Assembly: GCA_947649645.1 (NCBI GenBank)
Contig: CANSSP010000010.1
Location: forward strand, 1-64,000
Length of the DNA: 64,000 nucleotides
Direction of reading: 5' to 3'
DNA from: an uncultured Roseburia sp.
GTDB taxonomy: Bacteria > Bacillota > Clostridia > Lachnospirales > Lachnospiraceae
A program made the position numbers and the translations under genes. Numbering within the stretch: the first letter of the stretch is position 1; each line of letters starts with the position of its first letter. This document shows, in pieces, positions 1 through 64,000 of the stretch. The notes under the pieces were generated by a model. The model searched no databases. It saw nothing but the letters and a program-made list of their open reading frames with translations, and was not told where the DNA came from.

Positions 1-49
1 CGCTCGCCTGACTAGCGGGAGGTCAAGGGTTCGAGCCCCTTTGCTTCCA
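1..49 (+). tRNA. tRNA, 3' part only (probably tRNA-Val, anticodon GAC)
   Basis: The window opens inside a tRNA. A 5-bp anticodon stem (CTCGC/GCGGG), a 7-base loop reading CTGACTA, a 5-base variable loop, a T-arm (AAGGG-TTCGAGC-CCCTT) and the 3' acceptor strand TGCTTCC plus discriminator A can be folded. CCA is not encoded. The loop gives anticodon GAC (valine). Position 37 would be T rather than the usual purine, so the isotype is less sure than the tRNA call. The 5' half lies outside the window. Confidence 0.8.
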
Positions 50-77
50 TTTTTTATGCCCTTTTATAGCGGCTCAC

Positions 78-112
78 AAAGGTCAGCACAATATCGCGCT
101 GACCTTTCTTTT
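78..112 (+). terminator. Rho-independent terminator after the tRNA
   Basis: A perfect 10-bp stem AAAGGTCAGC/GCTGACCTTT with a 10-base loop is followed by CTTTTT. It sits about 30 bases after the tRNA end. On the minus strand there is no T-run after the stem, so it mainly serves the plus-strand tRNA transcript. Confidence 0.85.
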
Positions 113-123
113 TCATACGGCAA

Positions 124-783
124 TCATTTCGGGCGCTTTATTCCGCCTTTTCTTTTCAGCCCGAATCCGTGCAGATAGATTTCGGGGATATTAATTCTCC
201 CGTCTGTTGTTCTTATCACGATCCCCAGCGTCTCCAGGCATTCTAAAATTTCATGATCTGTTTTTCCCGGCAATCGTTCCCTCTCCGTTTCCGGCCAGTT
301 TTGCGGAACCAGATACGTCAGAAATTCATCCAGATCCATCAGCATTGTTTTATTTTTCAGACGTCTGATCAGATTCTGCAGCCATTGATACTCTTCTAAT
401 GTCAGCTCCTGCACACGATCGACAGAAACATGCGCCACTGCACCCTGCAGTCTCGTTGGCAGCAGCACACGTTCTTCTTCCAGGCTTTCCACATCCGTCT
501 TATGGCGCAGCATTTCTTCCGCCGCAAAGGCAAAACATTTTAAAAATGCTCTTGGCGCCACTTCCCCGTTTGCATCCTGGAGATGGTTTGGCACCCAGGT
601 ATAACTAAAACCACGCTTGGCGTCCTTTCCCATATAACGGCCAATCATTTTATCGATCAGCAGCCGAAATGACTCCTCGGAATCCCCTGGCAGATAAATT
701 GATCCGTCGTTACCGGAAACCAGCGGCCTAAAAACAGTCTGAAAAGGAACGGGAACGAAAAACGTGACTCTGTCACAGAAAGC
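124..783 (-). pseudogene. C-terminal remnant of a larger protein, 5'-truncated
   Basis: The ORF track starts this at an ATG at 648 (174 aa), but the frame stays open upstream to a stop at 784-786. The extra 45 codons read as protein-like sequence (FFVPVPFQTVFRPL, then LPGDSEESFRLLIDK) with no start codon. The body contains FSYTWVPNHLQDANGEVAPR, a stretch that looks like part of a larger protein rather than a free-standing domain. The family is not identified with confidence; a C-terminal piece of an NTPase-type protein is a guess. Upstream the frame is cut where the divergent trxA promoter region begins. A short functional protein from 648 cannot be excluded. Confidence 0.5.
764..776. promoter_or_regulatory. 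Candidate Crp/Fnr-type operator upstream of trxA
   Basis: GTGAC-TCT-GTCAC is a perfect inverted repeat about 80 bases before the trxA start. It resembles a Crp-type TGTGA/TCACA site but the half-site spacing is shorter than the classic N6. A Crp/Fnr-family gene is the convergent neighbour of trxA, which makes this the obvious candidate partner. This is inference from position and symmetry only. Confidence 0.3.
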
Positions 784-857
784 TTACCCGAAAAGTGATA
801 GACTACAGTCAGACACGAAAACAGAACAAAGCCAATAAAGAAAGGAATGGAACGCTT

Positions 858-1166
858 ATGTCCGTACTTATTGTAAACAAAGATAATTTCGATTCTGTAA
901 AAAGCAGCAGCAAACCCGTACTTCTGGATTTTTATGCCGACTGGTGCGGCCCCTGCCGCATGGTATCTCCCATCGTAGATGAGATCGCAGAGGAAAACCC
1001 GCAATACCTGATCGGCAAAATCAATGTAGACAGGGAGCCGGAACTGGCGCAGCAATTTAACGTCTTAAGCATACCCACTCTCGTAGTCATCAAAAACGAA
1101 AAAATCACAGGCCAGACTGCAGGCGTAAAACCGAAGCAGGACATTCTTGCCATGTTAGAGGGCTAA
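858..1166 (+). CDS. trxA: thioredoxin
   Basis: A small cytosolic dithiol-disulfide oxidoreductase, 102 aa, the normal length for thioredoxin. The active site WCGPC is at residues 29-33 within the usual DFYADWCGPC context, and the conserved cis-proline region (SIPTL) is near residue 75. It should reduce protein disulfides, normally recharged by thioredoxin reductase, which is not encoded here. I chose the ATG at 858 rather than the ORF-track start at 795: AAAGGAATGG precedes it at suitable distance and the protein then begins where thioredoxins begin. Its last 12 bases overlap the 3' end of the convergent Crp/Fnr-type gene. Confidence 0.95.
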   Translation: MSVLIVNKDNFDSVKSSSKPVLLDFYADWCGPCRMVSPIVDEIAEENPQYLIGKINVDREPELAQQFNVLSIPTLVVIKNEKITGQTAGVKPKQDILAMLEG

Positions 1167-1829
1167 TTCACGGAGACGTTTTCTGTCAAGAATTGTGACG
1201 CCTCCTCTGGAAACTTCCACGATACCCTCACCGGCAAAATATTTCAGCATTCTTGACACAACCTCACGGGCAGACCCCATATACCGGGCAATCTGCCCGT
1301 GCGTCAGTGCGATGGTATCCGAACCGGTCCGCGCCGATTCGTCGGACAAAAAGATGGCCAGACGTCTGTCCATACTCATAAACAAAATCTGCTGCATCAC
1401 CCACATCACATCCGAAAAGCGGCTGACGGCAGTTTCCAGCGCAAATATCCGGATGTCCGGGTTCCGCTCCGAAACCGCCGCAAAAGCAGCCCCGCTGACC
1501 ACACAGCACTCGCTGTCCTCCTCTGCGTCCACAAACACATCAAATGTGACGGCGGACAGCACGCAGGAGGCAGACAGCATACACAGATCACCTTTGTGCA
1601 GACGGTAAAGTGTGATATCTTTCCCCTCATCCGACATCATATAAAGTCTCAGACTCCCCGAACGGACAAGGATCACACCGGAACATTCACTGCCGTCGTG
1701 AATATTCTTTCCCCTCGGATAAGTATAAATATAGGAATTCTGACAGATATAAGCCCTGTCCGTATCCGATATCTTCCCCCAGAAAGGAAAGATTTCCCTG
1801 TATATCGCTTCAAACATCCCCTCTGACAT
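1155..1829 (-). CDS. Crp/Fnr-family transcriptional regulator
   Basis: 224 aa with the two-domain layout of the Crp/Fnr family: an N-terminal cupin-like sensor domain (about residues 15-130, including IHDGSECSGVILVRSGSLRL), a long dimerisation helix, then a C-terminal winged helix (about 150-224) with recognition region GSAREVVSRMLKYF. The segment CMLSASCVL carries two cysteines often seen in clostridial members, but there is no N-terminal cysteine cluster for an Fnr-type iron-sulfur centre. The effector is unknown. It is convergent with trxA with a 12-bp 3' overlap, suggesting a redox or stress regulon. A good promoter and an inverted repeat lie just upstream, consistent with autoregulation. 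Confidence 0.85.
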   Translation of the reverse strand: MSEGMFEAIYREIFPFWGKISDTDRAYICQNSYIYTYPRGKNIHDGSECSGVILVRSGSLRLYMMSDEGKDITLYRLHKGDLCMLSASCVLSAVTFDVFVDAEEDSECCVVSGAAFAAVSERNPDIRIFALETAVSRFSDVMWVMQQILFMSMDRRLAIFLSDESARTGSDTIALTHGQIARYMGSAREVVSRMLKYFAGEGIVEVSRGGVTILDRKRLRELAL

Positions 1830-1867
1830 TCTGCTTTCACTCTCCCTTTCATATTTTAAGGAAACCG

Positions 1868-1928
1868 GTCCGACCTAAGCCGGACGCCCGCAGAATTTCA
1901 TTATAAATGGTTCCGCCTTTTCTGTCCA
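1868..1928 (-). promoter_or_regulatory. Promoter of the Crp/Fnr-type gene with adjacent inverted repeat
   Basis: On the minus strand TGGACA (1928-1923), a 17-base spacer and TATAAT (1905-1900) form a near-consensus sigma-A promoter. Just downstream lies GTCCG-N8-CGGAC (1868-1885), an inverted repeat in the leader that could be an operator or small hairpin. The start codon is at 1829. Confidence 0.6.
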
Positions 1929-1943
1929 CACTTCAAGGCATTT

Positions 1944-3740
1944 TCACTTACAGAAAACCGTCTCTCTTCCTTCGGTAATCCCGTTTTCGTTGAAAGCATC
2001 CACGCGTACATAGTACGATCTTCCTTTTACCAGCGCGCCGATTATCTTTTCTTCGCCAAAAATCTGGCAGCTGTGATAGAGTTTTTCGGGACTGCTGCCC
2101 CACAAAATATTGTATCCGACCGCATCTTCCCCTTTCACCGTAACTTTCATGTCGAGGTCACTTACGCGCTCTGCCGTAAACGACAAAACCTCCGGTTTTC
2201 TGCCGTCTCCGATGCCAAAGACACGCAGACCCGAAATACAGGGCTGCTGAGCGTAAGGCACCGCAAATACCGTCAGTTTCAGAAACCGGATATTTATCCC
2301 GTCTTCCCGCACCACAAGATCGTGGGAAAGATCCGTATCCGTTTCCGACTTGTCCTCAATCACGGTGTAATGCTCTCCGTCCGCGGAGCCCTCCAGCTTC
2401 CAGCGCGTCGCATAATCCGTCTCGTCAATGTAGCGCGCCTGCGTCGTCCCGCGAATCTCCCCCGGCACCGGAATATGGATCTGATCGTCCGCAAAATTGA
2501 TCTGGACGGCGCGGACATCGCTCACCTTTCCCAGGTCGACCGAAATCCACTCGCCCGGGTCTGCGGAGGCCGCCCTCCACCAGGTCTGCACATTTTCATC
2601 CGTCGCAAGCTCCGGCCCGCAGCCCGGCACAGACGAGGAAGCTTTTGCCTCCTTCCCGTAACTTAACAGATACCATTCCGGTTTTTTCCAGGGATCCGTC
2701 TCTTTGTCACAGACCGCAGACGGCCAGTCGCCATAGCGCTGATTGCAGAAAAGCTCCCCGTCCGCGTCAAACCCGGCCCTCCAGAGGCCGACGCGGCGCT
2801 CGAAATCAAAGTTCCGGCTGATCTGCATCGTGGAGGCATGCCAGAGATTCCCCTGTTTGTCCCACATCGTGGAGCCGTGCCCCGCGCCCCGGATAAAACC
2901 GCCCGGCTTATAGGAATACGGATTGTTTTCTGCCAGCACAAATGGTCCCAGCGGAGCGTCCCCGACATAGACGGCGTCCGCATAAATATTGTACTGCGTA
3001 CCCGGACACGCGTACTGCAGATAATATTTTCCCTGGTATTTCGTCATCCACGCCCCCTCAATATAAGGCGCGTCGCTTAACATCCCCTTAATCAGCGGGA
3101 TATATTCCTTCGGAAAGTCCTCTTCTGTGCTGTTCTGCGCTTTTAAAAACTGTGCAAAGGCAGTCTCCACTTCCTCCGCCGTCTTCGGACATTTACTGTG
3201 ATTTTCCCCGGCCCGCTCATATCCTTTGCTCCAGGCGTCCCCGGATACCACCGCTTTTTTCTCTCCGAGCGGATGCATCGTCTCCGGGTCAAGCTCCACG
3301 CCCCAGACCGGCGTCACGTTAGAGCACCCCCAGTAAAAATACAGCCTTCCATCGTCATCCTGGAACAGGTTCGGATCCCAGAAATCAAACGTGCCTCTGA
3401 TTTCCTCGTACGGGCCGTTTATGACATCCTTCGTCCGGTAAAAATGACAGGGTTCCCCGCGCTTTGATGCCGAAAAATAAACGTATTCCCCGACTACCCT
3501 TACGTCCGGCGCATAATCATAGAGCGGCAGGTTTTCTGGCAGCCTGTGACTTTCCCAGCAGGCCAGATCATCCGACACCCAGACGCTCAGCTGCATCGAC
3601 GCAAACAGATAATAGCGCCCCTTAAAACAGATCATCGACGGATCTGCCGCCTCCCTTCCGATGCGGATGCCGCCTCTGCGCTGGTCGGCGTTAAACTGGT
3701 ACCGGTAATTGACATTGACTGGATTACAATAATATTTCAT
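1944..3740 (-). CDS. GH43-family glycoside hydrolase with discoidin-like and Fn3-like domains
   Basis: 598 aa, no signal peptide, so probably cytosolic. The N-terminal five-bladed propeller region (about 20-350) shows GH43 hallmarks: ADPSMICFKGRYYLFAS with the catalytic-base Asp, WDPNLFQDDDGRLYFYWG, and IEGAWMTKYQGKYYLQY with the probable general-acid Glu. A coagulation-factor F5/8C-like carbohydrate-binding domain follows (about 365-500, ATDENVQTWWRA and EWISVDLGKV), then a fibronectin-III-like end. GH43 enzymes commonly act on arabinofuranosides or xylosides; the substrate here is not fixed. It overlaps the upstream GH106-like gene by 4 bp (ATGA), so the two are translationally coupled. Confidence 0.85.
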   Translation of the reverse strand: MKYYCNPVNVNYRYQFNADQRRGGIRIGREAADPSMICFKGRYYLFASMQLSVWVSDDLACWESHRLPENLPLYDYAPDVRVVGEYVYFSASKRGEPCHFYRTKDVINGPYEEIRGTFDFWDPNLFQDDDGRLYFYWGCSNVTPVWGVELDPETMHPLGEKKAVVSGDAWSKGYERAGENHSKCPKTAEEVETAFAQFLKAQNSTEEDFPKEYIPLIKGMLSDAPYIEGAWMTKYQGKYYLQYACPGTQYNIYADAVYVGDAPLGPFVLAENNPYSYKPGGFIRGAGHGSTMWDKQGNLWHASTMQISRNFDFERRVGLWRAGFDADGELFCNQRYGDWPSAVCDKETDPWKKPEWYLLSYGKEAKASSSVPGCGPELATDENVQTWWRAASADPGEWISVDLGKVSDVRAVQINFADDQIHIPVPGEIRGTTQARYIDETDYATRWKLEGSADGEHYTVIEDKSETDTDLSHDLVVREDGINIRFLKLTVFAVPYAQQPCISGLRVFGIGDGRKPEVLSFTAERVSDLDMKVTVKGEDAVGYNILWGSSPEKLYHSCQIFGEEKIIGALVKGRSYYVRVDAFNENGITEGRETVFCK

Positions 3741-6427
3741 CTTTCACCTCTCACATACAAGTGTAATTCTCCTGTGATTCCACTTCCGCATGCCGGCGGT
3801 GCCGCCAGCATTTTCCGATATCCTTCCAGCAGCGGATAACACTGGCGCTCCAGCGTCGTCGCAACCTCGATGGCCAGAATATTTTCCCCTGCCTTTCCGG
3901 AAAGCGCATACCGGTACTCCGGCACGATCTGAATCCCCGCGCTTTCTCCGTTTAAAAAAACTTCCACGCCCTCACAGGCATCCGTGATCACAAGCAGAAG
4001 ACTGGCATCCTCTTTCAGCGAAAACCAGGTTTCATACCGGACATATCCGGAAAACTCCGGCTGCTCCTGCGCAAGCGTATCCGGCAGCGCTGCCTGCCGC
4101 GCCTCACCGAATGCAGGGTAGGCAGCACCCTCGCAGACTGCGCGCGTAAAGCCGGCCAGCCTGATCTCTTCCCCACAGCCTTCCGTTTCAGACGCATCAT
4201 TCCCATACATGCCGTCCCCCAAAAAATCGCACTCGCCGCAGACGAGAAAACAGCTTTTTAACGGTTCGATGCAGACCGAAACTTCCACGCCTTCCTGCGT
4301 TCCGGCGGATTCTGCCTGTTCCACACGGTTAAACCACCCGTCATACCGAAAAACCGTTTCCTTTTCCACCGGCAGCACAACCGTTCCGCGCCAGACCTTT
4401 GTTCCCTCGTTCACCAGCAGGAAGAGCTCTGTTTCTCCGTGAACCTGCAGGATGCGGATCCTCTCGTCAGCCGGAGCAATCTTCGGACATTTTATCCCCA
4501 GTCCTTCCACCGTATCCGCCAGCTTATCCAGGGATACAACAGGGCAGTCCGCCAGAACCTGCGGCAGTCCTTCCTCACCTCCACAGAGTCCTTCCGGTCT
4601 TTCGTCCACAAAATACACCGGCAGTCCGGCCTCTTTTAACCGCACAAGGCCCGATGCGGCCGCCTCCGGCAGCCTTCTGCAGCCCGGCACAAGAAAAACA
4701 TGGTACTCCTGCCCGTTTACGACAAACGGACAGCCATAAGCAGCCTGATACCGCCCGGGATCCGCAAAAACGTCCGCCGGAATCACGTGGCAGTCCATCT
4801 GTCTGTCATAAAGCCTGCGCAGCGGTTTCTCAAACGGCATCGCATTCCCGTCACACCATTCCGCCTCGCCGTGATAGAGAATCGCGACAGGAACCACATG
4901 TTTTCCGGAGCTTGTGAGCGTCGCCACACGGTTCATATAGCGCATCAGCTCCCCGAAATGGCGGTACTGCGGATTGTGCCCGTGCGCATAAAAGTGCGGC
5001 GGACAGTCGGGATCCGGAAAATCCGCTCCGCTGAAGGCATGCGGTACAAAGTAATTGATACCCCGCACAAGGAAATGGTCCGCCAGGTATTTTTCCAGCT
5101 TTACCCCCTCCTCCCAGCCATAATTGCCAAAAATCTCACACATCGCATTTCCATGTTTATGCGGTTCGATCGCCGCCGCGCTCTGCGCCAGTTTTGCAAG
5201 GCCATAGTGGTAAAATTCACCGTTGCGCGGACGGCGCATCGGATTCAGCGCCGGCCCGTCCTCACCCTGCGGAAGCACCTGGCCGCCAATATCGTCAATG
5301 CCTGCCATATCCTGTCCGTAAAGCCCCCGGAAATAATGGCCGAGGCTTGAGCCGGTCCGGCAATGCTGACCGTCGTCCTCGATTACATGGCCGATATAGG
5401 AAACACCGTGAGCCCTGCACCAGTCCCCGATCTGTTCACTGAAATTTTTCTGTACCAGCTTTGTCATCTCTTCCATATAGACCGTGTGGACAAACGATGT
5501 CTCTGCATCCGTCTCCTCCTGCCAGAGAGCCGAAAGACGCCTCTCCCAGCCTTCTCCCAGACGGCCCGAAACACGTTCTTTCAGAGTGCTGCCCCACGGC
5601 AGATCCTGGTTACAGCCCAAAATATTGCCCTTCTGGTATAGCATACCGTTTCCCAGCTCCGGTTCATCCGAAAAAAATCCCACAATTGTGCTCCCGAAAT
5701 CGTCGGCATAGCGGGCATAATGCGGCTCATAGACGGCATCGATCAGAAGACGACAGCTCTCCTTTTCCGTCATATTGATATAATCCCTGTGATAACCGCT
5801 GTTATGGCTCGCCGTCACCACCTCAAGCACCCACTTTCCCGCGCTCTTTTCAAACAGGACCTTCTCTCCGTCAAGACATTCCTTCAGATCGACTGCCGTC
5901 CCGTCTTCCTTCTTTGCGACAACGCTTAAGATCACATCCGTCGCGCTGTCAAAGACCCTGGCCGGCGGCTGGTTGAAAAACATGGCTTCCATTGCAGAGA
6001 GCCCTTCCTTTTTCTTAAGCCCGGGCGCGTCTAAAAGCCCCCGCTCCCTGAGATCAATCTCCTGTCTTCCCGCCGCTTTATCCAGTTTAAGTGTGTTACA
6101 AAAAATATTCTCCCTGCACAGCCCGGGGGCGGCGGAAGCCGCGGCGCCGTTTGCAAACCCGGTCGGAAAATGACTGTCGTCCAGAATCCACACCTTCATC
6201 CCACGTCTGCGCGCCTCATCTAAGATAACATCCATATCCTGCCACCACTTCGGCCCGCAGAAATCCGGATGCGGCCGGCTCTCCACGCAGACTGCCCCGC
6301 AGCCCGCTCCGCTGATGGCCGCCATCATCTCCCGCAGCGTCTCCCCGTCTTCCCCGTGCTGCCAGAAAAACGGCAGAATATGATTGTCCCATTCACCGTC
6401 AAGCAGCCTCTCGATTGTCTGATTCAT
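3737..6427 (-). CDS. GH106-like glycoside hydrolase (alpha-L-rhamnosidase-type family)
   Basis: 896 aa, cytosolic. The N-terminus (PFFWQHGEDGETLREMM, VCVESRPHPDFCGPKWW, VWILDDSHFPTGFANG) is typical of large clostridial glycosidases with a TIM-barrel core related to GH106. A Glu-rich barrel segment (FFSDEPELGNG) follows, then a GH2-type sugar-binding/jelly-roll C-terminus (about 750-896, YETWFSLKEDASLLLVITD and VEVFLNGESAG). Rhamnosidase activity is the family's best-known function but many relatives are untested. The start at 6427 has AAAGGAG at good spacing. It is co-directional with the isomerase upstream and overlaps GH43 downstream, forming a three-gene glycan-degradation unit. Confidence 0.75.
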   Translation of the reverse strand: MNQTIERLLDGEWDNHILPFFWQHGEDGETLREMMAAISGAGCGAVCVESRPHPDFCGPKWWQDMDVILDEARRRGMKVWILDDSHFPTGFANGAAASAAPGLCRENIFCNTLKLDKAAGRQEIDLRERGLLDAPGLKKKEGLSAMEAMFFNQPPARVFDSATDVILSVVAKKEDGTAVDLKECLDGEKVLFEKSAGKWVLEVVTASHNSGYHRDYINMTEKESCRLLIDAVYEPHYARYADDFGSTIVGFFSDEPELGNGMLYQKGNILGCNQDLPWGSTLKERVSGRLGEGWERRLSALWQEETDAETSFVHTVYMEEMTKLVQKNFSEQIGDWCRAHGVSYIGHVIEDDGQHCRTGSSLGHYFRGLYGQDMAGIDDIGGQVLPQGEDGPALNPMRRPRNGEFYHYGLAKLAQSAAAIEPHKHGNAMCEIFGNYGWEEGVKLEKYLADHFLVRGINYFVPHAFSGADFPDPDCPPHFYAHGHNPQYRHFGELMRYMNRVATLTSSGKHVVPVAILYHGEAEWCDGNAMPFEKPLRRLYDRQMDCHVIPADVFADPGRYQAAYGCPFVVNGQEYHVFLVPGCRRLPEAAASGLVRLKEAGLPVYFVDERPEGLCGGEEGLPQVLADCPVVSLDKLADTVEGLGIKCPKIAPADERIRILQVHGETELFLLVNEGTKVWRGTVVLPVEKETVFRYDGWFNRVEQAESAGTQEGVEVSVCIEPLKSCFLVCGECDFLGDGMYGNDASETEGCGEEIRLAGFTRAVCEGAAYPAFGEARQAALPDTLAQEQPEFSGYVRYETWFSLKEDASLLLVITDACEGVEVFLNGESAGIQIVPEYRYALSGKAGENILAIEVATTLERQCYPLLEGYRKMLAAPPACGSGITGELHLYVRGER

Positions 6428-6532
6428 ATGATCTCCTTTCCCGCGGCAGTTTTTACCCTGCGCCGCTCTTTCCAGAACAAATTCTCCATTGTGTTACAAA
6501 ATATCCCGTTGATACAGTCTTTATGGCTCTTC

Positions 6533-7384
6533 TCATACCACATACTTATTCAGAAATTCCGCGCTCACCTGAAGAGACTTCACCGGCGACTTTTCCACCC
6601 AGTTTTTGTGACTCTCCAGAATGACCGCATCCACCGGAACGGAAAGCGCCTGCGCCAAAAGCTCTGTAAGGTTCATATTGCCACAGCCCAGTTCCATGCT
6701 GTCGGACTTTAATATCGGCGTTATCGACGGGCCCGTCATGCGCGTCCCCCGGTCATTGATGTGATACAGCCGCATCCTTTTGCCCAGCATTTCCATAAGT
6801 GAAAGCGCCGATACGCCCGCCTCTGTCGGCCAGTATGAATCCAGCTCAAAATAAACAGATTCCGGATCCGTCTCCTCCACGATCAGCTCATAGGCTGTCT
6901 TTCCACGTGCAATCTTCCGAAATTCACAATTGTGGTTGTGGTACAGAAGATGGATCCCGCTCTTTTTCAGCACTTCCCCTGCGCGGTTTAAATCCTTCGC
7001 CAGGCCGCGCACCGCTTCCCTGTCCGAATAGTCAAACCGATACATTCCTGTGATCACAATTTTGTCCGTCCCAAACGCCTTTGCCTCTCCGATCACACGG
7101 TCGGGCTCCCGCTGAATGCTTCCCAGATCTTCGTGTATGCTGACAACCGATAGCCCTGCCTGTTTAACCAGCACCTTCCAGTCAGAACTTCCGCCCTTCC
7201 CTACCGGCATCCCTGCCATTTTTGTCATCGCGCGCACCAGAAATGATGTGGGGCGTATCATAAAACCGTTGAGTTCAATGCCCTGATATCCGGCATCTCT
7301 GATCGCCGCCAGCGTCTCTCTGGTCTGGTTTTCATTTTTCGTCACTGTCCCGAGCATAATCTGCTGCACTGCCCTGATTGCCAT
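6533..7384 (-). CDS. sugar phosphate isomerase/epimerase-like TIM-barrel protein
   Basis: 283 aa of the xylose-isomerase-like TIM-barrel superfamily (AP endonuclease 2 fold). Visible barrel motifs are GYQGIELNGFMI, LSVVSIHEDLG, LLYHNHNCEF, YFELDSYWPTEAG and YHINDRG; the His, Glu and Asp residues on strand ends are the usual divalent-metal ligands. It probably isomerises or epimerises a sugar released by the downstream glycosidases, but the substrate is not evident. It is the first gene of the minus-strand block, with GGAGG seven bases before the ATG, and is followed by the GH106-like gene after about 105 bases. Confidence 0.8.
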   Translation of the reverse strand: MAIRAVQQIMLGTVTKNENQTRETLAAIRDAGYQGIELNGFMIRPTSFLVRAMTKMAGMPVGKGGSSDWKVLVKQAGLSVVSIHEDLGSIQREPDRVIGEAKAFGTDKIVITGMYRFDYSDREAVRGLAKDLNRAGEVLKKSGIHLLYHNHNCEFRKIARGKTAYELIVEETDPESVYFELDSYWPTEAGVSALSLMEMLGKRMRLYHINDRGTRMTGPSITPILKSDSMELGCGNMNLTELLAQALSVPVDAVILESHKNWVEKSPVKSLQVSAEFLNKYVV

Positions 7385-7755
7385 AATAAACCTCCATGCT
7401 AAAGCTGATTTTGCGGCCGTCCGTGTCCGAAATGTCAGATTTCGGTCTGCGATTCAGATATGTACCAGCTTTATTGTAATAAAAACACACCGATTCAAAA
7501 AGGTTCTGAATTGACCGGAAAACTGTCCTCATTTTCGATACCACAGAACACTTTTCATCCTTTTTTTCAGTTTACCTTAGATTTTTCTTTTGCGCGTTGT
7601 ATTTTTCATTATTTCGTTCGAAAATTCAATCACATACTCTTTTCCAGATACAAACGAACTGCATTTCAGTTGTCACATCTGTATACCAGCTATATAATAT
7701 ACACAAAAAACAACATCCTGGCGCCCTTCCACATCACACCCACAAGGACTTCAAT
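7385..7755. other. 371-bp divergent intergenic region
   Basis: Between the minus-strand sugar block and the plus-strand TetR gene. It holds the clear TetR promoter listed separately. The minus-strand promoter is not obvious: a TTGAAT/TACAAT pair is present but with poor spacing. The ORFs in the track here are shadows. No structured RNA was recognised. Confidence 0.6.
7670..7698 (+). promoter_or_regulatory. Sigma-A promoter for the TetR-family gene
   Basis: TTGTCA (7670-7675), 17-base spacer, TATAAT (7693-7698). Transcription would start near 7705, about 50 bases before the chosen ATG at 7756. This promoter also shows that the longer ORF-track start (7597) cannot be used. Confidence 0.75.
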
Positions 7756-8352
7756 ATGAAAAACCAGAACAGAACACGATATGATAAAACCGCACAATTG
7801 ATGCAGCAGACCCTGGTACGCATGGTTCAGCGCAACGGCTACGATCACGTTACCATTTCAGCCCTGTGCAAATGCGCCGGTGTAAACCGATCCACATTTT
7901 ATGCACACTACGAAAACCTCAGTGATCTTGTTGCGGAGACGATGGATCAGATCATTCAGGATTTCATAAAAAATACGCCTTCCCTGCACCGTTCGTCCGC
8001 AGACGAAGAACAGCGCCGTCTCCCCCCGGATTCCTGCCCGATACGCAGGGAAAGCCTGCTGCCGTATCTCGAATATGTATACCATCACCAGGCCCTTTAC
8101 CTTATGTATATTCGCAACCAATCCGTTTTTAACAGTGGCCACAGGTACGAAAATCAGTTACATGAACAGCTTTTTATTCCCCTATTTCAGAGCCTGGGCA
8201 TCCGAAACCCCGCAGTAATCCGCTATTTTACCGGGTATTACCTGGCCGGAATCACATCCATCCTGTCATCCTGGGTAAAACAAGGGTGTCCGGAATCCTG
8301 TGAAGATATCGCCGTTATCATAGAATCCTGTGTAAAACTACAGTTCCGGTAA
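7756..8352 (+). CDS. TetR/AcrR-family transcriptional regulator
   Basis: 198 aa from the ATG at 7756, which lies after a consensus promoter and an AAGGA site; the ORF-track start at 7597 precedes the promoter. The N-terminal helix-turn-helix is clear: VTISALCKCAGVNRSTFYAHY followed by NLSDLVAETMDQI. The remainder is helical and would hold the ligand and dimer surfaces, resembling clostridial members with a short C-terminal domain. It stands at the head of the plus-strand block (NTF2-like gene and GH1 downstream) and diverges from the glycosidase block, so it may repress either side. The ligand is unknown. Confidence 0.85.
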   Translation: MKNQNRTRYDKTAQLMQQTLVRMVQRNGYDHVTISALCKCAGVNRSTFYAHYENLSDLVAETMDQIIQDFIKNTPSLHRSSADEEQRRLPPDSCPIRRESLLPYLEYVYHHQALYLMYIRNQSVFNSGHRYENQLHEQLFIPLFQSLGIRNPAVIRYFTGYYLAGITSILSSWVKQGCPESCEDIAVIIESCVKLQFR

Positions 8353-8452
8353 ACCGACATTTTTTCAAAACCTGTCGTTCCTTTTCCACAGATATTTTTA
8401 TATACTGACTGCATCAGAAAACCATTTTTATTCCAGGAGGAGCATTACAGAT

Positions 8453-8971
8453 ATGAAACAATCAGAACATTACTGGGCGAGACAGGACGATTACCGCAAG
8501 GTGACAGAGCAGATGAAAAACAGCGATATGGGACGCAGTGATTTTGAAAATGCAATTGTCGAAAAGATCTACCGCTGGTGGAAAGACTGGAAACCTGACT
8601 ACGAAGGCTGGCTTACATGTGCAGATACGCTGTACAGGGAAGACTGTATCATTGAAGCCATCGGTCCGAAACCACAGCTTTATTCCGACTACCGCAAGGC
8701 CATGAAATACCAGAGAGACGCGTTTCGCATGGATATGGGAAAAATCGAGCGATGCGTTGTCGAAAAAGACACTCTGACGATTTTCTACAAAATGTATATG
8801 ACCCCACGCTCCGATATGGGCTCCCTGAAAAAAGGCGAAACCTATGTGATCAGGGTAACGGAATTTAACACATTCGAGCCGGGAGACGACGGCTGCGATC
8901 CGATGGTTAACCATCTGCTTCTCATCGCCACCGCACCGGGAAGTGAATGTGAAAAAAATCAGAGTCCGTAA
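8453..8971 (+). CDS. SnoaL/NTF2-like small protein
   Basis: 172 aa, soluble, with the alternating helix and strand pattern of the SnoaL/NTF2-like cone fold: IVEKIYRWWKDW, YREDCIIEAIGP, then strands CVVEKDTLTIFYKMYM and TYVIRVTEFNTFEPG. Members include small isomerases, hydrolases and ligand-binding proteins; a reaction cannot be named. It has its own GGAGG (ATTCCAGGAGGAGC) before the ATG. It sits between a TetR regulator and a GH1 glycosidase, possibly as a TetR target. Fold assignment is by pattern recognition only. Confidence 0.65.
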   Translation: MKQSEHYWARQDDYRKVTEQMKNSDMGRSDFENAIVEKIYRWWKDWKPDYEGWLTCADTLYREDCIIEAIGPKPQLYSDYRKAMKYQRDAFRMDMGKIERCVVEKDTLTIFYKMYMTPRSDMGSLKKGETYVIRVTEFNTFEPGDDGCDPMVNHLLLIATAPGSECEKNQSP

Positions 8972-9277
8972 ACATCCAGACAAATATCTCCGACTTTTTT
9001 CAAAGGCCACAATTCCAAGTATTTCCAATTACATGGAAACAGGTTTCCGTCTGGCGGTACAGCCCGGATTACAAGGGCGGTACCGTCAGATACCCTGCTC
9101 GATACGATCTGTTTCAGTACCCACGCAATAAAAGCCATCAATCACGGGAAAACGAACACATTAACGAATTTTCAGACTCGCCGATCCCAGACATGTGCTA
9201 TAATACGGAGCACCAGGTAAATCTGTCGTGCAGTATAACACGGACATTCTGATTGCAAAAGAAAGCGAGGAAAGAGC
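8972..9277. other. 306-bp intergenic region before the GH1 gene
   Basis: It holds the extended -10 promoter listed separately near its end. A plus-strand frame without start codon is open across much of it and gives plausible but unrecognised peptide sequence; this could be a decayed gene remnant. No RNA structure was recognised. Confidence 0.5.
9196..9204 (+). promoter_or_regulatory. Extended -10 promoter for the GH1 gene
   Basis: TGCTATAAT, an extended -10 element, lies about 74 bases before the GH1 start. No good -35 is seen at 17 bases, which fits an extended -10 promoter or one helped by an activator. Confidence 0.5.
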
Positions 9278-10597
9278 ATGCAAAAATTTAATTCTGATTT
9301 CTATATCGGCGCTGCCACCGCCGCACACCAGGTGGAAGGAAATAACACCCACAGCGACCTCTGGGCAATGGAACAGATGAAGACGACCAGCTTTACGGAA
9401 CCATCCCTGGACGCAGTCGATCACTATAACCTATATGAGGAAGATATCGCCCTGATGGAAAAAGCCGGCCTGAACGCTTACCGCTTCTCAATCGAGTGGG
9501 CAAGAATCGAACCGGAAGAAAACTGCTTTGACGAGGCTGCGCTTGCACACTACCAGAACGTCATCGCCTGCTGCAAAAAACACGGACTGGAACCGTTCGT
9601 GACCCTCCACCACTTTTCTTCCCCGAAATGGCTGATCGGCAAGGGAGGCTGGGAAGCAGAGACGACACCGGATGATTTTGAAAAATACGTGCGTTATGTC
9701 ATGCGGGCCATCGGTAAAGACGTAAAATATGTCTGCACGATCAACGAGGCAAATATGGGCCTTCAGATTGCCGCCATCATGGAGCGCTACAAAAGACAGA
9801 TGATGGCACAGATGGCAAAGGCACAGATGACCGCGCCGCAGCCAGAAAACGCCGCAGAGACGGACGGCAACGTACAGGTGGGCATCAATCTGGAAAAAAT
9901 GATGGCGGATCAGAAACTGGCCGCGCAGGAGAATCTGGAAGTGTTCGGCGTCGAAAAAGCAGAAAACTTTACGTCCATGCGGACCGCCCAGGGCGATCTC
10001 CTTATTATGCGCGCCCATCAGAAGGCAAAAACCGTGATCAGGGAGCTTTTCCCAAAAATCAAAGTCGGCCTGACCTTAAGTCTGCACGACATCCAGGCAC
10101 AGCCCGGCGGAGAAGCACGGGCACAGAAAGAATGGGACGATGAATTTATACACTACCTTCCATATATAAAGGAGGATGATTTCCTCGGCGTGCAGAACTA
10201 CACGCGCTCCCTCATCGGCCCCGACGGACAGCTTCCGGCCCCCGACGACGCTGAACTCACCCAGATGAACTATGAATTTTACCCCGAGGCCCTCGAAAAT
10301 GTCATCCGCAGAGTCGCCGGCAGCTTTCCCGGTGAACTGATCGTCACGGAAAACGGCATCGCCACCGCCGACGATGCCCGCAGAATCGCATTTATCCGCC
10401 GCGCCCTTACCGGGGTGGAAAACTGCCTTAAAGACGGTATTGCACTCAGAGGTTACTTCCACTGGAGTCTTTTGGACAATTTCGAATGGCAGAAAGGCTA
10501 CAGCATGACATTCGGGCTGATCGCGGTCGACCGCACGACACAGACACGCCTTCCCAAAGAAAGCCTTTCTTTCCTCGGAAGTTTTTCTTCCAGATAA
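9278..10597 (+). CDS. GH1-family beta-glycosidase
   Basis: 439 aa, no signal peptide, cytosolic. GH1 motifs appear in order: FYIGAATAAHQVEG at the N-terminus, AYRFSIEWARIEP, FVTLHHFSSPKWL, the acid/base region TINEAN (about residue 157; most GH1 have NEP), the nucleophile region VTENGIA (about 358) and FHWSLLDNFEW near the C-terminus. It should cleave beta-glucosides or beta-galactosides, free or phosphorylated. A charged segment rich in Met, Gln and Ala (about 165-215) is longer than usual in that loop. It is followed after 27 bases by a 76-aa gene and a TetR regulator. Confidence 0.92.
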   Translation: MQKFNSDFYIGAATAAHQVEGNNTHSDLWAMEQMKTTSFTEPSLDAVDHYNLYEEDIALMEKAGLNAYRFSIEWARIEPEENCFDEAALAHYQNVIACCKKHGLEPFVTLHHFSSPKWLIGKGGWEAETTPDDFEKYVRYVMRAIGKDVKYVCTINEANMGLQIAAIMERYKRQMMAQMAKAQMTAPQPENAAETDGNVQVGINLEKMMADQKLAAQENLEVFGVEKAENFTSMRTAQGDLLIMRAHQKAKTVIRELFPKIKVGLTLSLHDIQAQPGGEARAQKEWDDEFIHYLPYIKEDDFLGVQNYTRSLIGPDGQLPAPDDAELTQMNYEFYPEALENVIRRVAGSFPGELIVTENGIATADDARRIAFIRRALTGVENCLKDGIALRGYFHWSLLDNFEWQKGYSMTFGLIAVDRTTQTRLPKESLSFLGSFSSR

Positions 10598-10624
10598 CGC
10601 TCAGGCTATCGCAAGGAGACACGC

Positions 10625-10855
10625 ATGAAACTTAAAGAAAACACAAACCTCGCCGATTTCATCTGCAAGGTAAAGGAATGCCGCTCCGCCGTCACCTTCC
10701 ACTCCGCAGAGGGGGATATACTGGCGCTTCAGTCCGCACTGTGCCAGTATATCTTTGCATCACTGCAGACACATCCAGAGCTTTTAAAAGACAGCCTTAT
10801 TGTCTGTGAAAACGAAGCAGACTATGCCGTTTTAAAAGACTATATCAAAGCTTAA
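10625..10855 (+). CDS. small conserved-looking protein of unknown function
   Basis: 76 aa, soluble, with no transmembrane segment or metal motif. The segment SAEGDILALQSALCQYIF resembles small clostridial proteins that share a GD-x-L-x-L-x-S-x-L-x-Q-x-IF pattern and are sometimes mislabelled polyA polymerase. No function is inferred. It is 27 bases after GH1 with an AAGGAG site, and 18 bases before a TetR gene, so it is part of the same transcript. Confidence 0.6.
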   Translation: MKLKENTNLADFICKVKECRSAVTFHSAEGDILALQSALCQYIFASLQTHPELLKDSLIVCENEADYAVLKDYIKA

Positions 10856-10873
10856 GCAAGGATCATTCTGTTT

Positions 10874-11455
10874 ATGAATAAAACCAAAAGTTACAATCAG
10901 AAATCCGCATGCCACCGCGACGCCCGCGTGCGTTGCACGCGCATGATCATCCGGGATGCCTTTCTGGAACTGTTAAAAGAAAAACCGCTCTCCAGAATTA
11001 CTGTAAAAGAAATCTGTGCGCTCGCAGAACTCAACCGCACCACGTTCTACAAGCACTACAAAGATCCCGCCGACCTGCTGAATACGCTCGAAAACGAGGC
11101 AATCGACCAGCTTCTGACCCTGATCGAAGAATGTGCCGGACAGAATCCAGAGCAGATTCTTGTGCCGGTCTTTCACACACTCAGACAACATTACGATCTG
11201 TTTGAGTGTTTTGTATCCGCAGACAAAGACAAAAGCTTTCCCCGACGCCTCGCCGTCCGCTGTTTCGAAAAAATATGCGCGACCGCCCGGCAGGAGAGCG
11301 ACGCCGACAGCCATACCCCCGCGGAGCCGCTGCGTTTCAGCTACATGGCCGGCGGCGTCAGCGGCGTTATTGAATACTGGCTGCAAAGCGGGATGAAGGA
11401 ATCTCCGGAAATCATTGCCAGAACGATTCAGGCGTTCCATTCTTCCCTGGCATGA
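10874..11455 (+). CDS. TetR/AcrR-family transcriptional regulator (second copy)
   Basis: 193 aa. The N-terminal domain carries a clear helix-turn-helix (ITVKEICALAELNRTTFYKHY, then DPADLLNTLE). The C-terminal half is helical and resembles the clostridial TetR_C_7-like type that ends in a short conserved helix (AGGVSGVIEYWLQSGMKESP). It is similar in layout to the regulator at 7756 but clearly divergent. It is embedded in the glycosidase operon directly after the 76-aa gene and 43 bases before the AraC-type gene, so it probably controls this sugar block. The ligand is unknown. Confidence 0.85.
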   Translation: MNKTKSYNQKSACHRDARVRCTRMIIRDAFLELLKEKPLSRITVKEICALAELNRTTFYKHYKDPADLLNTLENEAIDQLLTLIEECAGQNPEQILVPVFHTLRQHYDLFECFVSADKDKSFPRRLAVRCFEKICATARQESDADSHTPAEPLRFSYMAGGVSGVIEYWLQSGMKESPEIIARTIQAFHSSLA

Positions 11456-11498
11456 TTTATCACCGTCGATCCGGATAAAACCGGCATGGAGGATTATT

Positions 11499-12710
11499 AT
11501 GACAACCGATGAGAAAGTATCCTTTTTCCTGGAACTTATCAACTGCAGTTATCCACTGTATCACTGGTATTTCGACGCATCGCTTCAGTTCCGGTCTACT
11601 GACTGGCAGAAAGAACTCTTTTCCGGCGATTTTTTCTCCTACATCGGATTTCGCGAACAGATCTTAAAACACATCGCCGAAGGAAACCGCGTCCCTGTCA
11701 TCCTGGAAGCCGAGTCCAATCTTCTCTGGATCGCCGGCTTTTCTTTCAATGGGGCAGAACTCTTAAGCTGCCATCTGATCGGCCCGACCCTGACCGGCCG
11801 CGACACTCCCATGCTGATTAAAAAGAAGCTGGATTCTTTTGAACTGACCGCAAAACTCCGCTCAAGTGTGTTTAAAGTACTCGACCAGATTCCCGTCGTT
11901 CCGACCAACATTTTAAGACAGTACGCAATCATGCTTCACCACTGTCTGAACCAGGAGAAATGCTCGCTCTACGACGTCCCCTTCCTGAATACGGTTCCGC
12001 CTGAAAAGACACAGACAGCGCGCACGCAATCCCCCGATCACGGCGGCATCTGGATCAGGGAACAGCATCTCCTGAACATGTTTGCGAACGGAGACCCACG
12101 GTACCGGGAGGCCCTCAGACAGTGTTATTCTCTGAGTGACGGCGTGAAGGCAGACACCGGAAACGCTTTGCGGGACCGGAAAAATACCTGCATCGTACTT
12201 CTCACCCTCTGTTCCCGCTCCTGCATTAACGGCGGTCTCCCCCCTGCGATCGCCTACGACCTCAACGACTATTACGTCCTAAAGATTGAAGAATGCGGCT
12301 CTTTAACCGCCCTCGCAGACCTGTGTGACAAAATGCTGGAAGACTACGTAAACCGGGTACAGGAAATACGAAACCACTCTTCTGTTTCCAGTCTGATCCA
12401 GAACGCATGCGATTATATCCGCACGCACATCACAGAGCAGCTGACCATCGCCGATCTGGCAAAACGCACCGGCTACTCGGAATACTATTTCTCCCACAAA
12501 TTCAAAAAGGAAACAGGCTGCAGCGTCAATGATTTTATCCTGAAAGAAAAAATTGAGCAGGCAAAACTGATGCTGGCCGGGACAAGCGACACCATTCAGT
12601 CGATCAGCGACAGCCTCTCTTTCGGAAACCGCAGTTACTTTTATACCTGTTTCCAGAAACAGACCGGCCTCTCCCCGAGTGAATACCGCAGACAGAACGG
12701 AAAGGTATGA
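11499..12710 (+). CDS. AraC-family transcriptional regulator
   Basis: 403 aa from the ATG at 11499, which has GGAGG at the right distance; the ORF-track start at 11415 overlaps the TetR gene. The C-terminal ~100 residues form the double helix-turn-helix of AraC/XylS proteins: LTIADLAKRTGYSEYYFSHKFKKE, then IQSISDSLSFGNRSYFYTCFQK and the terminal GLSPSEYRR. The N-terminal ~290 residues are a non-membrane sensor region seen in many Lachnospiraceae AraC regulators near sugar genes; its ligand is not known. It immediately precedes the GPH symporter and GH2, the likely targets. Confidence 0.88.
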   Translation: MTTDEKVSFFLELINCSYPLYHWYFDASLQFRSTDWQKELFSGDFFSYIGFREQILKHIAEGNRVPVILEAESNLLWIAGFSFNGAELLSCHLIGPTLTGRDTPMLIKKKLDSFELTAKLRSSVFKVLDQIPVVPTNILRQYAIMLHHCLNQEKCSLYDVPFLNTVPPEKTQTARTQSPDHGGIWIREQHLLNMFANGDPRYREALRQCYSLSDGVKADTGNALRDRKNTCIVLLTLCSRSCINGGLPPAIAYDLNDYYVLKIEECGSLTALADLCDKMLEDYVNRVQEIRNHSSVSSLIQNACDYIRTHITEQLTIADLAKRTGYSEYYFSHKFKKETGCSVNDFILKEKIEQAKLMLAGTSDTIQSISDSLSFGNRSYFYTCFQKQTGLSPSEYRRQNGKV

Positions 12711-12941
12711 TCTTTTGTTCTGTCTGCAGCACTGTCGGCAAACGATACACGATTCCTTAATCTGTCTCTTATTGTTACATTATTCATCTATATGTTCCCA
12801 ATCTGCACAGACAGACACATAACTGTCAGATTTCCAAACATTCTCCCGAATTTTCAGACACCCTTCTTCATTTTTCCCGATATAATTCTTTCAGAAACAC
12901 ACGGCAGAGCCGTAACAAAAGATACTATGGAGGGTTTTGTT
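12711..12941 (+). promoter_or_regulatory. Regulatory region of the symporter/GH2 pair
   Basis: 231 bp after the AraC-type gene. A TATAAT (in CCCGATATAATTC) has no good -35 at 17 bases, as expected for a promoter needing an activator. Two TCAGA-containing segments lie upstream and could be AraC half-sites, but the repeat is too weak to assert. Confidence 0.35.
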
Positions 12942-14426
12942 ATGTCAAATGAAAAAAAACCAGGTCAAAGCGAAATCGACGGTGTAACGTACCGCCGCGC
13001 CAGAATGTGGCAGATCATCCTCGTCTCAATGAACGCCTTTATCGGCATGAGCTTTTACAGCCTGATGGGCCTGGCCAGCTACAGCGCCAGCATCGGATTC
13101 GGCATCGCAACTGTGGCCGTGGGCGGGATCCTGACGTTCACCCGCATCTTCGACGCGATCACGGATCCCATGCTCGCATTCATCTACGACAAGGTCAACA
13201 CACGATTCGGAAAGGTCCGTATTCTGATGGTCAGCGGCTGGCTGATTATGGTGCTCGCCGTCCTCTTCATGTACAACTGGGCGGCCGGCAAAGGCCACGG
13301 CATCGTCATGTTTATCATTTTGTACATGATCTACATCATCGGCTATACCCTTTTTAACATGACGGGACAGACGCTGTACGCCCTGATGACCAACGACCCG
13401 AAGCAGCGCCCCATGATCGGCGTCTACAGCACCATCTTCAACTATATCGTTCCGATCGCCTTAAGCCTGATCTTCTACACGAAGCTGATGCCGAAATACG
13501 GCGGATTCAGCCTCGAATTTCTGGCAGCGGCCTGCCAGACTGCCGTCGCGCTCTCCGCAGCCGGCATTATCGCAGCCTGCATCGGCATCTCGGAATTTGA
13601 CAAACCGGAAAACTTTATGGGCACGACCACAAAAAAAGAAAAGCTTAAGCTTTCCGATATGATTGAGGTTCTGAAAAACAACCGTCCCCTGCAGTGCTAT
13701 ATCGCCTCCGGCGCTTCGGACAAAATCGCGCAGCAGGTAGCCAGCCAGTCGATTATCTCCACAATGCTGGGAGGCATTATTATCGGCGACATGTCGATCT
13801 CGACGATGCTTAGCACGGTCAGCATTATCCCCTCGATCCTGTTCGCTTTTATCGGGGCAGGCTACGCGCGGAAACACGGCAACAAAAAGACGATCGTCAC
13901 CTGGACGTACATGTGCATCTACGTCACCGTCGCAACCATCGCCTTTTTCTGTTTCCTGCACATGGGCGGCAGCACACGCAATATCTCCGTTTCCATGCCA
14001 CTGATGATTCTCTATGTCGTTCTTACCCTGCTGGCGAACGCCACAAAAATGTGTGTCACAACCGGAAACAACGCCTTTATGGCCGATGTCATCGACTATG
14101 AGCTTGACCGCGGCGGCAGATATATCCCGGCCGTCGTATCTGGCGTCTACAGCCTGATCGACAAGCTTGTCTCCTCCGTGAGCGCACTGATCGCCACGGG
14201 CGCGGTCGCACTGATCGGATACCGCGAAACCATGCCGCAGCCGACCGACACGCTGACGCCGGGTATTTTCTGGATGACGATGGCGCTGATGTACGGCCTT
14301 CCCCTGACCGGCTGGGTTGTCACGCTGATTGCCATGCGTTACTGTTCACTGGGCAAAGAGGAAATGGTGGAGGTTCAGAAACGGATTGCGGAAAAGAAAG
14401 CCGCGGCCAGACAAAGCATATCATAA
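12942..14426 (+). CDS. GPH-family sugar:cation symporter (MFS)
   Basis: 494 aa from the ATG at 12942 (ATGGAGGGTTTTGTT before it). About 12 transmembrane segments are visible. The N-terminal half has the glycoside-pentoside-hexuronide family signature region FTRIFDAITDPMLAFIYD with the conserved Asp pair, and NAFMADVIDYE later on is another typical stretch. It imports a glycoside or hexuronide with Na+ or H+ across the cytoplasmic membrane. It lies between an AraC-type regulator and GH2, so it very probably supplies the GH2 substrate; the two genes are 24 bases apart. Confidence 0.88.
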   Translation: MSNEKKPGQSEIDGVTYRRARMWQIILVSMNAFIGMSFYSLMGLASYSASIGFGIATVAVGGILTFTRIFDAITDPMLAFIYDKVNTRFGKVRILMVSGWLIMVLAVLFMYNWAAGKGHGIVMFIILYMIYIIGYTLFNMTGQTLYALMTNDPKQRPMIGVYSTIFNYIVPIALSLIFYTKLMPKYGGFSLEFLAAACQTAVALSAAGIIAACIGISEFDKPENFMGTTTKKEKLKLSDMIEVLKNNRPLQCYIASGASDKIAQQVASQSIISTMLGGIIIGDMSISTMLSTVSIIPSILFAFIGAGYARKHGNKKTIVTWTYMCIYVTVATIAFFCFLHMGGSTRNISVSMPLMILYVVLTLLANATKMCVTTGNNAFMADVIDYELDRGGRYIPAVVSGVYSLIDKLVSSVSALIATGAVALIGYRETMPQPTDTLTPGIFWMTMALMYGLPLTGWVVTLIAMRYCSLGKEEMVEVQKRIAEKKAAARQSIS

Positions 14427-14450
14427 GGCAGACACGAAAGGAGACACGCC

Positions 14451-16667
14451 ATGCGCAATATTACACCCTTAAAAGATAACTGGATTTTTATCAAAAACGC
14501 TGCAGACGCTGCGGCGGCAGTCGCCGCAGCGTCTGCAGCCGAAAATACCATCTCCCTCCCGCACACCTGGAACGCTGTGGACGGGCAGGACGGCGGCAAC
14601 GATTACCACAGAGGCACATGCTACTATGTAAGACATCTTACAGAGCCGGATACCGGCAATTTACGGCAGACTTACCTGGAATTTTCAGGCGCTGCCATGA
14701 CGGCCGACGTCTATTTAAACGGCAAAAAACTGGCGCACCACGAGGGCGGTTACTCCACCTTCCGCGTCAACGTCACAAAACATCTCACAAATGACAGTAC
14801 GCTCGTCGTCGCCGTCAGCAACGAAGACAACACCACCATATACCCCCAGAAGGCGGACTTCACTTTCTACGGCGGCCTCTACCGCATGGTAAATCTGATC
14901 ACCGTGCCCGAAACGCACTTTGCACTGGACTACTGCGGCACTCCGGGTATCAGGGTAACGCCCGTCGTTAACCTTCACGATCACAGCGCCAGCGTCACCG
15001 CCGAGGCATGGACCACGGGCCTGTGTGAACGCGTATCTTTCACCGTAAACGGGGAGACAAAGACCGTCGCATGTGCCGACGGCCATGCCACAGCCGTATT
15101 TTCCATCGAAAACGTCCACCTCTGGGACGGGGTGAACGACCCGTTTCTCTACACCGCGGAAGCCTTCCTCGAGAGCGGGGACGCCGTAAAAACACGCTTT
15201 GGCTGCCGCCGCTATGAAATTGACCCGCAGAAAGGATTTCTCTTAAACGGGCGCTCCTTCCCCCTGCGCGGCGTCTCCCGCCACCAGGATTTTAAAGGCG
15301 TCGGAAACGCGCTGACCCTTAATCATCACAAAAAGGACATGGAAATCATCCGGGAAATCGGAGCGAACACCCTGCGCCTCGCCCATTACCAGCACGCACA
15401 GGAATTTTATGATCTCTGTGATGAAAACGGACTGATCGTCTGGGCCGAAATTCCCTACATCACCATGCACATGAAAGACGGCCGCGCAAACACCCTCTCT
15501 CAGATGGAAGAACTGATCGTACAAAATTATAATCACCCCTCCATCGCTGTGTGGGGGCTCTCCAACGAAATCACGGCAGCCAGTGTGGTGAACGAAGATC
15601 TGCTGGAAAACCACCGTCTGTTAAACGACCTGTGTCACAGACTGGATGCCACCCGGCCGACCACGATGGCAAACGTCTTTATGCTGGAAACCGACAGCCC
15701 CATTCTGGAAATCCCGGACGTCAACAGCTACAACCTCTATTTCGGCTGGTATCTGGGCGGGCTGGAACAGAACGATGAATTTTTTGACGCATACCACGCA
15801 AAATACCCTGAGCGCTGTATCGGTTTTTCAGAATACGGCGCGGACGCAAACCCGCAGTATCAGTCAGATATGCCGCAGATGGGCGACTACACCGAAAGCT
15901 ACCAGGCCGTCTACCACGAGCACCTGCTCAGCATGATTGAGGCGCGGCCCTGGATATGGGCGACCCATGTGTGGAACCTGTTTGATTTTGCCGCAGACGG
16001 CAGGGATGAGGGCGGAAAACACGGAGAAAACCAGAAAGGCCTTGTCACCATCGACCGGAAACTAAAAAAAGACGCCTTTTACCTGTACAAGGCGGCGTGG
16101 AATAAAAAAGAGCCTTTCGTCCACCTGTGCGGCAGCCGCTACGTCGATCGCACAGAAGAACGCACGGAAATCAAGGTCTACTCGAACCAGTCTGAAGTGA
16201 CCCTTTTTGTGGACGGAAAAAAATATGACACGCAAAACGGCAGAACCGTCTTCTCCTTCCGTGTCCCGATCCGGGGGGAACACGTCATCGAGGCAAAAGC
16301 CGGGGACTGCACTGACCACATCACCATCCGGAAAGTAACCGAAAAAAATCCGGATTACCTCTATACGAAAACTTCTCCCATCGTCAACTGGTTTGACGCC
16401 GGAGAATATGACGAAACCTGCTACTGTGTCTCCGACACTCTGGCCACCATCCGCGAAAATCCAGAAGCCGGTGCCATCGTCGATCGCATGATGGCCCAGG
16501 GCGCGGCTTCCCGCGGCGATGTGGCCGACGCAGTAAAGGACAATCCCGCCCTGCAGCGCATGATGGGGCGCATGACCCTGATCAGCCTCCTCACCCAGGG
16601 CGGTGTCGACGAAGAAAGCATCCGTCAGATCAACCGCATTTTACAGGGCATCCGGAAAACGCATTAG
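14451..16667 (+). CDS. GH2-family glycoside hydrolase (beta-galactosidase or beta-glucuronidase type)
   Basis: 738 aa, cytosolic. The sugar-binding N-terminal domain (SLPHTWNAVDGQDGGNDY), the Ig-like middle domain and the TIM barrel are present. The acid/base Glu is in WGLSNEI (about residue 372) and the nucleophile Glu in FSEYGAD (about 460). GENQKGLVTIDRK aligns with the region carrying the NxK motif of beta-glucuronidases, but NxK is also common in other GH2 enzymes of this clade. A C-terminal helical extension (about 655-738) is typical of Lachnospiraceae homologues. Codons 17-30 form a perfect DNA hairpin encoding an Ala-rich insert. Its 3' end overlaps the convergent RsbW-like gene by 4 bp. 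Confidence 0.88.
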   Translation: MRNITPLKDNWIFIKNAADAAAAVAAASAAENTISLPHTWNAVDGQDGGNDYHRGTCYYVRHLTEPDTGNLRQTYLEFSGAAMTADVYLNGKKLAHHEGGYSTFRVNVTKHLTNDSTLVVAVSNEDNTTIYPQKADFTFYGGLYRMVNLITVPETHFALDYCGTPGIRVTPVVNLHDHSASVTAEAWTTGLCERVSFTVNGETKTVACADGHATAVFSIENVHLWDGVNDPFLYTAEAFLESGDAVKTRFGCRRYEIDPQKGFLLNGRSFPLRGVSRHQDFKGVGNALTLNHHKKDMEIIREIGANTLRLAHYQHAQEFYDLCDENGLIVWAEIPYITMHMKDGRANTLSQMEELIVQNYNHPSIAVWGLSNEITAASVVNEDLLENHRLLNDLCHRLDATRPTTMANVFMLETDSPILEIPDVNSYNLYFGWYLGGLEQNDEFFDAYHAKYPERCIGFSEYGADANPQYQSDMPQMGDYTESYQAVYHEHLLSMIEARPWIWATHVWNLFDFAADGRDEGGKHGENQKGLVTIDRKLKKDAFYLYKAAWNKKEPFVHLCGSRYVDRTEERTEIKVYSNQSEVTLFVDGKKYDTQNGRTVFSFRVPIRGEHVIEAKAGDCTDHITIRKVTEKNPDYLYTKTSPIVNWFDAGEYDETCYCVSDTLATIRENPEAGAIVDRMMAQGAASRGDVADAVKDNPALQRMMGRMTLISLLTQGGVDEESIRQINRILQGIRKTH
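14499..14539 (+). repeat. Perfect 18-bp inverted repeat inside the GH2 5' coding region
   Basis: The arms 14499-14516 and 14522-14539 are exact reverse complements (GCTGCAGACGCTGCGGCG and its complement) with a 5-base GCAGT loop. It encodes NAADAAAAVAAASAAEN-like sequence in frame, about 48 bases after the start codon. Confidence 0.95.
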
Positions 16668-17071
16668 ATATTTTTGCGGATTCTGAGAATATTCTGTCCG
16701 TCTTTATACTCATAAGAGAGCTCATCCATGCTCTTTTTGACCATATAGATACCCAGGCCGCCGATGTCGCGCTCCTCTGCGGAGAGCGACGTGTCCGGGT
16801 CCGTTTTGGCCAGCGGGTCGTACTGCACCCCGTTGTCGATAAATGTGATGACGGCCGCGAGCGGATCTTTTGTCACCTCCACACGCACCGTCGCAGGCCC
16901 GACTCCCGGGTGATAGGCGTAATGTGCAATATTGCCGAACAGCTCGTCGATGGCGATCGCAATCTGCATCTGCGCCTTCACCGGACAGCCGTATTCTTCC
17001 AGCTGCCCTTCTATAAAACATGTGACTGTTTCAATATTTTCCACCGTCGCGTCAATTGTCAGTTCTTTCAC
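16664..17071 (-). CDS. RsbW/SpoIIAB-like ATP-binding protein (GHKL anti-sigma-type)
   Basis: 135 aa, one HATPase_c_2 domain. N-box IDELFGNIAH at 41-50, G1 box DNG at 79-81 (DNGVQYDP), G2 box GGLG at 104-107 followed by YMVKKSMDELSYEYKDGQN. Family members are serine kinases/anti-sigma factors that bind a partner and switch to an STAS antagonist. It is the last gene of the locus, overlapping the PP2C gene by 4 bp. The STAS partner is encoded three genes upstream, beyond the NRPS. No cognate sigma factor is encoded in the locus, so its real partner may be one of the fused proteins described below. Confidence 0.9.
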   Translation of the reverse strand: MKELTIDATVENIETVTCFIEGQLEEYGCPVKAQMQIAIAIDELFGNIAHYAYHPGVGPATVRVEVTKDPLAAVITFIDNGVQYDPLAKTDPDTSLSAEERDIGGLGIYMVKKSMDELSYEYKDGQNILRIRKNI

Positions 17072-18516
17072 CGGATCTCCTCCTTCATCTGTTTTTTATA
17101 CTCAAGACAAAGCATGGTAATATCGTCAAACTGCTCCGCGCCCCCCACAAACAGATCAATATCCTCCTTTACCGCAGAAAGCAGCTCCGACGGCGGAAGC
17201 GCCGCATTTTTTCGGAGGACCGCCCCGAGCCGCTCCATGCCGTACAGCTCATTTTTCTTGTTTGTCGCCTCCGTCACGCCGTCCGTATACTGGAAAAATT
17301 TATCGCCCGCCTCAAGCTGCATGGCACCGCACCGGTATCGGATTCCCTCCATGCCTGCGAGGACAAATCCGGCCTTTATCCTGTGCGGCAGAAAGGTGTC
17401 TCCCCTTTTACAGACAAACGGGATTTCATGACCGGCATTGACAAACCGGAATTCACCCGTCACAAGGTCAAGCACGCCCTCAAATGCCGTGATAAACATC
17501 CCTTCGCTGTTGGACTCGCACAAAAGATTGTTTACCTCGGTAAATACTTCGCCCAGATCCCGGCCCGGCTGCGTATGATCTTTGATCAGGGTCTTTCCGA
17601 TCACCATAAAAAGAGCTGCCGGAACGCCTTTGCCCGAAACGTCCGCCGCCACGACGGCCAGATGGCGCTCGTCGACCATAAAAAAGTCGTAAAAGTCGCC
17701 CCCGACCTCCTTTGCCGGCTCCATCGCTGCAAACACGTCAAACTCCTCCCGCTCCGGAAACGCCGGAAAAATACAGGGCAGCATTGATTTCTGGATATTG
17801 GTGGCCACATTTAACTCCGCCGTCGTTCTGATCGTCTTTGCACTCTGGTTGATCGAATAAAAAATCATCCAGAATTCGATGACAAAAATCACGCAGACCG
17901 TGATATAGAGCAGAAAAAACCAGTGGCTGTCCGGATATATTCCCACTCCGTTCGAGACAAGGTTGATCACATAAAAGCCGATCACCGAGATAAAGAGTGC
18001 CGGGAGAAATACCACCATCTTTCCGCCGACCGCCTCGATCGTCCGATGAAGCGTCTTCCTCAGGAAACGCACATACAGGACGGAAAAGACAGCGTATACC
18101 ACAATCTTGATCGCGATAAAAAAGATCAGATTTGGTATGTCGTACGGACTTTCCCTGATAAAACCGAGTATGGGGCCTAAGAGCGTGTCTGCCGTTCCAC
18201 AGAACATAAAAGTACACACATTGGCGATCAGACACGCCATCAGCGCAATCGAAAGCTTTGTCGACCAGCTGTCCTTATATAAAAACTGAGACACGATACA
18301 GACAAGGCCGGAAAGCCCTAAAATCCCCACCGCGTCGTTGTACAGATTGACAGAATAACTGACAAACGCCAGAATATAGCCGGCAACGGCCCCGATCGTC
18401 CAGAACAGCGCCCGGACAGATCCTTTATATCTGGGTGTCAGTGTGATTCCCGTCAGCAATCCCGCAAACACAGACGCCATAAAAACAGCAAAACTCCAAA
18501 GCGCAACCGACGCCAT
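17068..18516 (-). CDS. membrane-anchored SpoIIE/RsbU-type PP2C phosphatase
   Basis: 482 aa. The N-terminal half (about 1-235) has six to seven transmembrane segments; the C-terminal half is a PP2C-like SpoIIE domain with EVGGDFYDFFMVDERHL, VAADVSGKGVPAALFM and later DDITMLCLEYK, which carry the metal-binding aspartates. It should dephosphorylate the STAS protein of this locus in response to a membrane signal. I chose the ATG at 18516: GGAGGG lies six bases before it, whereas the ORF-track GTG at 18531 sits inside that Shine-Dalgarno. The gene starts directly after the NRPS stop codon and overlaps the RsbW-like gene by 4 bp. Confidence 0.88.
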   Translation of the reverse strand: MASVALWSFAVFMASVFAGLLTGITLTPRYKGSVRALFWTIGAVAGYILAFVSYSVNLYNDAVGILGLSGLVCIVSQFLYKDSWSTKLSIALMACLIANVCTFMFCGTADTLLGPILGFIRESPYDIPNLIFFIAIKIVVYAVFSVLYVRFLRKTLHRTIEAVGGKMVVFLPALFISVIGFYVINLVSNGVGIYPDSHWFFLLYITVCVIFVIEFWMIFYSINQSAKTIRTTAELNVATNIQKSMLPCIFPAFPEREEFDVFAAMEPAKEVGGDFYDFFMVDERHLAVVAADVSGKGVPAALFMVIGKTLIKDHTQPGRDLGEVFTEVNNLLCESNSEGMFITAFEGVLDLVTGEFRFVNAGHEIPFVCKRGDTFLPHRIKAGFVLAGMEGIRYRCGAMQLEAGDKFFQYTDGVTEATNKKNELYGMERLGAVLRKNAALPPSELLSAVKEDIDLFVGGAEQFDDITMLCLEYKKQMKEEIR

Positions 18517-18531
18517 ATCAAATCCCTCCAC

Positions 18532-21500
18532 TTAAAATAAGTCCATTCCGTTCAGCGCGGACAGATACCTGTCTATGTATTCTTCTGTGATGACGCTCCA
18601 GTCTTCCCCCATCTGCCGTATGTAGCCGTCCGTGATCTCCTGTGAGACCGGAATCTCACGGCAGTCCCCGGCAGATTCACTGGTCACAAGCCCCTGCAGC
18701 TGTTCCCTGCCTTCCTCTGTCTGTCTCTTTTCTCCGAGCAGCTTCTGAAACGCATCGTCCGGCAATACTTCCATCGGATAACCAAGTTTTCGCAGGCCAA
18801 AGATCAGGCGTTCCAGCTTTAACTCCGTCGGCGGGTACACGTGAAAGACCGCCGTCTCCTCTCCCGTCGCCGCCAGCGTGACAATGCGGTGCGCCGTCTC
18901 GTCCACCGGTGAAAAATTCACGCTGCCCTCATAAAAAGACTGCGGGACGGCGCCAAGCCTGGCATAGGCCGAAAAACGCCGCGTAAATGCGTTTGAGTGC
19001 AGGTTCATCTGAAATTCGCCGTCGCGGATGCGTCCCTGCAGATTTCCGACACGCATCACTTTTATCCGAAGCCCCTCGTCCACGGCTGCCCGCAGCATCT
19101 CATACTCCGCCCGGTACTTGGAATAAATATATTTGTTGCCGATCTTTTGTCCGATATAAAAATCCTTTTCAGAAAAACAGTTTTTCTCTGCTCCTGCCTC
19201 CGCCACTCCTGCGACGCTGATCGTGGAAATCTGGCAGAGCAGCGCATTTTCTTTTTTCGCAAGAGCGATCAGATTCCGCACGCCTGCCGTGTTGATCTGC
19301 TCCAGATGATCTCCGTAGGAAAAATGCGACACATCCGCCGCACAGTTGATGATTGTATCGACCGGAAACGGGCATCCCTGTGTAAAGACGTCCGGTTCTG
19401 TGATATCACCCTCCACCACCGTCCACGTCTGCCCGTAACAGTCCGAAAAATCTTCTTCCGCATAGTAAAACAGGGAAGATTTCACCCGTCTTTCCGCCGT
19501 CCGGTTTTTCTTCGTTCTGGAAAGACAGATGATTTTTCCGCACAGTCCGGGACGCCCCAGAAGATCGATCAGGATATGAATCCCCAGATATCCCGTAACG
19601 CCGGTCAGAAGCACATTTCCCAGACAGGCATTACCTGCCTCTCTGGCTGTATGCGCGTCGATCCAGGCGTCAAATCCGCTGTAATCCAGCGATTTCAGGT
19701 CAAAGCCTTCACCGCTGCCGCTCCCCTTCCCTATTTTTTCCAACAGGAGAGACGGCGTTGGATACCGGAACAGATCTCCAAATTCAAGCTCGTTCTCCCG
19801 CAGCCCCAGCCGCTCCCCGATCAGAAGCACTGCCGACGCCGCTGCCAGAGAATCGCCTCCAAGCTCAAAAAAATTATCGTCCAGCCCGGCCTGCCGCACC
19901 GACAGAACCTCCTGAAAGACGTCGCAGACCAGCACCTCCCGCTCCGATTCCGGCCTGCGGTAAGCCCTGACATACGTAACGCTTTCCGCCTCAAGCGCCT
20001 TTATATCCATCTTCCCGTTCGGCGTCTGAGGCATCTGCGAAAGCTCCTTAAGGATGTCCGGGACCATATAAGATGTCAGCCTCGCCTTCATATGCTCCCG
20101 GAGCGCTGCGGCGTCAATCTCCGCCCCTTTGGCTGCCGTGTAAAAACCGGCCAGATGATCCGTCTTCTCGATCTTCCTTATCAGGCAGCAGCACGACGCA
20201 ATGCCCGGATAGGCGCCCATAACCGTCTCGATCTCTGAAAGCTCGATGCGCAGCCCCCGCAGTTTTACCTGCCGGTCGTTGCGCCCGCCGTAAAGCAGCC
20301 TGCCGTCCTCCAGAAAACGGCCCAGATCGCCGGTCCGGTAGAGCCTCCTGCCGTTCCAGAAGATAAACTTTTCCTCTGTCTCTTTTGGTCTGTTCCGGTA
20401 GCCGATTCCGACACCGTTTCCATACACGCAGATCTCCCCGGCCGCACCGCACGGAACCGGCCTCATCCCACGGTTAAGCAGCACAACGCCCGTATTGGCG
20501 ATCGGTCTGCCGATCGAAACCGTATCCCCGGCCCCGGTGATCGTCGCGCCGATCGTCGTCTCCGTCGGGCCGTAGCCGTTGTAGACACGGATGTGATACG
20601 TATCTGCCAGCCTTTTTGCCAGCCCCTCCGGCAGGACCTCCCCGGCCGCAAGGATCGCCTTCACACCGGAAAGCGCACCGGAAAACGCCGCGTTCTCCAG
20701 ATACGCCGCGATACGCGACGGCGTACAGTGCAGAATATCCGCCCCGTGCCTCACGATATGCGCCGCCAGCTCCCCCGCGTCGAGCATGGCCTTCTCACTG
20801 CCGAGTTCCACAAACAGTCCGTTCATCAGAGGCACAAAAATCTCAAACAGCGAAATATCAAAACAGATGGAACCGATCGCCACGATCCCACGGCCGTTCT
20901 TTGTGATGTCACGGTTGAATGGATTATTGTCCGGGTGCACAATATTGGCAATTCCCCTGTGTGTAAGCATCACACCTTTGGGCCGCCCTGTCGTTCCCGA
21001 CGTATAGATCAGATACGCCAGATCTTCCTGCCGTATTTCAGGGAACAGCTCCTCCTTTGCCTCCTCCTTCAGCAGCGCATCGATACCGATAAAATCATAC
21101 TCCGCGGCAATTCTGACATCTGCGGACGAAATCAGAAGCGCAGCCTGACTGTTTTCCAGAATATAAGAAATCCGGTCTGCCGGATAGGCCGGATCCACAG
21201 GTACAAACGCTGCTCCCGCTTTCGAGATACCAAGGACGGCCGCGATCAGACGGAAATCCCGCTTCAGCAGAAACGCGACACAGTCCCCTCTTCTTATGCC
21301 CCGCCGGATCAGCCCGCAGGCAATCCGCCCGCTCACCTCATAAAGCTCCCGGAAAGTCAGGGACGCCTCCCCCGCATACAGTGCAGGCCTGTCCCCATAG
21401 AGTGAGGCCGCGCGCGAAAAAAGCGACGGGATCGTAAGCCCCCCGTCAACCGGAAACGATTTTCCCTCAACCGACGTGACTTTGTCATATTCCGCTTTCC

Positions 21501-22731
21501 CCAGTATGCGCATATCGCGAAGAACTGCGTGCCCTGCCCCGCCTTCACACCTCAGCCCGCCGGATACAATCGAAAGGATCGCGTCACAGAAAAACGCTGC
21601 CGTCTCCTCCGTATAGACACCCTCCCGGTAATCCGCCACAAGGTCCAGCCCGCCGCTTTCATTCCAGAACAGATTACATGTCAGATGATTTTGCATCTCG
21701 CCGGCAACGCTGAATCGAACGCTGTAGTTTACTTTTGTCCGGAACACAAAGCGATAAAAATTAAACACATAGTCCGAGACAGAATCCATAGCCGGACTTT
21801 CCTCGCGCAGAACCGACAGAATGCGGTCAAATCCACACCCCTTATGCGCCGACGCCTCCCGCGCGGCATCCTTTACCTTCCTGCACAGCGCAGCAAACGT
21901 ATCCGTCCGCTCCACCGTGACCCTGACCGGGACGAGAAGTGTAAAACACCCCAGTGTATCCATCTCCTCCGGCGTCCGGTTTAACCGTGGCATCAGAAAC
22001 ACCGCATCTCTTTTGTCTGTCGCCTCCGCCAGATAAAACGCAAAAGCAGCGGCAAAAACCGAAGGCACAGAAACGCCCTCCCGCTCCGCGAAAAGCGCCG
22101 TCTGCCGCATCAGATCTTCCGCCACGCTGACATGATAACTTCCATATCCTCCCCCTGCCGTACTTCGCCCAAAAACCGAAGGCTCATAATCCGCGCCCGA
22201 AAAATACTGCCGCCAGAACACATCTTCACCGGCCGCATCCCTGGCCGCAACACCTTCCCGCGCAAAAACGGACGGCCTTATCTTCTTCCCGGCAAACACA
22301 TCCAGGACCCTCTGCACAAACAGGCTCATGCCGTATCCGTCGATGATAATATGGTGAAAACGCACGTACAGAAAGACACCGCCGCCGGAGACCGGAAGCA
22401 CCTGTGCCTGCCAGAGCCTTTGTTCCGGGTCAAATGCAGTCCGGTCAGACGCCTCCATCCGTTCTTCCGCCAGCTCTGCCGTCCCCTCCTTTTCGATGCT
22501 GCACTCACAGCTTCTCTTTCCGCCTAAGACAAGCGTCCACTCCCGTCCGCTTCTGCAAAGGGAGGCGGCAAAAATATCCGCGCAGGAAAGCACAGTATCC
22601 GCCGCCTCCTTTACCGCCGCCGGTGTGTGCTCCGGCAGATAAAGTTTCAGAGAAATCGTATTTTTCGCGCTGTTCGGGCAGACCTGCTGAGCCATTGCAA
22701 TTTCTGTCTGGGATAAATTGAGTCTGCTCAT
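18532..22731 (-). CDS. single-module NRPS, C-A-T-R (terminal thioester reductase)
   Basis: 1399 aa. Condensation domain about 1-430 with HHIIIDG at 126-132. Adenylation domain about 440-935 with YTSGTTGRPKGV, GYGPTETT, RTGDLGR and TPNGKMD. Carrier domain with FFELGGDSLAAAS, phosphopantetheine Ser961. Reductase domain about 1035-1399 with LLTGVTGYLG (NADPH site) and YIYSKYRAE (catalytic Tyr/Lys). It should load one amino acid, condense it with an upstream acyl or aminoacyl donor, and release it reductively as an aldehyde or alcohol. A by-eye specificity code near D-I-F-H-L-A-G-I-G-K gives no confident substrate. No phosphopantetheinyl transferase is nearby. It lies 17 bases after the STAS gene. 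Confidence 0.92.
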   Translation of the reverse strand: MSRLNLSQTEIAMAQQVCPNSAKNTISLKLYLPEHTPAAVKEAADTVLSCADIFAASLCRSGREWTLVLGGKRSCECSIEKEGTAELAEERMEASDRTAFDPEQRLWQAQVLPVSGGGVFLYVRFHHIIIDGYGMSLFVQRVLDVFAGKKIRPSVFAREGVAARDAAGEDVFWRQYFSGADYEPSVFGRSTAGGGYGSYHVSVAEDLMRQTALFAEREGVSVPSVFAAAFAFYLAEATDKRDAVFLMPRLNRTPEEMDTLGCFTLLVPVRVTVERTDTFAALCRKVKDAAREASAHKGCGFDRILSVLREESPAMDSVSDYVFNFYRFVFRTKVNYSVRFSVAGEMQNHLTCNLFWNESGGLDLVADYREGVYTEETAAFFCDAILSIVSGGLRCEGGAGHAVLRDMRILGKAEYDKVTSVEGKSFPVDGGLTIPSLFSRAASLYGDRPALYAGEASLTFRELYEVSGRIACGLIRRGIRRGDCVAFLLKRDFRLIAAVLGISKAGAAFVPVDPAYPADRISYILENSQAALLISSADVRIAAEYDFIGIDALLKEEAKEELFPEIRQEDLAYLIYTSGTTGRPKGVMLTHRGIANIVHPDNNPFNRDITKNGRGIVAIGSICFDISLFEIFVPLMNGLFVELGSEKAMLDAGELAAHIVRHGADILHCTPSRIAAYLENAAFSGALSGVKAILAAGEVLPEGLAKRLADTYHIRVYNGYGPTETTIGATITGAGDTVSIGRPIANTGVVLLNRGMRPVPCGAAGEICVYGNGVGIGYRNRPKETEEKFIFWNGRRLYRTGDLGRFLEDGRLLYGGRNDRQVKLRGLRIELSEIETVMGAYPGIASCCCLIRKIEKTDHLAGFYTAAKGAEIDAAALREHMKARLTSYMVPDILKELSQMPQTPNGKMDIKALEAESVTYVRAYRRPESEREVLVCDVFQEVLSVRQAGLDDNFFELGGDSLAAASAVLLIGERLGLRENELEFGDLFRYPTPSLLLEKIGKGSGSGEGFDLKSLDYSGFDAWIDAHTAREAGNACLGNVLLTGVTGYLGIHILIDLLGRPGLCGKIICLSRTKKNRTAERRVKSSLFYYAEEDFSDCYGQTWTVVEGDITEPDVFTQGCPFPVDTIINCAADVSHFSYGDHLEQINTAGVRNLIALAKKENALLCQISTISVAGVAEAGAEKNCFSEKDFYIGQKIGNKYIYSKYRAEYEMLRAAVDEGLRIKVMRVGNLQGRIRDGEFQMNLHSNAFTRRFSAYARLGAVPQSFYEGSVNFSPVDETAHRIVTLAATGEETAVFHVYPPTELKLERLIFGLRKLGYPMEVLPDDAFQKLLGEKRQTEEGREQLQGLVTSESAGDCREIPVSQEITDGYIRQMGEDWSVITEEYIDRYLSALNGMDLF

Positions 22732-22748
22732 TTTCTCCTCCCGCGCCT

Positions 22749-23048
22749 CTACTTTTCAACCGTCAGAATATCCGCAAAACCAGTCACCTCAAAAATCTCC
22801 ATAATCGTATCGTTGACATGCGTCACACGCATCTGCCCCTGCTTGTTCATTGTCTTCTGTGCGCCTAAGAGCACGCGCAGCCCCGCCGATGAGAGATAAT
22901 CCAGCGCCTGCATGTCGATTGTCAGGTCTGTGACGCCTCCGATCGAATTTTTTAATGCCGCCTCCAGCTCCGGAGCCGTATTCGTGTCAAGTCTTCCCTC
23001 CAGTGCCAGGCATAAGCTTCCCTGATTTTCTGTTTTCGTGATTTTCAT
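22749..23048 (-). CDS. STAS-domain anti-sigma-factor antagonist (RsbV/SpoIIAA-like)
   Basis: 99 aa, the standard length for RsbV-type proteins. LEGRLDTNTAPELEAAL is the first strand-helix region and MQALDYLSSAGLRVLL carries the phospho-acceptor Ser-Ser site. The expected cycle is phosphorylation by the RsbW-like protein and dephosphorylation by the SpoIIE-type phosphatase, both encoded in the same run. It precedes the NRPS by 17 bases, so it is very likely co-translated with it. A GAGGG Shine-Dalgarno lies before the ATG at 23048. Confidence 0.92.
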   Translation of the reverse strand: MKITKTENQGSLCLALEGRLDTNTAPELEAALKNSIGGVTDLTIDMQALDYLSSAGLRVLLGAQKTMNKQGQMRVTHVNDTIMEIFEVTGFADILTVEK

Positions 23049-23134
23049 GTTTTTCCCTCTTTTCTGCGCAGCTTTTATACATCGCCCCGGCAGGGCCGTC
23101 TGCGGTTGCCGCGCGTCCGCAGATATTTGTATGT

Positions 23135-24226
23135 TTACAGACAGATCTTAAGACGGTTAACGCCGTCTTCATAGCTGTGTCCGATCTGTGTCGTCATTCC
23201 CTGTATCATCCGGACGGACAGATCTTCCCCGTCGCTGAACGGCTGAAACGGGGGGCCGCCGTAAGAAAAATACATCTGCGCCAGGTTCTCCCGCTCACTG
23301 TACTCTACATCCAGCGCAATCTCCCCTCCTGCAAAAGGCAGAAGTTTTCCGATCACAACTTCCTCCGAGACAAGCTGCAGTGCGTAAATCTGCCGCTGGG
23401 AAAGCTGCTGCTTTCTGCCAAATTCCTCAAGGCGCGTCATAAACGCCGGAAAGTCAAAATCGCGAGAGATCCCCTCCACATGCAGGATCTTGAGCTGACG
23501 GACAAACACCCGCGTCCGCTCCCTTAAAGGGTGTTCAAAAATCTGCTCCGGCGTGCCGTCCTCATAGATCTCACCCTGGTCCATATAAAAAATCCTCGTG
23601 GACACATCGCGGGCAAACTTCATCTCATGCGTGACGATCATCATCGTCATCCCCTGGCCGGCAAGTCCCCGGATGACGGAGAGCACCTCCCCGACCATAG
23701 TCGGATCCAGCGCCGAGGTCGGCTCGTCAAAAAGAATGATCTCCGGCGACATCGCCACTGTCCGCGCGATCGCCGCCCGCTGCTTCTGCCCGCCGGAGAG
23801 CTCATCCGGGTAGGACAGCGCCTTATCCGACAGTCCGATGGTGCGCAGCAGCTCCATTCCTTTGTCATACGCCTCCTGCGGACTTCTGCCGAGAAGGTCA
23901 ATCTGCCCCATCATAATGTTTTCAATGATCGTCTTGTGTGCAAACAGGTTGAACGACTGAAATACCATCCCCATTTTCCGCCGGATCTGACTGATGTTGG
24001 TGTTCCTGTCTGTCGTGACGACGCCGTCCACAATGATCTCTCCCCTTGTGGGAACTTCGAGAAGATTGATGCAACGCAGCAGCGTCGACTTTCCGGTGCC
24101 GGACGGGCCGATCACCGATATCACGTCGCCCTTATGGATATCCACGCTGACGTCCTTAAGCGGCGTCACATTGGGATATTCCTTGCGCAGATTCCGAATC
24201 GTTATCAGTGCTCTCTTCTCCATCAC
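23135..24226 (-). CDS. amino-acid-type ABC ATPase fused to a degenerate RsbW-like domain
   Basis: 363 aa, about 110 longer than a standard GlnQ-type ATPase. Residues 1-245 are a complete ABC ATPase: Walker A GPSGTGKST (40-48), LSGGQKQR signature, Walker B IILFDEP and the switch His in VTHEM. Residues about 250-363 are extra: YALQLVSEEVVIGKLL sits where an N-box would be, YGGPPFQPF where a DxGxxFDP G1 box would be, and the end VRMIQGMTTQIGHSYEDGVNRLKI parallels YMVKKSMDELSYEYKDGQNILRI of the RsbW-like protein. The key Asn and lid glycines are missing, so this domain probably binds a partner rather than ATP. It overlaps the upstream permease gene by 4 bp. Confidence 0.85.
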   Translation of the reverse strand: MMEKRALITIRNLRKEYPNVTPLKDVSVDIHKGDVISVIGPSGTGKSTLLRCINLLEVPTRGEIIVDGVVTTDRNTNISQIRRKMGMVFQSFNLFAHKTIIENIMMGQIDLLGRSPQEAYDKGMELLRTIGLSDKALSYPDELSGGQKQRAAIARTVAMSPEIILFDEPTSALDPTMVGEVLSVIRGLAGQGMTMMIVTHEMKFARDVSTRIFYMDQGEIYEDGTPEQIFEHPLRERTRVFVRQLKILHVEGISRDFDFPAFMTRLEEFGRKQQLSQRQIYALQLVSEEVVIGKLLPFAGGEIALDVEYSERENLAQMYFSYGGPPFQPFSDGEDLSVRMIQGMTTQIGHSYEDGVNRLKICL

Positions 24227-26481
24227 ATCACAACCCCCTTTACCGTCCGTTTTCTCCGCTTCGGATCTGTTTTCTGCTCCGCCAGGGAGAGCACCGCCGT
24301 CATCGCATTGGCGACGACAAAATAAATCACGGCAGTGACGATCAGTGGGAAAAATGCCTCCATCGTCCGCGAACGGATGATATCCGATACTTTCGTCAGA
24401 TCCTGTACGGCAATATAGCCGACCACCGATGTCATCTTAACCATAGAGATAAATTCCCCTTTCAGAACCGGAAGAAAGTTTCTGGCCGCCTGCGGGAATA
24501 CGATCTTAAAAAAGGTCTGCACCTTCGTATAGCCCATGGCAAGCGCCGCCTCGCTCTGTCCCTTATCCACCGTCGCGATGCCCGACCGCATCATCTCGGA
24601 GCTGTAAGCCCCGAAATTGACGGAAAAACCGATGATCGCCACCGCGATTCCGGGAACGGAAACCGAACCGAAGATCACATAATAAAGGATCATCAGAAAG
24701 ACGACGATCGGCGTCCCCTGAATCAGCCGGACAAAACCTGCGCAAAGCCACGACAGCACTTTCCGGTTCGTCCGCCGCAGCAGGCAAAGCGCAAAACCAA
24801 GAACCAGGCCGAAAATCCCCGAAAACACGGAGATAAATACCGTGACGCCAAGTCCCTGCAGAATCAGCTTCCATCTGCCCTCCACAAGAAATGTGCTCTG
24901 AAAGCTCTCCTTAAGGCCGTCGGCAAAACTGCTCGCGGCCTCCCCTCCCGTCTCTTCGCGAACGACCAGCATCAGAGCCGCCTCGTAATGCGTATCCGAG
25001 AAATCAACCCGCTTCATCCGTTCTTTGGTGATCGACATACACCCGCTCGCCACGTCCGCCTTTCCGCTCTCAAGAGCAGCGATCAGCGAGTTAAACTCAC
25101 AGGACGTCATCTCCACCTTCATGTCCAGCTCCCGCGCAATCAGAAGCACCAGGTCGGGCTCAAGCCCCAGGGGTTCTCCGCCGCCTCCCACATAACCCAT
25201 CGGTTCGTGCAGGTCATCGTAATAATAACGTATGGTTCCGTTTGTCCCCGCCTGATCCTGGGCGGTCAGCACCTTTATGGAATCGTCCGCCCCGAGCCAT
25301 TTTTCCTTCAACGCCGCAAGCGTCCCGTCCTCCTTAAACCGTGCGATAACCGTGTTAAACTGATCCCTTAAACGGCTGTTTTTTGGAAAGGCGTACCCAT
25401 ACTCGTCCGGCACCACCGGCTCGTCAAAAACCTTGATTCCTTCGTTTTTTGCCACCGCGAGCCGTGCTACCGGCTCGTCAAACGTAGCCGCATCGATGCG
25501 TCCCGTCTTCAGGGCCGCGATGACATCGGCCAGCGACTGAAAATAAGAAAAATCATCTGCATCGTCAACAGCCCCCTGTACGAGTCTGTCAGCCATCCCG
25601 CCGCTGATCGTGCCGAAACGTGCGCCTTCAAAATCGGACAATGTGCGGTACTCCCGCGCCGGTTCTCTCTCCCCTTCATCCGCAGCGACCATCACGGCCG
25701 TAACAGAAGGGTAAATGCAGTCCGAAAAGGAGATGCGCGCGCGCCGCTCCTCGGTCACATTGAGATTGGCCATAATACAATCGATCTCGCCCGTCTCCGC
25801 CGCCGCGATCAGCCCGCCGTAATCATATGTCCTGATCTCTGCCCTGGCGTTCATCCACGCGGCAAAGCGGTAAATCATCTCAACGTCATACCCCGTCAGC
25901 GTCGTCCCCTCATAGTAACTGAACGGTTCCAGCAGGCCCGTCGTCCCCACCTTGATCGTAAGCTTAGGATTTTCAGCCTCCGGCAGCTCCGGCATCGTAC
26001 CTGCCGCCGTCGACACCCAGCGTTCATACATATCGTCCAGCGTCCCGTCCGCTTTCAAGTCCGCGAGAAACTGGTTTATTTTTTCCGTCAGCCCGTCGAT
26101 GTCAGACTTCGGTGAGATTCCCACGGCGACGTCGACGCTTTCCCCGAGGTTCTCTTCGAGAATCCGTACGCCCGTCAGCCCGTTTGCAATCGCAAATTCC
26201 ATCATCACGCGGTCATAGACGAACGCGTCCAGTTTGCCCTGCGAGACGGCCAGACAGGCCGTCACACTGTCGCCGAAAGACTTTAATTCCGCCTCGCTCA
26301 GGCACTCCTCTGCCACATACATCCCAGCCGCGCCCTCCGGCACGCCGACTGTATATTTTGCATCATTTAACTGCTCTGCGGAGGTGATTTTCTCTCTCTC
26401 CTGTTTTCCGCAGCCGCCAAGGCACACCGTCCACAAAAAGAAAAACACAAACACCGCAGCTGCTTTTTTCCTTGTTCTCAT
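24223..26481 (-). CDS. fused amino-acid ABC substrate-binding/permease lipoprotein with split binding domains
   Basis: 752 aa. A lipoprotein signal ends at LGGC (Cys24). Then come: a second-lobe-like segment of a family-3 solute-binding protein (about 33-150), one complete binding protein (about 160-400, VGTTGLLEPFSYYEG to LKEKWLG), a first-lobe-like segment (about 412-510, MGYVGGGGEPLGLEPDL and FNSLIAALESGKADVASG), and a HisM/GlnP-type permease (about 530-735) with the EAA-like loop (QSEAALAMGYTKVQTF). It should import a polar amino acid or related compound with the overlapping ATPase gene. Domain-fused systems are known, but the lobe order is odd. A candidate promoter lies upstream. Confidence 0.85.
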   Translation of the reverse strand: MRTRKKAAAVFVFFFLWTVCLGGCGKQEREKITSAEQLNDAKYTVGVPEGAAGMYVAEECLSEAELKSFGDSVTACLAVSQGKLDAFVYDRVMMEFAIANGLTGVRILEENLGESVDVAVGISPKSDIDGLTEKINQFLADLKADGTLDDMYERWVSTAAGTMPELPEAENPKLTIKVGTTGLLEPFSYYEGTTLTGYDVEMIYRFAAWMNARAEIRTYDYGGLIAAAETGEIDCIMANLNVTEERRARISFSDCIYPSVTAVMVAADEGEREPAREYRTLSDFEGARFGTISGGMADRLVQGAVDDADDFSYFQSLADVIAALKTGRIDAATFDEPVARLAVAKNEGIKVFDEPVVPDEYGYAFPKNSRLRDQFNTVIARFKEDGTLAALKEKWLGADDSIKVLTAQDQAGTNGTIRYYYDDLHEPMGYVGGGGEPLGLEPDLVLLIARELDMKVEMTSCEFNSLIAALESGKADVASGCMSITKERMKRVDFSDTHYEAALMLVVREETGGEAASSFADGLKESFQSTFLVEGRWKLILQGLGVTVFISVFSGIFGLVLGFALCLLRRTNRKVLSWLCAGFVRLIQGTPIVVFLMILYYVIFGSVSVPGIAVAIIGFSVNFGAYSSEMMRSGIATVDKGQSEAALAMGYTKVQTFFKIVFPQAARNFLPVLKGEFISMVKMTSVVGYIAVQDLTKVSDIIRSRTMEAFFPLIVTAVIYFVVANAMTAVLSLAEQKTDPKRRKRTVKGVVM

Positions 26482-26513
26482 CCCTCAATCTCCAATATCC
26501 CTACATTTCGTCC

Positions 26514-26519
26514 ATTATA
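26514..26519 (-). promoter_or_regulatory. Candidate -10 for the binding protein/permease transcript
   Basis: TATAAT on the minus strand in the 209-bp gap between the GHKL kinase and the binding-protein/permease gene, 33 bases before the start codon. The -35 region is weak. It suggests the locus may be transcribed as two units; the ORF in this gap in the track is a shadow. Confidence 0.4.
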
Positions 26520-26690
26520 ACAGGTTGCCGCCTTCCTTTCAGGCTTCTGCCATACTTCGCACTTTTTTCGTGATGCTTCGCACTGATATCTGCATGCACG
26601 GCGGCCGGCTGACCCGGCGCGCGGCAGAAAACACACGGTGATACCGGAACCAATGGCACGGACGCATTCCGCGCTCCCGGTAACTGCTCA

Positions 26691-28013
26691 TCAGGCATCC
26701 GCATTCCGCTGCGGAATATTCATCACCAGCCTGAAAACAAACACACCATTATCGTTTCTGAAATCATAGTCCCCGTCAAACTTCTGTGCCGTTCTGATAA
26801 TGCTGAGCACACCGATACCGCCCGTGGCTTCCGGCTTTGGCTGGCCATTTTTTATTTCCGTTTCATACCGGCAGGTATTTCTGCAGGAGATTACCAGTTT
26901 CTTTTTCTTCTCTTTCAGGACCACATGAATAAAACACTCCCTCTCCGGCGACTGTTTTTTCACTTCCATGCAGCCATAAATCGCATTTTCATAAGCATTG
27001 GCCAGTATCGTGACCAGATCGATATTGGGTATCGTCAGATTCCCGCCCAGCTCTACATCCAGCGTGACTCTGATCTGCTCCCTTTTCGCTTTTCTGGTAT
27101 AAGCTGCAAGAAGGTTGTTGACTGCCGTGTTCGCACAGATGGCTTTCGCCGCATTTTCTTCCGTCACTTCCTCATATTCCCTTAGGTACGAAAGCAGCTC
27201 TTCCCACTGCCCCCTGCGCGCAAACTCAGCGACCACCGCATTGTGATGCCTGACATCATGGCGGATCCTCCTTCCGGACTCCACATATTCCTCCAGAATC
27301 TCCATCTGACGCTCCAGCAGCCGGTGATTGAGAATCATAAGCTGGTTTTCCTTCTGATACTCCCGTTCCTTTCCGATGTGCAGATAAAGCCGGAACACCA
27401 GAAGCTGCAGAGAACCGGTGAGGAAAAAATTGATAACAACCTGAAACAGACGGTAAGGCGTCTGGTCTTTGATACTGGGATTTAAAATAAATCCGATCCC
27501 GAAGAGAATACTGATAATCATGACGGTTGCGCTGAACCGATCTACTTCGTTTTCTACGTAATAGCCAAACTCACGGATAGAGACCTTGATCTTTTTTTCT
27601 ATAAAAACCACCATGGCGGCGATCAGGAGAATGCGCGTGACAATATCCACCCACACATTCCCGTCAAAAAAAAGAATGGAAACCTCCAGTCCGCCGATAA
27701 GGAACGCTGCAAGCAGATAAAAGGTAAGCGCAAGTTTATACACAGACAGATAAAAATGATCACTGCTGATACAGACGGAAAAAACACAGAAACAAAAATA
27801 CATTACAAAAGCTACCAGCCGCACACAACTTTCCCGATCGGCCATATACCAGATACACGCGCCGGTAATAAGAAACAGACTGAACGCGCCATATCCGATC
27901 ATCGTCTTTTTTCGATCAAACCTCGATTCGCTCATCAGTAAAAACAAATATATTACGCCTGCAAGACTGATCGCAAACCGGATAAATGCTATATATACCG
28001 GACCACCCAACAT
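26691..28013 (-). CDS. GHKL-domain sensor histidine kinase (AgrC/CitA-like layout)
   Basis: 440 aa. About six transmembrane segments fill residues 1-205; a coiled linker follows, then RRIRHDVRHHNAVV with the probable phospho-acceptor His, and a C-terminal GHKL ATPase with ILANAYENAIYGC (N-box) and ATGGIGVLSIIRTAQKFDG (G2 box). This is the AgrC-like type that often senses peptides. No LytTR or other response regulator is adjacent, which is unusual for this family. It is 38 bases after the cyclic-nucleotide-binding gene in the same direction. Confidence 0.85.
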   Translation of the reverse strand: MLGGPVYIAFIRFAISLAGVIYLFLLMSESRFDRKKTMIGYGAFSLFLITGACIWYMADRESCVRLVAFVMYFCFCVFSVCISSDHFYLSVYKLALTFYLLAAFLIGGLEVSILFFDGNVWVDIVTRILLIAAMVVFIEKKIKVSIREFGYYVENEVDRFSATVMIISILFGIGFILNPSIKDQTPYRLFQVVINFFLTGSLQLLVFRLYLHIGKEREYQKENQLMILNHRLLERQMEILEEYVESGRRIRHDVRHHNAVVAEFARRGQWEELLSYLREYEEVTEENAAKAICANTAVNNLLAAYTRKAKREQIRVTLDVELGGNLTIPNIDLVTILANAYENAIYGCMEVKKQSPERECFIHVVLKEKKKKLVISCRNTCRYETEIKNGQPKPEATGGIGVLSIIRTAQKFDGDYDFRNDNGVFVFRLVMNIPQRNADA

Positions 28014-28051
28014 CTTCTCTCACACCTTTCCGATCACACGTCAGTTTCTCC

Positions 28052-28516
28052 CTAAAGCCGTCCCGCGATATCAAGGCCGCTGACGCGATACTGCATGATT
28101 TTTCTTTTAATATCCTCTGTCCGTTTGCGGCTGATAACCTGTTTTTCATAAATATCGTCGAGAAGCAGATCAATGTTTTTCTGCATAACGACAAAAGTCT
28201 TTGCCATATTCTGCATAATATCGATAGCATTTCCCGGATTGTTGCGGACAAATTCCTCCAGAGAATCTTTTGCGATCCGCATCAGAACGACATCATCATA
28301 TGCGACAACCGTATAACTGCAGGGCTGCCCGGACAGCAGCCCCATCTCGCCGAAACATCCGGCCTTTGAATAAATCCCGACTACATGCTCGTCCTTCTCG
28401 CCATACCTCATATAGACGACGACAGACCCCGACAATATTTTATACATCTCATCGCGTACATCTCCCTCGCGCATAATGATTTCATCCGCCCGAAACGTCT
28501 GTATTATACCATTCAT
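28052..28516 (-). CDS. stand-alone cyclic-nucleotide-binding-domain protein
   Basis: 154 aa. The cNMP-binding beta-roll covers about 8-120: IIMREGDVRDEMYKILSGSV, then GCFGEMGLLSGQPCSYTVVA, the phosphate-binding-cassette region with the conserved FGE. A short helical C-terminus (KRTEDIKRKIMQYRV) follows, but there is no winged helix, so it is not a Crp-type regulator. It could sense a nucleotide or act as an adaptor. It is placed 23 bases after the MATE gene and 38 bases before the kinase. It opens with GGAGG before the ATG. Confidence 0.85.
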   Translation of the reverse strand: MNGIIQTFRADEIIMREGDVRDEMYKILSGSVVVYMRYGEKDEHVVGIYSKAGCFGEMGLLSGQPCSYTVVAYDDVVLMRIAKDSLEEFVRNNPGNAIDIMQNMAKTFVVMQKNIDLLLDDIYEKQVISRKRTEDIKRKIMQYRVSGLDIAGRL

Positions 28517-28539
28517 ATCCTGTTTCCTCCATTTCTATG

Positions 28540-30312
28540 TTATATTCTGATAATCAGATAATTCATATTCATGGTATTTGCGTACGAAACATCCTTCGCC
28601 ATCCCAAGAACCATACGGATTCCCACATTTTCCTCCGGATGTGCGGGATCCATCTCCCAGCTCTTTACCTTTTCCTTTAAGTCGAACCGTCTGCAGTCAT
28701 CCCGCTGGCGCAGCAGAATATCCCCGTCCTTTAACATGACGCGGATGTCGATGCTGTGCGCCCGCCCATCCGAAAAACCGTACTGTACCGTATTTCCCGC
28801 CATCTCCTCAATACACAGTGACAGAAGGTAACTCCGGCGTTTATCTGTCCCGTGCGCCGCACAGAAATCACCGATGCGCACGGAAAGTCCCATAACGTCT
28901 TCCAGATTGTAAACAGAAAGCGCAATGCTGTCCTCCTGCGGTATGTAAAAATCATCCGGCAGAAATAACAGCCGGTCCACTCCCCTGGCCTTTGTATTTC
29001 TCCTCAGCTTTGCGCAGATCAGAAAAATAAAAAGCAGAAGTACCTGCCCGGCCGGAAACGCAGCCCAGACGCCGTCTAAGCCGAACAGATGTGACAGAGA
29101 AATCACACAGGTGACAACACACACCAGCTCGCTCCCGACATTAAACAGATAGGCGCCTGTCTGATTTCCGACTGCCTGCAGATAATTTCCCACAATCAGG
29201 TTTACCGCCGTGAACGGCAGCGAGACGGCATACCACCGGATTGCATCGGCCGCCATCCCTCTGATGAGCGCATCGTCCGGCAGATAGAGTCCGGCGACAA
29301 AAGACGCCGACAAAAATACAACGGCTGCAAGCGCACCGACAAAAAATACGGCATGGCGCAGGGCAATGGCGAGCAGCTTTTTTAAACCGTCCACATCCTG
29401 TTCCCCTGCAAAAATCCCTGCGAGCAGAAGCACTGCGCCTCCGATGCCGCAGGCAGGCGCGCCGACAAAAAATTTGATATTGCTCTGAATGGACATCGCT
29501 GTCATTCCCGCCGTCGCGGCGATCGAAAGAACGACTGCGTTCGTAAAAATCGGTCCCAGCGCCCGGCAGAACATACTTGCCCCCCGCGGCAGTCCGCTCA
29601 GAAGAATCTCCGGCGCCATCCTGAAATCTTCCCTTTTCAGCCTGAATCGAAACATCCTGTCTTTTTTCCTGAAATGTGTGAGTAATACAAGCGCCGCTGC
29701 TGCATAACTGCATGTAGTCCCAAGTCCGATTCCCACGAGCCCCATATCAAGCACCGCCGTAAAGAGCAGATTTGCCCCCGCATCCACTGCCGCGACGATA
29801 AAGCTCGCCAGATTGGCGCGCACAGAATCCCCGTCGAGCTGTACGATCGGTGCCAAAATCACGACAAGCACATTTGCAGGCGTGCCTGCAAACAGGCCGA
29901 TCAGATAATTTCTGGTATAAGGAAGCAGCTCCGCCGAGGTACCGCGCGCGCCCAGAAGATAGGCGGCCGGGCCTGCGAACAGGATTCCGGCCAGGGCAAG
30001 CAGGCCCGAAAAAAGCAGCCCCAGCGCACAGGTCAGCGAAAAAATACGGTTTGCCTCCTCCACTTTTCCGCTTCCCACACTGCGGGCGCACATTGTCTGA
30101 CAGCTCACCATCAGAATCCCGCTGATAATGGCGACAATACTAAAATAAGGTGCCGAGATACCGTACGCGGCCATCTCCACAGGACCCAGAAAACGGCTCG
30201 TCATCAGTCCGTCCACCACACAGGAGACGGCGTTCGCCAGTTCCACCGTCGTCATGACAAGCATCGTGCCCAGAAATTGTTTCTTTGTTATGGAAACATG
30301 CTTTTCCCGCAT
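28540..30312 (-). CDS. MATE-family exporter fused to an RsbW-like ATP-binding domain
   Basis: 590 aa. Residues about 10-440 form a 12-helix MATE transporter (TMLVMTTVELANAVSCVVDG in helix 1, SRFLGPVEMAAYGIS next). Residues about 455-590 are a cytosolic HATPase_c_2 domain: LCIEEMAGNTVQYGF is a complete N-box, QRDDCRRFD stands at the G1 box with Cys in place of the Gly, and VGIRMVLGMAKDVSYANTMNMNYLIIRI matches the end of the locus RsbW-like protein. It probably exports a small product, with the C-terminal domain serving as a regulatory switch contacting the STAS protein. It starts 18 bases after the dGTPase gene stop, with AAAGGAG. Confidence 0.88.
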   Translation of the reverse strand: MREKHVSITKKQFLGTMLVMTTVELANAVSCVVDGLMTSRFLGPVEMAAYGISAPYFSIVAIISGILMVSCQTMCARSVGSGKVEEANRIFSLTCALGLLFSGLLALAGILFAGPAAYLLGARGTSAELLPYTRNYLIGLFAGTPANVLVVILAPIVQLDGDSVRANLASFIVAAVDAGANLLFTAVLDMGLVGIGLGTTCSYAAAALVLLTHFRKKDRMFRFRLKREDFRMAPEILLSGLPRGASMFCRALGPIFTNAVVLSIAATAGMTAMSIQSNIKFFVGAPACGIGGAVLLLAGIFAGEQDVDGLKKLLAIALRHAVFFVGALAAVVFLSASFVAGLYLPDDALIRGMAADAIRWYAVSLPFTAVNLIVGNYLQAVGNQTGAYLFNVGSELVCVVTCVISLSHLFGLDGVWAAFPAGQVLLLFIFLICAKLRRNTKARGVDRLLFLPDDFYIPQEDSIALSVYNLEDVMGLSVRIGDFCAAHGTDKRRSYLLSLCIEEMAGNTVQYGFSDGRAHSIDIRVMLKDGDILLRQRDDCRRFDLKEKVKSWEMDPAHPEENVGIRMVLGMAKDVSYANTMNMNYLIIRI

Positions 30313-30330
30313 CGCTTCTCCTTTCCGCTG

Positions 30331-31788
30331 TCAGAACCCCTCCAGGGTCTGAAACGTATCTTTTGCATCTGTATCTGTCATGCCGCTGATATAGTCTGTA
30401 ACCATAAGCAGTCTTAAATACAGATCGTAATCCCGTTCACCCGTCCTTGCCCTTTCATAATCATCCTTGTATTTCTCCGGAATGATTCCGAGATAGCTTT
30501 TTTCCACTTTTCCGGTCTTTATCCCTTCCCACTTTGTATCCCAGTACAGAACGGACGGGATAAACTTATCCAGAAGCGCTTTGATGATCTTCTGCCCGGA
30601 TAACTCCTGCATCAGAATCTCCCTGCACGGGTATGTATATTTTTTCATAATGCCCTTTAAAATATCCGCCGTAAACGCGTACCACCCGTCATCCAGGAGC
30701 TCGCCCCGGTAAGTGCCCGCCATGATGCCGTCGTAATTCCTGAAAAAGGCAAAGGCCGCGGCATACATCAGCCAGTTTCTGATGTATTCCAGCCACTCCA
30801 GAAATGCCCCTGTCCTGGCATTTTCACCGGTCTTCCCCCGAAGGCGCCTCTTTAAATTATTTAAAATCTCCGTCGTCGCCATCTTCTGCAGTTCGTGAAA
30901 CTCGTCGCCGTCCGACGGAATCTGCCCAAGCTCCCGCTCAAAATACGCAAGTACCTGATCAATCGTAAAAAGCTTCATCCGCAGGGAATCCTCTGTATCA
31001 GATAACATATAGGCAATGTCGTCCGCCGCCTCCAGAAGGTAAGTAAGAGGATAACGCGCGGGCCCTGTCAGCCCGGCTTCCCCGCGTATCCTCTGAAATT
31101 CCGCCGCATCTGCCAGAAAATAACCCCATTTGTGCAGCCGAACGTCGCCGCTTCCCGTATCACACTCAGTGGAGGCGACGGGATATTTGACCAGCGTGTT
31201 TATGGTCGCGTGCGTCACGTTCATCTCCTTGTACTCCAAAAGACGCTGCGCCCGCAAAAGAATCCGGAGCGTCTGCGCATTTCCTTCAAACCGCACCAGA
31301 TCCTGCTTCATCTGTTCCGAGAGCACTTCTCTCACAGGCGTCACATCAAAAACAAACCCATTGCGCGCAAATGCACGGCGAAACCAGTCGCCGATTGCAG
31401 TCTCGCCAAAATGGCCGAACGGCGGATTGCCGATGTCGTGCAGCAGACCCGCGCACGAGAGAATCGACGCAAAATTGCGCGCGTACCGCTCTGATTTTTC
31501 GCCGAAATCCACCGCGTACTCCTCTCCCTTTCTGTTGCACGCGACCATCTCCCCCAGCTGTCTGCACACCGCCGACACCTCAAGGGAATGTGTCAGCCTT
31601 GTCCGTACATAGCCTCCCCTGACCAGTGGAAAAATCTGCGTCTTATCCTGCAGATTCCGAAACAGCTCGCCCGATAAGATCTCCCTGTAGTCCTTCTCAA
31701 ACGCATCCACAGGATAGGCCGCCCAGGAAGACGGCCCGGCCTCCCGTGGAATCTGTGTTTTTGCCGAAAGCAATTTCTCCCAATCCAT
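30331..31788 (-). CDS. dgt: deoxyguanosinetriphosphate triphosphohydrolase (dGTPase-like HD enzyme)
   Basis: 485 aa, cytosolic. HD-superfamily dNTPase motifs: GELFRNLQDKTQIFPL, RTRLTHSLEVSAVCRQLG with the first His, and CAGLLHDIGNPPFGHFGE with the HD pair and the following catalytic His. AADDIAYMLSDTEDS supplies the later Asp. It hydrolyses dGTP or other dNTPs to the nucleoside and triphosphate. The start has GGAGAGGAG before the ATG. It is the first gene of the minus-strand run leading into the MATE gene, perhaps by chance, since it is a housekeeping enzyme. Confidence 0.88.
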   Translation of the reverse strand: MDWEKLLSAKTQIPREAGPSSWAAYPVDAFEKDYREILSGELFRNLQDKTQIFPLVRGGYVRTRLTHSLEVSAVCRQLGEMVACNRKGEEYAVDFGEKSERYARNFASILSCAGLLHDIGNPPFGHFGETAIGDWFRRAFARNGFVFDVTPVREVLSEQMKQDLVRFEGNAQTLRILLRAQRLLEYKEMNVTHATINTLVKYPVASTECDTGSGDVRLHKWGYFLADAAEFQRIRGEAGLTGPARYPLTYLLEAADDIAYMLSDTEDSLRMKLFTIDQVLAYFERELGQIPSDGDEFHELQKMATTEILNNLKRRLRGKTGENARTGAFLEWLEYIRNWLMYAAAFAFFRNYDGIMAGTYRGELLDDGWYAFTADILKGIMKKYTYPCREILMQELSGQKIIKALLDKFIPSVLYWDTKWEGIKTGKVEKSYLGIIPEKYKDDYERARTGERDYDLYLRLLMVTDYISGMTDTDAKDTFQTLEGF

Positions 31789-31911
31789 CTATGTGCTCCT
31801 CTCCTTCCATCAACAGATTTATGATAACAAAAACCGGCTTCATTTCGGAATGTATGGTATGGATTGCACTTTTTTTGGTATACTTTGCATTGAAAATCAT
31901 TCTGAACATAC

Positions 31912-31959
31912 AAAAAGCGCCACAGCAGCAGGGATGTCCCATACTGTCGTGACGCTTTT
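31912..31959 (-). terminator. Terminator after the aldo/keto reductase gene
   Basis: On the minus strand AAAAGCGTCACGACAG pairs imperfectly (11 of 13 core bases) with CTGCTGTGGCGCTTTT, followed by T's. It lies about 50 bases past the reductase stop codon and before the dGTPase gene. Confidence 0.65.
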
Positions 31960-32008
31960 CATCCGATCAGAGCGTTTTGATACTGCCTCAGAATAACCTT
32001 GCAGACGC

Positions 32009-33139
32009 TCACCCCTGTATACGGGTGTTAAAATCAGCCATCGCGTCCGCGATTTTTATCTGCTGCGGGCAGACAGCCTCGCAGCTGTGGCATCCGATAC
32101 ACCCTGAAGGATGCTTTTCCTGCGGAACTGCCATCAGCGCCATCGGCGCGATAAAACCGCCTCCCGTAAAAGCGTGTTCATTGTAGAGATTTAAGAGCAT
32201 CGGTATATCAAGTCCCTTTGGACAGTGGCTTACACAATAGTGGCAGGCGGTACATGGCAGACAGCCGTTTAGCATGCCGTCCGCAACGGAAAGCAGTGCG
32301 TTCATCTCTTCTTTTTCAAGCGGCTTATCCTCCGAAAAAATCGTGATGTTCTGCTTTAACTGCGCAAAATCGGACATACCGGATAAAACGACGGCAACGT
32401 CCGGCAGCGACTGCAGAAAACGAAAGGCAAAACTCACAGCCGTCTCGTCCGGCCGCAGTTTCTTTAATGTTTCCGTGTCCGCGGCCGAAAGCTCCGCCAG
32501 CCGTCCGCCGCGCAACGGTTCCATCACCCAGACCGGAATATTGTAGGAACGCAGCAGCTCCACTTTTTTCTCTGCCTCCTGAAAAGTCCAGTCAACATAA
32601 TTGAGCTGGATCTGGCAGAACTCCATGTCCGGGCCATAGGCCTTAAGAAAACGTTCCATCACCTCGCAGCTTCCGTGTGCGGAAAATCCCAGATGCTTTA
32701 TCCTGCCGTTTTTCTTCTGTTCGGTCAGATATGTAAATATACCGTATTTTTCATCGAGATAGGCGTCGATATTCATCTCGCATACATTGTGAAACAGATA
32801 AAAATCAAAATACTCCACCTGACATTTTTCAAGCTGCTTCTCAAAGATCTCTTTCACTTTCGACATATTCGAAAGGTCATACCCCGGAAATTTTGTCGCA
32901 AGATAAAAACTTTCACGCGGATATCTGCTGAGTACTTTCCCCATAACCGTCTCTGAATTGCCGCTGTGATAACCCCACGCCGTGTCATAGTAATTGACGC
33001 CCTGCGCCATCGCATAGTCTGTCATTTTCTCTACGGCAGCAAAATCAATATCCGCATCGTTTCCGTCCGTCACCGGGAGACGCATGGCTCCCATTCCCAG
33101 TGCGGATAACTGCAGACCTTTAAACGCTTTATAAATCAT
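32009..33139 (-). CDS. aldo/keto reductase with C-terminal 4Fe-4S ferredoxin domain
   Basis: 376 aa. The TIM-barrel aldo/keto reductase part (1-275) shows LGMGAMRLPV, YYDTAWGYHSGNSE with the catalytic Asp and Tyr, and YFDFYLFHNV. The C-terminal ~100 residues carry two cysteine clusters, CTACHYCVSHCPKG and CIGCHSCEAVCPQQ, which would bind two [4Fe-4S] clusters. This fusion is widespread in anaerobic Firmicutes; the physiological substrate is unknown. A TAGGAGG precedes the ATG. It is a single-gene unit with its own terminator. Confidence 0.9.
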   Translation of the reverse strand: MIYKAFKGLQLSALGMGAMRLPVTDGNDADIDFAAVEKMTDYAMAQGVNYYDTAWGYHSGNSETVMGKVLSRYPRESFYLATKFPGYDLSNMSKVKEIFEKQLEKCQVEYFDFYLFHNVCEMNIDAYLDEKYGIFTYLTEQKKNGRIKHLGFSAHGSCEVMERFLKAYGPDMEFCQIQLNYVDWTFQEAEKKVELLRSYNIPVWVMEPLRGGRLAELSAADTETLKKLRPDETAVSFAFRFLQSLPDVAVVLSGMSDFAQLKQNITIFSEDKPLEKEEMNALLSVADGMLNGCLPCTACHYCVSHCPKGLDIPMLLNLYNEHAFTGGGFIAPMALMAVPQEKHPSGCIGCHSCEAVCPQQIKIADAMADFNTRIQG

Positions 33140-33239
33140 ATTTACCTCCTATGTATCCATACACATTTCTGCATGCTTCAGGTTTGCGCATGACGTACCC
33201 TCTGTGCAGCCGGCCATCCTGCGGCAAAAAGCAAAACAT

Positions 33240-34124
33240 TTATGCACAACACCGCACTCCCTGGCATGCATCCTGCCTCCCACCGTCTGCACTGCCACAG
33301 ACGATCTGCCCATGGGCTTTTTCATCATCACAGATGATCTCTCCGACGGACGGCACGCAAATACACCCCGACCGTGGATTTTTAATGCTCACAACCGGCG
33401 TGGTAATGAACGCCTCCACCTCGGAATTTTCAAAACAAAGATCGGCGTCCGTCATTTCACAGTCGACCAGTTTTAAACCTTTACAGTAACAAAGCGGCTG
33501 TGTGCCGATGATTCTGCAGTTTTCAAAGGTGACGTTCTCGCAATACCATGCGAGATATTCCCCTTTTACGGTACTGTTTTTCACCGTCACGTTCTTTGCA
33601 TGCCAGAACGCGTCTTTCGTGTCGAATATGCAGTCCTCAAACACGGCATCCTCAATATATTGAAACGAGTACTTTCCTGTAAGATGTACCTTCGAAAAAG
33701 ATAACTTTTCTGCCCGCATCATAAAATATTCGCCTTCCACCGTGCAGTCTCTCATCTCAATGTCTTTTACAGACCATCCAAACTCCGGCGAGATCACGTC
33801 ACATCCCTGCATTCTCACGTGACTGCACTCTCTCAGCGCCTTGATTCCGTGCATTTTCGTATCCGCAATCTCAATATTTTCTGAATACCAGAGAGCCGCC
33901 CGACAGAGCTCTGTCATCTCCGAATCCTCAATTTTCAGTCCGTCGTCATGCCAGAACGGATATCTGAGATTGAAAAAGCAATGGGAAACCTCTGCTGCCC
34001 TGCTCTCCTTAAGCGCGCTCTCCCCGTCCGCCGGGCCATCAAAGACACAGTTCTTCACCACAATATCTCTGCTCCCGTATAACGCCCGCTCCGCATCAAA
34101 CGTTTTATTTTCAATCGTTTTCAT
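33240..34124 (-). CDS. DUF3737-family right-handed beta-helix protein
   Basis: 294 aa, soluble, without signal peptide. The whole chain is built of short repeats of the type VVKNCVFDG, IEDSEMTE, IEMRDCTVEG and VFEDCIFDT, each one turn of a parallel beta-helix. The sequence matches the DUF3737 type found in many Firmicutes. No function is established. The last ~25 residues (from KAHGQIVCG onwards) leave the repeat pattern and are rich in Cys and Gly, so the natural end may be nearer 33300 with a shifted frame. AAGGGGCGG precedes the ATG. Confidence 0.8.
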   Translation of the reverse strand: MKTIENKTFDAERALYGSRDIVVKNCVFDGPADGESALKESRAAEVSHCFFNLRYPFWHDDGLKIEDSEMTELCRAALWYSENIEIADTKMHGIKALRECSHVRMQGCDVISPEFGWSVKDIEMRDCTVEGEYFMMRAEKLSFSKVHLTGKYSFQYIEDAVFEDCIFDTKDAFWHAKNVTVKNSTVKGEYLAWYCENVTFENCRIIGTQPLCYCKGLKLVDCEMTDADLCFENSEVEAFITTPVVSIKNPRSGCICVPSVGEIICDDEKAHGQIVCGSADGGRQDACQGVRCCA

Positions 34125-34264
34125 TTATACCGCCCCTTCCTGTTTTCATCCCATGTCATTTTGCCATCCTTATTATAGTCCAAAGGGTCCAGACCTGCAA
34201 ATACTTATCACGAATGCGTCTCTATAGCGAAAAAGCATAAAACAACGGAAGGTTTATGTAAATC

Positions 34265-34591
34265 TTACCATTCGCGCTTGCCGATAGCGTCTTCCACATC
34301 AATTTCGATGCCAGACCACTCCAGGATATACCCCACGGTGCTGCCGATACACTCCCGCGCGACCGTCTCGATCTCACTGTCGTTTTCCTCAAATTCTTCC
34401 TGCAGATCATTGATCGCCAACGTCATCCCGTCAAACTTCTCCTGTACTTTTTCCGGATCCGTTTCCCCCGTCTCCAGAAAAGCAATCACATCCTCCACCA
34501 GCGATTTTACCTTATCCACCAGAAAATCGGGAAAATATTCGTCCTCGTACATCTCCGCAAGCAGTCTGTAATTCGTATCAAATTTTTTCAT
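34265..34591 (-). CDS. DUF5713-family small protein
   Basis: 108 aa from the ATG at 34591; the ORF-track ATG at 34600 is only one or two bases from the GAAGGGA Shine-Dalgarno, so the second ATG is better placed. It is acidic and helical, with LLAEMYEDEYFPDFLVDKVK near the start, a pattern I associate with DUF5713, and LEWSGIEIDVEDAIGKREW at the end. No function is known. It stands alone between the DUF3737 gene and the ClpP-like gene. Confidence 0.7.
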   Translation of the reverse strand: MKKFDTNYRLLAEMYEDEYFPDFLVDKVKSLVEDVIAFLETGETDPEKVQEKFDGMTLAINDLQEEFEENDSEIETVARECIGSTVGYILEWSGIEIDVEDAIGKREW

Positions 34592-34810
34592 ATCCGTCAT
34601 TCCCTTCTTTTTCTTAAAAATATATCACATCTTCATCTCATTTGCCACACCGCCTTTTACGGCGCCGGACATCGCAGGTACAGCGCCAGAACCTTTACCT
34701 GTGCCAAAAAGCGTTTTCAGATCGTATTGCCGGACGTATATCTTTGTCAGCAAAACAAGAAGCATAGGCGGAGAACAGCGGCACAGGCAGCCAGACGGCG
34801 CTGACGCAGA

Positions 34811-35491
34811 TCAGTCCCTGTCTTTCCCGGCATCGATCAGACTGTGAAGCTTTAAGAACGCCTTATCGATTCCTCCCACTTCGTTGATCAGCCCTTCCTG
34901 TACCGCTTCCTCCCCCACCAGGATCGTCCCCAGGTCTTTCGTCAGCATGCCCGTATTCATCATCATCTGTTCCAGGCGCTCTTTCTGGGCATCGGAGTGT
35001 GTACTGATAAAATTCAGAATCCGGTTCTGCATCTGTTTAAAATAATCGTACGTGGGCTGCGCGCCGATGACCGTGCCGCTCAGTCGGACGGGGTGAATGA
35101 CCATTGTCCCCGACGGAACGATAAAAGAATAATCCGTGGATACCGCAAGCGGCACTCCGATCGAGTGGCTTCCGCCCAGTACCAGGGAAACGGTCGGCTT
35201 GCTGATGGAAGATACCATCTCCGCGATGGCAAGACCGCTCTCCACATCTCCTCCTACCGTGTTTAAGAGGAGCAGGAGGCCGTCCACATCCATATTATCC
35301 TCAATCTCCGCCAGCTTCGGAAGAACATGTTCATACTTTGTCGTCTTTGTCGTCGCAGGCAGACAGTCATGTCCCTCAATTTCGCCGATAATCGTCAGCA
35401 TAAAAATCTTATTATTTTCCCGGTTATTTTTCAGTTCCAGCTCTCCAAATTCCTTAATCTGTTCGTTTTTCTTTTCCGTATTCTCCGCCAT
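34811..35491 (-). CDS. ClpP-like (TepA-type) serine protease
   Basis: 226 aa. The ClpP/crotonase fold is evident: DGLLLLLNTVGGDVESGLAIAEM, then LVLGGSHSIGVPLAVS with the nucleophile Ser within GSHSIG, and VIHPVRLSGTVIG with the catalytic His. The Asp/third residue lies in the helical end. This non-canonical ClpP relative, TepA-like, is common in Firmicutes; no Clp ATPase is adjacent. I chose the ATG at 35491, with AGGAGG before it, instead of 35554. A terminator lies upstream, so it is its own transcript. Confidence 0.82.
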   Translation of the reverse strand: MAENTEKKNEQIKEFGELELKNNRENNKIFMLTIIGEIEGHDCLPATTKTTKYEHVLPKLAEIEDNMDVDGLLLLLNTVGGDVESGLAIAEMVSSISKPTVSLVLGGSHSIGVPLAVSTDYSFIVPSGTMVIHPVRLSGTVIGAQPTYDYFKQMQNRILNFISTHSDAQKERLEQMMMNTGMLTKDLGTILVGEEAVQEGLINEVGGIDKAFLKLHSLIDAGKDRD

Positions 35492-35553
35492 ATTGCCTCC
35501 TGTCATAAAAATGTCACGCAGTGCTCTGCGGCATGCGCGGCGATGCCGTATCA

Positions 35554-35586
35554 AAAAAACAGGATGCTCACCGCATCCTGTTTTTT
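35554..35586 (-). terminator. Terminator after glgA
   Basis: AAAAAACAGGATGC, a 5-base loop, then GCATCCTGTTTTTT: a perfect 14-bp stem with A- and T-runs, able to act in both directions. It lies about 45 bases past the glgA stop codon. Confidence 0.9.
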
Positions 35587-35632
35587 AATATCTGCAATAT
35601 AAAACAGAAATATACATCCGTTTTTCCCCGGT

Positions 35633-37084
35633 TTAATAACCAAGCAGGTAGTTGTAAAGTCCCTCATAGCGGCCTTTTGAATTTCTCCAGGAATAGTCAT
35701 TCGCCATTCCCCGGTCGACCATCTGATTCCACTGTTTTTTCCGGTCAAAGAAAATATGTTTTGAATAGTTGATTACATTTAACATCTCTTCCCCGTTGTA
35801 ATTTGCGAAAGAAAATCCGTCTCCGGTATTCTCATACTCATTGAACGGGACCACCGTGTCCTTAAGGCCGCCGGTCTCGCGCACAATCGGCACCGTGCCA
35901 TAGCGGAAAGAGATAAGCTGGGTCAGGCCGCACGGCTCAAACTGCGACGGCATCAGAAACGCATCTGCCGCAGCGTAAAGCTTATGCGCAAGATCGTCTG
36001 AATAACAGATGTTCGCCGATACCCGGTCGCCGTATTTCCATGCATAATGACGGAACATATTTTCATACTTCGGATCTCCGGTTCCAATCACGACAAACTG
36101 TGTATAGTCATCCACAATGCGGTCAATTACATAGTTGATCAGATCGAGTCCCTTCTGGTCAGTCAGTCTTGAAATCAGACCAAGCATATACCTCTTTTTA
36201 TCGACGGCAAGGCCAAGCTCTTCCTGCAGCTTTGTCTTGTTGAGCGCCTTCTTTTTCCGGAAAGACTCTGCATCGTAATTGACATAAATCTTGCCGTCCG
36301 TCTCCGGATTATAAATATCATAGTCAATTCCGTTTACGATTCCCTGCATATCGTAATGACGGGCGGAAAGCAGACCGCTTAAGCCCTCACCATAATACTC
36401 CGTCTGAATCTCGTTTGCATACGTATCGCTCACCGTCGTGATATAATCCGCATAGACCAGACCACCTTTGAGCATATTTGCATCCTTCTTAAATTCAAGT
36501 TTATCCGGCGTAAACAGATTCTTCGAAAAACCAGTCAGTCCCTGCATCGTCTTGATATCCCAGACACCCTGGAATTTCAGATTGTGGATCGTGATTATGG
36601 ACCGGATACCCCAGTAAAAGGAATCCGCCTGAAACTCATTTTTCAGATAAACCGGAATCAGGCCGGTCTGCCAGTCATGGCAGTGAATCAGGTCGGGTCT
36701 GAATCCGATCTGTTTTAAGATCGAGAGCACAGCCTTGTCAAAAAAACAGAACTTCTCGACATCATAGCGGACATCCCCGTACGGCACAACACAGTCAAAA
36801 TATTCCTGGTTGTCGATAAAGTAATATGTAATTCCATCCAGCACATACTTCAGCACGCCGACGTATTTGTTCGTAATATAGCTTCCGGCATTCATATAAA
36901 AATGTGTCACGTATTCAAACTGACTCCGGAATCGCTCGGGAATACACGTATAATTCGGAAGTACGACCCTGACGTCCCACTCCTCCTTGTCAAATTCTTT
37001 CGGGAGCGCCCCGCAGACGTCTGCAAGACCGCCTGTTTTGATAAACGGAACACACTCCGATGCAGCAAAAAGTATTTTTTTCAT
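35633..37084 (-). CDS. glgA: glycogen synthase (ADP-glucose type, GT5)
   Basis: 483 aa, normal length. FIKTGGLADVCGALPKE near the N-terminus is the ADP-glucose-binding KTGGL motif; HCHDWQTGLIPVYLK, GLISRLTDQKGLDLI and FLMPSQFEPCGLTQLISFRYG are further GT5 landmarks. It transfers glucose from ADP-glucose to growing alpha-1,4 glucan in the cytosol. No other glg genes are adjacent. The gene is followed by a strong terminator and preceded by CAGGAGGTTGCT. Confidence 0.95.
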   Translation of the reverse strand: MKKILFAASECVPFIKTGGLADVCGALPKEFDKEEWDVRVVLPNYTCIPERFRSQFEYVTHFYMNAGSYITNKYVGVLKYVLDGITYYFIDNQEYFDCVVPYGDVRYDVEKFCFFDKAVLSILKQIGFRPDLIHCHDWQTGLIPVYLKNEFQADSFYWGIRSIITIHNLKFQGVWDIKTMQGLTGFSKNLFTPDKLEFKKDANMLKGGLVYADYITTVSDTYANEIQTEYYGEGLSGLLSARHYDMQGIVNGIDYDIYNPETDGKIYVNYDAESFRKKKALNKTKLQEELGLAVDKKRYMLGLISRLTDQKGLDLINYVIDRIVDDYTQFVVIGTGDPKYENMFRHYAWKYGDRVSANICYSDDLAHKLYAAADAFLMPSQFEPCGLTQLISFRYGTVPIVRETGGLKDTVVPFNEYENTGDGFSFANYNGEEMLNVINYSKHIFFDRKKQWNQMVDRGMANDYSWRNSKGRYEGLYNYLLGY

Positions 37085-37164
37085 AGCAACCTCCTGATTT
37101 AATTTACATATAAAGAAAAGTCCGCGCCGGCTCCAAGCGTGCTTTTCGTTATTACCTGACTGTT

Positions 37165-38448
37165 CTATATTGCTTTGAGAGCGCTCTTCAGGTCGTCAAT
37201 GATATCCTCCACATTTTCGATTCCGATTGAAAGACGCATCAGATCCGGCCGGATTCCCGCCTCTTTAAGCTCCGCCTCACTCATCTGACGATGCGTATGG
37301 CTCGCCGGGTGCAGAATGCAGGTGCGCGCGTCCGCCACGTGTGTGACGATCGCCGTCAGCTTCAGACTGTCCATAAACCGCATCGCTGCCGCCCGGTCTC
37401 CCCTGACGCCAAATGCCAGAACCCCGCAGGTTCCCCCTGGCATATACTTCTGTGCCAGCTCATAATACGGGTTATCCGGAAGTCCCGCATAATTCACCCA
37501 CGCTACCTTATCGTGCCCGTGCAGAAACTCTGCCACTTTCTGCGCATTCTCACAGTGTCTTGCCATCCTGAGATGAAGTGTCTCCAGCCCGACATTTAAT
37601 AAAAATGCATTCATCGGGGACGGAATGGAACCCAGATCACGCATCAGCTGTGCCGTCGCCTTTGTGATAAACGCGCCTTTGCCAAACTTTTCTGCGTAAA
37701 CGATCCCATGATAAGAATCGTCTTTTGTCGTCAGACCCGGAAATTTATCCGCATGTGCCATCCAGTCAAAATTGCCGGAGTCGATAATCGCACCGCCCAC
37801 CGCCATTGCATGACCGTCCATATATTTTGTCGTGGAATGCGTCACGATATCTGCTCCCCATTCAAACGGTCTGCAGTTGATCGGCGTAGCAAACGTATTG
37901 TCCACAATCAGAGGCACGCCGTGATCGTGTGCCAGACGCGCAAATTTTTCGATATCCAGAACCACAATAGACGGATTTGCGATCGTCTCCGCAAAGACAG
38001 CCTTCGTGTCCGGCCTGAACGCCGCAGAAAGTTCTTCATAAGAAGCATCCGGATTGACAAACGTGCACGCAATCCCCTGTTTTTTCATCGTCGTCCCAAA
38101 TAAATTGTAGGTCCCTCCATAAATCGAATTGGAGCAGACGATGTGTCCTCCCTCTTCACAGATATTAAACACCGCATAATAATTTGCCGCCTGCCCAGAA
38201 GAGGTAAGCATTCCCGCAACGCCGCCTTCCAATTCTGTAATCTTCGCCGCAACAGCATCATTTGTCGGATTCTGGAGCCGCGTATAAAAATAGCCTTCAG
38301 CCTCCAGATCAAACAGCCTGCCCATATGATCACTGTCATCATACTTAAACGTCGTACTCTGATAGATCGGAAGGACCCTTGGCTCGCCGCAGCCTGGCCT
38401 CCATCCGGACTGAATACATTTTGTCTCTATCCTGTAACCTTTCTCCAT
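37165..38448 (-). CDS. metY: O-acetylhomoserine sulfhydrylase (PLP-dependent)
   Basis: 427 aa from the ATG at 38448; AAGGAG lies 11 bases before it, whereas the ORF-track GTG at 38457 is too close. It belongs to the Cys/Met metabolism PLP family: LPIYQSTTFKYDD, SSGQAANYYAVFNI, VDNTFATPINCRPFEWGADIV and THSTTKYMDGH with the PLP-binding lysine. The length and a mid-chain insert favour the O-acetylhomoserine aminocarboxypropyltransferase (MetY) type. It makes homocysteine or incorporates sulfide. It has its own upstream region with a small palindrome and no recognisable S-box riboswitch. Confidence 0.92.
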   Translation of the reverse strand: MEKGYRIETKCIQSGWRPGCGEPRVLPIYQSTTFKYDDSDHMGRLFDLEAEGYFYTRLQNPTNDAVAAKITELEGGVAGMLTSSGQAANYYAVFNICEEGGHIVCSNSIYGGTYNLFGTTMKKQGIACTFVNPDASYEELSAAFRPDTKAVFAETIANPSIVVLDIEKFARLAHDHGVPLIVDNTFATPINCRPFEWGADIVTHSTTKYMDGHAMAVGGAIIDSGNFDWMAHADKFPGLTTKDDSYHGIVYAEKFGKGAFITKATAQLMRDLGSIPSPMNAFLLNVGLETLHLRMARHCENAQKVAEFLHGHDKVAWVNYAGLPDNPYYELAQKYMPGGTCGVLAFGVRGDRAAAMRFMDSLKLTAIVTHVADARTCILHPASHTHRQMSEAELKEAGIRPDLMRLSIGIENVEDIIDDLKSALKAI

Positions 38449-38492
38449 TTCTCTCACAGCTCCTTACTGTCTTTTGTTTCAATACCTCTATC

Positions 38493-38508
38493 TAGTAATC
38501 ATATACTA
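38493..38508 (-). promoter_or_regulatory. Candidate operator upstream of metY
   Basis: TAGTA-N6-TACTA, about 45 bases before the metY start. AT-rich symmetric sites of this kind are used by Rrf2/CymR-type sulfur regulators, but no match to a defined consensus is claimed. Confidence 0.25.
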
Positions 38509-38674
38509 TTTTGTTCCATAATGCCATAAATTTTTCTGATTTCCACCTTTTTCATCACGCCGCGGAGATCCGCTGCGCAGTGAAACCCTCCGGTTGTAAG
38601 TTACCGGAAACTTCCACGGTCTTCATACCGTCTGTTCCGACACCGCCTGCATAAAAAAGGGTAATGATAAAAAT

Positions 38675-38701
38675 GAGCGCAGTAACCCCGTTACTGCACT
38701 C
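38675..38701 (-). terminator. Terminator after yebC
   Basis: On the minus strand GAGTGCAGTAAC-GGG-GTTACTGCGCTC, followed by ATTTTTATC: an 8-bp perfect core extended by three more pairs across one mismatch. It starts six bases past the yebC stop codon. Confidence 0.85.
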
Positions 38702-38706
38702 TGTCC

Positions 38707-39435
38707 CTACTCATCCCAGTTGTGATAAACTTCCTGTACATCATCATCCTCGTCCAGAAGATCCAGAATACGGTTGATATTGGCAAGATCTTCCTCCGTC
38801 TTCAGTTCGACATAATTCTGTGGAATCATCGTGACCGAGGCTTCCGCCATCGGGATTCCTCCGGCTTCCAGAGCAGCTCTCACCGCCTCAAAATCTTCCG
38901 GCGCCGTCAGCACTTCAAAACTGTCGTCTTCCTCTGCAAAATCTTCCGCTCCCGCGTCAAGCGCCGTCATCATCAGATCATCCGGCTCCATTGCGCACTC
39001 TTCCCTGTCAATGATAATCTGCCCCTTTTCATCGAACATATACGACACACACCCCTGTGTCCCGATACTGCCGTGTCCTTTTGTGAATGCATTTCTGACA
39101 TTTGCGGCCGTGCGGTTTTTATTGTCCGTAAGGCATTTAACGATGATCGCCGTACCGCTCGGACCATAGCCTTCATATGTACAAAATTCGTAATTGACCG
39201 CATTGCCGTCCCCGGCCGCCTTTTTAATTCCACGGTCAATCGTGTCATTTGGCATATTGTTCGCTTTCGCCTTGGCAATCACCTGCGCCAGCTTGAAATT
39301 GTTCGCCGGATCGGGTCCGCCTTCCTTCACAGCCACTGCGATTTCTCTTCCGATAATCGTAAAAATCTTTCCCTTCGCTGCGTCATTTTTCTCTTTTTTA
39401 TGTTTGATATTTGCAAACTTGGAATGTCCCGACAT
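38707..39435 (-). CDS. yebC: YebC/PmpR-family regulator
   Basis: 242 aa, full length. SGHSKFANIKHKKEKNDAAKG is the canonical N-terminus, and EFCTYEGYGPSGTAIIVKCLTDN is the conserved core. YebC proteins were described as DNA-binding regulators; recent work links some to translation of proline-rich stretches, so the exact role is open. Soluble cytosolic protein. It stands alone with a strong terminator directly after it. Confidence 0.92.
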   Translation of the reverse strand: MSGHSKFANIKHKKEKNDAAKGKIFTIIGREIAVAVKEGGPDPANNFKLAQVIAKAKANNMPNDTIDRGIKKAAGDGNAVNYEFCTYEGYGPSGTAIIVKCLTDNKNRTAANVRNAFTKGHGSIGTQGCVSYMFDEKGQIIIDREECAMEPDDLMMTALDAGAEDFAEEDDSFEVLTAPEDFEAVRAALEAGGIPMAEASVTMIPQNYVELKTEEDLANINRILDLLDEDDDVQEVYHNWDE

Positions 39436-39532
39436 ACCTGTTTCCTCTTTTCTATCTCATTTTTCCAGATCATTCTTCCTTGTCTGTAACTTCTCCGTCT
39501 TTCCAGCTGTTACAGATTTTCAGCAACATGTA

Positions 39533-40990
39533 TCATTCTATCACTGTTTCCGGATTCTTGCAAGAGTCTTCCCCGCTTTCTTCCGATATCTGCTTTCCTC
39601 CCGTCCGCACTTCGTCCCCCGCCTTATCGACGGCCGCCGCATCCGTTTCACGGGCAGCCGCCTGTTGTCCTTCCCTCTCCGGCAGCTTCTCTGCCCGCAC
39701 GGACCGAATCATTTTATTCTCCACAGAGCGAACCTCGAACAGACAGCCGCCGGCCTGCAGCGAAAACACTTCGCCGTCCCCCGGAATCCGCCCCAGCTGT
39801 GAGATCAGAAAGCCGTTCAGCGTCTCAAACGTATCTTCTTCCTCATCCTCCCGGATAATCCCAAGCGTCTCTGCCACCTCGGAAAAAGACGCAAGGCCGT
39901 CGATCAGATAGCTTCCGTCCGAAGCCATAACGATCATCGCATCTTCGTCGTCATGTTCATCCTCGATATTCCCGACGATCTCTTCCAGAATATCCTCCAT
40001 CGCGACAACTCCCGCCGTCTGCCCGTATTCATCGACCACAATGACCATATGACTCTTCTTTGCCTGCATTTCCGCAAACAAGGTATTGATATTTCTGGTC
40101 TCCGGAATAAAATCCACATCCCGGATCAGCCCGTCAATCTCGCCGATCGCCTTCTGATAGACAGACTGCTCTGTACAAAGCGCAAGCGCTTCTTTGATGT
40201 GAAGCACGCCGATGATATTATCAATCTCATCCCGGTATACCGGAAATCTTGAATGTCCGTTCTCGCCGAGGAAATCCATCGCCTCAGAAAACGTCACGGA
40301 TGCACTCAGCGCCGTGATATTCTTCCGGTGTGTCATAATGTCCTTGGCCTCTTTATCTCCAAACGCGAAAATATTGTGTATCATCTCCGCCTCGCTGGCC
40401 AGAAGAACGCCCTGCTCATGTCCCTCATTCACCATGGAGATGATCTCTTCTTCCGTCACATCATCGGTATCGCTGTGCGGATCCACCCCAAAGAGGCGCG
40501 CCAGAAAATCCGAAAGAAAATCCGCCATAAAAATCAGCGGAAAGAGAATGATCTCCGATGCACGGATAAAGCTGATCAGCAGGCACGCCCACCTCCCCGG
40601 CTTTCTCGCCGCGACTTTCTCCGGCGTATAGATGCCGAGAATCAGAATCCAGAGCATCATGGCCGCGAAAACCAGCACATCCGCAATCAGTACGGTGAGC
40701 AGCCCCGATTTTCCATGTACAATCAGCCGCCTTCCAAGCGGAACCATCAGGAATCCGAGCAGCATATGAGCCAGCAGCATCATAAGTCTGCAGACCTGCA
40801 GATACCGGTCCGCCCGTTCAAGATATCTCTCCAGAAATTTTCCGTGCTTCTCATCCTCTTTCTCTATTTTTTCCGCCTCCGGTCCGCTCAGATTCTGCAT
40901 GGCCGCCGTAAAACCGACTGCCGCAAAATCAATTCCCGTCAATATTACAAAAAAAAGTATCCACATACCGGGACTGACACCGTCGTCCAT
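39533..40990 (-). CDS. CNNM/CorC-type hemolysin-family membrane protein with CBS pair
   Basis: 485 aa. Three or four transmembrane segments lie in about 1-190, forming a DUF21/CNNM domain, although the N-terminus is somewhat atypical. It is followed by a CBS pair (about 205-330, MTHRKNITALSASVTFSEAMDF and AKKSHMVIVVDEYGQTAGVV) and a CorC_HlyC domain (YLIDGLASFSEVAETLG to RIPGDGEVF). It ends in an acidic and Lys/Arg-mixed tail of about 60 residues. Family members transport or regulate Mg2+ or Co2+; hemolysin is a historical label. It is 24 bases upstream-adjacent to ruvB's end. Confidence 0.88.
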   Translation of the reverse strand: MDDGVSPGMWILFFVILTGIDFAAVGFTAAMQNLSGPEAEKIEKEDEKHGKFLERYLERADRYLQVCRLMMLLAHMLLGFLMVPLGRRLIVHGKSGLLTVLIADVLVFAAMMLWILILGIYTPEKVAARKPGRWACLLISFIRASEIILFPLIFMADFLSDFLARLFGVDPHSDTDDVTEEEIISMVNEGHEQGVLLASEAEMIHNIFAFGDKEAKDIMTHRKNITALSASVTFSEAMDFLGENGHSRFPVYRDEIDNIIGVLHIKEALALCTEQSVYQKAIGEIDGLIRDVDFIPETRNINTLFAEMQAKKSHMVIVVDEYGQTAGVVAMEDILEEIVGNIEDEHDDEDAMIVMASDGSYLIDGLASFSEVAETLGIIREDEEEDTFETLNGFLISQLGRIPGDGEVFSLQAGGCLFEVRSVENKMIRSVRAEKLPEREGQQAAARETDAAAVDKAGDEVRTGGKQISEESGEDSCKNPETVIE

Positions 40991-41014
40991 CTCTTTCTTC
41001 CTCTCTCCTCTCTG

Positions 41015-42013
41015 CTATGCCTGCCCCTGCAGGCCGAAATGCCGATAAGCCAGCTCTGTAACCACCCTGCCTTTGGGCGTCCGGTTGATCAGACCGTTCT
41101 TTACCAGATACGGCTCATACACGTCCTCTATCGTCCCGGCGTCTTCCCCGATCGCTGCGGCCAGCGTATCCAGCCCGACCGGTCCGCCGGAAAATTTATC
41201 GATCATTGTCATCAGGATATTCCGGTCACTCTGATCTAACCCCATACGGTCCACCTCCAGAAGATCCAGAGCATACGAAGTGACTTCTTTTGATATCCTT
41301 CCGTCATATTTTACCTCCGCAAAATCACGGACACGCTTTAACAGACGATTTGCAAGCCGCGGCGTCCCCCGCGACCGCCTGGCAAGCTCGATGGCCCCCT
41401 CTTCTTCAATCTCCACTCCAAGTGCCGCCGCCGAGTGGACGATAATTACCTTCAGCTCCTCCACCGTATAAAACTCCAGATGATGCACGACGCCGAAACG
41501 GTCCCTGAGCGGCGCCGAGAGCAGGCCTGCCCGCGTCGTCGCGCCGACAAGCGTGAACTTTGGGAGATCCAGACGGATGGAGCGTGCCGTCGCTCCCTTT
41601 CCGATCATGATATCGATCACATAATCTTCCATCGCAGGGTATAACACTTCCTCCACCTGACGGTTAAGACGATGAATTTCATCCACAAAAAGGACATCCC
41701 TCTCTGTCAGATTGCTTAAGATTGCCGCCATCTCCCCCGGTTTTCCGATTGCAGGCCCCGACGTGATCTTCATATGGGTTCCCATCTCATTTGCGATAAT
41801 GCCCGCAAGCGTCGTCTTCCCGAGCCCCGGCGGTCCATAAAACAGCACATGATCAAGCGGCTCTCTGCGGCCTTTTGCCGCCTCAATATATATTTTCAGA
41901 TTTTCCTTTGCCTTCCGCTGTCCGATATAGTCATCCAGCGTCTGGGGACGGAGGTTTTTTTCGATTCTGATATCCTCCTCCTGGACCTGGGTCGATATTA
42001 CACGTTTTTCCAT
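41015..42013 (-). CDS. ruvB: Holliday junction branch migration ATPase RuvB
   Basis: 332 aa. [18 protein letters not shown], Walker [10 protein letters not shown], Walker B FVDEIHR, sensor region [18 protein letters not shown] and the C-terminal winged helix ([23 protein letters not shown] region) are all present. It is the hexameric motor that drives branch migration with RuvA. It follows ruvA after 27 bases in the same direction. The normal length and intact motifs indicate a functional housekeeping gene. Confidence 0.97.
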
Positions 42014-42040
42014 GATGTCTCCTGGTTGCTAAATTAAGAA

Positions 42041-42652
42041 TCAGAGGAACGCCATATTCCTGAGCGCAGCCTTTAAAACCGCTTCTACCTCCATATTGTC
42101 CGTGTCCGCAACACCGCTGACTGCCTTCGCTGCTTCCATGGGAGAATAACCGAGCGATACAAGCGCCTGAACGGCTTCTTCCTTCACGCCGGGCATACCT
42201 TTGCCTCCGTCGGCTGCAGGTCCCGGCGCATCATCTCCGAAGATATCTTCTATGCTCAGCCTGTCCTTCAGCTCTAAGATAAGCCTCTGCGCTGTCTTTA
42301 TCCCGACTCCCGGCGCCTTTGCAATCGCTTTCGCGTCGTCTCCGGCTACGGCAAACCGCAGATCGTCTGTTGTCATGACAGAGAGAATGGCAAGCGCCCC
42401 TTTCGGGCCGATTCCGCTGACGCCAATCAGCAGCTTAAAAATTCTTAGGTCATCCCTGGTCAGAAAACCGAACAGCAGCACGGCGTCCTCTCTGACATGC
42501 AGATACGTATAGACTTTTATCGTCTCCCCGACACAGGGAAGCGCCTTAAATGTCTGTCCCGTCGTATAGATGTGGTATCCGATACCGCCCGCTTCCACGA
42601 TAACCGCATCCTCCTCCATACCGGCCAGCATTCCTTTGATATATGCGTACAT
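42041..42652 (-). CDS. ruvA: Holliday junction DNA helicase subunit RuvA
   Basis: 203 aa from the ATG at 42652, preceded by GAGGA at good spacing; the ORF-track start is four codons upstream. The N-terminal OB fold begins MYAYIKGMLAGMEEDAVIVE, helix-hairpin-helix motifs are at LLIGVSGIGPKGALAIL and APGVGIKTAQRLILELKD, and the C-terminal UBA-like RuvB-binding domain includes EAVQALVSLGYSPMEA. It binds four-way junctions and recruits RuvB. It is directly upstream of ruvB. Confidence 0.95.
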   Translation of the reverse strand: MYAYIKGMLAGMEEDAVIVEAGGIGYHIYTTGQTFKALPCVGETIKVYTYLHVREDAVLLFGFLTRDDLRIFKLLIGVSGIGPKGALAILSVMTTDDLRFAVAGDDAKAIAKAPGVGIKTAQRLILELKDRLSIEDIFGDDAPGPAADGGKGMPGVKEEAVQALVSLGYSPMEAAKAVSGVADTDNMEVEAVLKAALRNMAFL

Positions 42653-42731
42653 ATTTTTCCTCATTTCCGCACCGCTTTATCTCTTCTGGCGCAAATTATA
42701 GCATACATTCGTTCGGAACACAAGTTTGTCT

Positions 42732-43235
42732 TTATTTTATACGGTCACCGACCCGCAGGATACACTCTCCAGCCGCAATTCCGATCAGAAAGCCGGTGAC
42801 GATCCCCGCCGCCAAAAGTACAGGCATATAATAAAAAATATTGTAATTTTCCACAATCAGCGCCGCTAAAATAAGCTGTCCGATATTGTGGAAAACTCCG
42901 CCGCAGATACTGACCGGAACCACCCCGAACTTTTGCGTCTGTCTGAGCATGACCATTGCCAGAAAACTGAGCCCTCCCCCTGCAAGGCTGTAAATTATTC
43001 CAAAAAGATTGCCAAACAGGAATCCGGCCAGCACAATACGGACAACCGAAATCGCAAACGCCTCTTTTGTCCCGACGCAGTACAGCATCAGGACCACAAC
43101 AATATTGGTAAGTCCCAGTTTCACCCCCGGAACCCCGAAATAAAAAGGAATCAGAGACTCCACATAACTGAAAACCAGTGCAAGCGCCAGAAAAACACCG
43201 AGATATGCCGTCTTATAAACTGATTTATTTCGCAA
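42732..43235 (-). CDS. Gx transporter family membrane protein (heptaprenyl diphosphate synthase component I-like)
   Basis: 167 aa from a TTG at 43235 that overlaps the stop of the preceding NusG-II gene; the ORF-track start lies deep inside that gene. About five transmembrane segments with glycines, including ETGVPGVKLGLTNIVVV-type sequence (GVPGVKLGLTNIVVVLMLY) and FGNLFGIIYSLAGGGLSFLAM. The family is ECF S-component-like and often labelled heptaprenyl diphosphate synthase component I; it is usually next to a NusG-II protein, as here. Its substrate is unproven; flavin- or quinone-linked roles have been proposed for relatives. Confidence 0.75.
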   Translation of the reverse strand: MRNKSVYKTAYLGVFLALALVFSYVESLIPFYFGVPGVKLGLTNIVVVLMLYCVGTKEAFAISVVRIVLAGFLFGNLFGIIYSLAGGGLSFLAMVMLRQTQKFGVVPVSICGGVFHNIGQLILAALIVENYNIFYYMPVLLAAGIVTGFLIGIAAGECILRVGDRIK

Positions 43236-43632
43236 TCGTATCCAACCCGCTTTCTTTTCCGCCCGCCACCTGCACCACAACGCGGTTCGGAAGGCAGACA
43301 ATCGTCTCATTTTCCCCGGAAATCGCTTTCTGCCGCACACACAGCCGGTCGGGGCAGTCCGCCCAGGTCATATCCGCCTCCTGATCACGTATCATGAGAA
43401 CATTCGTCGTGACACCGTCAATCTGAATCGGTACTTCCTGCTCCTGTCCAAGGGAATATTCCCCGTACGGTTCCCCGTCGACTGTGACGATCACCTTTGC
43501 CCCCGGTGTCAGACGCCACCGGCCGGACAGCAGAAGTCCGGCTGCCGCAGCCACTGCCAGAACCAGAATAAATCTTCTGTCATTTCTGCTGAATCGTTTT
43601 AAGGCTCCCGGACTTAAGCCGTCCCGCCTCAC
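43225..43632 (-). CDS. NusG domain II-containing membrane-anchored protein
   Basis: 135 aa from a GTG at 43632 whose last bases overlap the miaB stop codon (GTGA), with AAAGGA nine bases upstream; the ORF-track ATG at 43677 would overlap miaB by 49 bases. One transmembrane helix (FILVLAVAAAAGLLL) is followed by an extracytoplasmic NusG-II domain: KVIVTVDGEPYGEYSLGQ, CPDRLCVRQKAI with a Cys pair, and IVCLPNRVVVQV. It is paired with the Gx transporter downstream, a conserved arrangement in Clostridia. Function is unestablished. Confidence 0.82.
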   Translation of the reverse strand: MRRDGLSPGALKRFSRNDRRFILVLAVAAAAGLLLSGRWRLTPGAKVIVTVDGEPYGEYSLGQEQEVPIQIDGVTTNVLMIRDQEADMTWADCPDRLCVRQKAISGENETIVCLPNRVVVQVAGGKESGLDTIAK

Positions 43633-45086
43633 GACAAACCGTCCTTTCTCCTTCCGAGATAGTAAAAACCTCTGCACTCCGCAAGCTCTACATCCCAGAT
43701 CTTTCCGATCATATCCGCCGTACCCGGAAAATGCACAACCGAATTGTTGCCAAGCCGTCCCGTCAGCAGCGACTGATCCTGTTCGTTGATCTGCTCCGCC
43801 AGAACCGGAAGCGTGAGCCCTGTCAGCGCGGCGCTTTTTTCTGCCGCTATTTTCTGAACCTCTCTTAAAAGCCGGTCAAACCGTTCTTTTGCAATTTCCT
43901 GTGGAATCTGTTCTTCCATCACCGCCGCAGGCGTTCCGGTCCGTTTTGAATAGAGAAACGTAAAAGCACTGTCAAACCGCGCTTTTCTCACAACGTCCAT
44001 CGTCTCCATGAAATCTTCCTCCGTCTCCCCCGGAAATCCAACGATAATATCCGTCGTCAGCGCAAGATCCGGCATTGCCGCTCTCAGCTTGTCCACAAGT
44101 GCAAGATAATGTGCTTTGTCGTATCTGCGGTTCATCTTTTTCAGGATACGGCTGCTCCCCGACTGCAGCGGCAGATGCAGATGACGGCAGATTTTCTCTG
44201 ATCGCTGCATCACCCCGATCAGCTCGTCCGAAAGATCTTTTGGATGGGAAGTCATAAAGCGAATGCGTCCGATGCCCTCGATCTGTTCAATCTTTTCCAG
44301 AAGCGCGGCAAACGACAATGGATCTTTTAAGTTTTTTCCATAAGAATTGACATTTTGCCCGAGCAGCATGATTTCAACGACACCATCTGCAGCCAGGCGC
44401 CGGATCTCACGGATAATATCGTCCGGCTCGCGGCTTCGCTCGCGGCCGCGCACATACGGCACGATACAATAGCTGCAGAAATTATTGCATCCATACATAA
44501 TATTGACGCCCGATTTGAAAGAATATTTCCGGTCGGAAGGAAGCTCCTCCACGATCTGTCTGCCTTCCTCCCAGATATCTGTCACCATGGAATCCGAATC
44601 CCCCGCTGCATCCAGCAGCTCCGCAAATTTATAAATATTATGCGTTCCGAAAATCAGATCCACAAACCGATAACTTTCCCTGATTTTTTCCACGACAGAC
44701 GGTTCCTGCATCATACAGCCACACAAAGCGATGCGCATATGCGGATTTTTTTTCTTTCGGTGCTGCAGACCGCCAAGTCTGCCGTACACTTTGTTATTTG
44801 CATTTTCCCGGACGGTACATGTATTGTAGATGACAAGATCTGCATCCTCCGTGTCTGTCCTGACGTAACCGATTTCTTCCAGAATCCCCGCCAGTTTTTC
44901 CGAATCCCTGGCGTTCATCTGACAGCCGAACGTTACGACTGCCGCCGTCAGAGGGCGGCCCAGGCGTTCGCTCTCCGCCTTCACATACCGGCGGCACTTT
45001 GCCATAAAATAATACTGCCTTCCCGGCTCTTCTGCCGGAGGCTCTGAATTTATATCTATTATATCTAAATCAATTTCATTATACAT
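43629..45086 (-). CDS. miaB: tRNA-2-methylthio-N6-dimethylallyladenosine synthase MiaB, with replaced N-terminus
   Basis: 485 aa. The UPF0004 domain (TFGCQMNARDSEKLAG), radical-SAM cluster CNNFCSYC, PYVRGRERSREP, and a C-terminal TRAM-like domain are all intact, so the enzyme should methylthiolate i6A37 of tRNA. The first ~18 residues (MYNEIDLDIIDINSEP) differ from the original-looking N-terminus preserved in a duplicated fragment at 45742-45916 (GIIGMQDMAKEAP before the shared PAEEPGRQYYFMAKC). The gene was evidently reconstituted after insertion of a one-gene cassette. There is no clear promoter directly upstream, so it may depend on read-through from the cassette. Confidence 0.95.
   Translation of the reverse strand: MYNEIDLDIIDINSEPPAEEPGRQYYFMAKCRRYVKAESERLGRPLTAAVVTFGCQMNARDSEKLAGILEEIGYVRTDTEDADLVIYNTCTVRENANNKVYGRLGGLQHRKKKNPHMRIALCGCMMQEPSVVEKIRESYRFVDLIFGTHNIYKFAELLDAAGDSDSMVTDIWEEGRQIVEELPSDRKYSFKSGVNIMYGCNNFCSYCIVPYVRGRERSREPDDIIREIRRLAADGVVEIMLLGQNVNSYGKNLKDPLSFAALLEKIEQIEGIGRIRFMTSHPKDLSDELIGVMQRSEKICRHLHLPLQSGSSRILKKMNRRYDKAHYLALVDKLRAAMPDLALTTDIIVGFPGETEEDFMETMDVVRKARFDSAFTFLYSKRTGTPAAVMEEQIPQEIAKERFDRLLREVQKIAAEKSAALTGLTLPVLAEQINEQDQSLLTGRLGNNSVVHFPGTADMIGKIWDVELAECRGFYYLGRRKDGLS
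44923..45038 (-). repeat. miaB 5' segment, copy A (inside intact miaB)
   Basis: 116 bases identical to copy B at 45742-45862 except for a 5-base CGGCC insertion in B. Identity ends sharply at both sides. It covers the codons for PAEEPGRQYYFMAKC through TFGC. Confidence 0.95.
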
Positions 45087-45091
45087 TTCTC

Positions 45092-45120
45092 TTGACTTTT
45101 TTCCCTTTCCAATATATAAT
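45092..45120 (+). promoter_or_regulatory. Near-consensus promoter antisense to the inserted gene
   Basis: TTGACT, 17-base spacer, TATAAT on the plus strand, with start near 45127. No plus-strand gene follows; transcription would run antisense into the 3' end of the inserted gene at 45155-45679. Confidence 0.6.
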
Positions 45121-45154
45121 ATACGAGAAGAAGCGGGTTTTTTACCGTACAGCT

Positions 45155-45679
45155 TTATGGCTCAAGCGGGGTGCTCGTTTCTTTTTTTATGTTTATGATA
45201 TCGTATAAATACAGTTTTCTATTCTCAGAATGTCTTATCACCAGTTCTGCATGAAATACATTATACCGCAAAACATCATTATTTTCATCAAAAATTGGTA
45301 TTGCAAATCTGGAATCATATCGATACCAGCCATATCTGGCATTTTTATCATGTTTTCTTTCCAGATTTTCCCGAAATCTTTTATTTTGGGCAATTTCTAT
45401 CATCTCTGGGATTCCTTGCGCAGCATTTGCTTTTGCCTTTGCCAATGCTCCTTTTAATTTTGCAGTATAATCTGAACCAGAATATTCATCAGGAAGATCA
45501 CTGCCAATATATACGATTTCTTTACTTTCTGCGATTTCAATAAATTCTCCAACATACTGTTTTAAATATTGTTCAACCTCATCCCAGTCTATGTTTCTTT
45601 TCCCTTTAAATCGAATATCATTCACAATAACAATCTGATTCCCGTTCACATCCTTGATAACGCTTATGTTTCTTTCCAT
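45155..45679 (-). CDS. LPD3-like (BECR-fold-like) domain protein of the inserted cassette
   Basis: 174 aa from the ATG at 45679 (AGGGAGG before it; ORF-track start 45706 is worse). The sequence VYIGSDLPDEYSGSDYTAKL, then a Lys/Ala-rich helix, then KHDKNARYGWYRYDSRFAIP and KLYLYDIINIKKE, resembles a recurrent domain of Clostridia mobile elements, which I associate with LPD3 of large polyvalent phage proteins and a predicted BECR/RelE-like nuclease fold. That assignment is from memory and unproven. It lies inside the miaB duplication and would be transcribed from the original miaB promoter. Confidence 0.6.
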   Translation of the reverse strand: MERNISVIKDVNGNQIVIVNDIRFKGKRNIDWDEVEQYLKQYVGEFIEIAESKEIVYIGSDLPDEYSGSDYTAKLKGALAKAKANAAQGIPEMIEIAQNKRFRENLERKHDKNARYGWYRYDSRFAIPIFDENNDVLRYNVFHAELVIRHSENRKLYLYDIINIKKETSTPLEP

Positions 45680-45741
45680 AATCCTCCCTTGTACGCTGCC
45701 CTGCAATACTTTTCAGAATCCTGTTTACTCACACAAACGGG

Positions 45742-45862
45742 CAGCCGAACGTTACGACTGCCGCCGTCAGAGGGCGGCCCGGCCCAGGCGTTCGCTCTCC
45801 GCCTTCACATACCGGCGGCACTTTGCCATAAAATAATACTGCCTTCCCGGCTCTTCTGCCGG
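45742..45862 (-). repeat. miaB 5' segment, copy B
   Basis: 121 bases; the same segment as 44923-45038 with an extra CGGCC that shifts the frame. Confidence 0.95.
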
Positions 45863-45916
45863 CGCTTCCTTCGCCATGTCCTGCATCCCGATTATCCCAC
45901 TGTATTCTTCGTTCAT
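45742..45916 (-). pseudogene. miaB: Displaced original 5' end of miaB
   Basis: From an ATG at 45916 the frame reads MNEEYSGIIGMQDMAKEAP, then the shared EEPGRQYYFMAKCRRYVK stretch, and stops at 45767 after the 5-base insertion (49 codons). The N-terminus looks more like typical clostridial MiaB than that of the intact gene. It sits behind a good promoter. Confidence 0.8.
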
Positions 45917-45965
45917 ATATCGTTAAATCCCTTCCCGTTTCTCTCATAACCAGACAACATTTTTT

Positions 45966-45994
45966 ATTATACACGAAACGTCTTATTTTTGAAA
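45966..45994 (-). promoter_or_regulatory. Original miaB promoter
   Basis: Minus strand TTTCAA (45994-45989), 17-base spacer, TATAAT (45971-45966), about 50 bases before the displaced miaB start. It would now transcribe the fragment, the inserted gene and then intact miaB. Confidence 0.6.
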
Positions 45995-46047
45995 GAAAAA
46001 TATCCTGCTTTTCCCGTACCGGAAGCGCCGCATGCAGGCATAGCCGG

Positions 46048-46224
46048 TCATGTACCGTGGATGCCTGAGCAGAATAACCGCCAGTCAGAAAAGACCATTC
46101 CGGCAGCAAGTTTTAAGATACCGCGCAATTCTGATATGCCTTTTTCCTTCCGAATTACGCGGACAACTTTTATCGGATCAGAAAATTCCCGATCCTCTGT
46201 GATATCTCCGCCATGCAGCGTCAA
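46048..46224 (-). other. Possible small ORF between the subtilase fragment and miaB
   Basis: A frame running on from the subtilase stop codon reads LHGGDITEDREFSDPIKVV, then IRKEKGISELRGILKLAAG and ends at 46048. Only a TTG start (46224) is available and there is no clear ribosome site. The codon pattern looks coding-like, so it may be a small or decayed gene; low confidence. Confidence 0.25.
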
Positions 46225-46254
46225 AATACATATACTTTCGTCCCGGACGCAGAT

Positions 46255-47000
46255 TCAGCTCCCCCGGACCAGATTGTCTGCATGTATGATTCCCCACGCT
46301 TTCCTGCCGAGCTGCTCCCCTCTCGGATAGGCACGCTCATATAGCCTGAGTTTCATTTCAGCCGGAGTCAGATACGGATACCGCTCAAAGGCAAGTGCAA
46401 GAACGCCTGTCACAACAGGAGCTGCCATGGAAGTGCCGCTTTTGATCTGATATCCGCTCCCGCTTGCGGAGCAGCTTGTAATTCCGGTTCCCGGCGCCAG
46501 AATTTCCGGCTTTATAATGCAGCACTCCGTCGGTCCTTTTCCACTGTAACCCCGTCCGAGCCCTCTTCCTCCCCCTTCCGCCATCTCGTCGTCGCTGCTG
46601 CCAACCGTCAGGATCTTGCGCGAAATACCGGGAATCGTGACAGAGTTTTCCCGCGGCCCGTTGTTGCCGGCCGCAGCCACTACCAGAATTCCCCGGTCCC
46701 ACGCTTCATCTACGGCTGCAAGCAGCTCCTGCTGTTCTTTTTCTCCGGCACCCGGAAGCATTCCCACCGATATATTAAGCAGTCTGATATGGTATCTGTC
46801 CCTGTTACGGATAATCCATTCAATCCCCTGCAGCACTTTTGCCGTGCTGCCGTTTCCTTTTTCGTCCAGAACTTTTAACAGTATCACGCCTGCGCGGGGA
46901 GCAACGCCGCTGTAGACGCAGACTCCACGCTGATCACGCGACATCTTTCCGTTTCCTGCAATAATGCCGGATACATGGGTTCCATGCCCGAAACACGATA
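46255..47000 (-). pseudogene. S8 subtilase, C-terminal part cut by the prophage
   Basis: About 250 residues of a subtilisin-like serine protease. The catalytic His is in FGHGTHVSGIIAG, the oxyanion region is in VVAAAGNNGP, and the catalytic Ser is in SGTSMAAPVV. The N-terminal part with the catalytic Asp is missing. The ORF-track TTG start (47013) lies inside the recombinase gene. The conserved sequence begins exactly where the recombinase gene ends, so the gene was split by integration; the other half is expected at the far end of the element, outside the window. As it stands the product would be inactive. Confidence 0.85.
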
Positions 47001-47010
47001 TCAGAACTCC
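46985..47010. other. Putative attL junction of the prophage
   Basis: The recombinase stop codon (47001-47003) and the first conserved subtilase codons (GHGTH, just below 46995) are within a few bases of each other. Large serine recombinases typically lie next to their att site. The crossover core cannot be fixed without the other end. Confidence 0.6.
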
Positions 47011-48593
47011 CAATAAATCGTGATATTCTGCCGTCCCGTGCTTTTGTCTTTCTCACCGATCTCAATCATATCTATAAAATCGTTGACGATCTCATGGGTC
47101 AGTGAATCATATGCCGTATATTCCTGTACCAGTCTGCGGACGTCACTGTGCCGTCCGGCTGCTTTTGTCACAGATAAGATGGCATTTTTTCTTTCGTTTA
47201 ACGACTTTCTCTCTTCTTCAAAATCGCGTATCAGCCGGAAGAAAAGATCATCGTCAATTCGCCGCGCCGCCCGGTCTTCGTACAGGCATCTGATCGATTC
47301 CACGCTGCTTTTGATGGCACACTCCGTTTTTCGCAGTTCCTTTTTCTGATCTGACATCCACTGTCTGTCATCCGTACCCTGCACCAGCTCCACCAGCTTC
47401 TCAGAATACTGCCTTGTTTCCAGCACCTGTTTTACCGTTTCCTGTATCCTTTTTCGCACTGTCTCTTCCACGACAGAATAGCGTATGTTGTGGGACGAGC
47501 ACTCTTTTCCCCTCGACTTGTTTGACAGCTGACACCTAAGATACCAGTCGTCTTTCTTTCCTCTGACACCTCCCGATTTAATCATCGAATGTCCGCAGTC
47601 CGCACACCGGAGTTTTCCGGCAAACAGATGCACTTTTTTCCCGCCGTTGCAGTTTTCGCAGCCGATTCTCCGCCGGGAGCGCATCTTTGCCACTTTAAAA
47701 AAAGTATCGTTGTCGATCACCGGCTCGTGATGATTTTCCGTGACAAACCACTGTTCTCTCGGAACGGCCGTCACCTTTTTGTCTTTATAGCTGACCCTTC
47801 TGCACGTTCCCTGCGCCAGACGGCCGATATAAGTCTCATTTGAAAGAATCCGCTTTACTGTCGTTTCGCTCCAGAGATGATACCTGGCGCCAAGCATATC
47901 CGCTTTTACATTCTGATAAGCAAGTCCCTGCCGCTTTTTATATAACGTAGGATTTAAGATTTTTTCATCTTCCAGGATATGACAGATGGCCTTTACGCTA
48001 TAACCATCCAGAAAAAGAGAATAAATTTTCCGGACCACCCCGGCGGCATACTCGTCGATGACAAATTTATACTTATCGTCCGGGTCCTTTAAATAACCAT
48101 ACGGTGCGAACGGACCAATATACTGTCCCGCTCTCATTTTCTGTTGAAAAACAGCTCTGATATTTTCTGATAAGTCCTCACAATACCACTCGTTTACGAG
48201 TCCGCTGATCTGCCTCGCCTTTTTGTTTTCTCTGTTTTGCGTGTCCACGCCGTCGACAACACCGATAAACCGGATTCCAAGCAAGGGAAAATCGTGGTGC
48301 AGATATTTCTCAACATGTTCCATGTTCCTCGTAAATCTGGACTGCGTTTTAGCAAGTACGACGTTGAACTTTCCAAGCTTTCCATCGCGGATCAGACGTT
48401 TGAAATCCGGCCGGTCATCGTACAGCCCCGAGTAATCATCGTCCGAATAGACACCGGCGATCTGCATTTCATGTCTGAGTGCAAAATCCGTAAGCAGAAG
48501 CCTCTGGTTTATAACACTTTCGCTGTCGTCATTTTTGTCTGCCTTATCGCCATCCTCTTTGCTCAGCCTTAAATACAGCGCCGCTCTGTCCAT
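47001..48593 (-). CDS. large serine recombinase (integrase)
   Basis: 530 aa from the ATG at 48593, which has GGAGG five bases upstream; the ORF-track start at 48617 is a GTG upstream of that site. The resolvase domain has catalytic Ser11 (ALYLRLSKEDGD) and Arg-bearing KTQSRFTRNMEHVE. A recombinase domain follows (FAPYGYLKDPDDKY, KRILSNETYIG), then a zinc ribbon (CENCNGG... CADCGHSM...) and a coiled-coil region, as in TnpX/phiC31-type enzymes. It should integrate and excise the element. Its 3' end touches the interrupted subtilase gene. Confidence 0.93.
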   Translation of the reverse strand: MDRAALYLRLSKEDGDKADKNDDSESVINQRLLLTDFALRHEMQIAGVYSDDDYSGLYDDRPDFKRLIRDGKLGKFNVVLAKTQSRFTRNMEHVEKYLHHDFPLLGIRFIGVVDGVDTQNRENKKARQISGLVNEWYCEDLSENIRAVFQQKMRAGQYIGPFAPYGYLKDPDDKYKFVIDEYAAGVVRKIYSLFLDGYSVKAICHILEDEKILNPTLYKKRQGLAYQNVKADMLGARYHLWSETTVKRILSNETYIGRLAQGTCRRVSYKDKKVTAVPREQWFVTENHHEPVIDNDTFFKVAKMRSRRRIGCENCNGGKKVHLFAGKLRCADCGHSMIKSGGVRGKKDDWYLRCQLSNKSRGKECSSHNIRYSVVEETVRKRIQETVKQVLETRQYSEKLVELVQGTDDRQWMSDQKKELRKTECAIKSSVESIRCLYEDRAARRIDDDLFFRLIRDFEEERKSLNERKNAILSVTKAAGRHSDVRRLVQEYTAYDSLTHEIVNDFIDMIEIGEKDKSTGRQNITIYWEF

Positions 48594-48801
48594 CTTTTCC
48601 TCCGCTTTCGTCCGCACGGGGAAACGCAGTCTTTACGATCTGCTTTTTTATGATTTCAAAGACAATCTCTTCCCTCTTATTGTCCTCTGTCGTCCGATAC
48701 ACGTCTCTTATCATCACCTGCACAGACGTCCTCCGCTTTTCTGACTTTGTTTTATCTTATCGTCAGCGGTTTGTACATTATTCCGTCTTTTTTCCCGACA
48801 T

Positions 48802-50907
48802 TCAGGCCGTCCCCGCCCTTCCCCTATAGCGCAGAAAATCCTGCTTCATAAGACGAAAATTCTGCTCCTGATCAATCAGATATACCGGATCCTTTTCGGC
48901 ATATTCTCTGAGCCAGTCCTCCAGATCTTCATCCACTTTGTATGAATAAATCATCATGGCCAGCATGGACAGACGGTTTCCTTCCTCCAGCAGTCTCGAG
49001 CCGTCCCTGACAGTATTGTGCGTCAGATTTTCCAGCGACTCTGCATAAAAATCCAGATCGCTGTGCAGTTCCCTTCTGTCCATACCCAGATTTCTCGCAA
49101 GAAAAGCTTCCTCATCCGCCCTCTCATCTTCTCCTTCTCTCCCATCCAGACCGAAAAACGCATGCATCAGACTCACCAGACCGTTGATCTTTCCTGCGAC
49201 GACCGTTTTATCTCTTGTATTCTTACTCTTATAGACATCTACAAACGCTTTTCCGTTTACCGTCAATCGTTCGAGAGATTTGTCAACATACAACATAAAC
49301 GCTTTAAACTGTCCGTCCGGAAGGTTTAAACTCTTAAAACGGTCAAACACGGCAAACCAGACAGGAGAATTGGTCACGGTAAACATATTTCTGACTTCTT
49401 TATCCACAAACCCGCACAGCCGGTCGAGACTGTCGCGAAATGATTCAAACATGCCATCCGTGGCATGTTTGCTGACATATGCATACGAATCCTTCACTTC
49501 TTTTTTCCATTCATTCAGAAAATAAATCGCCATAATACTCTCGGCGACAACCTTGTCCACGTCGCCCTTGACCTTATTTCTGCCGGTATATTTTCCATAA
49601 TCATCCTTAAAAAAAGCGTGCTTTTCTGACAGGCATTTTATCTTGTCCGCCACATGGATATCCATTCCCGTAAATCCATACTGATTCTTATTCATTCCCT
49701 CCTGATTGTTGTAATTGCGGATATGATACGCGATCTGTTCATCCGTGCAATTGAAATACGTTGTCACATTGACATTGAATTTTTGAAACCGTTCTTTTAA
49801 AAACGCAGGAAATTCACTGAATTTTTTCCCGATCACATTAAATACCTTTTCTTCAGACAGTGCGTCCCCCGCTTCGTCCAGAAGTATATTTCCATTTCCG
49901 TCATACTGGTATTCCCGGTATGGAATTTCGTAAAATTCGGCGCCCTCCCGCTTTACCACAACCCCGTCCGCGCGAAACAATTCTGAATACGACAGTCTCT
50001 GCAGTCCGTCGATCAGATGGGACTTCTTCCTGCCGTTTATGGTCTGTTCACAGATGACAATCTCCGGAACCGGCTGTCCATTTAAAACTCTGGTAAGAAA
50101 TTTATTTTTCTGCCTCTCTGTCCACTGAAACGGCTTTCTCTGCAGAATATGTTTTTTATTGATCTTTCCGTCCCTCATGTCATCCAGCAGACTGCCCAGA
50201 GGATACTTATCCATTCTGTAATTGTCCGTCACGTCAAGCGGTATGATATCGCGCATCCCTTTCCCCTCCCTATATCGGTTCGACTGTTTTGTAAATAGTA
50301 CCAGGTTTTCATTGAGCCTGGCGTCTTTCATGTGATTGCGGTATTCCTTATCCGTCAGGCCGAGCGCCTCTCTGATCACGGAAACCGGAATCCCCTCCAT
50401 CTTCATCTCGATCATCCTTCTCCCGATCGCGGAGAGACTGCCAAGATACGTCTCAACCCTCTCATCCTGACAGCCGTCCATATGCCGGAACAAAATCTCA
50501 TCCATGTCAGAATCAGACCGCAGTACATCGCCCATTGTCAGACCGTCCGCATCCTCTGCGTCAATCGAAAGATCTGCAATATACTCATTTTTACCGGGAA
50601 GCCGCCCGTCTGCGGATCCCTCTTTCACAATCACAGTCCGCCGTTTCTTTCTGTTGTGGTCTGTCATCTCTTTTCGCACGGAATTGCGGATGACTCCGGA
50701 AATATATTCCATAAATGTCCGCCCTCTTGTCGGATCGTATCTGTCTTTCGCCACGCAGATCTCCAGTCCGGCTCTCGAATAAAAATCGTCGTAATCCTTC
50801 TGCCAGATTCCCCCGAATTTATCCATCTCTCTGTGGCACATCTTTCGCAGCTTCTTCCCATTATCCGAATAAAGTTCCTGTATTGTCTCTTCCATTGTAT
50901 TTTCCAT
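48802..50907 (-). CDS. sigma-70-like domain fused to DUF262 (ParB-like nuclease-family) protein
   Basis: 701 aa from the ATG at 50907. The ORF-track start at 50982 overlaps the -10 of a perfect promoter and cannot be used. The N-terminus resembles sigma region 2: DDFYSRAGLEICVAKDRYDP, then FMEYISGVIRNSVRKEMTDH. A second helical segment (GRRMIEMKMEGIPVSVIREA, LGLTDKEYRNHMKDA) could be region 4. From about residue 220 a DUF262 domain begins: GKINKKHILQRKPFQWTERQ, PEIVICEQ, SHLIDGLQRLSYSELF with the DGxQR motif. Helical C-terminus. DUF262 is the GmrSD/ParB-Srx-like fold used in defence. The fusion suggests a regulator or decoy of transcription. It diverges from the RNA-polymerase-like gene. Confidence 0.75.
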   Translation of the reverse strand: MENTMEETIQELYSDNGKKLRKMCHREMDKFGGIWQKDYDDFYSRAGLEICVAKDRYDPTRGRTFMEYISGVIRNSVRKEMTDHNRKKRRTVIVKEGSADGRLPGKNEYIADLSIDAEDADGLTMGDVLRSDSDMDEILFRHMDGCQDERVETYLGSLSAIGRRMIEMKMEGIPVSVIREALGLTDKEYRNHMKDARLNENLVLFTKQSNRYREGKGMRDIIPLDVTDNYRMDKYPLGSLLDDMRDGKINKKHILQRKPFQWTERQKNKFLTRVLNGQPVPEIVICEQTINGRKKSHLIDGLQRLSYSELFRADGVVVKREGAEFYEIPYREYQYDGNGNILLDEAGDALSEEKVFNVIGKKFSEFPAFLKERFQKFNVNVTTYFNCTDEQIAYHIRNYNNQEGMNKNQYGFTGMDIHVADKIKCLSEKHAFFKDDYGKYTGRNKVKGDVDKVVAESIMAIYFLNEWKKEVKDSYAYVSKHATDGMFESFRDSLDRLCGFVDKEVRNMFTVTNSPVWFAVFDRFKSLNLPDGQFKAFMLYVDKSLERLTVNGKAFVDVYKSKNTRDKTVVAGKINGLVSLMHAFFGLDGREGEDERADEEAFLARNLGMDRRELHSDLDFYAESLENLTHNTVRDGSRLLEEGNRLSMLAMMIYSYKVDEDLEDWLREYAEKDPVYLIDQEQNFRLMKQDFLRYRGRAGTA

Positions 50908-50981
50908 TGTCTCTGTTTCTCTCTTCTGTCTGACTTGTACTGATACAGCCGGTCTCTTTATTTCCGCTATCACTGAATCCA

Positions 50982-51010
50982 ATTATAGAACATTTGTTTG
51001 CATCTGTCAA
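50982..51010 (-). promoter_or_regulatory. Consensus promoter of the sigma/DUF262 gene
   Basis: Minus strand TTGACA (51010-51005), 17-base spacer, TATAAT (50987-50982), a perfect sigma-A promoter. It overlaps one copy of the 13-bp repeat described next. Confidence 0.9.
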
Positions 51011-51040
51011 CATTCTTTTCGAATATATGTTTGCATCCGT
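50995..51040. repeat. Two 13-bp direct repeats, probable operators
   Basis: TGTTTGCATCTGT (50995-51007) and TGTTTGCATCCGT (51028-51040), 33 bases apart (about three helical turns), between the divergent sigma/DUF262 and RNA-polymerase-like genes. The first overlaps the -35 and spacer of the minus-strand promoter. Confidence 0.7.
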
Positions 51041-51140
51041 GTAACTTAAGATTTCTTTTCGTCAGAGTACAGGGGCGGACCGGAAAACGAAAAAGAGAAA
51101 GGAAAAAGAAAAAAGAAAAAAAAGAAAGGATAACAGAACA

Positions 51141-53801
51141 ATGCATGACAGACAATATCATCTGTATTCCCTTGACACGGGACATTTTTACAGCAGCCGT
51201 GAAAAATATTTACACAACATGTACTGCAGATACCGCAGGGAGCTGCCCGGTCTGCAGGAGAAAATCGCGCCGCTCTCCGATATGGACGCCGGTTACGGAC
51301 AATGGACGGATCAAATCCGACACAAAAGAGAAAAGGCAAAGCAGGCCAGAAATAAACTCCTCACCCTTCTCTCCAACAAAACGGCGCAGAACGAAAAAAC
51401 AGACGGTGCAGACCATATCCGCACAATCCGGGAAGACAGCCTGAAAGACACCGATATCATTTCCATGTCTGACTCCGCTTTAAGCCGGATGATCGGCATA
51501 AAGCCGGACCATCTGACAGATGCCCTGATCATCGTCCGGGTGTACTATTTTGCTGTTTTTAAGGATCTTTCTTTCTACGGCTTTCTCTATAAAGGTGAAA
51601 AATATCGCTATTTTACCTCTTCAGCCGGGCAGATCCGCACTAAAAAAGCGTTATTTATCAAAGAAACCGTCTGGAATAAAATCAAAGAAAAAGTAATGTG
51701 TGGCCTGACCATCGATAAAATCAATGCAAAAGGCGGGAACAATGTGAACAGACATCTGGCTTATATGGCCCTGACTAATTCCACGACAGACGAGTGGAGT
51801 GACTTTGACATTGACCGCTCCATCGTCATCGATGATTTTGAAACGAATGTATATGGAACATTTGACTTTGTGGACGAGACCGACTATTCCATCACCCGTA
51901 AAAGCGGTTCTGTCCCCATTCCCCACACAGACGGCGCGGGGATGATCCTGCCGTGCATATCGAAAAAAAATTTTATGTTCCGCGCGCCCTGGATCAAAGG
52001 CCTTCTGGGCGTGTTTGACTTCCGGAAATTTGTAGAGGTCAGCGGCTGTTCTCCCGTCATCACCGACATCTACGGCGCTTCTCATGATATCATTGAAGAA
52101 GACATCCGGATCATTTTCACAAAGAGCCAGTTTAAAATGTACCGATATTACGAATCCTGGGATGAATATAAACATTTTTTTAAAATCTATGGCTGTCACG
52201 CCGGCGTCTGCAACGTCGAAGAAGACCGGATCCGGAACGCAAAAATCAATTACCAGATGCTGCAGACGCTCACCGACATTACCGACGAGGAAATCGACCG
52301 GCTGACCCACAGATCCGCGGAACGGATCCGCAATATCTGCAATTCAAAAGAAACCATGATGGAAACCCTTGGAATCACACCTTACAACACAAATATGACA
52401 CCCTTCCAGCAGGCGGTAAAACAATACCCTGCCCTTCTGGGCGACACGTACACCAAAGATATCTTACGGGAGATAAAAAAGAGCCTTTTGAAAAAATACC
52501 GCAGCGGAAAGCTCGAAGTCAACGGTAAATATACGTTCCTGCTCCCCGATTATTATGCGGCATGTGAACACTGGTTTCAGAAAATCCCCGAGCCGGACGG
52601 ACTTTTACGTGATAAAGAGGTATATTGCCGGCTGTTTCCGCAGCACGAAAAACTTGACTGTCTGAGAAGTCCTCATTTGTATAAAGAACACGCCGTACGC
52701 CGCAACACTGCAAATACGTCTTACGGCACGCGTGCCGGCACAATTGGAGAATGGTTCCTCACGGACGGGCTCTATGCGGGCTCACACGATCTGATCACAA
52801 AAATACTGATGTACGACGTCGACGGCGACAAAGCCCTTGTCGTCGCAGACAAGGATTTTATCGCCATCGCCGAACGCAATATGAACGGGATAGTCCCACT
52901 CTACTATAATATGAGAAAAGCAGAGCCCACAGAGTTAAACAAAAAAAATATTTACGCAGGCCTCACCGCCGCATTTACAGGCGCAAACATCGGCGCTTAC
53001 AGCAACCATATTGCAAAAATATGGAACAGCGACGTTTTTCTGACCGGGTCAGAAGCAGAAAAGCAGGACGCGACGGACTGTGTAAAACGGCTGTGCTGTC
53101 AGAATAACTTTGTGATCGATTACGCCAAAACCCTCTACAAGCCGGAATTTCCGCCCGCAGTAAAAAAACAGGTTTCAAAATATACCACCACAAAACTTCC
53201 CGCCTTCTTTGTATATGCAAAAGACAAAACGCCTTCGCAGGTGACGGCGCCCAACGGGAGTCTTGTCAACCGGATCTGTGACAAAATAAAAGATCATCCG
53301 ATTCGGACGCACAGCATCTGTGCCGGCCCCCTCGAATACCGGAAAATGATGTCGGACCCACAGATCGTCTGCGACAGGACAATTTCAGATCTGTATGACA
53401 GACTGGCCAGACAGTATCGCTATATGTCAAACACAAAAGAGGACAGCAAAGATAATCTGCGTTATCTCGCTGACAAAATCAGGGAAACCTTCCGCGAGCC
53501 GGGGTATTCCGACGAGACAGTCGCCGACATGCTGACGCAATATCTCTATGGCGGAAAAAAACGCTATAAACAACTGCTCTGGTTCTGCTACGGAAACAAT
53601 ATTGTAGAAAATCTTAAAAAAAATACAGATCAGCAAAAAACAAAATACATCCGGTGCCCCGAATGTGGAGAATGGTCTGAAGTCCCCACATCCTCCCGGC
53701 GCAGACGCTGCGAGACATGCGGCACGCTCCACAGAAAAAAAGCAATCTGCGAAAATGCAAAACGATATTATCACACAAAAAAACATTTTTATACAGACTG
53801 A
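51141..53801 (+). CDS. candidate single-subunit double-psi-beta-barrel RNA polymerase (YonO/QDE-1-like)
   Basis: 886 aa, close to the length of SPbeta YonO. The key motif is MYDVDGDKALVV, with D559-V-D561-G-D563 matching the metal-binding DxDGD of the YonO/QDE-1 family of polymerases. Nearby RSPHLYKEHAVRRN and LYAGSHDLITKIL precede it as a conserved-looking block. An earlier segment, PIPHTDGAGMILPCI to WIKGLLGVFDF (about 270-305), may belong to the other barrel. The C-terminus is a zinc ribbon, CPECGEWSEV...CETCGTLHRKK. It would transcribe the late phage genes that follow on the same strand. The assignment rests on motif and length, not a search. A purine-rich leader contains AAAGGA. Confidence 0.6.
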   Translation: MHDRQYHLYSLDTGHFYSSREKYLHNMYCRYRRELPGLQEKIAPLSDMDAGYGQWTDQIRHKREKAKQARNKLLTLLSNKTAQNEKTDGADHIRTIREDSLKDTDIISMSDSALSRMIGIKPDHLTDALIIVRVYYFAVFKDLSFYGFLYKGEKYRYFTSSAGQIRTKKALFIKETVWNKIKEKVMCGLTIDKINAKGGNNVNRHLAYMALTNSTTDEWSDFDIDRSIVIDDFETNVYGTFDFVDETDYSITRKSGSVPIPHTDGAGMILPCISKKNFMFRAPWIKGLLGVFDFRKFVEVSGCSPVITDIYGASHDIIEEDIRIIFTKSQFKMYRYYESWDEYKHFFKIYGCHAGVCNVEEDRIRNAKINYQMLQTLTDITDEEIDRLTHRSAERIRNICNSKETMMETLGITPYNTNMTPFQQAVKQYPALLGDTYTKDILREIKKSLLKKYRSGKLEVNGKYTFLLPDYYAACEHWFQKIPEPDGLLRDKEVYCRLFPQHEKLDCLRSPHLYKEHAVRRNTANTSYGTRAGTIGEWFLTDGLYAGSHDLITKILMYDVDGDKALVVADKDFIAIAERNMNGIVPLYYNMRKAEPTELNKKNIYAGLTAAFTGANIGAYSNHIAKIWNSDVFLTGSEAEKQDATDCVKRLCCQNNFVIDYAKTLYKPEFPPAVKKQVSKYTTTKLPAFFVYAKDKTPSQVTAPNGSLVNRICDKIKDHPIRTHSICAGPLEYRKMMSDPQIVCDRTISDLYDRLARQYRYMSNTKEDSKDNLRYLADKIRETFREPGYSDETVADMLTQYLYGGKKRYKQLLWFCYGNNIVENLKKNTDQQKTKYIRCPECGEWSEVPTSSRRRRCETCGTLHRKKAICENAKRYYHTKKHFYTD

Positions 53802-53937
53802 GCCGTCCGCAAAACACTCGTTGTTTACGGAAGAATCCGAAAATCAAAAAATAAAATCACCCGTAAATAACGGCGGAACATATGTTTGTATAAGGGAAAC
53901 AGGGAAATAAAATACGGATCGGAGGTGAATAACGAAT

Positions 53938-54279
53938 TTGACGCTCACACAGGATACATTGCTGAAAAAAATTGCAGACAGGGAAGGAATAGACGTAACG
54001 ATGGTCAGAAACATATTTAAGTCCGCAGAGGATATTATTTTTGACTGTCTCTCCTCCACCACACCGTCTGAACCGATCAGGATCAAATGCCTGAAAGGCG
54101 TTCAGATCGAGCGGACTTACGTCGAAGAGAAGAAATATTCCAAAGGCATGTTTCAGAACATCGATTGTCCGGAGCACGTAAAAACAAATGCAAAACTGTC
54201 GGATTACTACAACGGACAGATCAACAGAACATTATTCGACAGAGAAACGGAAAACGGTGGCTGTTATGTACAACGATGA
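53938..54279 (+). CDS. HU/IHF-like small phage protein
   Basis: 113 aa from a TTG start with GGAGGTG at good spacing. The order of two helices (QDTLLKKIADREGIDVTMV, FKSAEDIIFDCLSS), strands (EPIRIKCLKGVQIERTYVEE) and a late basic/Asn stretch (KTNAKLSDYYNGQINRT) resembles HU/IHF-family proteins with the arm region. It could bind DNA in the virion or act as a structural chaperone. It is the first small gene after the polymerase-like gene. Confidence 0.5.
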   Translation: MTLTQDTLLKKIADREGIDVTMVRNIFKSAEDIIFDCLSSTTPSEPIRIKCLKGVQIERTYVEEKKYSKGMFQNIDCPEHVKTNAKLSDYYNGQINRTLFDRETENGGCYVQR

Positions 54280-55003
54280 ATTAAAAATATACCGCGGTGA
54301 AGATTTTGCCGTCACAGACGCCATCGCAATCCACCAGCCCACTTTAAATGAAATTGCCGATTACGGCGAGCGGGAATACTATTCCATGATCTGTCAGCTC
54401 ACCGCAACGCCGCAGACCATGAAGGTGCAGTTATGGGATATCGGAATCGACTATACAAAGATCACGCCCTATGAACTGTTCTGCCAGGTAATCTGCCGGC
54501 TATACACACAGGAACAGACTTCCATCCTGTTCGGCGGGCTGGATTTTACCAGATTCCGGATCACACAGTCCGATGCAGACGAGCCCGTACTGCTGCAATT
54601 CGTCCACGGCAGACCCGTTGTCATCGATACGTCTGCTTATCATAAAATAGCAGATTACATAAGAAGCGTGCACGGGCTCACGAAGGATGAACGTCTTCCG
54701 GCAAACGAGACGACAAAGCGGATTCTGATCGAAGACGACAGAGAAGAGCTGGAGCGCTGTAAAAACAGGGAGTATCGCTCCCAGCTAAAAAATCTGATCT
54801 CTTCCATGGTCAACTCGCAGGGGTTTAAGTACAATCATTCCCAGGTCTGGGATATGAAAATTAACGCTTTTATGGATTCCGTAAAAAGGATATCCAGGAT
54901 CAAAAATGCAGAGCTGCTTTTACAGTCCGGCTATTCGGGCTATGGAATCAGTCTGAAAGACATTGACAAAAAACAACTAGACTGGATTGGCGATCTCGAA
55001 TAG
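54266..55003 (+). CDS. phage protein of unknown function (tail region)
   Basis: 245 aa from the ATG at 54266 (GGTGG before it), overlapping the previous gene by 14 bases; the ORF-track start at 54188 lies further inside that gene. Soluble and acidic. The first half is mixed strand and helix (MICQLTATPQTMKVQLWDIG, LFGGLDFTRFRI); the second half is helical and charged (DDREELERCKNREYRSQLKN). No family recognised. Position directly before the tail-tube-like gene suggests a tail assembly or chaperone role, which is inference only. Confidence 0.6.
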   Translation: MYNDELKIYRGEDFAVTDAIAIHQPTLNEIADYGEREYYSMICQLTATPQTMKVQLWDIGIDYTKITPYELFCQVICRLYTQEQTSILFGGLDFTRFRITQSDADEPVLLQFVHGRPVVIDTSAYHKIADYIRSVHGLTKDERLPANETTKRILIEDDREELERCKNREYRSQLKNLISSMVNSQGFKYNHSQVWDMKINAFMDSVKRISRIKNAELLLQSGYSGYGISLKDIDKKQLDWIGDLE

Positions 55004-55036
55004 AGTCCCATCCGAAAAACCAAAGGAGGAAATAAC

Positions 55037-55834
55037 ATGAGCTTTAATCTCAACGAACTTATTCTTGAAAAAATCAGATCTGTCGAAGAGTACGATCCTG
55101 CGACAAACGAACTGACAGGCCTCTATACACAGATAGAGGAGCCCAGCCTTAAGACAAGTGCGGACGCCACGGAAGTAACCGACGCCATGGGCGCTTCGAT
55201 CTATACCATCTATAAAGCCCAGAAAGGTACGTTTGATTTCACAAACTCTCTCTTTTCGCTCGATCTGGCCGCTTCCCAGTATGGCTCCGAAAAGATTGTC
55301 GCAAGCGATACAGACAGGCTTCTCGTTCCCGTATCTGAGGTAATCACCATCGGGGCAGACCACACGGTGGTTTTAAAATATGTTCCCGCAGGCACCGAAG
55401 GCGCAGAGATCCGATCTGTCAGAGTAATAAACCCGGATAATACCTTCGGCGGGATTTACGAGGTGTCCGCTGCGGCCGGCGAAGGAAAGTTTACCTTAAA
55501 CGCCGCGACAAAGACGATCACACTGCCGGACGATGCGACAGGCAGGGTATTCGTAAATTACGAGAAAGAAAGCACACAGGCCGTCCAGGTGACAAAGAAA
55601 ACAGACAGTGTCCCGAAAGTCAAAACACTGGTAATCCACGCCATCTTCCACTCGGTCTGCGATACCAACATCGTATATGCAGGCGTGATACGGTGTCCGA
55701 GAGCGCAGATTGACCCGTCCGGCACAGAGCTTTCTCTTAAATCCGACGGAAAGCACTCCGCTTCTTACATCCTGCAGAAAGATTACTGTTCTGACAGCGG
55801 AAAGCTTTTCGATATCATCATCAGCAAAGACTGA
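55037..55834 (+). CDS. tail-tube-like major structural protein
   Basis: 265 aa with a strong AAAGGAGG site. The N-terminal pattern IRSVEEYDPATNELTGLYTQ followed by KTSADATEVTDAMGASIYTI and GTFDFTNSLFSLDLAASQYG resembles major tail/tube proteins of large clostridial siphophages, in which a type-conversion comparison segment precedes beta-rich sheets. The rest is all-beta with DDATGRVFVNYEKES. An Ig-like insertion is possible. It is most likely an abundant virion structural protein; tube versus another structural class is unproven. Confidence 0.55.
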   Translation: MSFNLNELILEKIRSVEEYDPATNELTGLYTQIEEPSLKTSADATEVTDAMGASIYTIYKAQKGTFDFTNSLFSLDLAASQYGSEKIVASDTDRLLVPVSEVITIGADHTVVLKYVPAGTEGAEIRSVRVINPDNTFGGIYEVSAAAGEGKFTLNAATKTITLPDDATGRVFVNYEKESTQAVQVTKKTDSVPKVKTLVIHAIFHSVCDTNIVYAGVIRCPRAQIDPSGTELSLKSDGKHSASYILQKDYCSDSGKLFDIIISKD

Positions 55835-55836
55835 TC

Positions 55837-56133
55837 ATGGAAGAACAGAACATAAACGCCTACTGCTCGATCTGCGGAAAAGGCTACCATGTCTGCAAGG
55901 CCTGTATGGAACAAAGGGCATTCCGGCCCTGGCGGACCATTGCGGACAGCGCCGCGCACTATCAGATTTATATGGCAATCCACGGGTATACCGTGTCGAA
56001 AGACAAAAAAACTGCCAGAAACGAACTGGAAAAATGCGATCTCAACGGCTGCGAAAACTTCAGGCCCGAGATAAAGGCGGCCATACGCCGCATTTTGTCG
56101 GAAACAGAAGAAAAAGACGGACAGGCAGAATAA
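55837..56133 (+). CDS. small zinc-finger phage protein
   Basis: 98 aa, starting two bases after the tail-tube-like stop codon. CSICGKGYHVCKAC is a C-x2-C...C-x2-C zinc-binding motif; the rest is helical with a Lys/Glu-rich end. Similar small CSICGKGYH proteins occur next to tail-tube genes in gut clostridial phages, as far as I recall. The coding position suggests a tail assembly role. Function unknown. Confidence 0.6.
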   Translation: MEEQNINAYCSICGKGYHVCKACMEQRAFRPWRTIADSAAHYQIYMAIHGYTVSKDKKTARNELEKCDLNGCENFRPEIKAAIRRILSETEEKDGQAE

Positions 56134-56159
56134 ATTCTGCACGTCTGCCATCTCCTGTA

Positions 56160-56188
56160 TTTACAAAATTTTCAACCTGTGTTACTCT
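56160..56188 (+). promoter_or_regulatory. Candidate promoter of the second DUF262 gene
   Basis: TTTACA, 17-base spacer, TACTCT, about 40 bases before the start. With the terminator after the gene it makes a self-contained transcription unit within the tail module. Confidence 0.4.
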
Positions 56189-56228
56189 GGATAAATCAGA
56201 ATAATTTTGATTTCCGGAGGGTACAATC

Positions 56229-57224
56229 ATGAGAACATCGAGCAAAGAACGGACACTGCAATGGATTCAGAACCAGTACAAAAAAGGAAATATATCGTTT
56301 TCACACAAACTCCAGCGTCCGATCGGACAGTGGACCCCAAAAATGAAATCTCTTCTGATTCACAGTCTTCTGTCCGGTTTCCCTGTAAATCCCATTTACG
56401 TCGTCGAAGAAAACGGTACCCTTTATACCCTCGACGGCTCACAGAGAACTTCGACGTGCCTTAATTACATAAACAACGAATTTTCGCTGAGCAAAGACAC
56501 TCCCGATATCATAATCGAGAGCAGGGAGAACGGCGAATCCGTCTCCAGAACCTATGAAATCGCCGGCAAAAAATTCGGCAGACTCGACGAGGAAGTGCAG
56601 AACAGCCTCCTCGCATGCAGTCTGGAATTCTGCATGCTGTCCGACTACACAGAACACGAAGTCAGAGAAATGTTCCGTCGTCAGAATGCCGGAAAACCGC
56701 TCAACAGCAGGTTGCTGCGCATTGTAAATGAATCCGATGCATTCAGCGATACCGTGTATTCGCTCGCCACACATCCGTTTATGGATAAGATTGTGACAAA
56801 AATGCAGCGCAAAAACGGAACCGACAGGGATCTGATCATTCAGACACTGATGCTGATTGAGACAAGTCCGGAACAGGAATTTACCTCTTTTCGGACCAGG
56901 GACATCGACGCCTTTGTATCGGAACATTCGGATGCCATCGGCGCCGAAAAAATCGAACTTTTGCGCGACGCGATGACGGCTTTTGACGAGGCTTTTGATC
57001 AGATTAAAATTCCCGTTACATCCATCCCTATGATTCTTTACAGCGGTTATCACATGAAAAAAGATCAAAAAGCCTTTTCCGGCCTTATCGGACCGATTCA
57101 GACTTTTCTGGAGCATTACAACGACAACGAAGAATATAAACAGTATGTCCGGTCCGGCACAGGAAGTGCGGAAAATGTACGCGGGCGCTTTGACTACTGG
57201 AAAAACATTATAAAAACAGCATAG
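56229..57224 (+). CDS. DUF262-family protein (stand-alone)
   Basis: 331 aa. KGNISFSHKLQRPIGQWTPK and MKSLLIHSLLSGFPVNPIYVVEENGTLYTLDGSQRTSTCLNYI show the DUF262 domain with DGSQR. The remaining ~230 residues are helical, without the HNH domain found in complete GmrD-type effectors. It shares the fold with the C-terminal part of the protein at 48802-50907 but is only distantly similar. Gene position inside a tail operon, with its own promoter and a strong terminator, suggests an accessory cargo gene. GGAGGG precedes the ATG. Function unknown; defence or counter-defence is a guess. Confidence 0.75.
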   Translation: MRTSSKERTLQWIQNQYKKGNISFSHKLQRPIGQWTPKMKSLLIHSLLSGFPVNPIYVVEENGTLYTLDGSQRTSTCLNYINNEFSLSKDTPDIIIESRENGESVSRTYEIAGKKFGRLDEEVQNSLLACSLEFCMLSDYTEHEVREMFRRQNAGKPLNSRLLRIVNESDAFSDTVYSLATHPFMDKIVTKMQRKNGTDRDLIIQTLMLIETSPEQEFTSFRTRDIDAFVSEHSDAIGAEKIELLRDAMTAFDEAFDQIKIPVTSIPMILYSGYHMKKDQKAFSGLIGPIQTFLEHYNDNEEYKQYVRSGTGSAENVRGRFDYWKNIIKTA

Positions 57225-57243
57225 CACGAATAACAGCAGAAAG

Positions 57244-57290
57244 AGGGCTGCCACATCCGGCCGGAGAGTCGGATGCGGCAGCCCTTTTTT
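57244..57290 (+). terminator. Strong terminator after the DUF262 gene
   Basis: AGGGCTGCC pairs with GGCAGCCCT and an inner CATCCG with CGGATG across one A-C mismatch, followed by TTTTTT. It lies 20 bases past the DUF262 stop codon. Confidence 0.92.
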
Positions 57291-57334
57291 ACAATGGAAC
57301 CGGCGCGGCCATATGCCCCGGCAGGGAGATTGAT

Positions 57335-57619
57335 ATGAAAATAATACAGACACAACAGATCAGACATTACAGACAGGCCATCGGGCAGCTTGTGGCCGAA
57401 AATGAAACACTCCGAAACAGACTGAGACAATACGAAGAAAACGGCTTTTTAAAAGCAGCCGCCAGGACAGTAAAGGCAAAAAACAGATATGAAGCACTCA
57501 TAAAAGAAGCGGCCCGATGCAAAGAAGAATACGAACAGCTCATCAGGGAACAGAAAATAAGAAACAGGGAAGGTGATAAAAATTGGCGAAACGATTATTT
57601 GACTCACAAAATCAGTTAG
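57335..57619 (+). CDS. short coiled-coil phage protein
   Basis: 94 aa, almost entirely helical with heptad-like spacing (IGQLVAENETLRNRLRQYEE, then YEALIKEAARCKEEYEQLIR). It overlaps the following large tail gene by 37 bases in another frame. No family recognised; it may be a small tail scaffold or chaperone. AGGGAG precedes the ATG. Confidence 0.6.
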   Translation: MKIIQTQQIRHYRQAIGQLVAENETLRNRLRQYEENGFLKAAARTVKAKNRYEALIKEAARCKEEYEQLIREQKIRNREGDKNWRNDYLTHKIS

Positions 57620-60600
57620 ACATCCCCACTCTCATCCTTGAGACAAAAAGCGGAGAACGATTTGGCTCCATTGACGGCGTAACCGGACTGACCTATAAAA
57701 AGACGATGGGAGCAGACAGCGTCAGTTTTGTCGTACACAAATACGTCGACGGGATTTTACATCCCCTGTGGGAAGACATCACAGATCTGAAAACTCTTTT
57801 TATCCCGGAATACGGGGAAAAATTTGAAATAAAAATAACATATGAGGACGAAGAATACGAGACGAAATCCGTCAGCGCAGTCTCCCTGTGTGAGGCAGAA
57901 TTGTCACAGATCCTGCTGCGCAATTTTGAAGTCAACACAGAAACCGACATCGCGCGCGACGATTACAGACTGACCGTGTTTTACGATCCCGATCATCCAG
58001 ACGCCTCCCTTCTGCACCGCGTCTTATCGGCAAAGGCGTCCTTTTATCAGATCGGCGAAGTCGATGAAACACTGCGCAGCCTTTCTTTTGAATTTTCCGC
58101 CGACAACACGGACGTCTATCAGTTCCTGACAGATGAAGTCGCAAAGGAGATGCAGTGTATCTTCCTGTTTGACTCAATGACAAGAACCATTCACGTTTAT
58201 GACCTTAACAGCACATGCAACGAATGCTTTCAGACCACCCCCTCAGGACTGTCTGAAAGACATTACCGCGGCGACTTTCATGATATCTGCCCCAATTGCG
58301 GGAGCACAAATATCAGGAATGGTTTCGGTGAGGATACCACTATATTAATCGACAGGGAAAGCATCGCCAGCTCCATCGTTGTCGAAAGCGATGCCGACGC
58401 GCTGAAAAATTGCTTTTATGTCGAAGGCGGAGACGATGTGATGACGGCCGCATTCTGTCTGATCAACCCGAACGGTACACCCTGCCTCTACTATTTTCCG
58501 CCGCGGGAGCTTGACAAAAAAGCTTCGGACCGGATTTACAAATTTCCGGATGAACTGATTGACGCGTTAAACGCATATGATACGGATTACAGGTACTACC
58601 TGACACAACACACCTTCGATCCCTCCCGCTTATCACACATTTATCATCCCGGAACCAATGACTTTACTCCCACCACTTACGATCCGCAAAGCACCGATTT
58701 AAACTATATCACGGCTTACAACGCTGTTGTAGAAAAAATCTCCGGCCTCTCTGACCAGTCTCCCTATCATGACTGCATTCATTATAAAAGTACGCTTACC
58801 TTTAAAGGACAGAGTGCGCTCGTGGCCGCTTATTTTAACTCGGTTGATTTTGAAGCATTCGTACAGACAAAAATGATGCCGGACTGTGAGATGGAAGTCT
58901 GTACCAAGGAGGAAGCCATCCGAAAACTGACCTCCGCCTCACTCGGCACGATCGCCATCGCCGGTTTTGGCAGCGCAACGACCAGAACCGTCGTCGACAA
59001 TGCCGTTCTGATGACCGCAAAGACCATCGTAAACACTGCACTCTTTGATGTCGGAATTGAATCCAGCGTTTATACGGCCGGAAATTCTTCCTGGACCGGC
59101 CGGTTTGTGATCACAGACCGACAGGACGATAATGTCGGCACAAGGACGATTGTCTCACCACAAAACGTGACTTTATCCGTCAACGGAGACATCCCGGCCT
59201 ACTGCAGGGCCCGCATAAAATCGCTCCTCTCAAAAAATGACCTGCCGGCCACAGAGCCTTTGTACGATCTGACCATAACCGACGCGGATTTTAAAAGCCG
59301 GATTGCCCTTTACGGTGCAGATCAGCTTAAAATTCTCTACAACGTGATGTTAAGCTGCCTTGACGTATTGCAGGAACAGCTCGACAAAAGCGGGATCCGG
59401 AAAGAAAACAGTGTAACCGAAGAATTAAAACGATACTACTCCGTCTATCACAGACGCATGGGCGAAATTTCCGCGAAAATATCCGAGAGAGAGGCAGATC
59501 TGAATAGCATATGGCGGTACAAAGCACTGCTCTGCTCCTATCTCGAAACTGTCCGGTCCATCCTCAGCTTTCCGTCCTACCTCGCACAGTACGCTAAAAC
59601 GCACGCACTTTCCGTTGACCTGTGGGAACTTTTTAATCTGCACCGGCGCGAAGAGACTTATCGGAACAGCCATATTATTTCCGATTCCCTAAAGAATAAC
59701 AGCGACATCATACGCCATGCCGGATCTCTTATGGAACTGGCAAAGAGAGAGCTGATTACGGCCGGAACCCTGCAGTATTCCATATCTGCTTCTCTCTCGA
59801 GCCTCCTCGCGCTGACAGAATTTGCTCCGCTCACGGAACACTTTGAAATCGGAAACTGGATCCGGGTCCGCACCGATATCAGGGAAGATACACCGGAGGA
59901 TTCCATTTACCATTTAAGACTCCTCTCCTATCAGATCACATTCGATGACGTCCAGGAAATCGACGTGGAATTTTCTACCGTTACAAAAACCTGGAGCGGT
60001 ATGCAGGATTCCGGCTCCGTTCTGGAATCGATCCAGGGTATCGCCTCTTCCTACGACGGGGTAAAACGACAGACCGACAAAAACAGCGCGGCAGCAGATA
60101 TCGTTGATGACTGGGTCGCAAAGGGCCTTGACATGACAAATCAGAAAATCGTCAACAGCACAGACAGCCAGGCTTTTGTAATTGACGAGCACGGGCTTCT
60201 GGCAAGAAGCTATGATGATCTCACCGATGTGTACGGCCCCTGCCAGCTGAAAATTCTGCACAACGGCCTCTACACAACCCACAACAGCTGGGAAACCGTG
60301 GACGCGGGAATCGGCTCGTTTATTTATTACGATCCGCTAAATCAGTTCCGGGAAACCGTCGGATATGGTCTCATCGCAAAAACAGTCGTCGGCTCACTTA
60401 TCCTGGGGGAAAACCTTGGAATTTACAATAAAACCGGTTCCATGCGTTTCGACGAAGAGGGACTTGTCATCTCAAACGGGAAAAATACGATTTTTATCCG
60501 GCCGGACAAAACGGCATTCGAAATCTGCCGGGGAACCACAAAGCAGTTTTACCTGGACATGGACGGAAATGCGACGTTCCGCGGAACCATCTATGCGGAC

Positions 60601-61773
60601 GCAGGCGAATTTACAGGAACCATAAACGCCGGCTCCACCATCACGGGCTCGCACATTTCCGGAAGCACGATCCGCACAAAAAACAATCTGTTCCATGTCG
60701 CTGAAGACGGCAAAACGACCGTAAAAGATCTGATTGTGACAGATTCCATATATGGACAGTACTCCCACTCCAGTCAGCCGGCAGGAATAGCAGAAATCCT
60801 CCGGTTTGTGAGCACGCCGGCTTATTCCTACGATAAAATCTTTTACAGCGAATCCCTGGATGAATTTGTATCTGTCACAGAAAACTATAAAGGGCCCGCA
60901 AAGGAATCGTCCAGTCTGCAGGTCTGCCCCGATGTATGCTCGTTTGATTCTGTCGCTCTCTTTAAAAATGTCGCCGACTTCAGGCAAAATGTCTTCTTCC
61001 GCTCGACAGCCGCATTTTCCGACGGGGCATCCGTCGGGAAGGCACTGCATGTCAGCGGAAATATTCATACGGACGGCAGCTCCTACACCGGCAGCGATCT
61101 GCATGTCGACGGCAGCCTGATCACACAGGGAGAAGCCCGGCTCCATGGAGATGTTTATTTTCACTCTCTCATCCGTCTGCAGCGGAAAGGCGAACGGCAC
61201 ATCAGCGCCCAGTGGGCCGACGGGAGATACCACACGCTGCTCAGCCTCTATGACGACGGCCTGAAACTGGCGGTGGGATGGACCGGATTGAGCGAAGACG
61301 GGGAAACCTATCCGACTGATCTCGTTTTAAGAGGGCAGACGGTACATGCGCCGTATGCGAGTGGTATGACAGTTACATCCGACGAACGCCTGAAACGCTC
61401 CTTTGAGAGTCTGGACGCCTTTGACGACGTATACATGGACCTGAGACCAGTCTCATTTGAATATGTCAACGGCTCGTCCGGGCGCAGGCACTTCGGCTTC
61501 GGCGCGGGCGCAGTCAGAGAAAATCTTGAAATGCATGGCTTTACAACACAGGATTTTGCCGGGTTTGTACAGATAAGCGAGAAACCCGAAAGCCAGGATT
61601 ACTGTGGAATCGAAGACCCCATGGGACTTATCTACACAGAATTTATCGCCTGGAACACGCACATGATACAGCAGACGCGCAGGGAACTTGACGAACTCCG
61701 TCTGCAGGTAAAAGAACTGTCTGAAAAATACAACAGGCTTCTGCCCGAAAAAACACAGGAGGTGAAACCATAA
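57583..61773 (+). CDS. Tal-like tail protein with internal zinc ribbon and C-terminal S74 chaperone
   Basis: 1396 aa from a TTG start (AAGGTG upstream). The first ~380 residues resemble the prophage tail/Tal N-terminal hub fold (beta-rich; DIARDDYRLTVFYDPDHPDA, FLTDEVAKEMQCIFLFDSMT). A zinc-ribbon-like insert (CNECFQTT... CPNCGSTN) sits about residue 207-245. Long helical and beta-solenoid segments follow (GTIYADAGEFTGTINAGST). The C-terminus is a peptidase S74 intramolecular chaperone (TSDERLKRSFESLDAF, RPVSFEYVNG, FGFGAGAVRENL) and a terminal coiled coil. It likely forms the tail-tip fibre/spike that contacts the host surface. S74 domains normally self-cleave. Confidence 0.85.
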   Translation: MAKRLFDSQNQLDIPTLILETKSGERFGSIDGVTGLTYKKTMGADSVSFVVHKYVDGILHPLWEDITDLKTLFIPEYGEKFEIKITYEDEEYETKSVSAVSLCEAELSQILLRNFEVNTETDIARDDYRLTVFYDPDHPDASLLHRVLSAKASFYQIGEVDETLRSLSFEFSADNTDVYQFLTDEVAKEMQCIFLFDSMTRTIHVYDLNSTCNECFQTTPSGLSERHYRGDFHDICPNCGSTNIRNGFGEDTTILIDRESIASSIVVESDADALKNCFYVEGGDDVMTAAFCLINPNGTPCLYYFPPRELDKKASDRIYKFPDELIDALNAYDTDYRYYLTQHTFDPSRLSHIYHPGTNDFTPTTYDPQSTDLNYITAYNAVVEKISGLSDQSPYHDCIHYKSTLTFKGQSALVAAYFNSVDFEAFVQTKMMPDCEMEVCTKEEAIRKLTSASLGTIAIAGFGSATTRTVVDNAVLMTAKTIVNTALFDVGIESSVYTAGNSSWTGRFVITDRQDDNVGTRTIVSPQNVTLSVNGDIPAYCRARIKSLLSKNDLPATEPLYDLTITDADFKSRIALYGADQLKILYNVMLSCLDVLQEQLDKSGIRKENSVTEELKRYYSVYHRRMGEISAKISEREADLNSIWRYKALLCSYLETVRSILSFPSYLAQYAKTHALSVDLWELFNLHRREETYRNSHIISDSLKNNSDIIRHAGSLMELAKRELITAGTLQYSISASLSSLLALTEFAPLTEHFEIGNWIRVRTDIREDTPEDSIYHLRLLSYQITFDDVQEIDVEFSTVTKTWSGMQDSGSVLESIQGIASSYDGVKRQTDKNSAAADIVDDWVAKGLDMTNQKIVNSTDSQAFVIDEHGLLARSYDDLTDVYGPCQLKILHNGLYTTHNSWETVDAGIGSFIYYDPLNQFRETVGYGLIAKTVVGSLILGENLGIYNKTGSMRFDEEGLVISNGKNTIFIRPDKTAFEICRGTTKQFYLDMDGNATFRGTIYADAGEFTGTINAGSTITGSHISGSTIRTKNNLFHVAEDGKTTVKDLIVTDSIYGQYSHSSQPAGIAEILRFVSTPAYSYDKIFYSESLDEFVSVTENYKGPAKESSSLQVCPDVCSFDSVALFKNVADFRQNVFFRSTAAFSDGASVGKALHVSGNIHTDGSSYTGSDLHVDGSLITQGEARLHGDVYFHSLIRLQRKGERHISAQWADGRYHTLLSLYDDGLKLAVGWTGLSEDGETYPTDLVLRGQTVHAPYASGMTVTSDERLKRSFESLDAFDDVYMDLRPVSFEYVNGSSGRRHFGFGAGAVRENLEMHGFTTQDFAGFVQISEKPESQDYCGIEDPMGLIYTEFIAWNTHMIQQTRRELDELRLQVKELSEKYNRLLPEKTQEVKP

Positions 61774-61774
61774 C

Positions 61775-62590
61775 ATGTATGCATTTGATTTTGAATATGA
61801 CGGATATGCGCTTTCCGATTTCGGAATGATGATCTGCGCATTTCAGTCATCCGATCTGGAAACGGTATCCTCCGGAGCCGATCTGTCTTTTCAGGTCATA
61901 AAACCGACCGGTTCTGATAAATTCCGGTTTTACGGCTCAAAATACGAAGAATCTTACTCCGCCACAATCCAGATCTGCAAATCGCCATGCGGCGATACCG
62001 GACTGTATCTTGAACCGTCCGAAATTTCCGCCCTGCAGCGCTGGCTATGCAGAAAAGACGGCTATCACCCGTTTCACGTCATACAGGACGACTTAAAAGA
62101 TCTCTTCTGGAACGCGACCTTTACCTGCCGGCAGCTCCTCTTTAAGGGACAGGCCGCAGGGCTTGAACTGACACTGTACACAGACGCGCCTTACGCGTAC
62201 CTGAAATCAGAACCGCTCTTTTACTCCCTTACTCCCGGCGAGAGCTTCTCCGTTTTCGACCAGTCGGACGAAACGGGAAGCATTTACCCGACCGTCGAGA
62301 TTTTATGTAAAGGGCAGGGCGACATCCGGCTTACAAACAGCCTGGACCGGAAAATCCTGACATTGACTTCTCTGTCATACAATGAACGGATTACGCTGGA
62401 CGGAGAGCATAAAATCATAACGTCCTCCCTTCAGAGAAAAGACCTGCCGGACCATTTTAATTTCTATTTTCCCAGAATCCGCAACACATTCCAGGAACGC
62501 GAAAATATTTTTACACTGACAAGGAATGACAGAGCCATTCCCTGCGATATTACCTTTCACTATCATCCGATCGTAAAAATCGGACTGTAG
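61775..62590 (+). CDS. Dit-like distal tail protein
   Basis: 271 aa starting one base after the Tal-like stop. YAFDFEYDGYALSDFGMMIC is the characteristic N-terminal belt pattern of Dit/phage-tail-family proteins, and the C-terminal beta domain ends with DITFHYHPIVKIGL. It forms the ring linking tail tube and baseplate. In most siphophages Dit lies before Tal; here the order is reversed. ACAGGAGG precedes the start. Confidence 0.78.
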   Translation: MYAFDFEYDGYALSDFGMMICAFQSSDLETVSSGADLSFQVIKPTGSDKFRFYGSKYEESYSATIQICKSPCGDTGLYLEPSEISALQRWLCRKDGYHPFHVIQDDLKDLFWNATFTCRQLLFKGQAAGLELTLYTDAPYAYLKSEPLFYSLTPGESFSVFDQSDETGSIYPTVEILCKGQGDIRLTNSLDRKILTLTSLSYNERITLDGEHKIITSSLQRKDLPDHFNFYFPRIRNTFQERENIFTLTRNDRAIPCDITFHYHPIVKIGL

Positions 62591-62627
62591 TGTCGGCAAC
62601 AGACAACCATTCAAGGAGGTAAAATGT

Positions 62628-64000
62628 ATGTCAGTCATACAATATAAACTAAACTTAGATTTGCGCAGAAACGTCCACCAGGTACTTGTAATGAAAGAAG
62701 GCGACGTCAACGCAAGGGAAATCTGCATCACCGTCACCGACAATGGGAAAGTTTTCAATCTGGACGGTTACTCCGCCGACTGTAAATGGAAAAAACCGGA
62801 CGGAACCTATGTATTTAACACCTGCCCCGCCAGACAGGGACAGCTCTATATCTTATGTACCAGACAGATGCTTGCCGTTTCCGGCATCGCCAGAGTGGAA
62901 ATCGTCCTCTACCGTGATATCAACACCGAAAACCAGGACAAAAACGTAATCTCCACCATGAAATTTCACGTCAGTGTCAACCCGTCCGTCGTCTGCGATA
63001 AAGACATCGAATCGTCAGACGAATTCGGCGCACTCACGGAAATTATGCTCAAAAACAAACAGCTCGCAAAATCCCTGGAAGAACTAATGGAGGACAGCAC
63101 GCTTGTACACACCAGTGACCTGGGCGTCCCGGGCGGCGTTGCAACGTTAAACGAAAGTGGAACCATCCCCTCTGCGCAGCTCCCTTCCTACGTCGACGAC
63201 GTAAAAGACGGTCATGCCGTTCACGTCATGGTCGACGATACGACCGGTTCCAGAACAGCCTCGGAATTTATTTTTACAGGAGAAAGCGAGCCCTGTGTCC
63301 CCGAAACAGACAAAATCTATATCGATATTGACGAGGGCATCACCTACCGCTGGTCGGGAACCATCTTTGTCAGCATCGGCTCTCCGCTCTCACTGGGCAC
63401 CACCTCTTCCATGGCCTTCCCCGGCGACAGAGGACTTTCCCTCGAACAGGCTGTCCAGGACCTATCCAGCCCCGCGACCTGGCAGAAAAACGGCCTCTTA
63501 TCGTCGGAGGATAAAAAGCGGATCGATAACTATGCCAATCTGAGAGAAATAAGGATCACCCTCCCTGCCGCATCCTGGTACGGGACGGCCGCCCCGTACA
63601 CACAGGCCATAGAAACCGAAGATCTCTCCGTTTACAATAACTGCAGCATTGAAATGGACACCGACGCGACTTACGCCCAGACAACCGCAGCCGCAGATGC
63701 AAAAATTAACAGGATTACATATGAAAATGGTCAGCTTAGCTTCTCTGCGGACGGTACAAAGCCATCCGTGGATCTCCCGCTCCTTCTCTGCGTCGGGACA
63801 AGCATAAATATCGTCAGCGTACCGGCCTGTTTTGAAGAAATGATTCACCCCGGAATGATCGCAAACAATGACGCAACGGAAGAGGAAGGTTTTGTGGCAG
63901 ATGCAAGAATCGTGAAAGTACACGGGGATGAGATTGATGCGGTTCATGATTCCATTGTTTCGCTGAACAATAATCTGACAAACATCGACACATCTGTCAA
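62628..64000 (+). CDS. BppU-like baseplate protein, partial (runs off the window)
   Basis: At least 457 residues from the ATG at 62628 (AAGGAGGT upstream); absent from the ORF track because it has no stop in the window. QYKLNLDLRRNVHQVLVMKE followed by GYSADCKWKKPDGTYVFNTC and ARVEIVLYRD is the BppU N-terminal beta domain found in baseplate upper proteins of Firmicutes phages. A coiled region (LTEIMLKNKQLAKSLEEL), a carbohydrate-fibre-like region and a tail-fibre-type N-terminal phage motif (SVPGGVATLNESGTIPSAQL-type linker) follow. It probably carries receptor-binding parts toward its missing C-terminus. Confidence 0.8.
   Translation, partial: MSVIQYKLNLDLRRNVHQVLVMKEGDVNAREICITVTDNGKVFNLDGYSADCKWKKPDGTYVFNTCPARQGQLYILCTRQMLAVSGIARVEIVLYRDINTENQDKNVISTMKFHVSVNPSVVCDKDIESSDEFGALTEIMLKNKQLAKSLEELMEDSTLVHTSDLGVPGGVATLNESGTIPSAQLPSYVDDVKDGHAVHVMVDDTTGSRTASEFIFTGESEPCVPETDKIYIDIDEGITYRWSGTIFVSIGSPLSLGTTSSMAFPGDRGLSLEQAVQDLSSPATWQKNGLLSSEDKKRIDNYANLREIRITLPAASWYGTAAPYTQAIETEDLSVYNNCSIEMDTDATYAQTTAAADAKINRITYENGQLSFSADGTKPSVDLPLLLCVGTSINIVSVPACFEEMIHPGMIANNDATEEEGFVADARIVKVHGDEIDAVHDSIVSLNNNLTNIDTSV

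Follow-up and report, generated by a model that had tools for sequence, protein, structure and literature searches.

The window, a stretch of 64 000 nucleotides from the start of a contig of an uncultured Roseburia sp., encodes an 886-aa protein that is almost certainly a single-subunit DNA-dependent RNA polymerase of the YonO type, with double-psi-beta-barrel architecture, its polymerase activity being assigned by homology. The protein is a further member of the already known YonO family; what is new is its setting, a tail island that combines an SOS promoter, a sigma gene and yonO. As the best overall explanation, we consider it fairly likely that this polymerase belongs to an SOS-triggered, tail-only element, where it takes part in a cascade from the sigma factor through host RNA polymerase to YonO.

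The polymerase gene and its predicted fold

The gene and the two motifs of its product are located as follows.

51141-53801, plus strand: yonO homologue, an 886-aa ORF assigned by homology to the YonO family of single-subunit DNA-dependent RNA polymerases
52815-52829, plus strand: DVDGD motif (residues 559-563)
about 53655-53720, plus strand: zinc ribbon (C839, C842, C857, C860)

The protein matches PHROG 8308 (E = 9.5e-247) and shares 42% identity over 97% of its length with YonO of SPbeta (SPBc2); 37 phage records were matched by tblastn, SPBc2 yonO among them. A chance resemblance is excluded by these matches. In an alignment of 53 relatives, residues D559, D561, G562 and D563 are invariant and the four cysteines are at least 90% conserved, which confirms the DxDGD signature and the C-terminal zinc ribbon of the original prediction. 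YonO is a processive DNA-dependent RNA polymerase required for the late genes of SPbeta, and its aspartate triad mutant (3D>3N) is inactive (PMC5467207). In the alignment, the DVDGD motif shares its columns with this catalytic triad, DNDGD in YonO. No RdRP match was found in Pfam with the 886-aa protein alone, nor any match in a PDB sequence search with it; the Pfam family RdRP (PF05183) is matched by 38 of the 53 relatives, at best with 8.7e-16.

The AlphaFold model of the protein (pLDDT 90.5, pTM 0.86) was compared with the PDB by Foldseek. The sole significant matches are to RDR2, of the QDE-1 class (best E = 1.3e-17, maize RDR2), with 13% identity and a TM-score of about 0.5. In the predicted structure, the overall match to RDR2 extends over approximately 820 columns and would thus take in two double-psi-barrel domains. 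The column-exact alignment with the YonO triad and the RDR2-like predicted fold together support the proposed kinship with both YonO and QDE-1.

An enzyme acting on RNA, as RDR2 and QDE-1 do, would agree with these structural matches, with the RdRP matches of the relatives and with deposited phage annotations that read RNA-dependent RNA polymerase. It is nevertheless extremely improbable that the protein is not DNA-dependent, since its closest tested relative is YonO (42% identity over 97%), an enzyme with a strong preference for DNA templates (PMC5467207).

The carrier element and its relatives

The YonO element extends from about 46972 to 65486 on contig C10 (101,775 bases), that is, over 18.5 kb and beyond the end of the window. 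This span was deduced from the splitting of a host subtilase gene, which is found on the contig as three collinear pieces when the intact subtilase of the related genome G015 is used in tblastn: codons 1-31 at 69205-69113, about 22-65 at 65600-65469, and those from approximately 60 on at 46989-46261. The repeats that bound the element follow the pattern TACATGGGT[T/A]CC[A/G]TGCCC. The same subtilase gene carries a second insertion of about 3.5 kb (contig C10, 65.6-69.1 kb), with two tandem large serine recombinases and a small ORF. The boundaries and the genes other than yonO and its divergent neighbour are listed below.

46255-46989, minus strand: host subtilase, 3' part, codons from about 60 (tblastn of the intact G015 subtilase)
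46972-46989: left att-like repeat TACATGGGTTCCATGCCC, bounding the 18.5-kb element
contig 65469-65486, beyond the window: right att-like repeat TACATGGGTACCGTGCCC, partner of the left one
47001-48617, minus strand: large serine recombinase, presumed integrase (Pfam Recombinase 5e-24, Resolvase 3e-19; phrog_95 integrase 2.5e-94)
53938-54279, plus strand: small protein in the HU/YonN position after yonO, of a family conserved in island relatives; no Pfam match
54266-55003, plus strand: tail protein of a family shared with SPbeta yomV (phrog_4051 1e-15; the HMM also matches SPBc2 36989)
55037-55834, plus strand: probable tail tube protein, SPbeta yomU family (the family HMM matches SPBc2 37742)
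55837-56133, plus strand: small Cys-rich protein, conserved after the tube gene in relatives
56229-57224, plus strand: second DUF262 (GmrSD_N) gene (Pfam 4e-12)
57583-61773, plus strand: large tail-tip protein with an S74 endosialidase chaperone (Pfam domain; phrog minor tail protein)
61775-62590, plus strand: distal tail protein (Dit, DUF6558; Pfam 2e-33; phrog_33)
62628-64000, continuing to contig 64307, plus strand: BppU-type baseplate/fibre protein (BppU_N 4e-12)

As predicted, structural genes run on the plus strand after the polymerase gene, and they are tail genes; the element as a whole contains tail-tip, Dit, BppU and fibre genes besides those of the yomV and yomU families. An HU-like gene also follows yonO in SPBc2 (yonN) and Perkons, and the G015 homologue of the probable tube protein is assigned to phrog_2729 (virion structural). 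Within the 18.5 kb, we saw no gene for a terminase, portal, capsid, tape measure, holin or lysin, nor any replication gene. The carrier is thus very probably a tail-only element, for which the term 'prophage' of the original prediction is too strong; late transcription 'as in SPbeta' therefore applies to it by analogy only.

A LexA-like box, GGAACATATGTTTG, lies between yonO and the HU-like gene (53877-53890). The second DUF262 gene is 82% identical to its G015 copy (C19:39659-40654), which interrupts a tape-measure gene; other genes of the two islands are about 40% identical, and the difference suggests recent mobility of this gene.

About 100 YonO loci were collected from homology searches; in viral contigs, 80 loci were recovered with an alignment as query and none with a single sequence. 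The loci show two layouts. In complete SPbeta-like phages, yonO is followed by genes of the yonJ, yonG, terminase and portal types. In tail-only loci, yonO, often with an HU gene, is followed by genes of the yomV/yomU type and then commonly by NifS-like, lysin, holin, tape-measure and tip genes. There are about 28 related tail-only loci in Lachnospiraceae, an approximate count because many of them are cut by contig ends. Tube, tape-measure, tip and lysis genes without head genes are present in the relatives G015, G290 and G327, and the islands of the latter two (28 and 30 kb, respectively) are flanked on both sides by host genes. Head HMMs gave no match in 11 tail-only loci having more than 20 kb after yonO and were positive in five of five reference phages (SPBc2, Perkons, G445, G437 and G235); head types unlike those modelled could escape them, and the searched genomes are mostly draft assemblies or contigs. 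The product of the intact relatives is probably an F-type tailocin.

The same genes could be the leftovers of a complete phage, the element being an ordinary decaying SPbeta-like prophage in which nothing special is selected. Such a reading would account for the serine integrase of the window element, for its lack of tape-measure and lysis genes and for the nested recombinase element after it; in the complete YonO phages G445, G437 and G235, moreover, head genes lie between yonO and the same tail genes. We nevertheless regard it as unlikely. The yonO ORF of the window is intact, and many Lachnospiraceae have this layout without a head, in which the genes for YonO, sigma-DUF262, lysis, tape measure and tail tip are intact. 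Independent decay would not be expected to spare, again and again, the polymerase together with the SOS promoter and a gene set limited to tails.

For the origin of the tail-only element, we propose descent from, or gene exchange with, SPbeta-like YonO phages that lost the head and packaging module. Island and phage labels are mixed in the YonO tree, with 14 changes for three labels versus 24 for shuffles. At least 5-7 changes per label fall on supported branches, although long branches make the details unsure. This mixing implies that YonO polymerases passed from phages to islands, or the reverse, on more than one occasion. A single origin of island YonO was rejected on the same count of supported label changes, in a tree with long branches.

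Other features of the tail islands concern the genes downstream of yonO. A NifS-like class-V aminotransferase (PF00266, phrog_12787) is regular in them (L026:14447-15634, L007, L008, L009, L041). The tape-measure genes of several islands are split by inserts (G015 C19 (L026/L028), G327 C1, G453 C10, G293 C10 and G345 C1), which carry minus-strand zinc-ribbon ORFs or a DUF262 gene; the N-terminal piece is sometimes duplicated. Group I introns were considered as the cause of the splitting and rejected, as there was no Rfam match.

Compared with the island of G015, the window element lacks the NifS-like, lysin, holin, 170-aa and tape-measure genes. The window copy may be decayed, because it has no tape-measure, holin or lysin gene and because the motif upstream of its yonO (see below) is degenerate; that it is still functional is doubtful. 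An orphan gene for a 2465-aa tape-measure protein lies between host genes on another contig of the source genome (G000:C1:143169-150566, L186). It is preceded by the promoter-like sequence TTGACA-N17-TACTAT and an exact LexA box, GAACATAAGTTC. Among the genomes of the same genus that were tested, relatives of the tape-measure gene were found in all four that have a YonO island and in none of the six that lack one. The orphan gene may serve the island or may reflect an assembly error.

The divergent sigma gene and the region upstream of yonO

The gene that diverges from yonO belongs to the sigma-70 family, and its features, with those of the intergenic region, are as follows.

48802-50907, minus strand: sigma-70-like factor fused to DUF262/GmrSD_N (GmrSD_N 4e-9); likely start ATG 50907, about 701 aa
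50982-51010, minus strand: predicted sigma-DUF262 promoter, TTGACA-N17-TATAAT, with a LexA-like box in the spacer
50988-50999, minus strand: LexA-like box GAACATTTGTTT, inside the promoter spacer
51021-51032: second LexA-like box GAATATATGTTT, weaker than the first and 33 bp from it; relatives likewise have paired boxes, at a distance of about 32 bp
51090-51107, plus strand: degenerate match to AAAnnnAGAAnTAnnTAT, weak in the window copy

The ORF opens at 50982 (726 aa). The sigma-like domain that had been noted in it is a sigma region 2. Both regions 2 and 4 are found in the family, with Sigma70_r2 in 24 of 26 members and Sigma70_r4_2 in 11 of 26. The family matches the SigH structure with E = 5e-8, and ECF sigma factors top the Foldseek list, the best E being only 2.4e-3. 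Sigma and DUF262 (GmrSD_N) genes diverge from yonO in 18 of the approximately 28 tail-only loci, either as a pair (a sigma ORF of about 190 aa and a DUF262 ORF of about 470 aa) or as a fusion such as the single ORF of the window. No adjacent sigma pair is found in the other 10; half of these sigma-less loci have instead, beside yonO and divergent from it, a member of the SPBc2 yopR (MrpR master repressor) family (G417, G214, G388, G353 and L077). When the sigma gene was searched independently in viral contigs, every untruncated copy had DUF262 nearby or fused, and a YonO relative was also encoded in 16 of the 22 sigma records (10 of the 11 of at least 95 kb). DUF262 is possibly a regulator, or a nuclease, acting on the sigma factor or on host transcription.

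A sigma promoter with a LexA box in its spacer is seen in most sigma-bearing tail-only loci. Of the 18 sigma promoter regions, 13 contain the exact box GAACN4GTTC, against a mean of 0.05 and a maximum of 1 in dinucleotide shuffles, and 10 contain two boxes of no more than one mismatch (shuffled mean 0.08). The two boxes of the window have one and two mismatches, and the 14-mer AGAACATTTGTTTG at its sigma promoter is identical to one upstream of host lexA. No tandem pair of exact LexA boxes was found in the host genome. These motifs make it highly probable that the sigma gene is under LexA control.

Upstream of yonO, Gibbs sampling of 14 regions, each extending from the sigma promoter to the first plus-strand gene, identified the motif AAAnnnAGAAnTAnnTAT, of AGAA type (LLR 176 versus 138 +/- 4 for shuffled regions). 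No above-threshold site is present in the window. The island-derived matrix gave 16 sites of at least 17 bits in the sigma-bearing YonO phages (about 380 kb) and two in the sigma-less ones (about 367 kb), a set of three phages that differs in base composition; some hits may be ribosome-binding sites, which the A-rich motif partly resembles. Several phage sigma genes, too, are preceded by such sites, at distances of 28-166 bases. An earlier matrix drawn up by eye was dropped as unspecific genome-wide. The AGAA element as the promoter of YonO itself is disfavoured, since most strong sites precede yonO instead of lying in the late region, and sigma-less YonO phages show no enrichment of them. It fits better as the target promoter of the sigma factor, which probably acts on yonO through host RNA polymerase.

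The sigma-DUF262 protein might instead be a direct initiation factor of YonO. The pair adjoins or co-occurs with YonO, and the published work on YonO leaves open a dependence on some additional factor to recognise promoters (PMC5467207). We judge this quite improbable, because no such sigma is encoded by SPbeta or Perkons, because YonO lacks most domains of multisubunit RNA polymerases (PMC5467207), and because, in sigma-bearing phages, the AGAA motif mostly precedes yonO and sigma genes instead of lying in the late region, a position that better suits a middle role with host RNA polymerase. As no sigma counterpart was found in SPBc2 or Perkons, YonO has no general need of one. Still bolder, and very improbable, is the combined proposal that sigma-DUF262 is a dedicated initiation factor, forming a two-component holoenzyme with YonO, and that the islands are widespread self-transcribing, SOS-triggered tailocins.

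Proposed working and comparison with known systems

In the cascade that we favour, with host RNA polymerase as the partner of the sigma factor, DNA damage would inactivate LexA and its release would derepress the divergent sigma-DUF262 gene; sequence evidence underlies these two steps. The sigma factor would direct host RNA polymerase to the AGAA-type promoter upstream of yonO, and YonO would then transcribe the downstream tail genes, together with any lysis genes. The probable end product of the cascade in intact relatives would be an F-type tailocin. We infer the action of the sigma factor on yonO with host RNA polymerase, the reading of these tail genes by YonO and the tailocin product. The independence from host RNA polymerase that had been predicted for late transcription is accordingly plausible for the late step only, activation of yonO being most likely due to the host enzyme.

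Like SPbeta (NC_001884, SPBc2), the window element has a YonO with the aspartate triad, an HU-like gene next to it and tail genes of the yomV and yomU families downstream, and it is a serine-integrase element inserted within a host gene, just as SPbeta is inserted within spsM (PMC8270828). Unlike SPbeta, it has no yonJ, yonG, terminase or portal gene after yonO, and a sigma-DUF262 gene under predicted LexA control diverges from its yonO. The predicted fold and the DxDGD motif are shared with QDE-1 and RDR2, which serve RNA silencing in eukaryotes. Flexible-tail genes, holin and lysin without a head are common to the intact relatives and to F-type tailocins such as rhizoviticin (PMC10811719), whereas tape-measure and lysis genes are missing from the window copy. 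In the open-access literature, we found no description of a tailocin with its own RNA polymerase and no paper linking YonO to tailocins or to a sigma partner.

YonO-family genes on Firmicutes chromosomes were already described by Forrest et al. (2017, PMC5467207), who left open how YonO finds promoters and what the chromosomal YonO-like polymerases do; here, many such genes belong to tail-only islands, where a sigma partner or a YopR-like gene accompanies them. The sigma-DUF262 pair, the promoter with its predicted LexA control and the conserved element upstream of yonO provide named parts for the promoter question. If the islands make tailocins, these would be the first known to us that are run by their own RNA polymerase, and in a dominant gut family.
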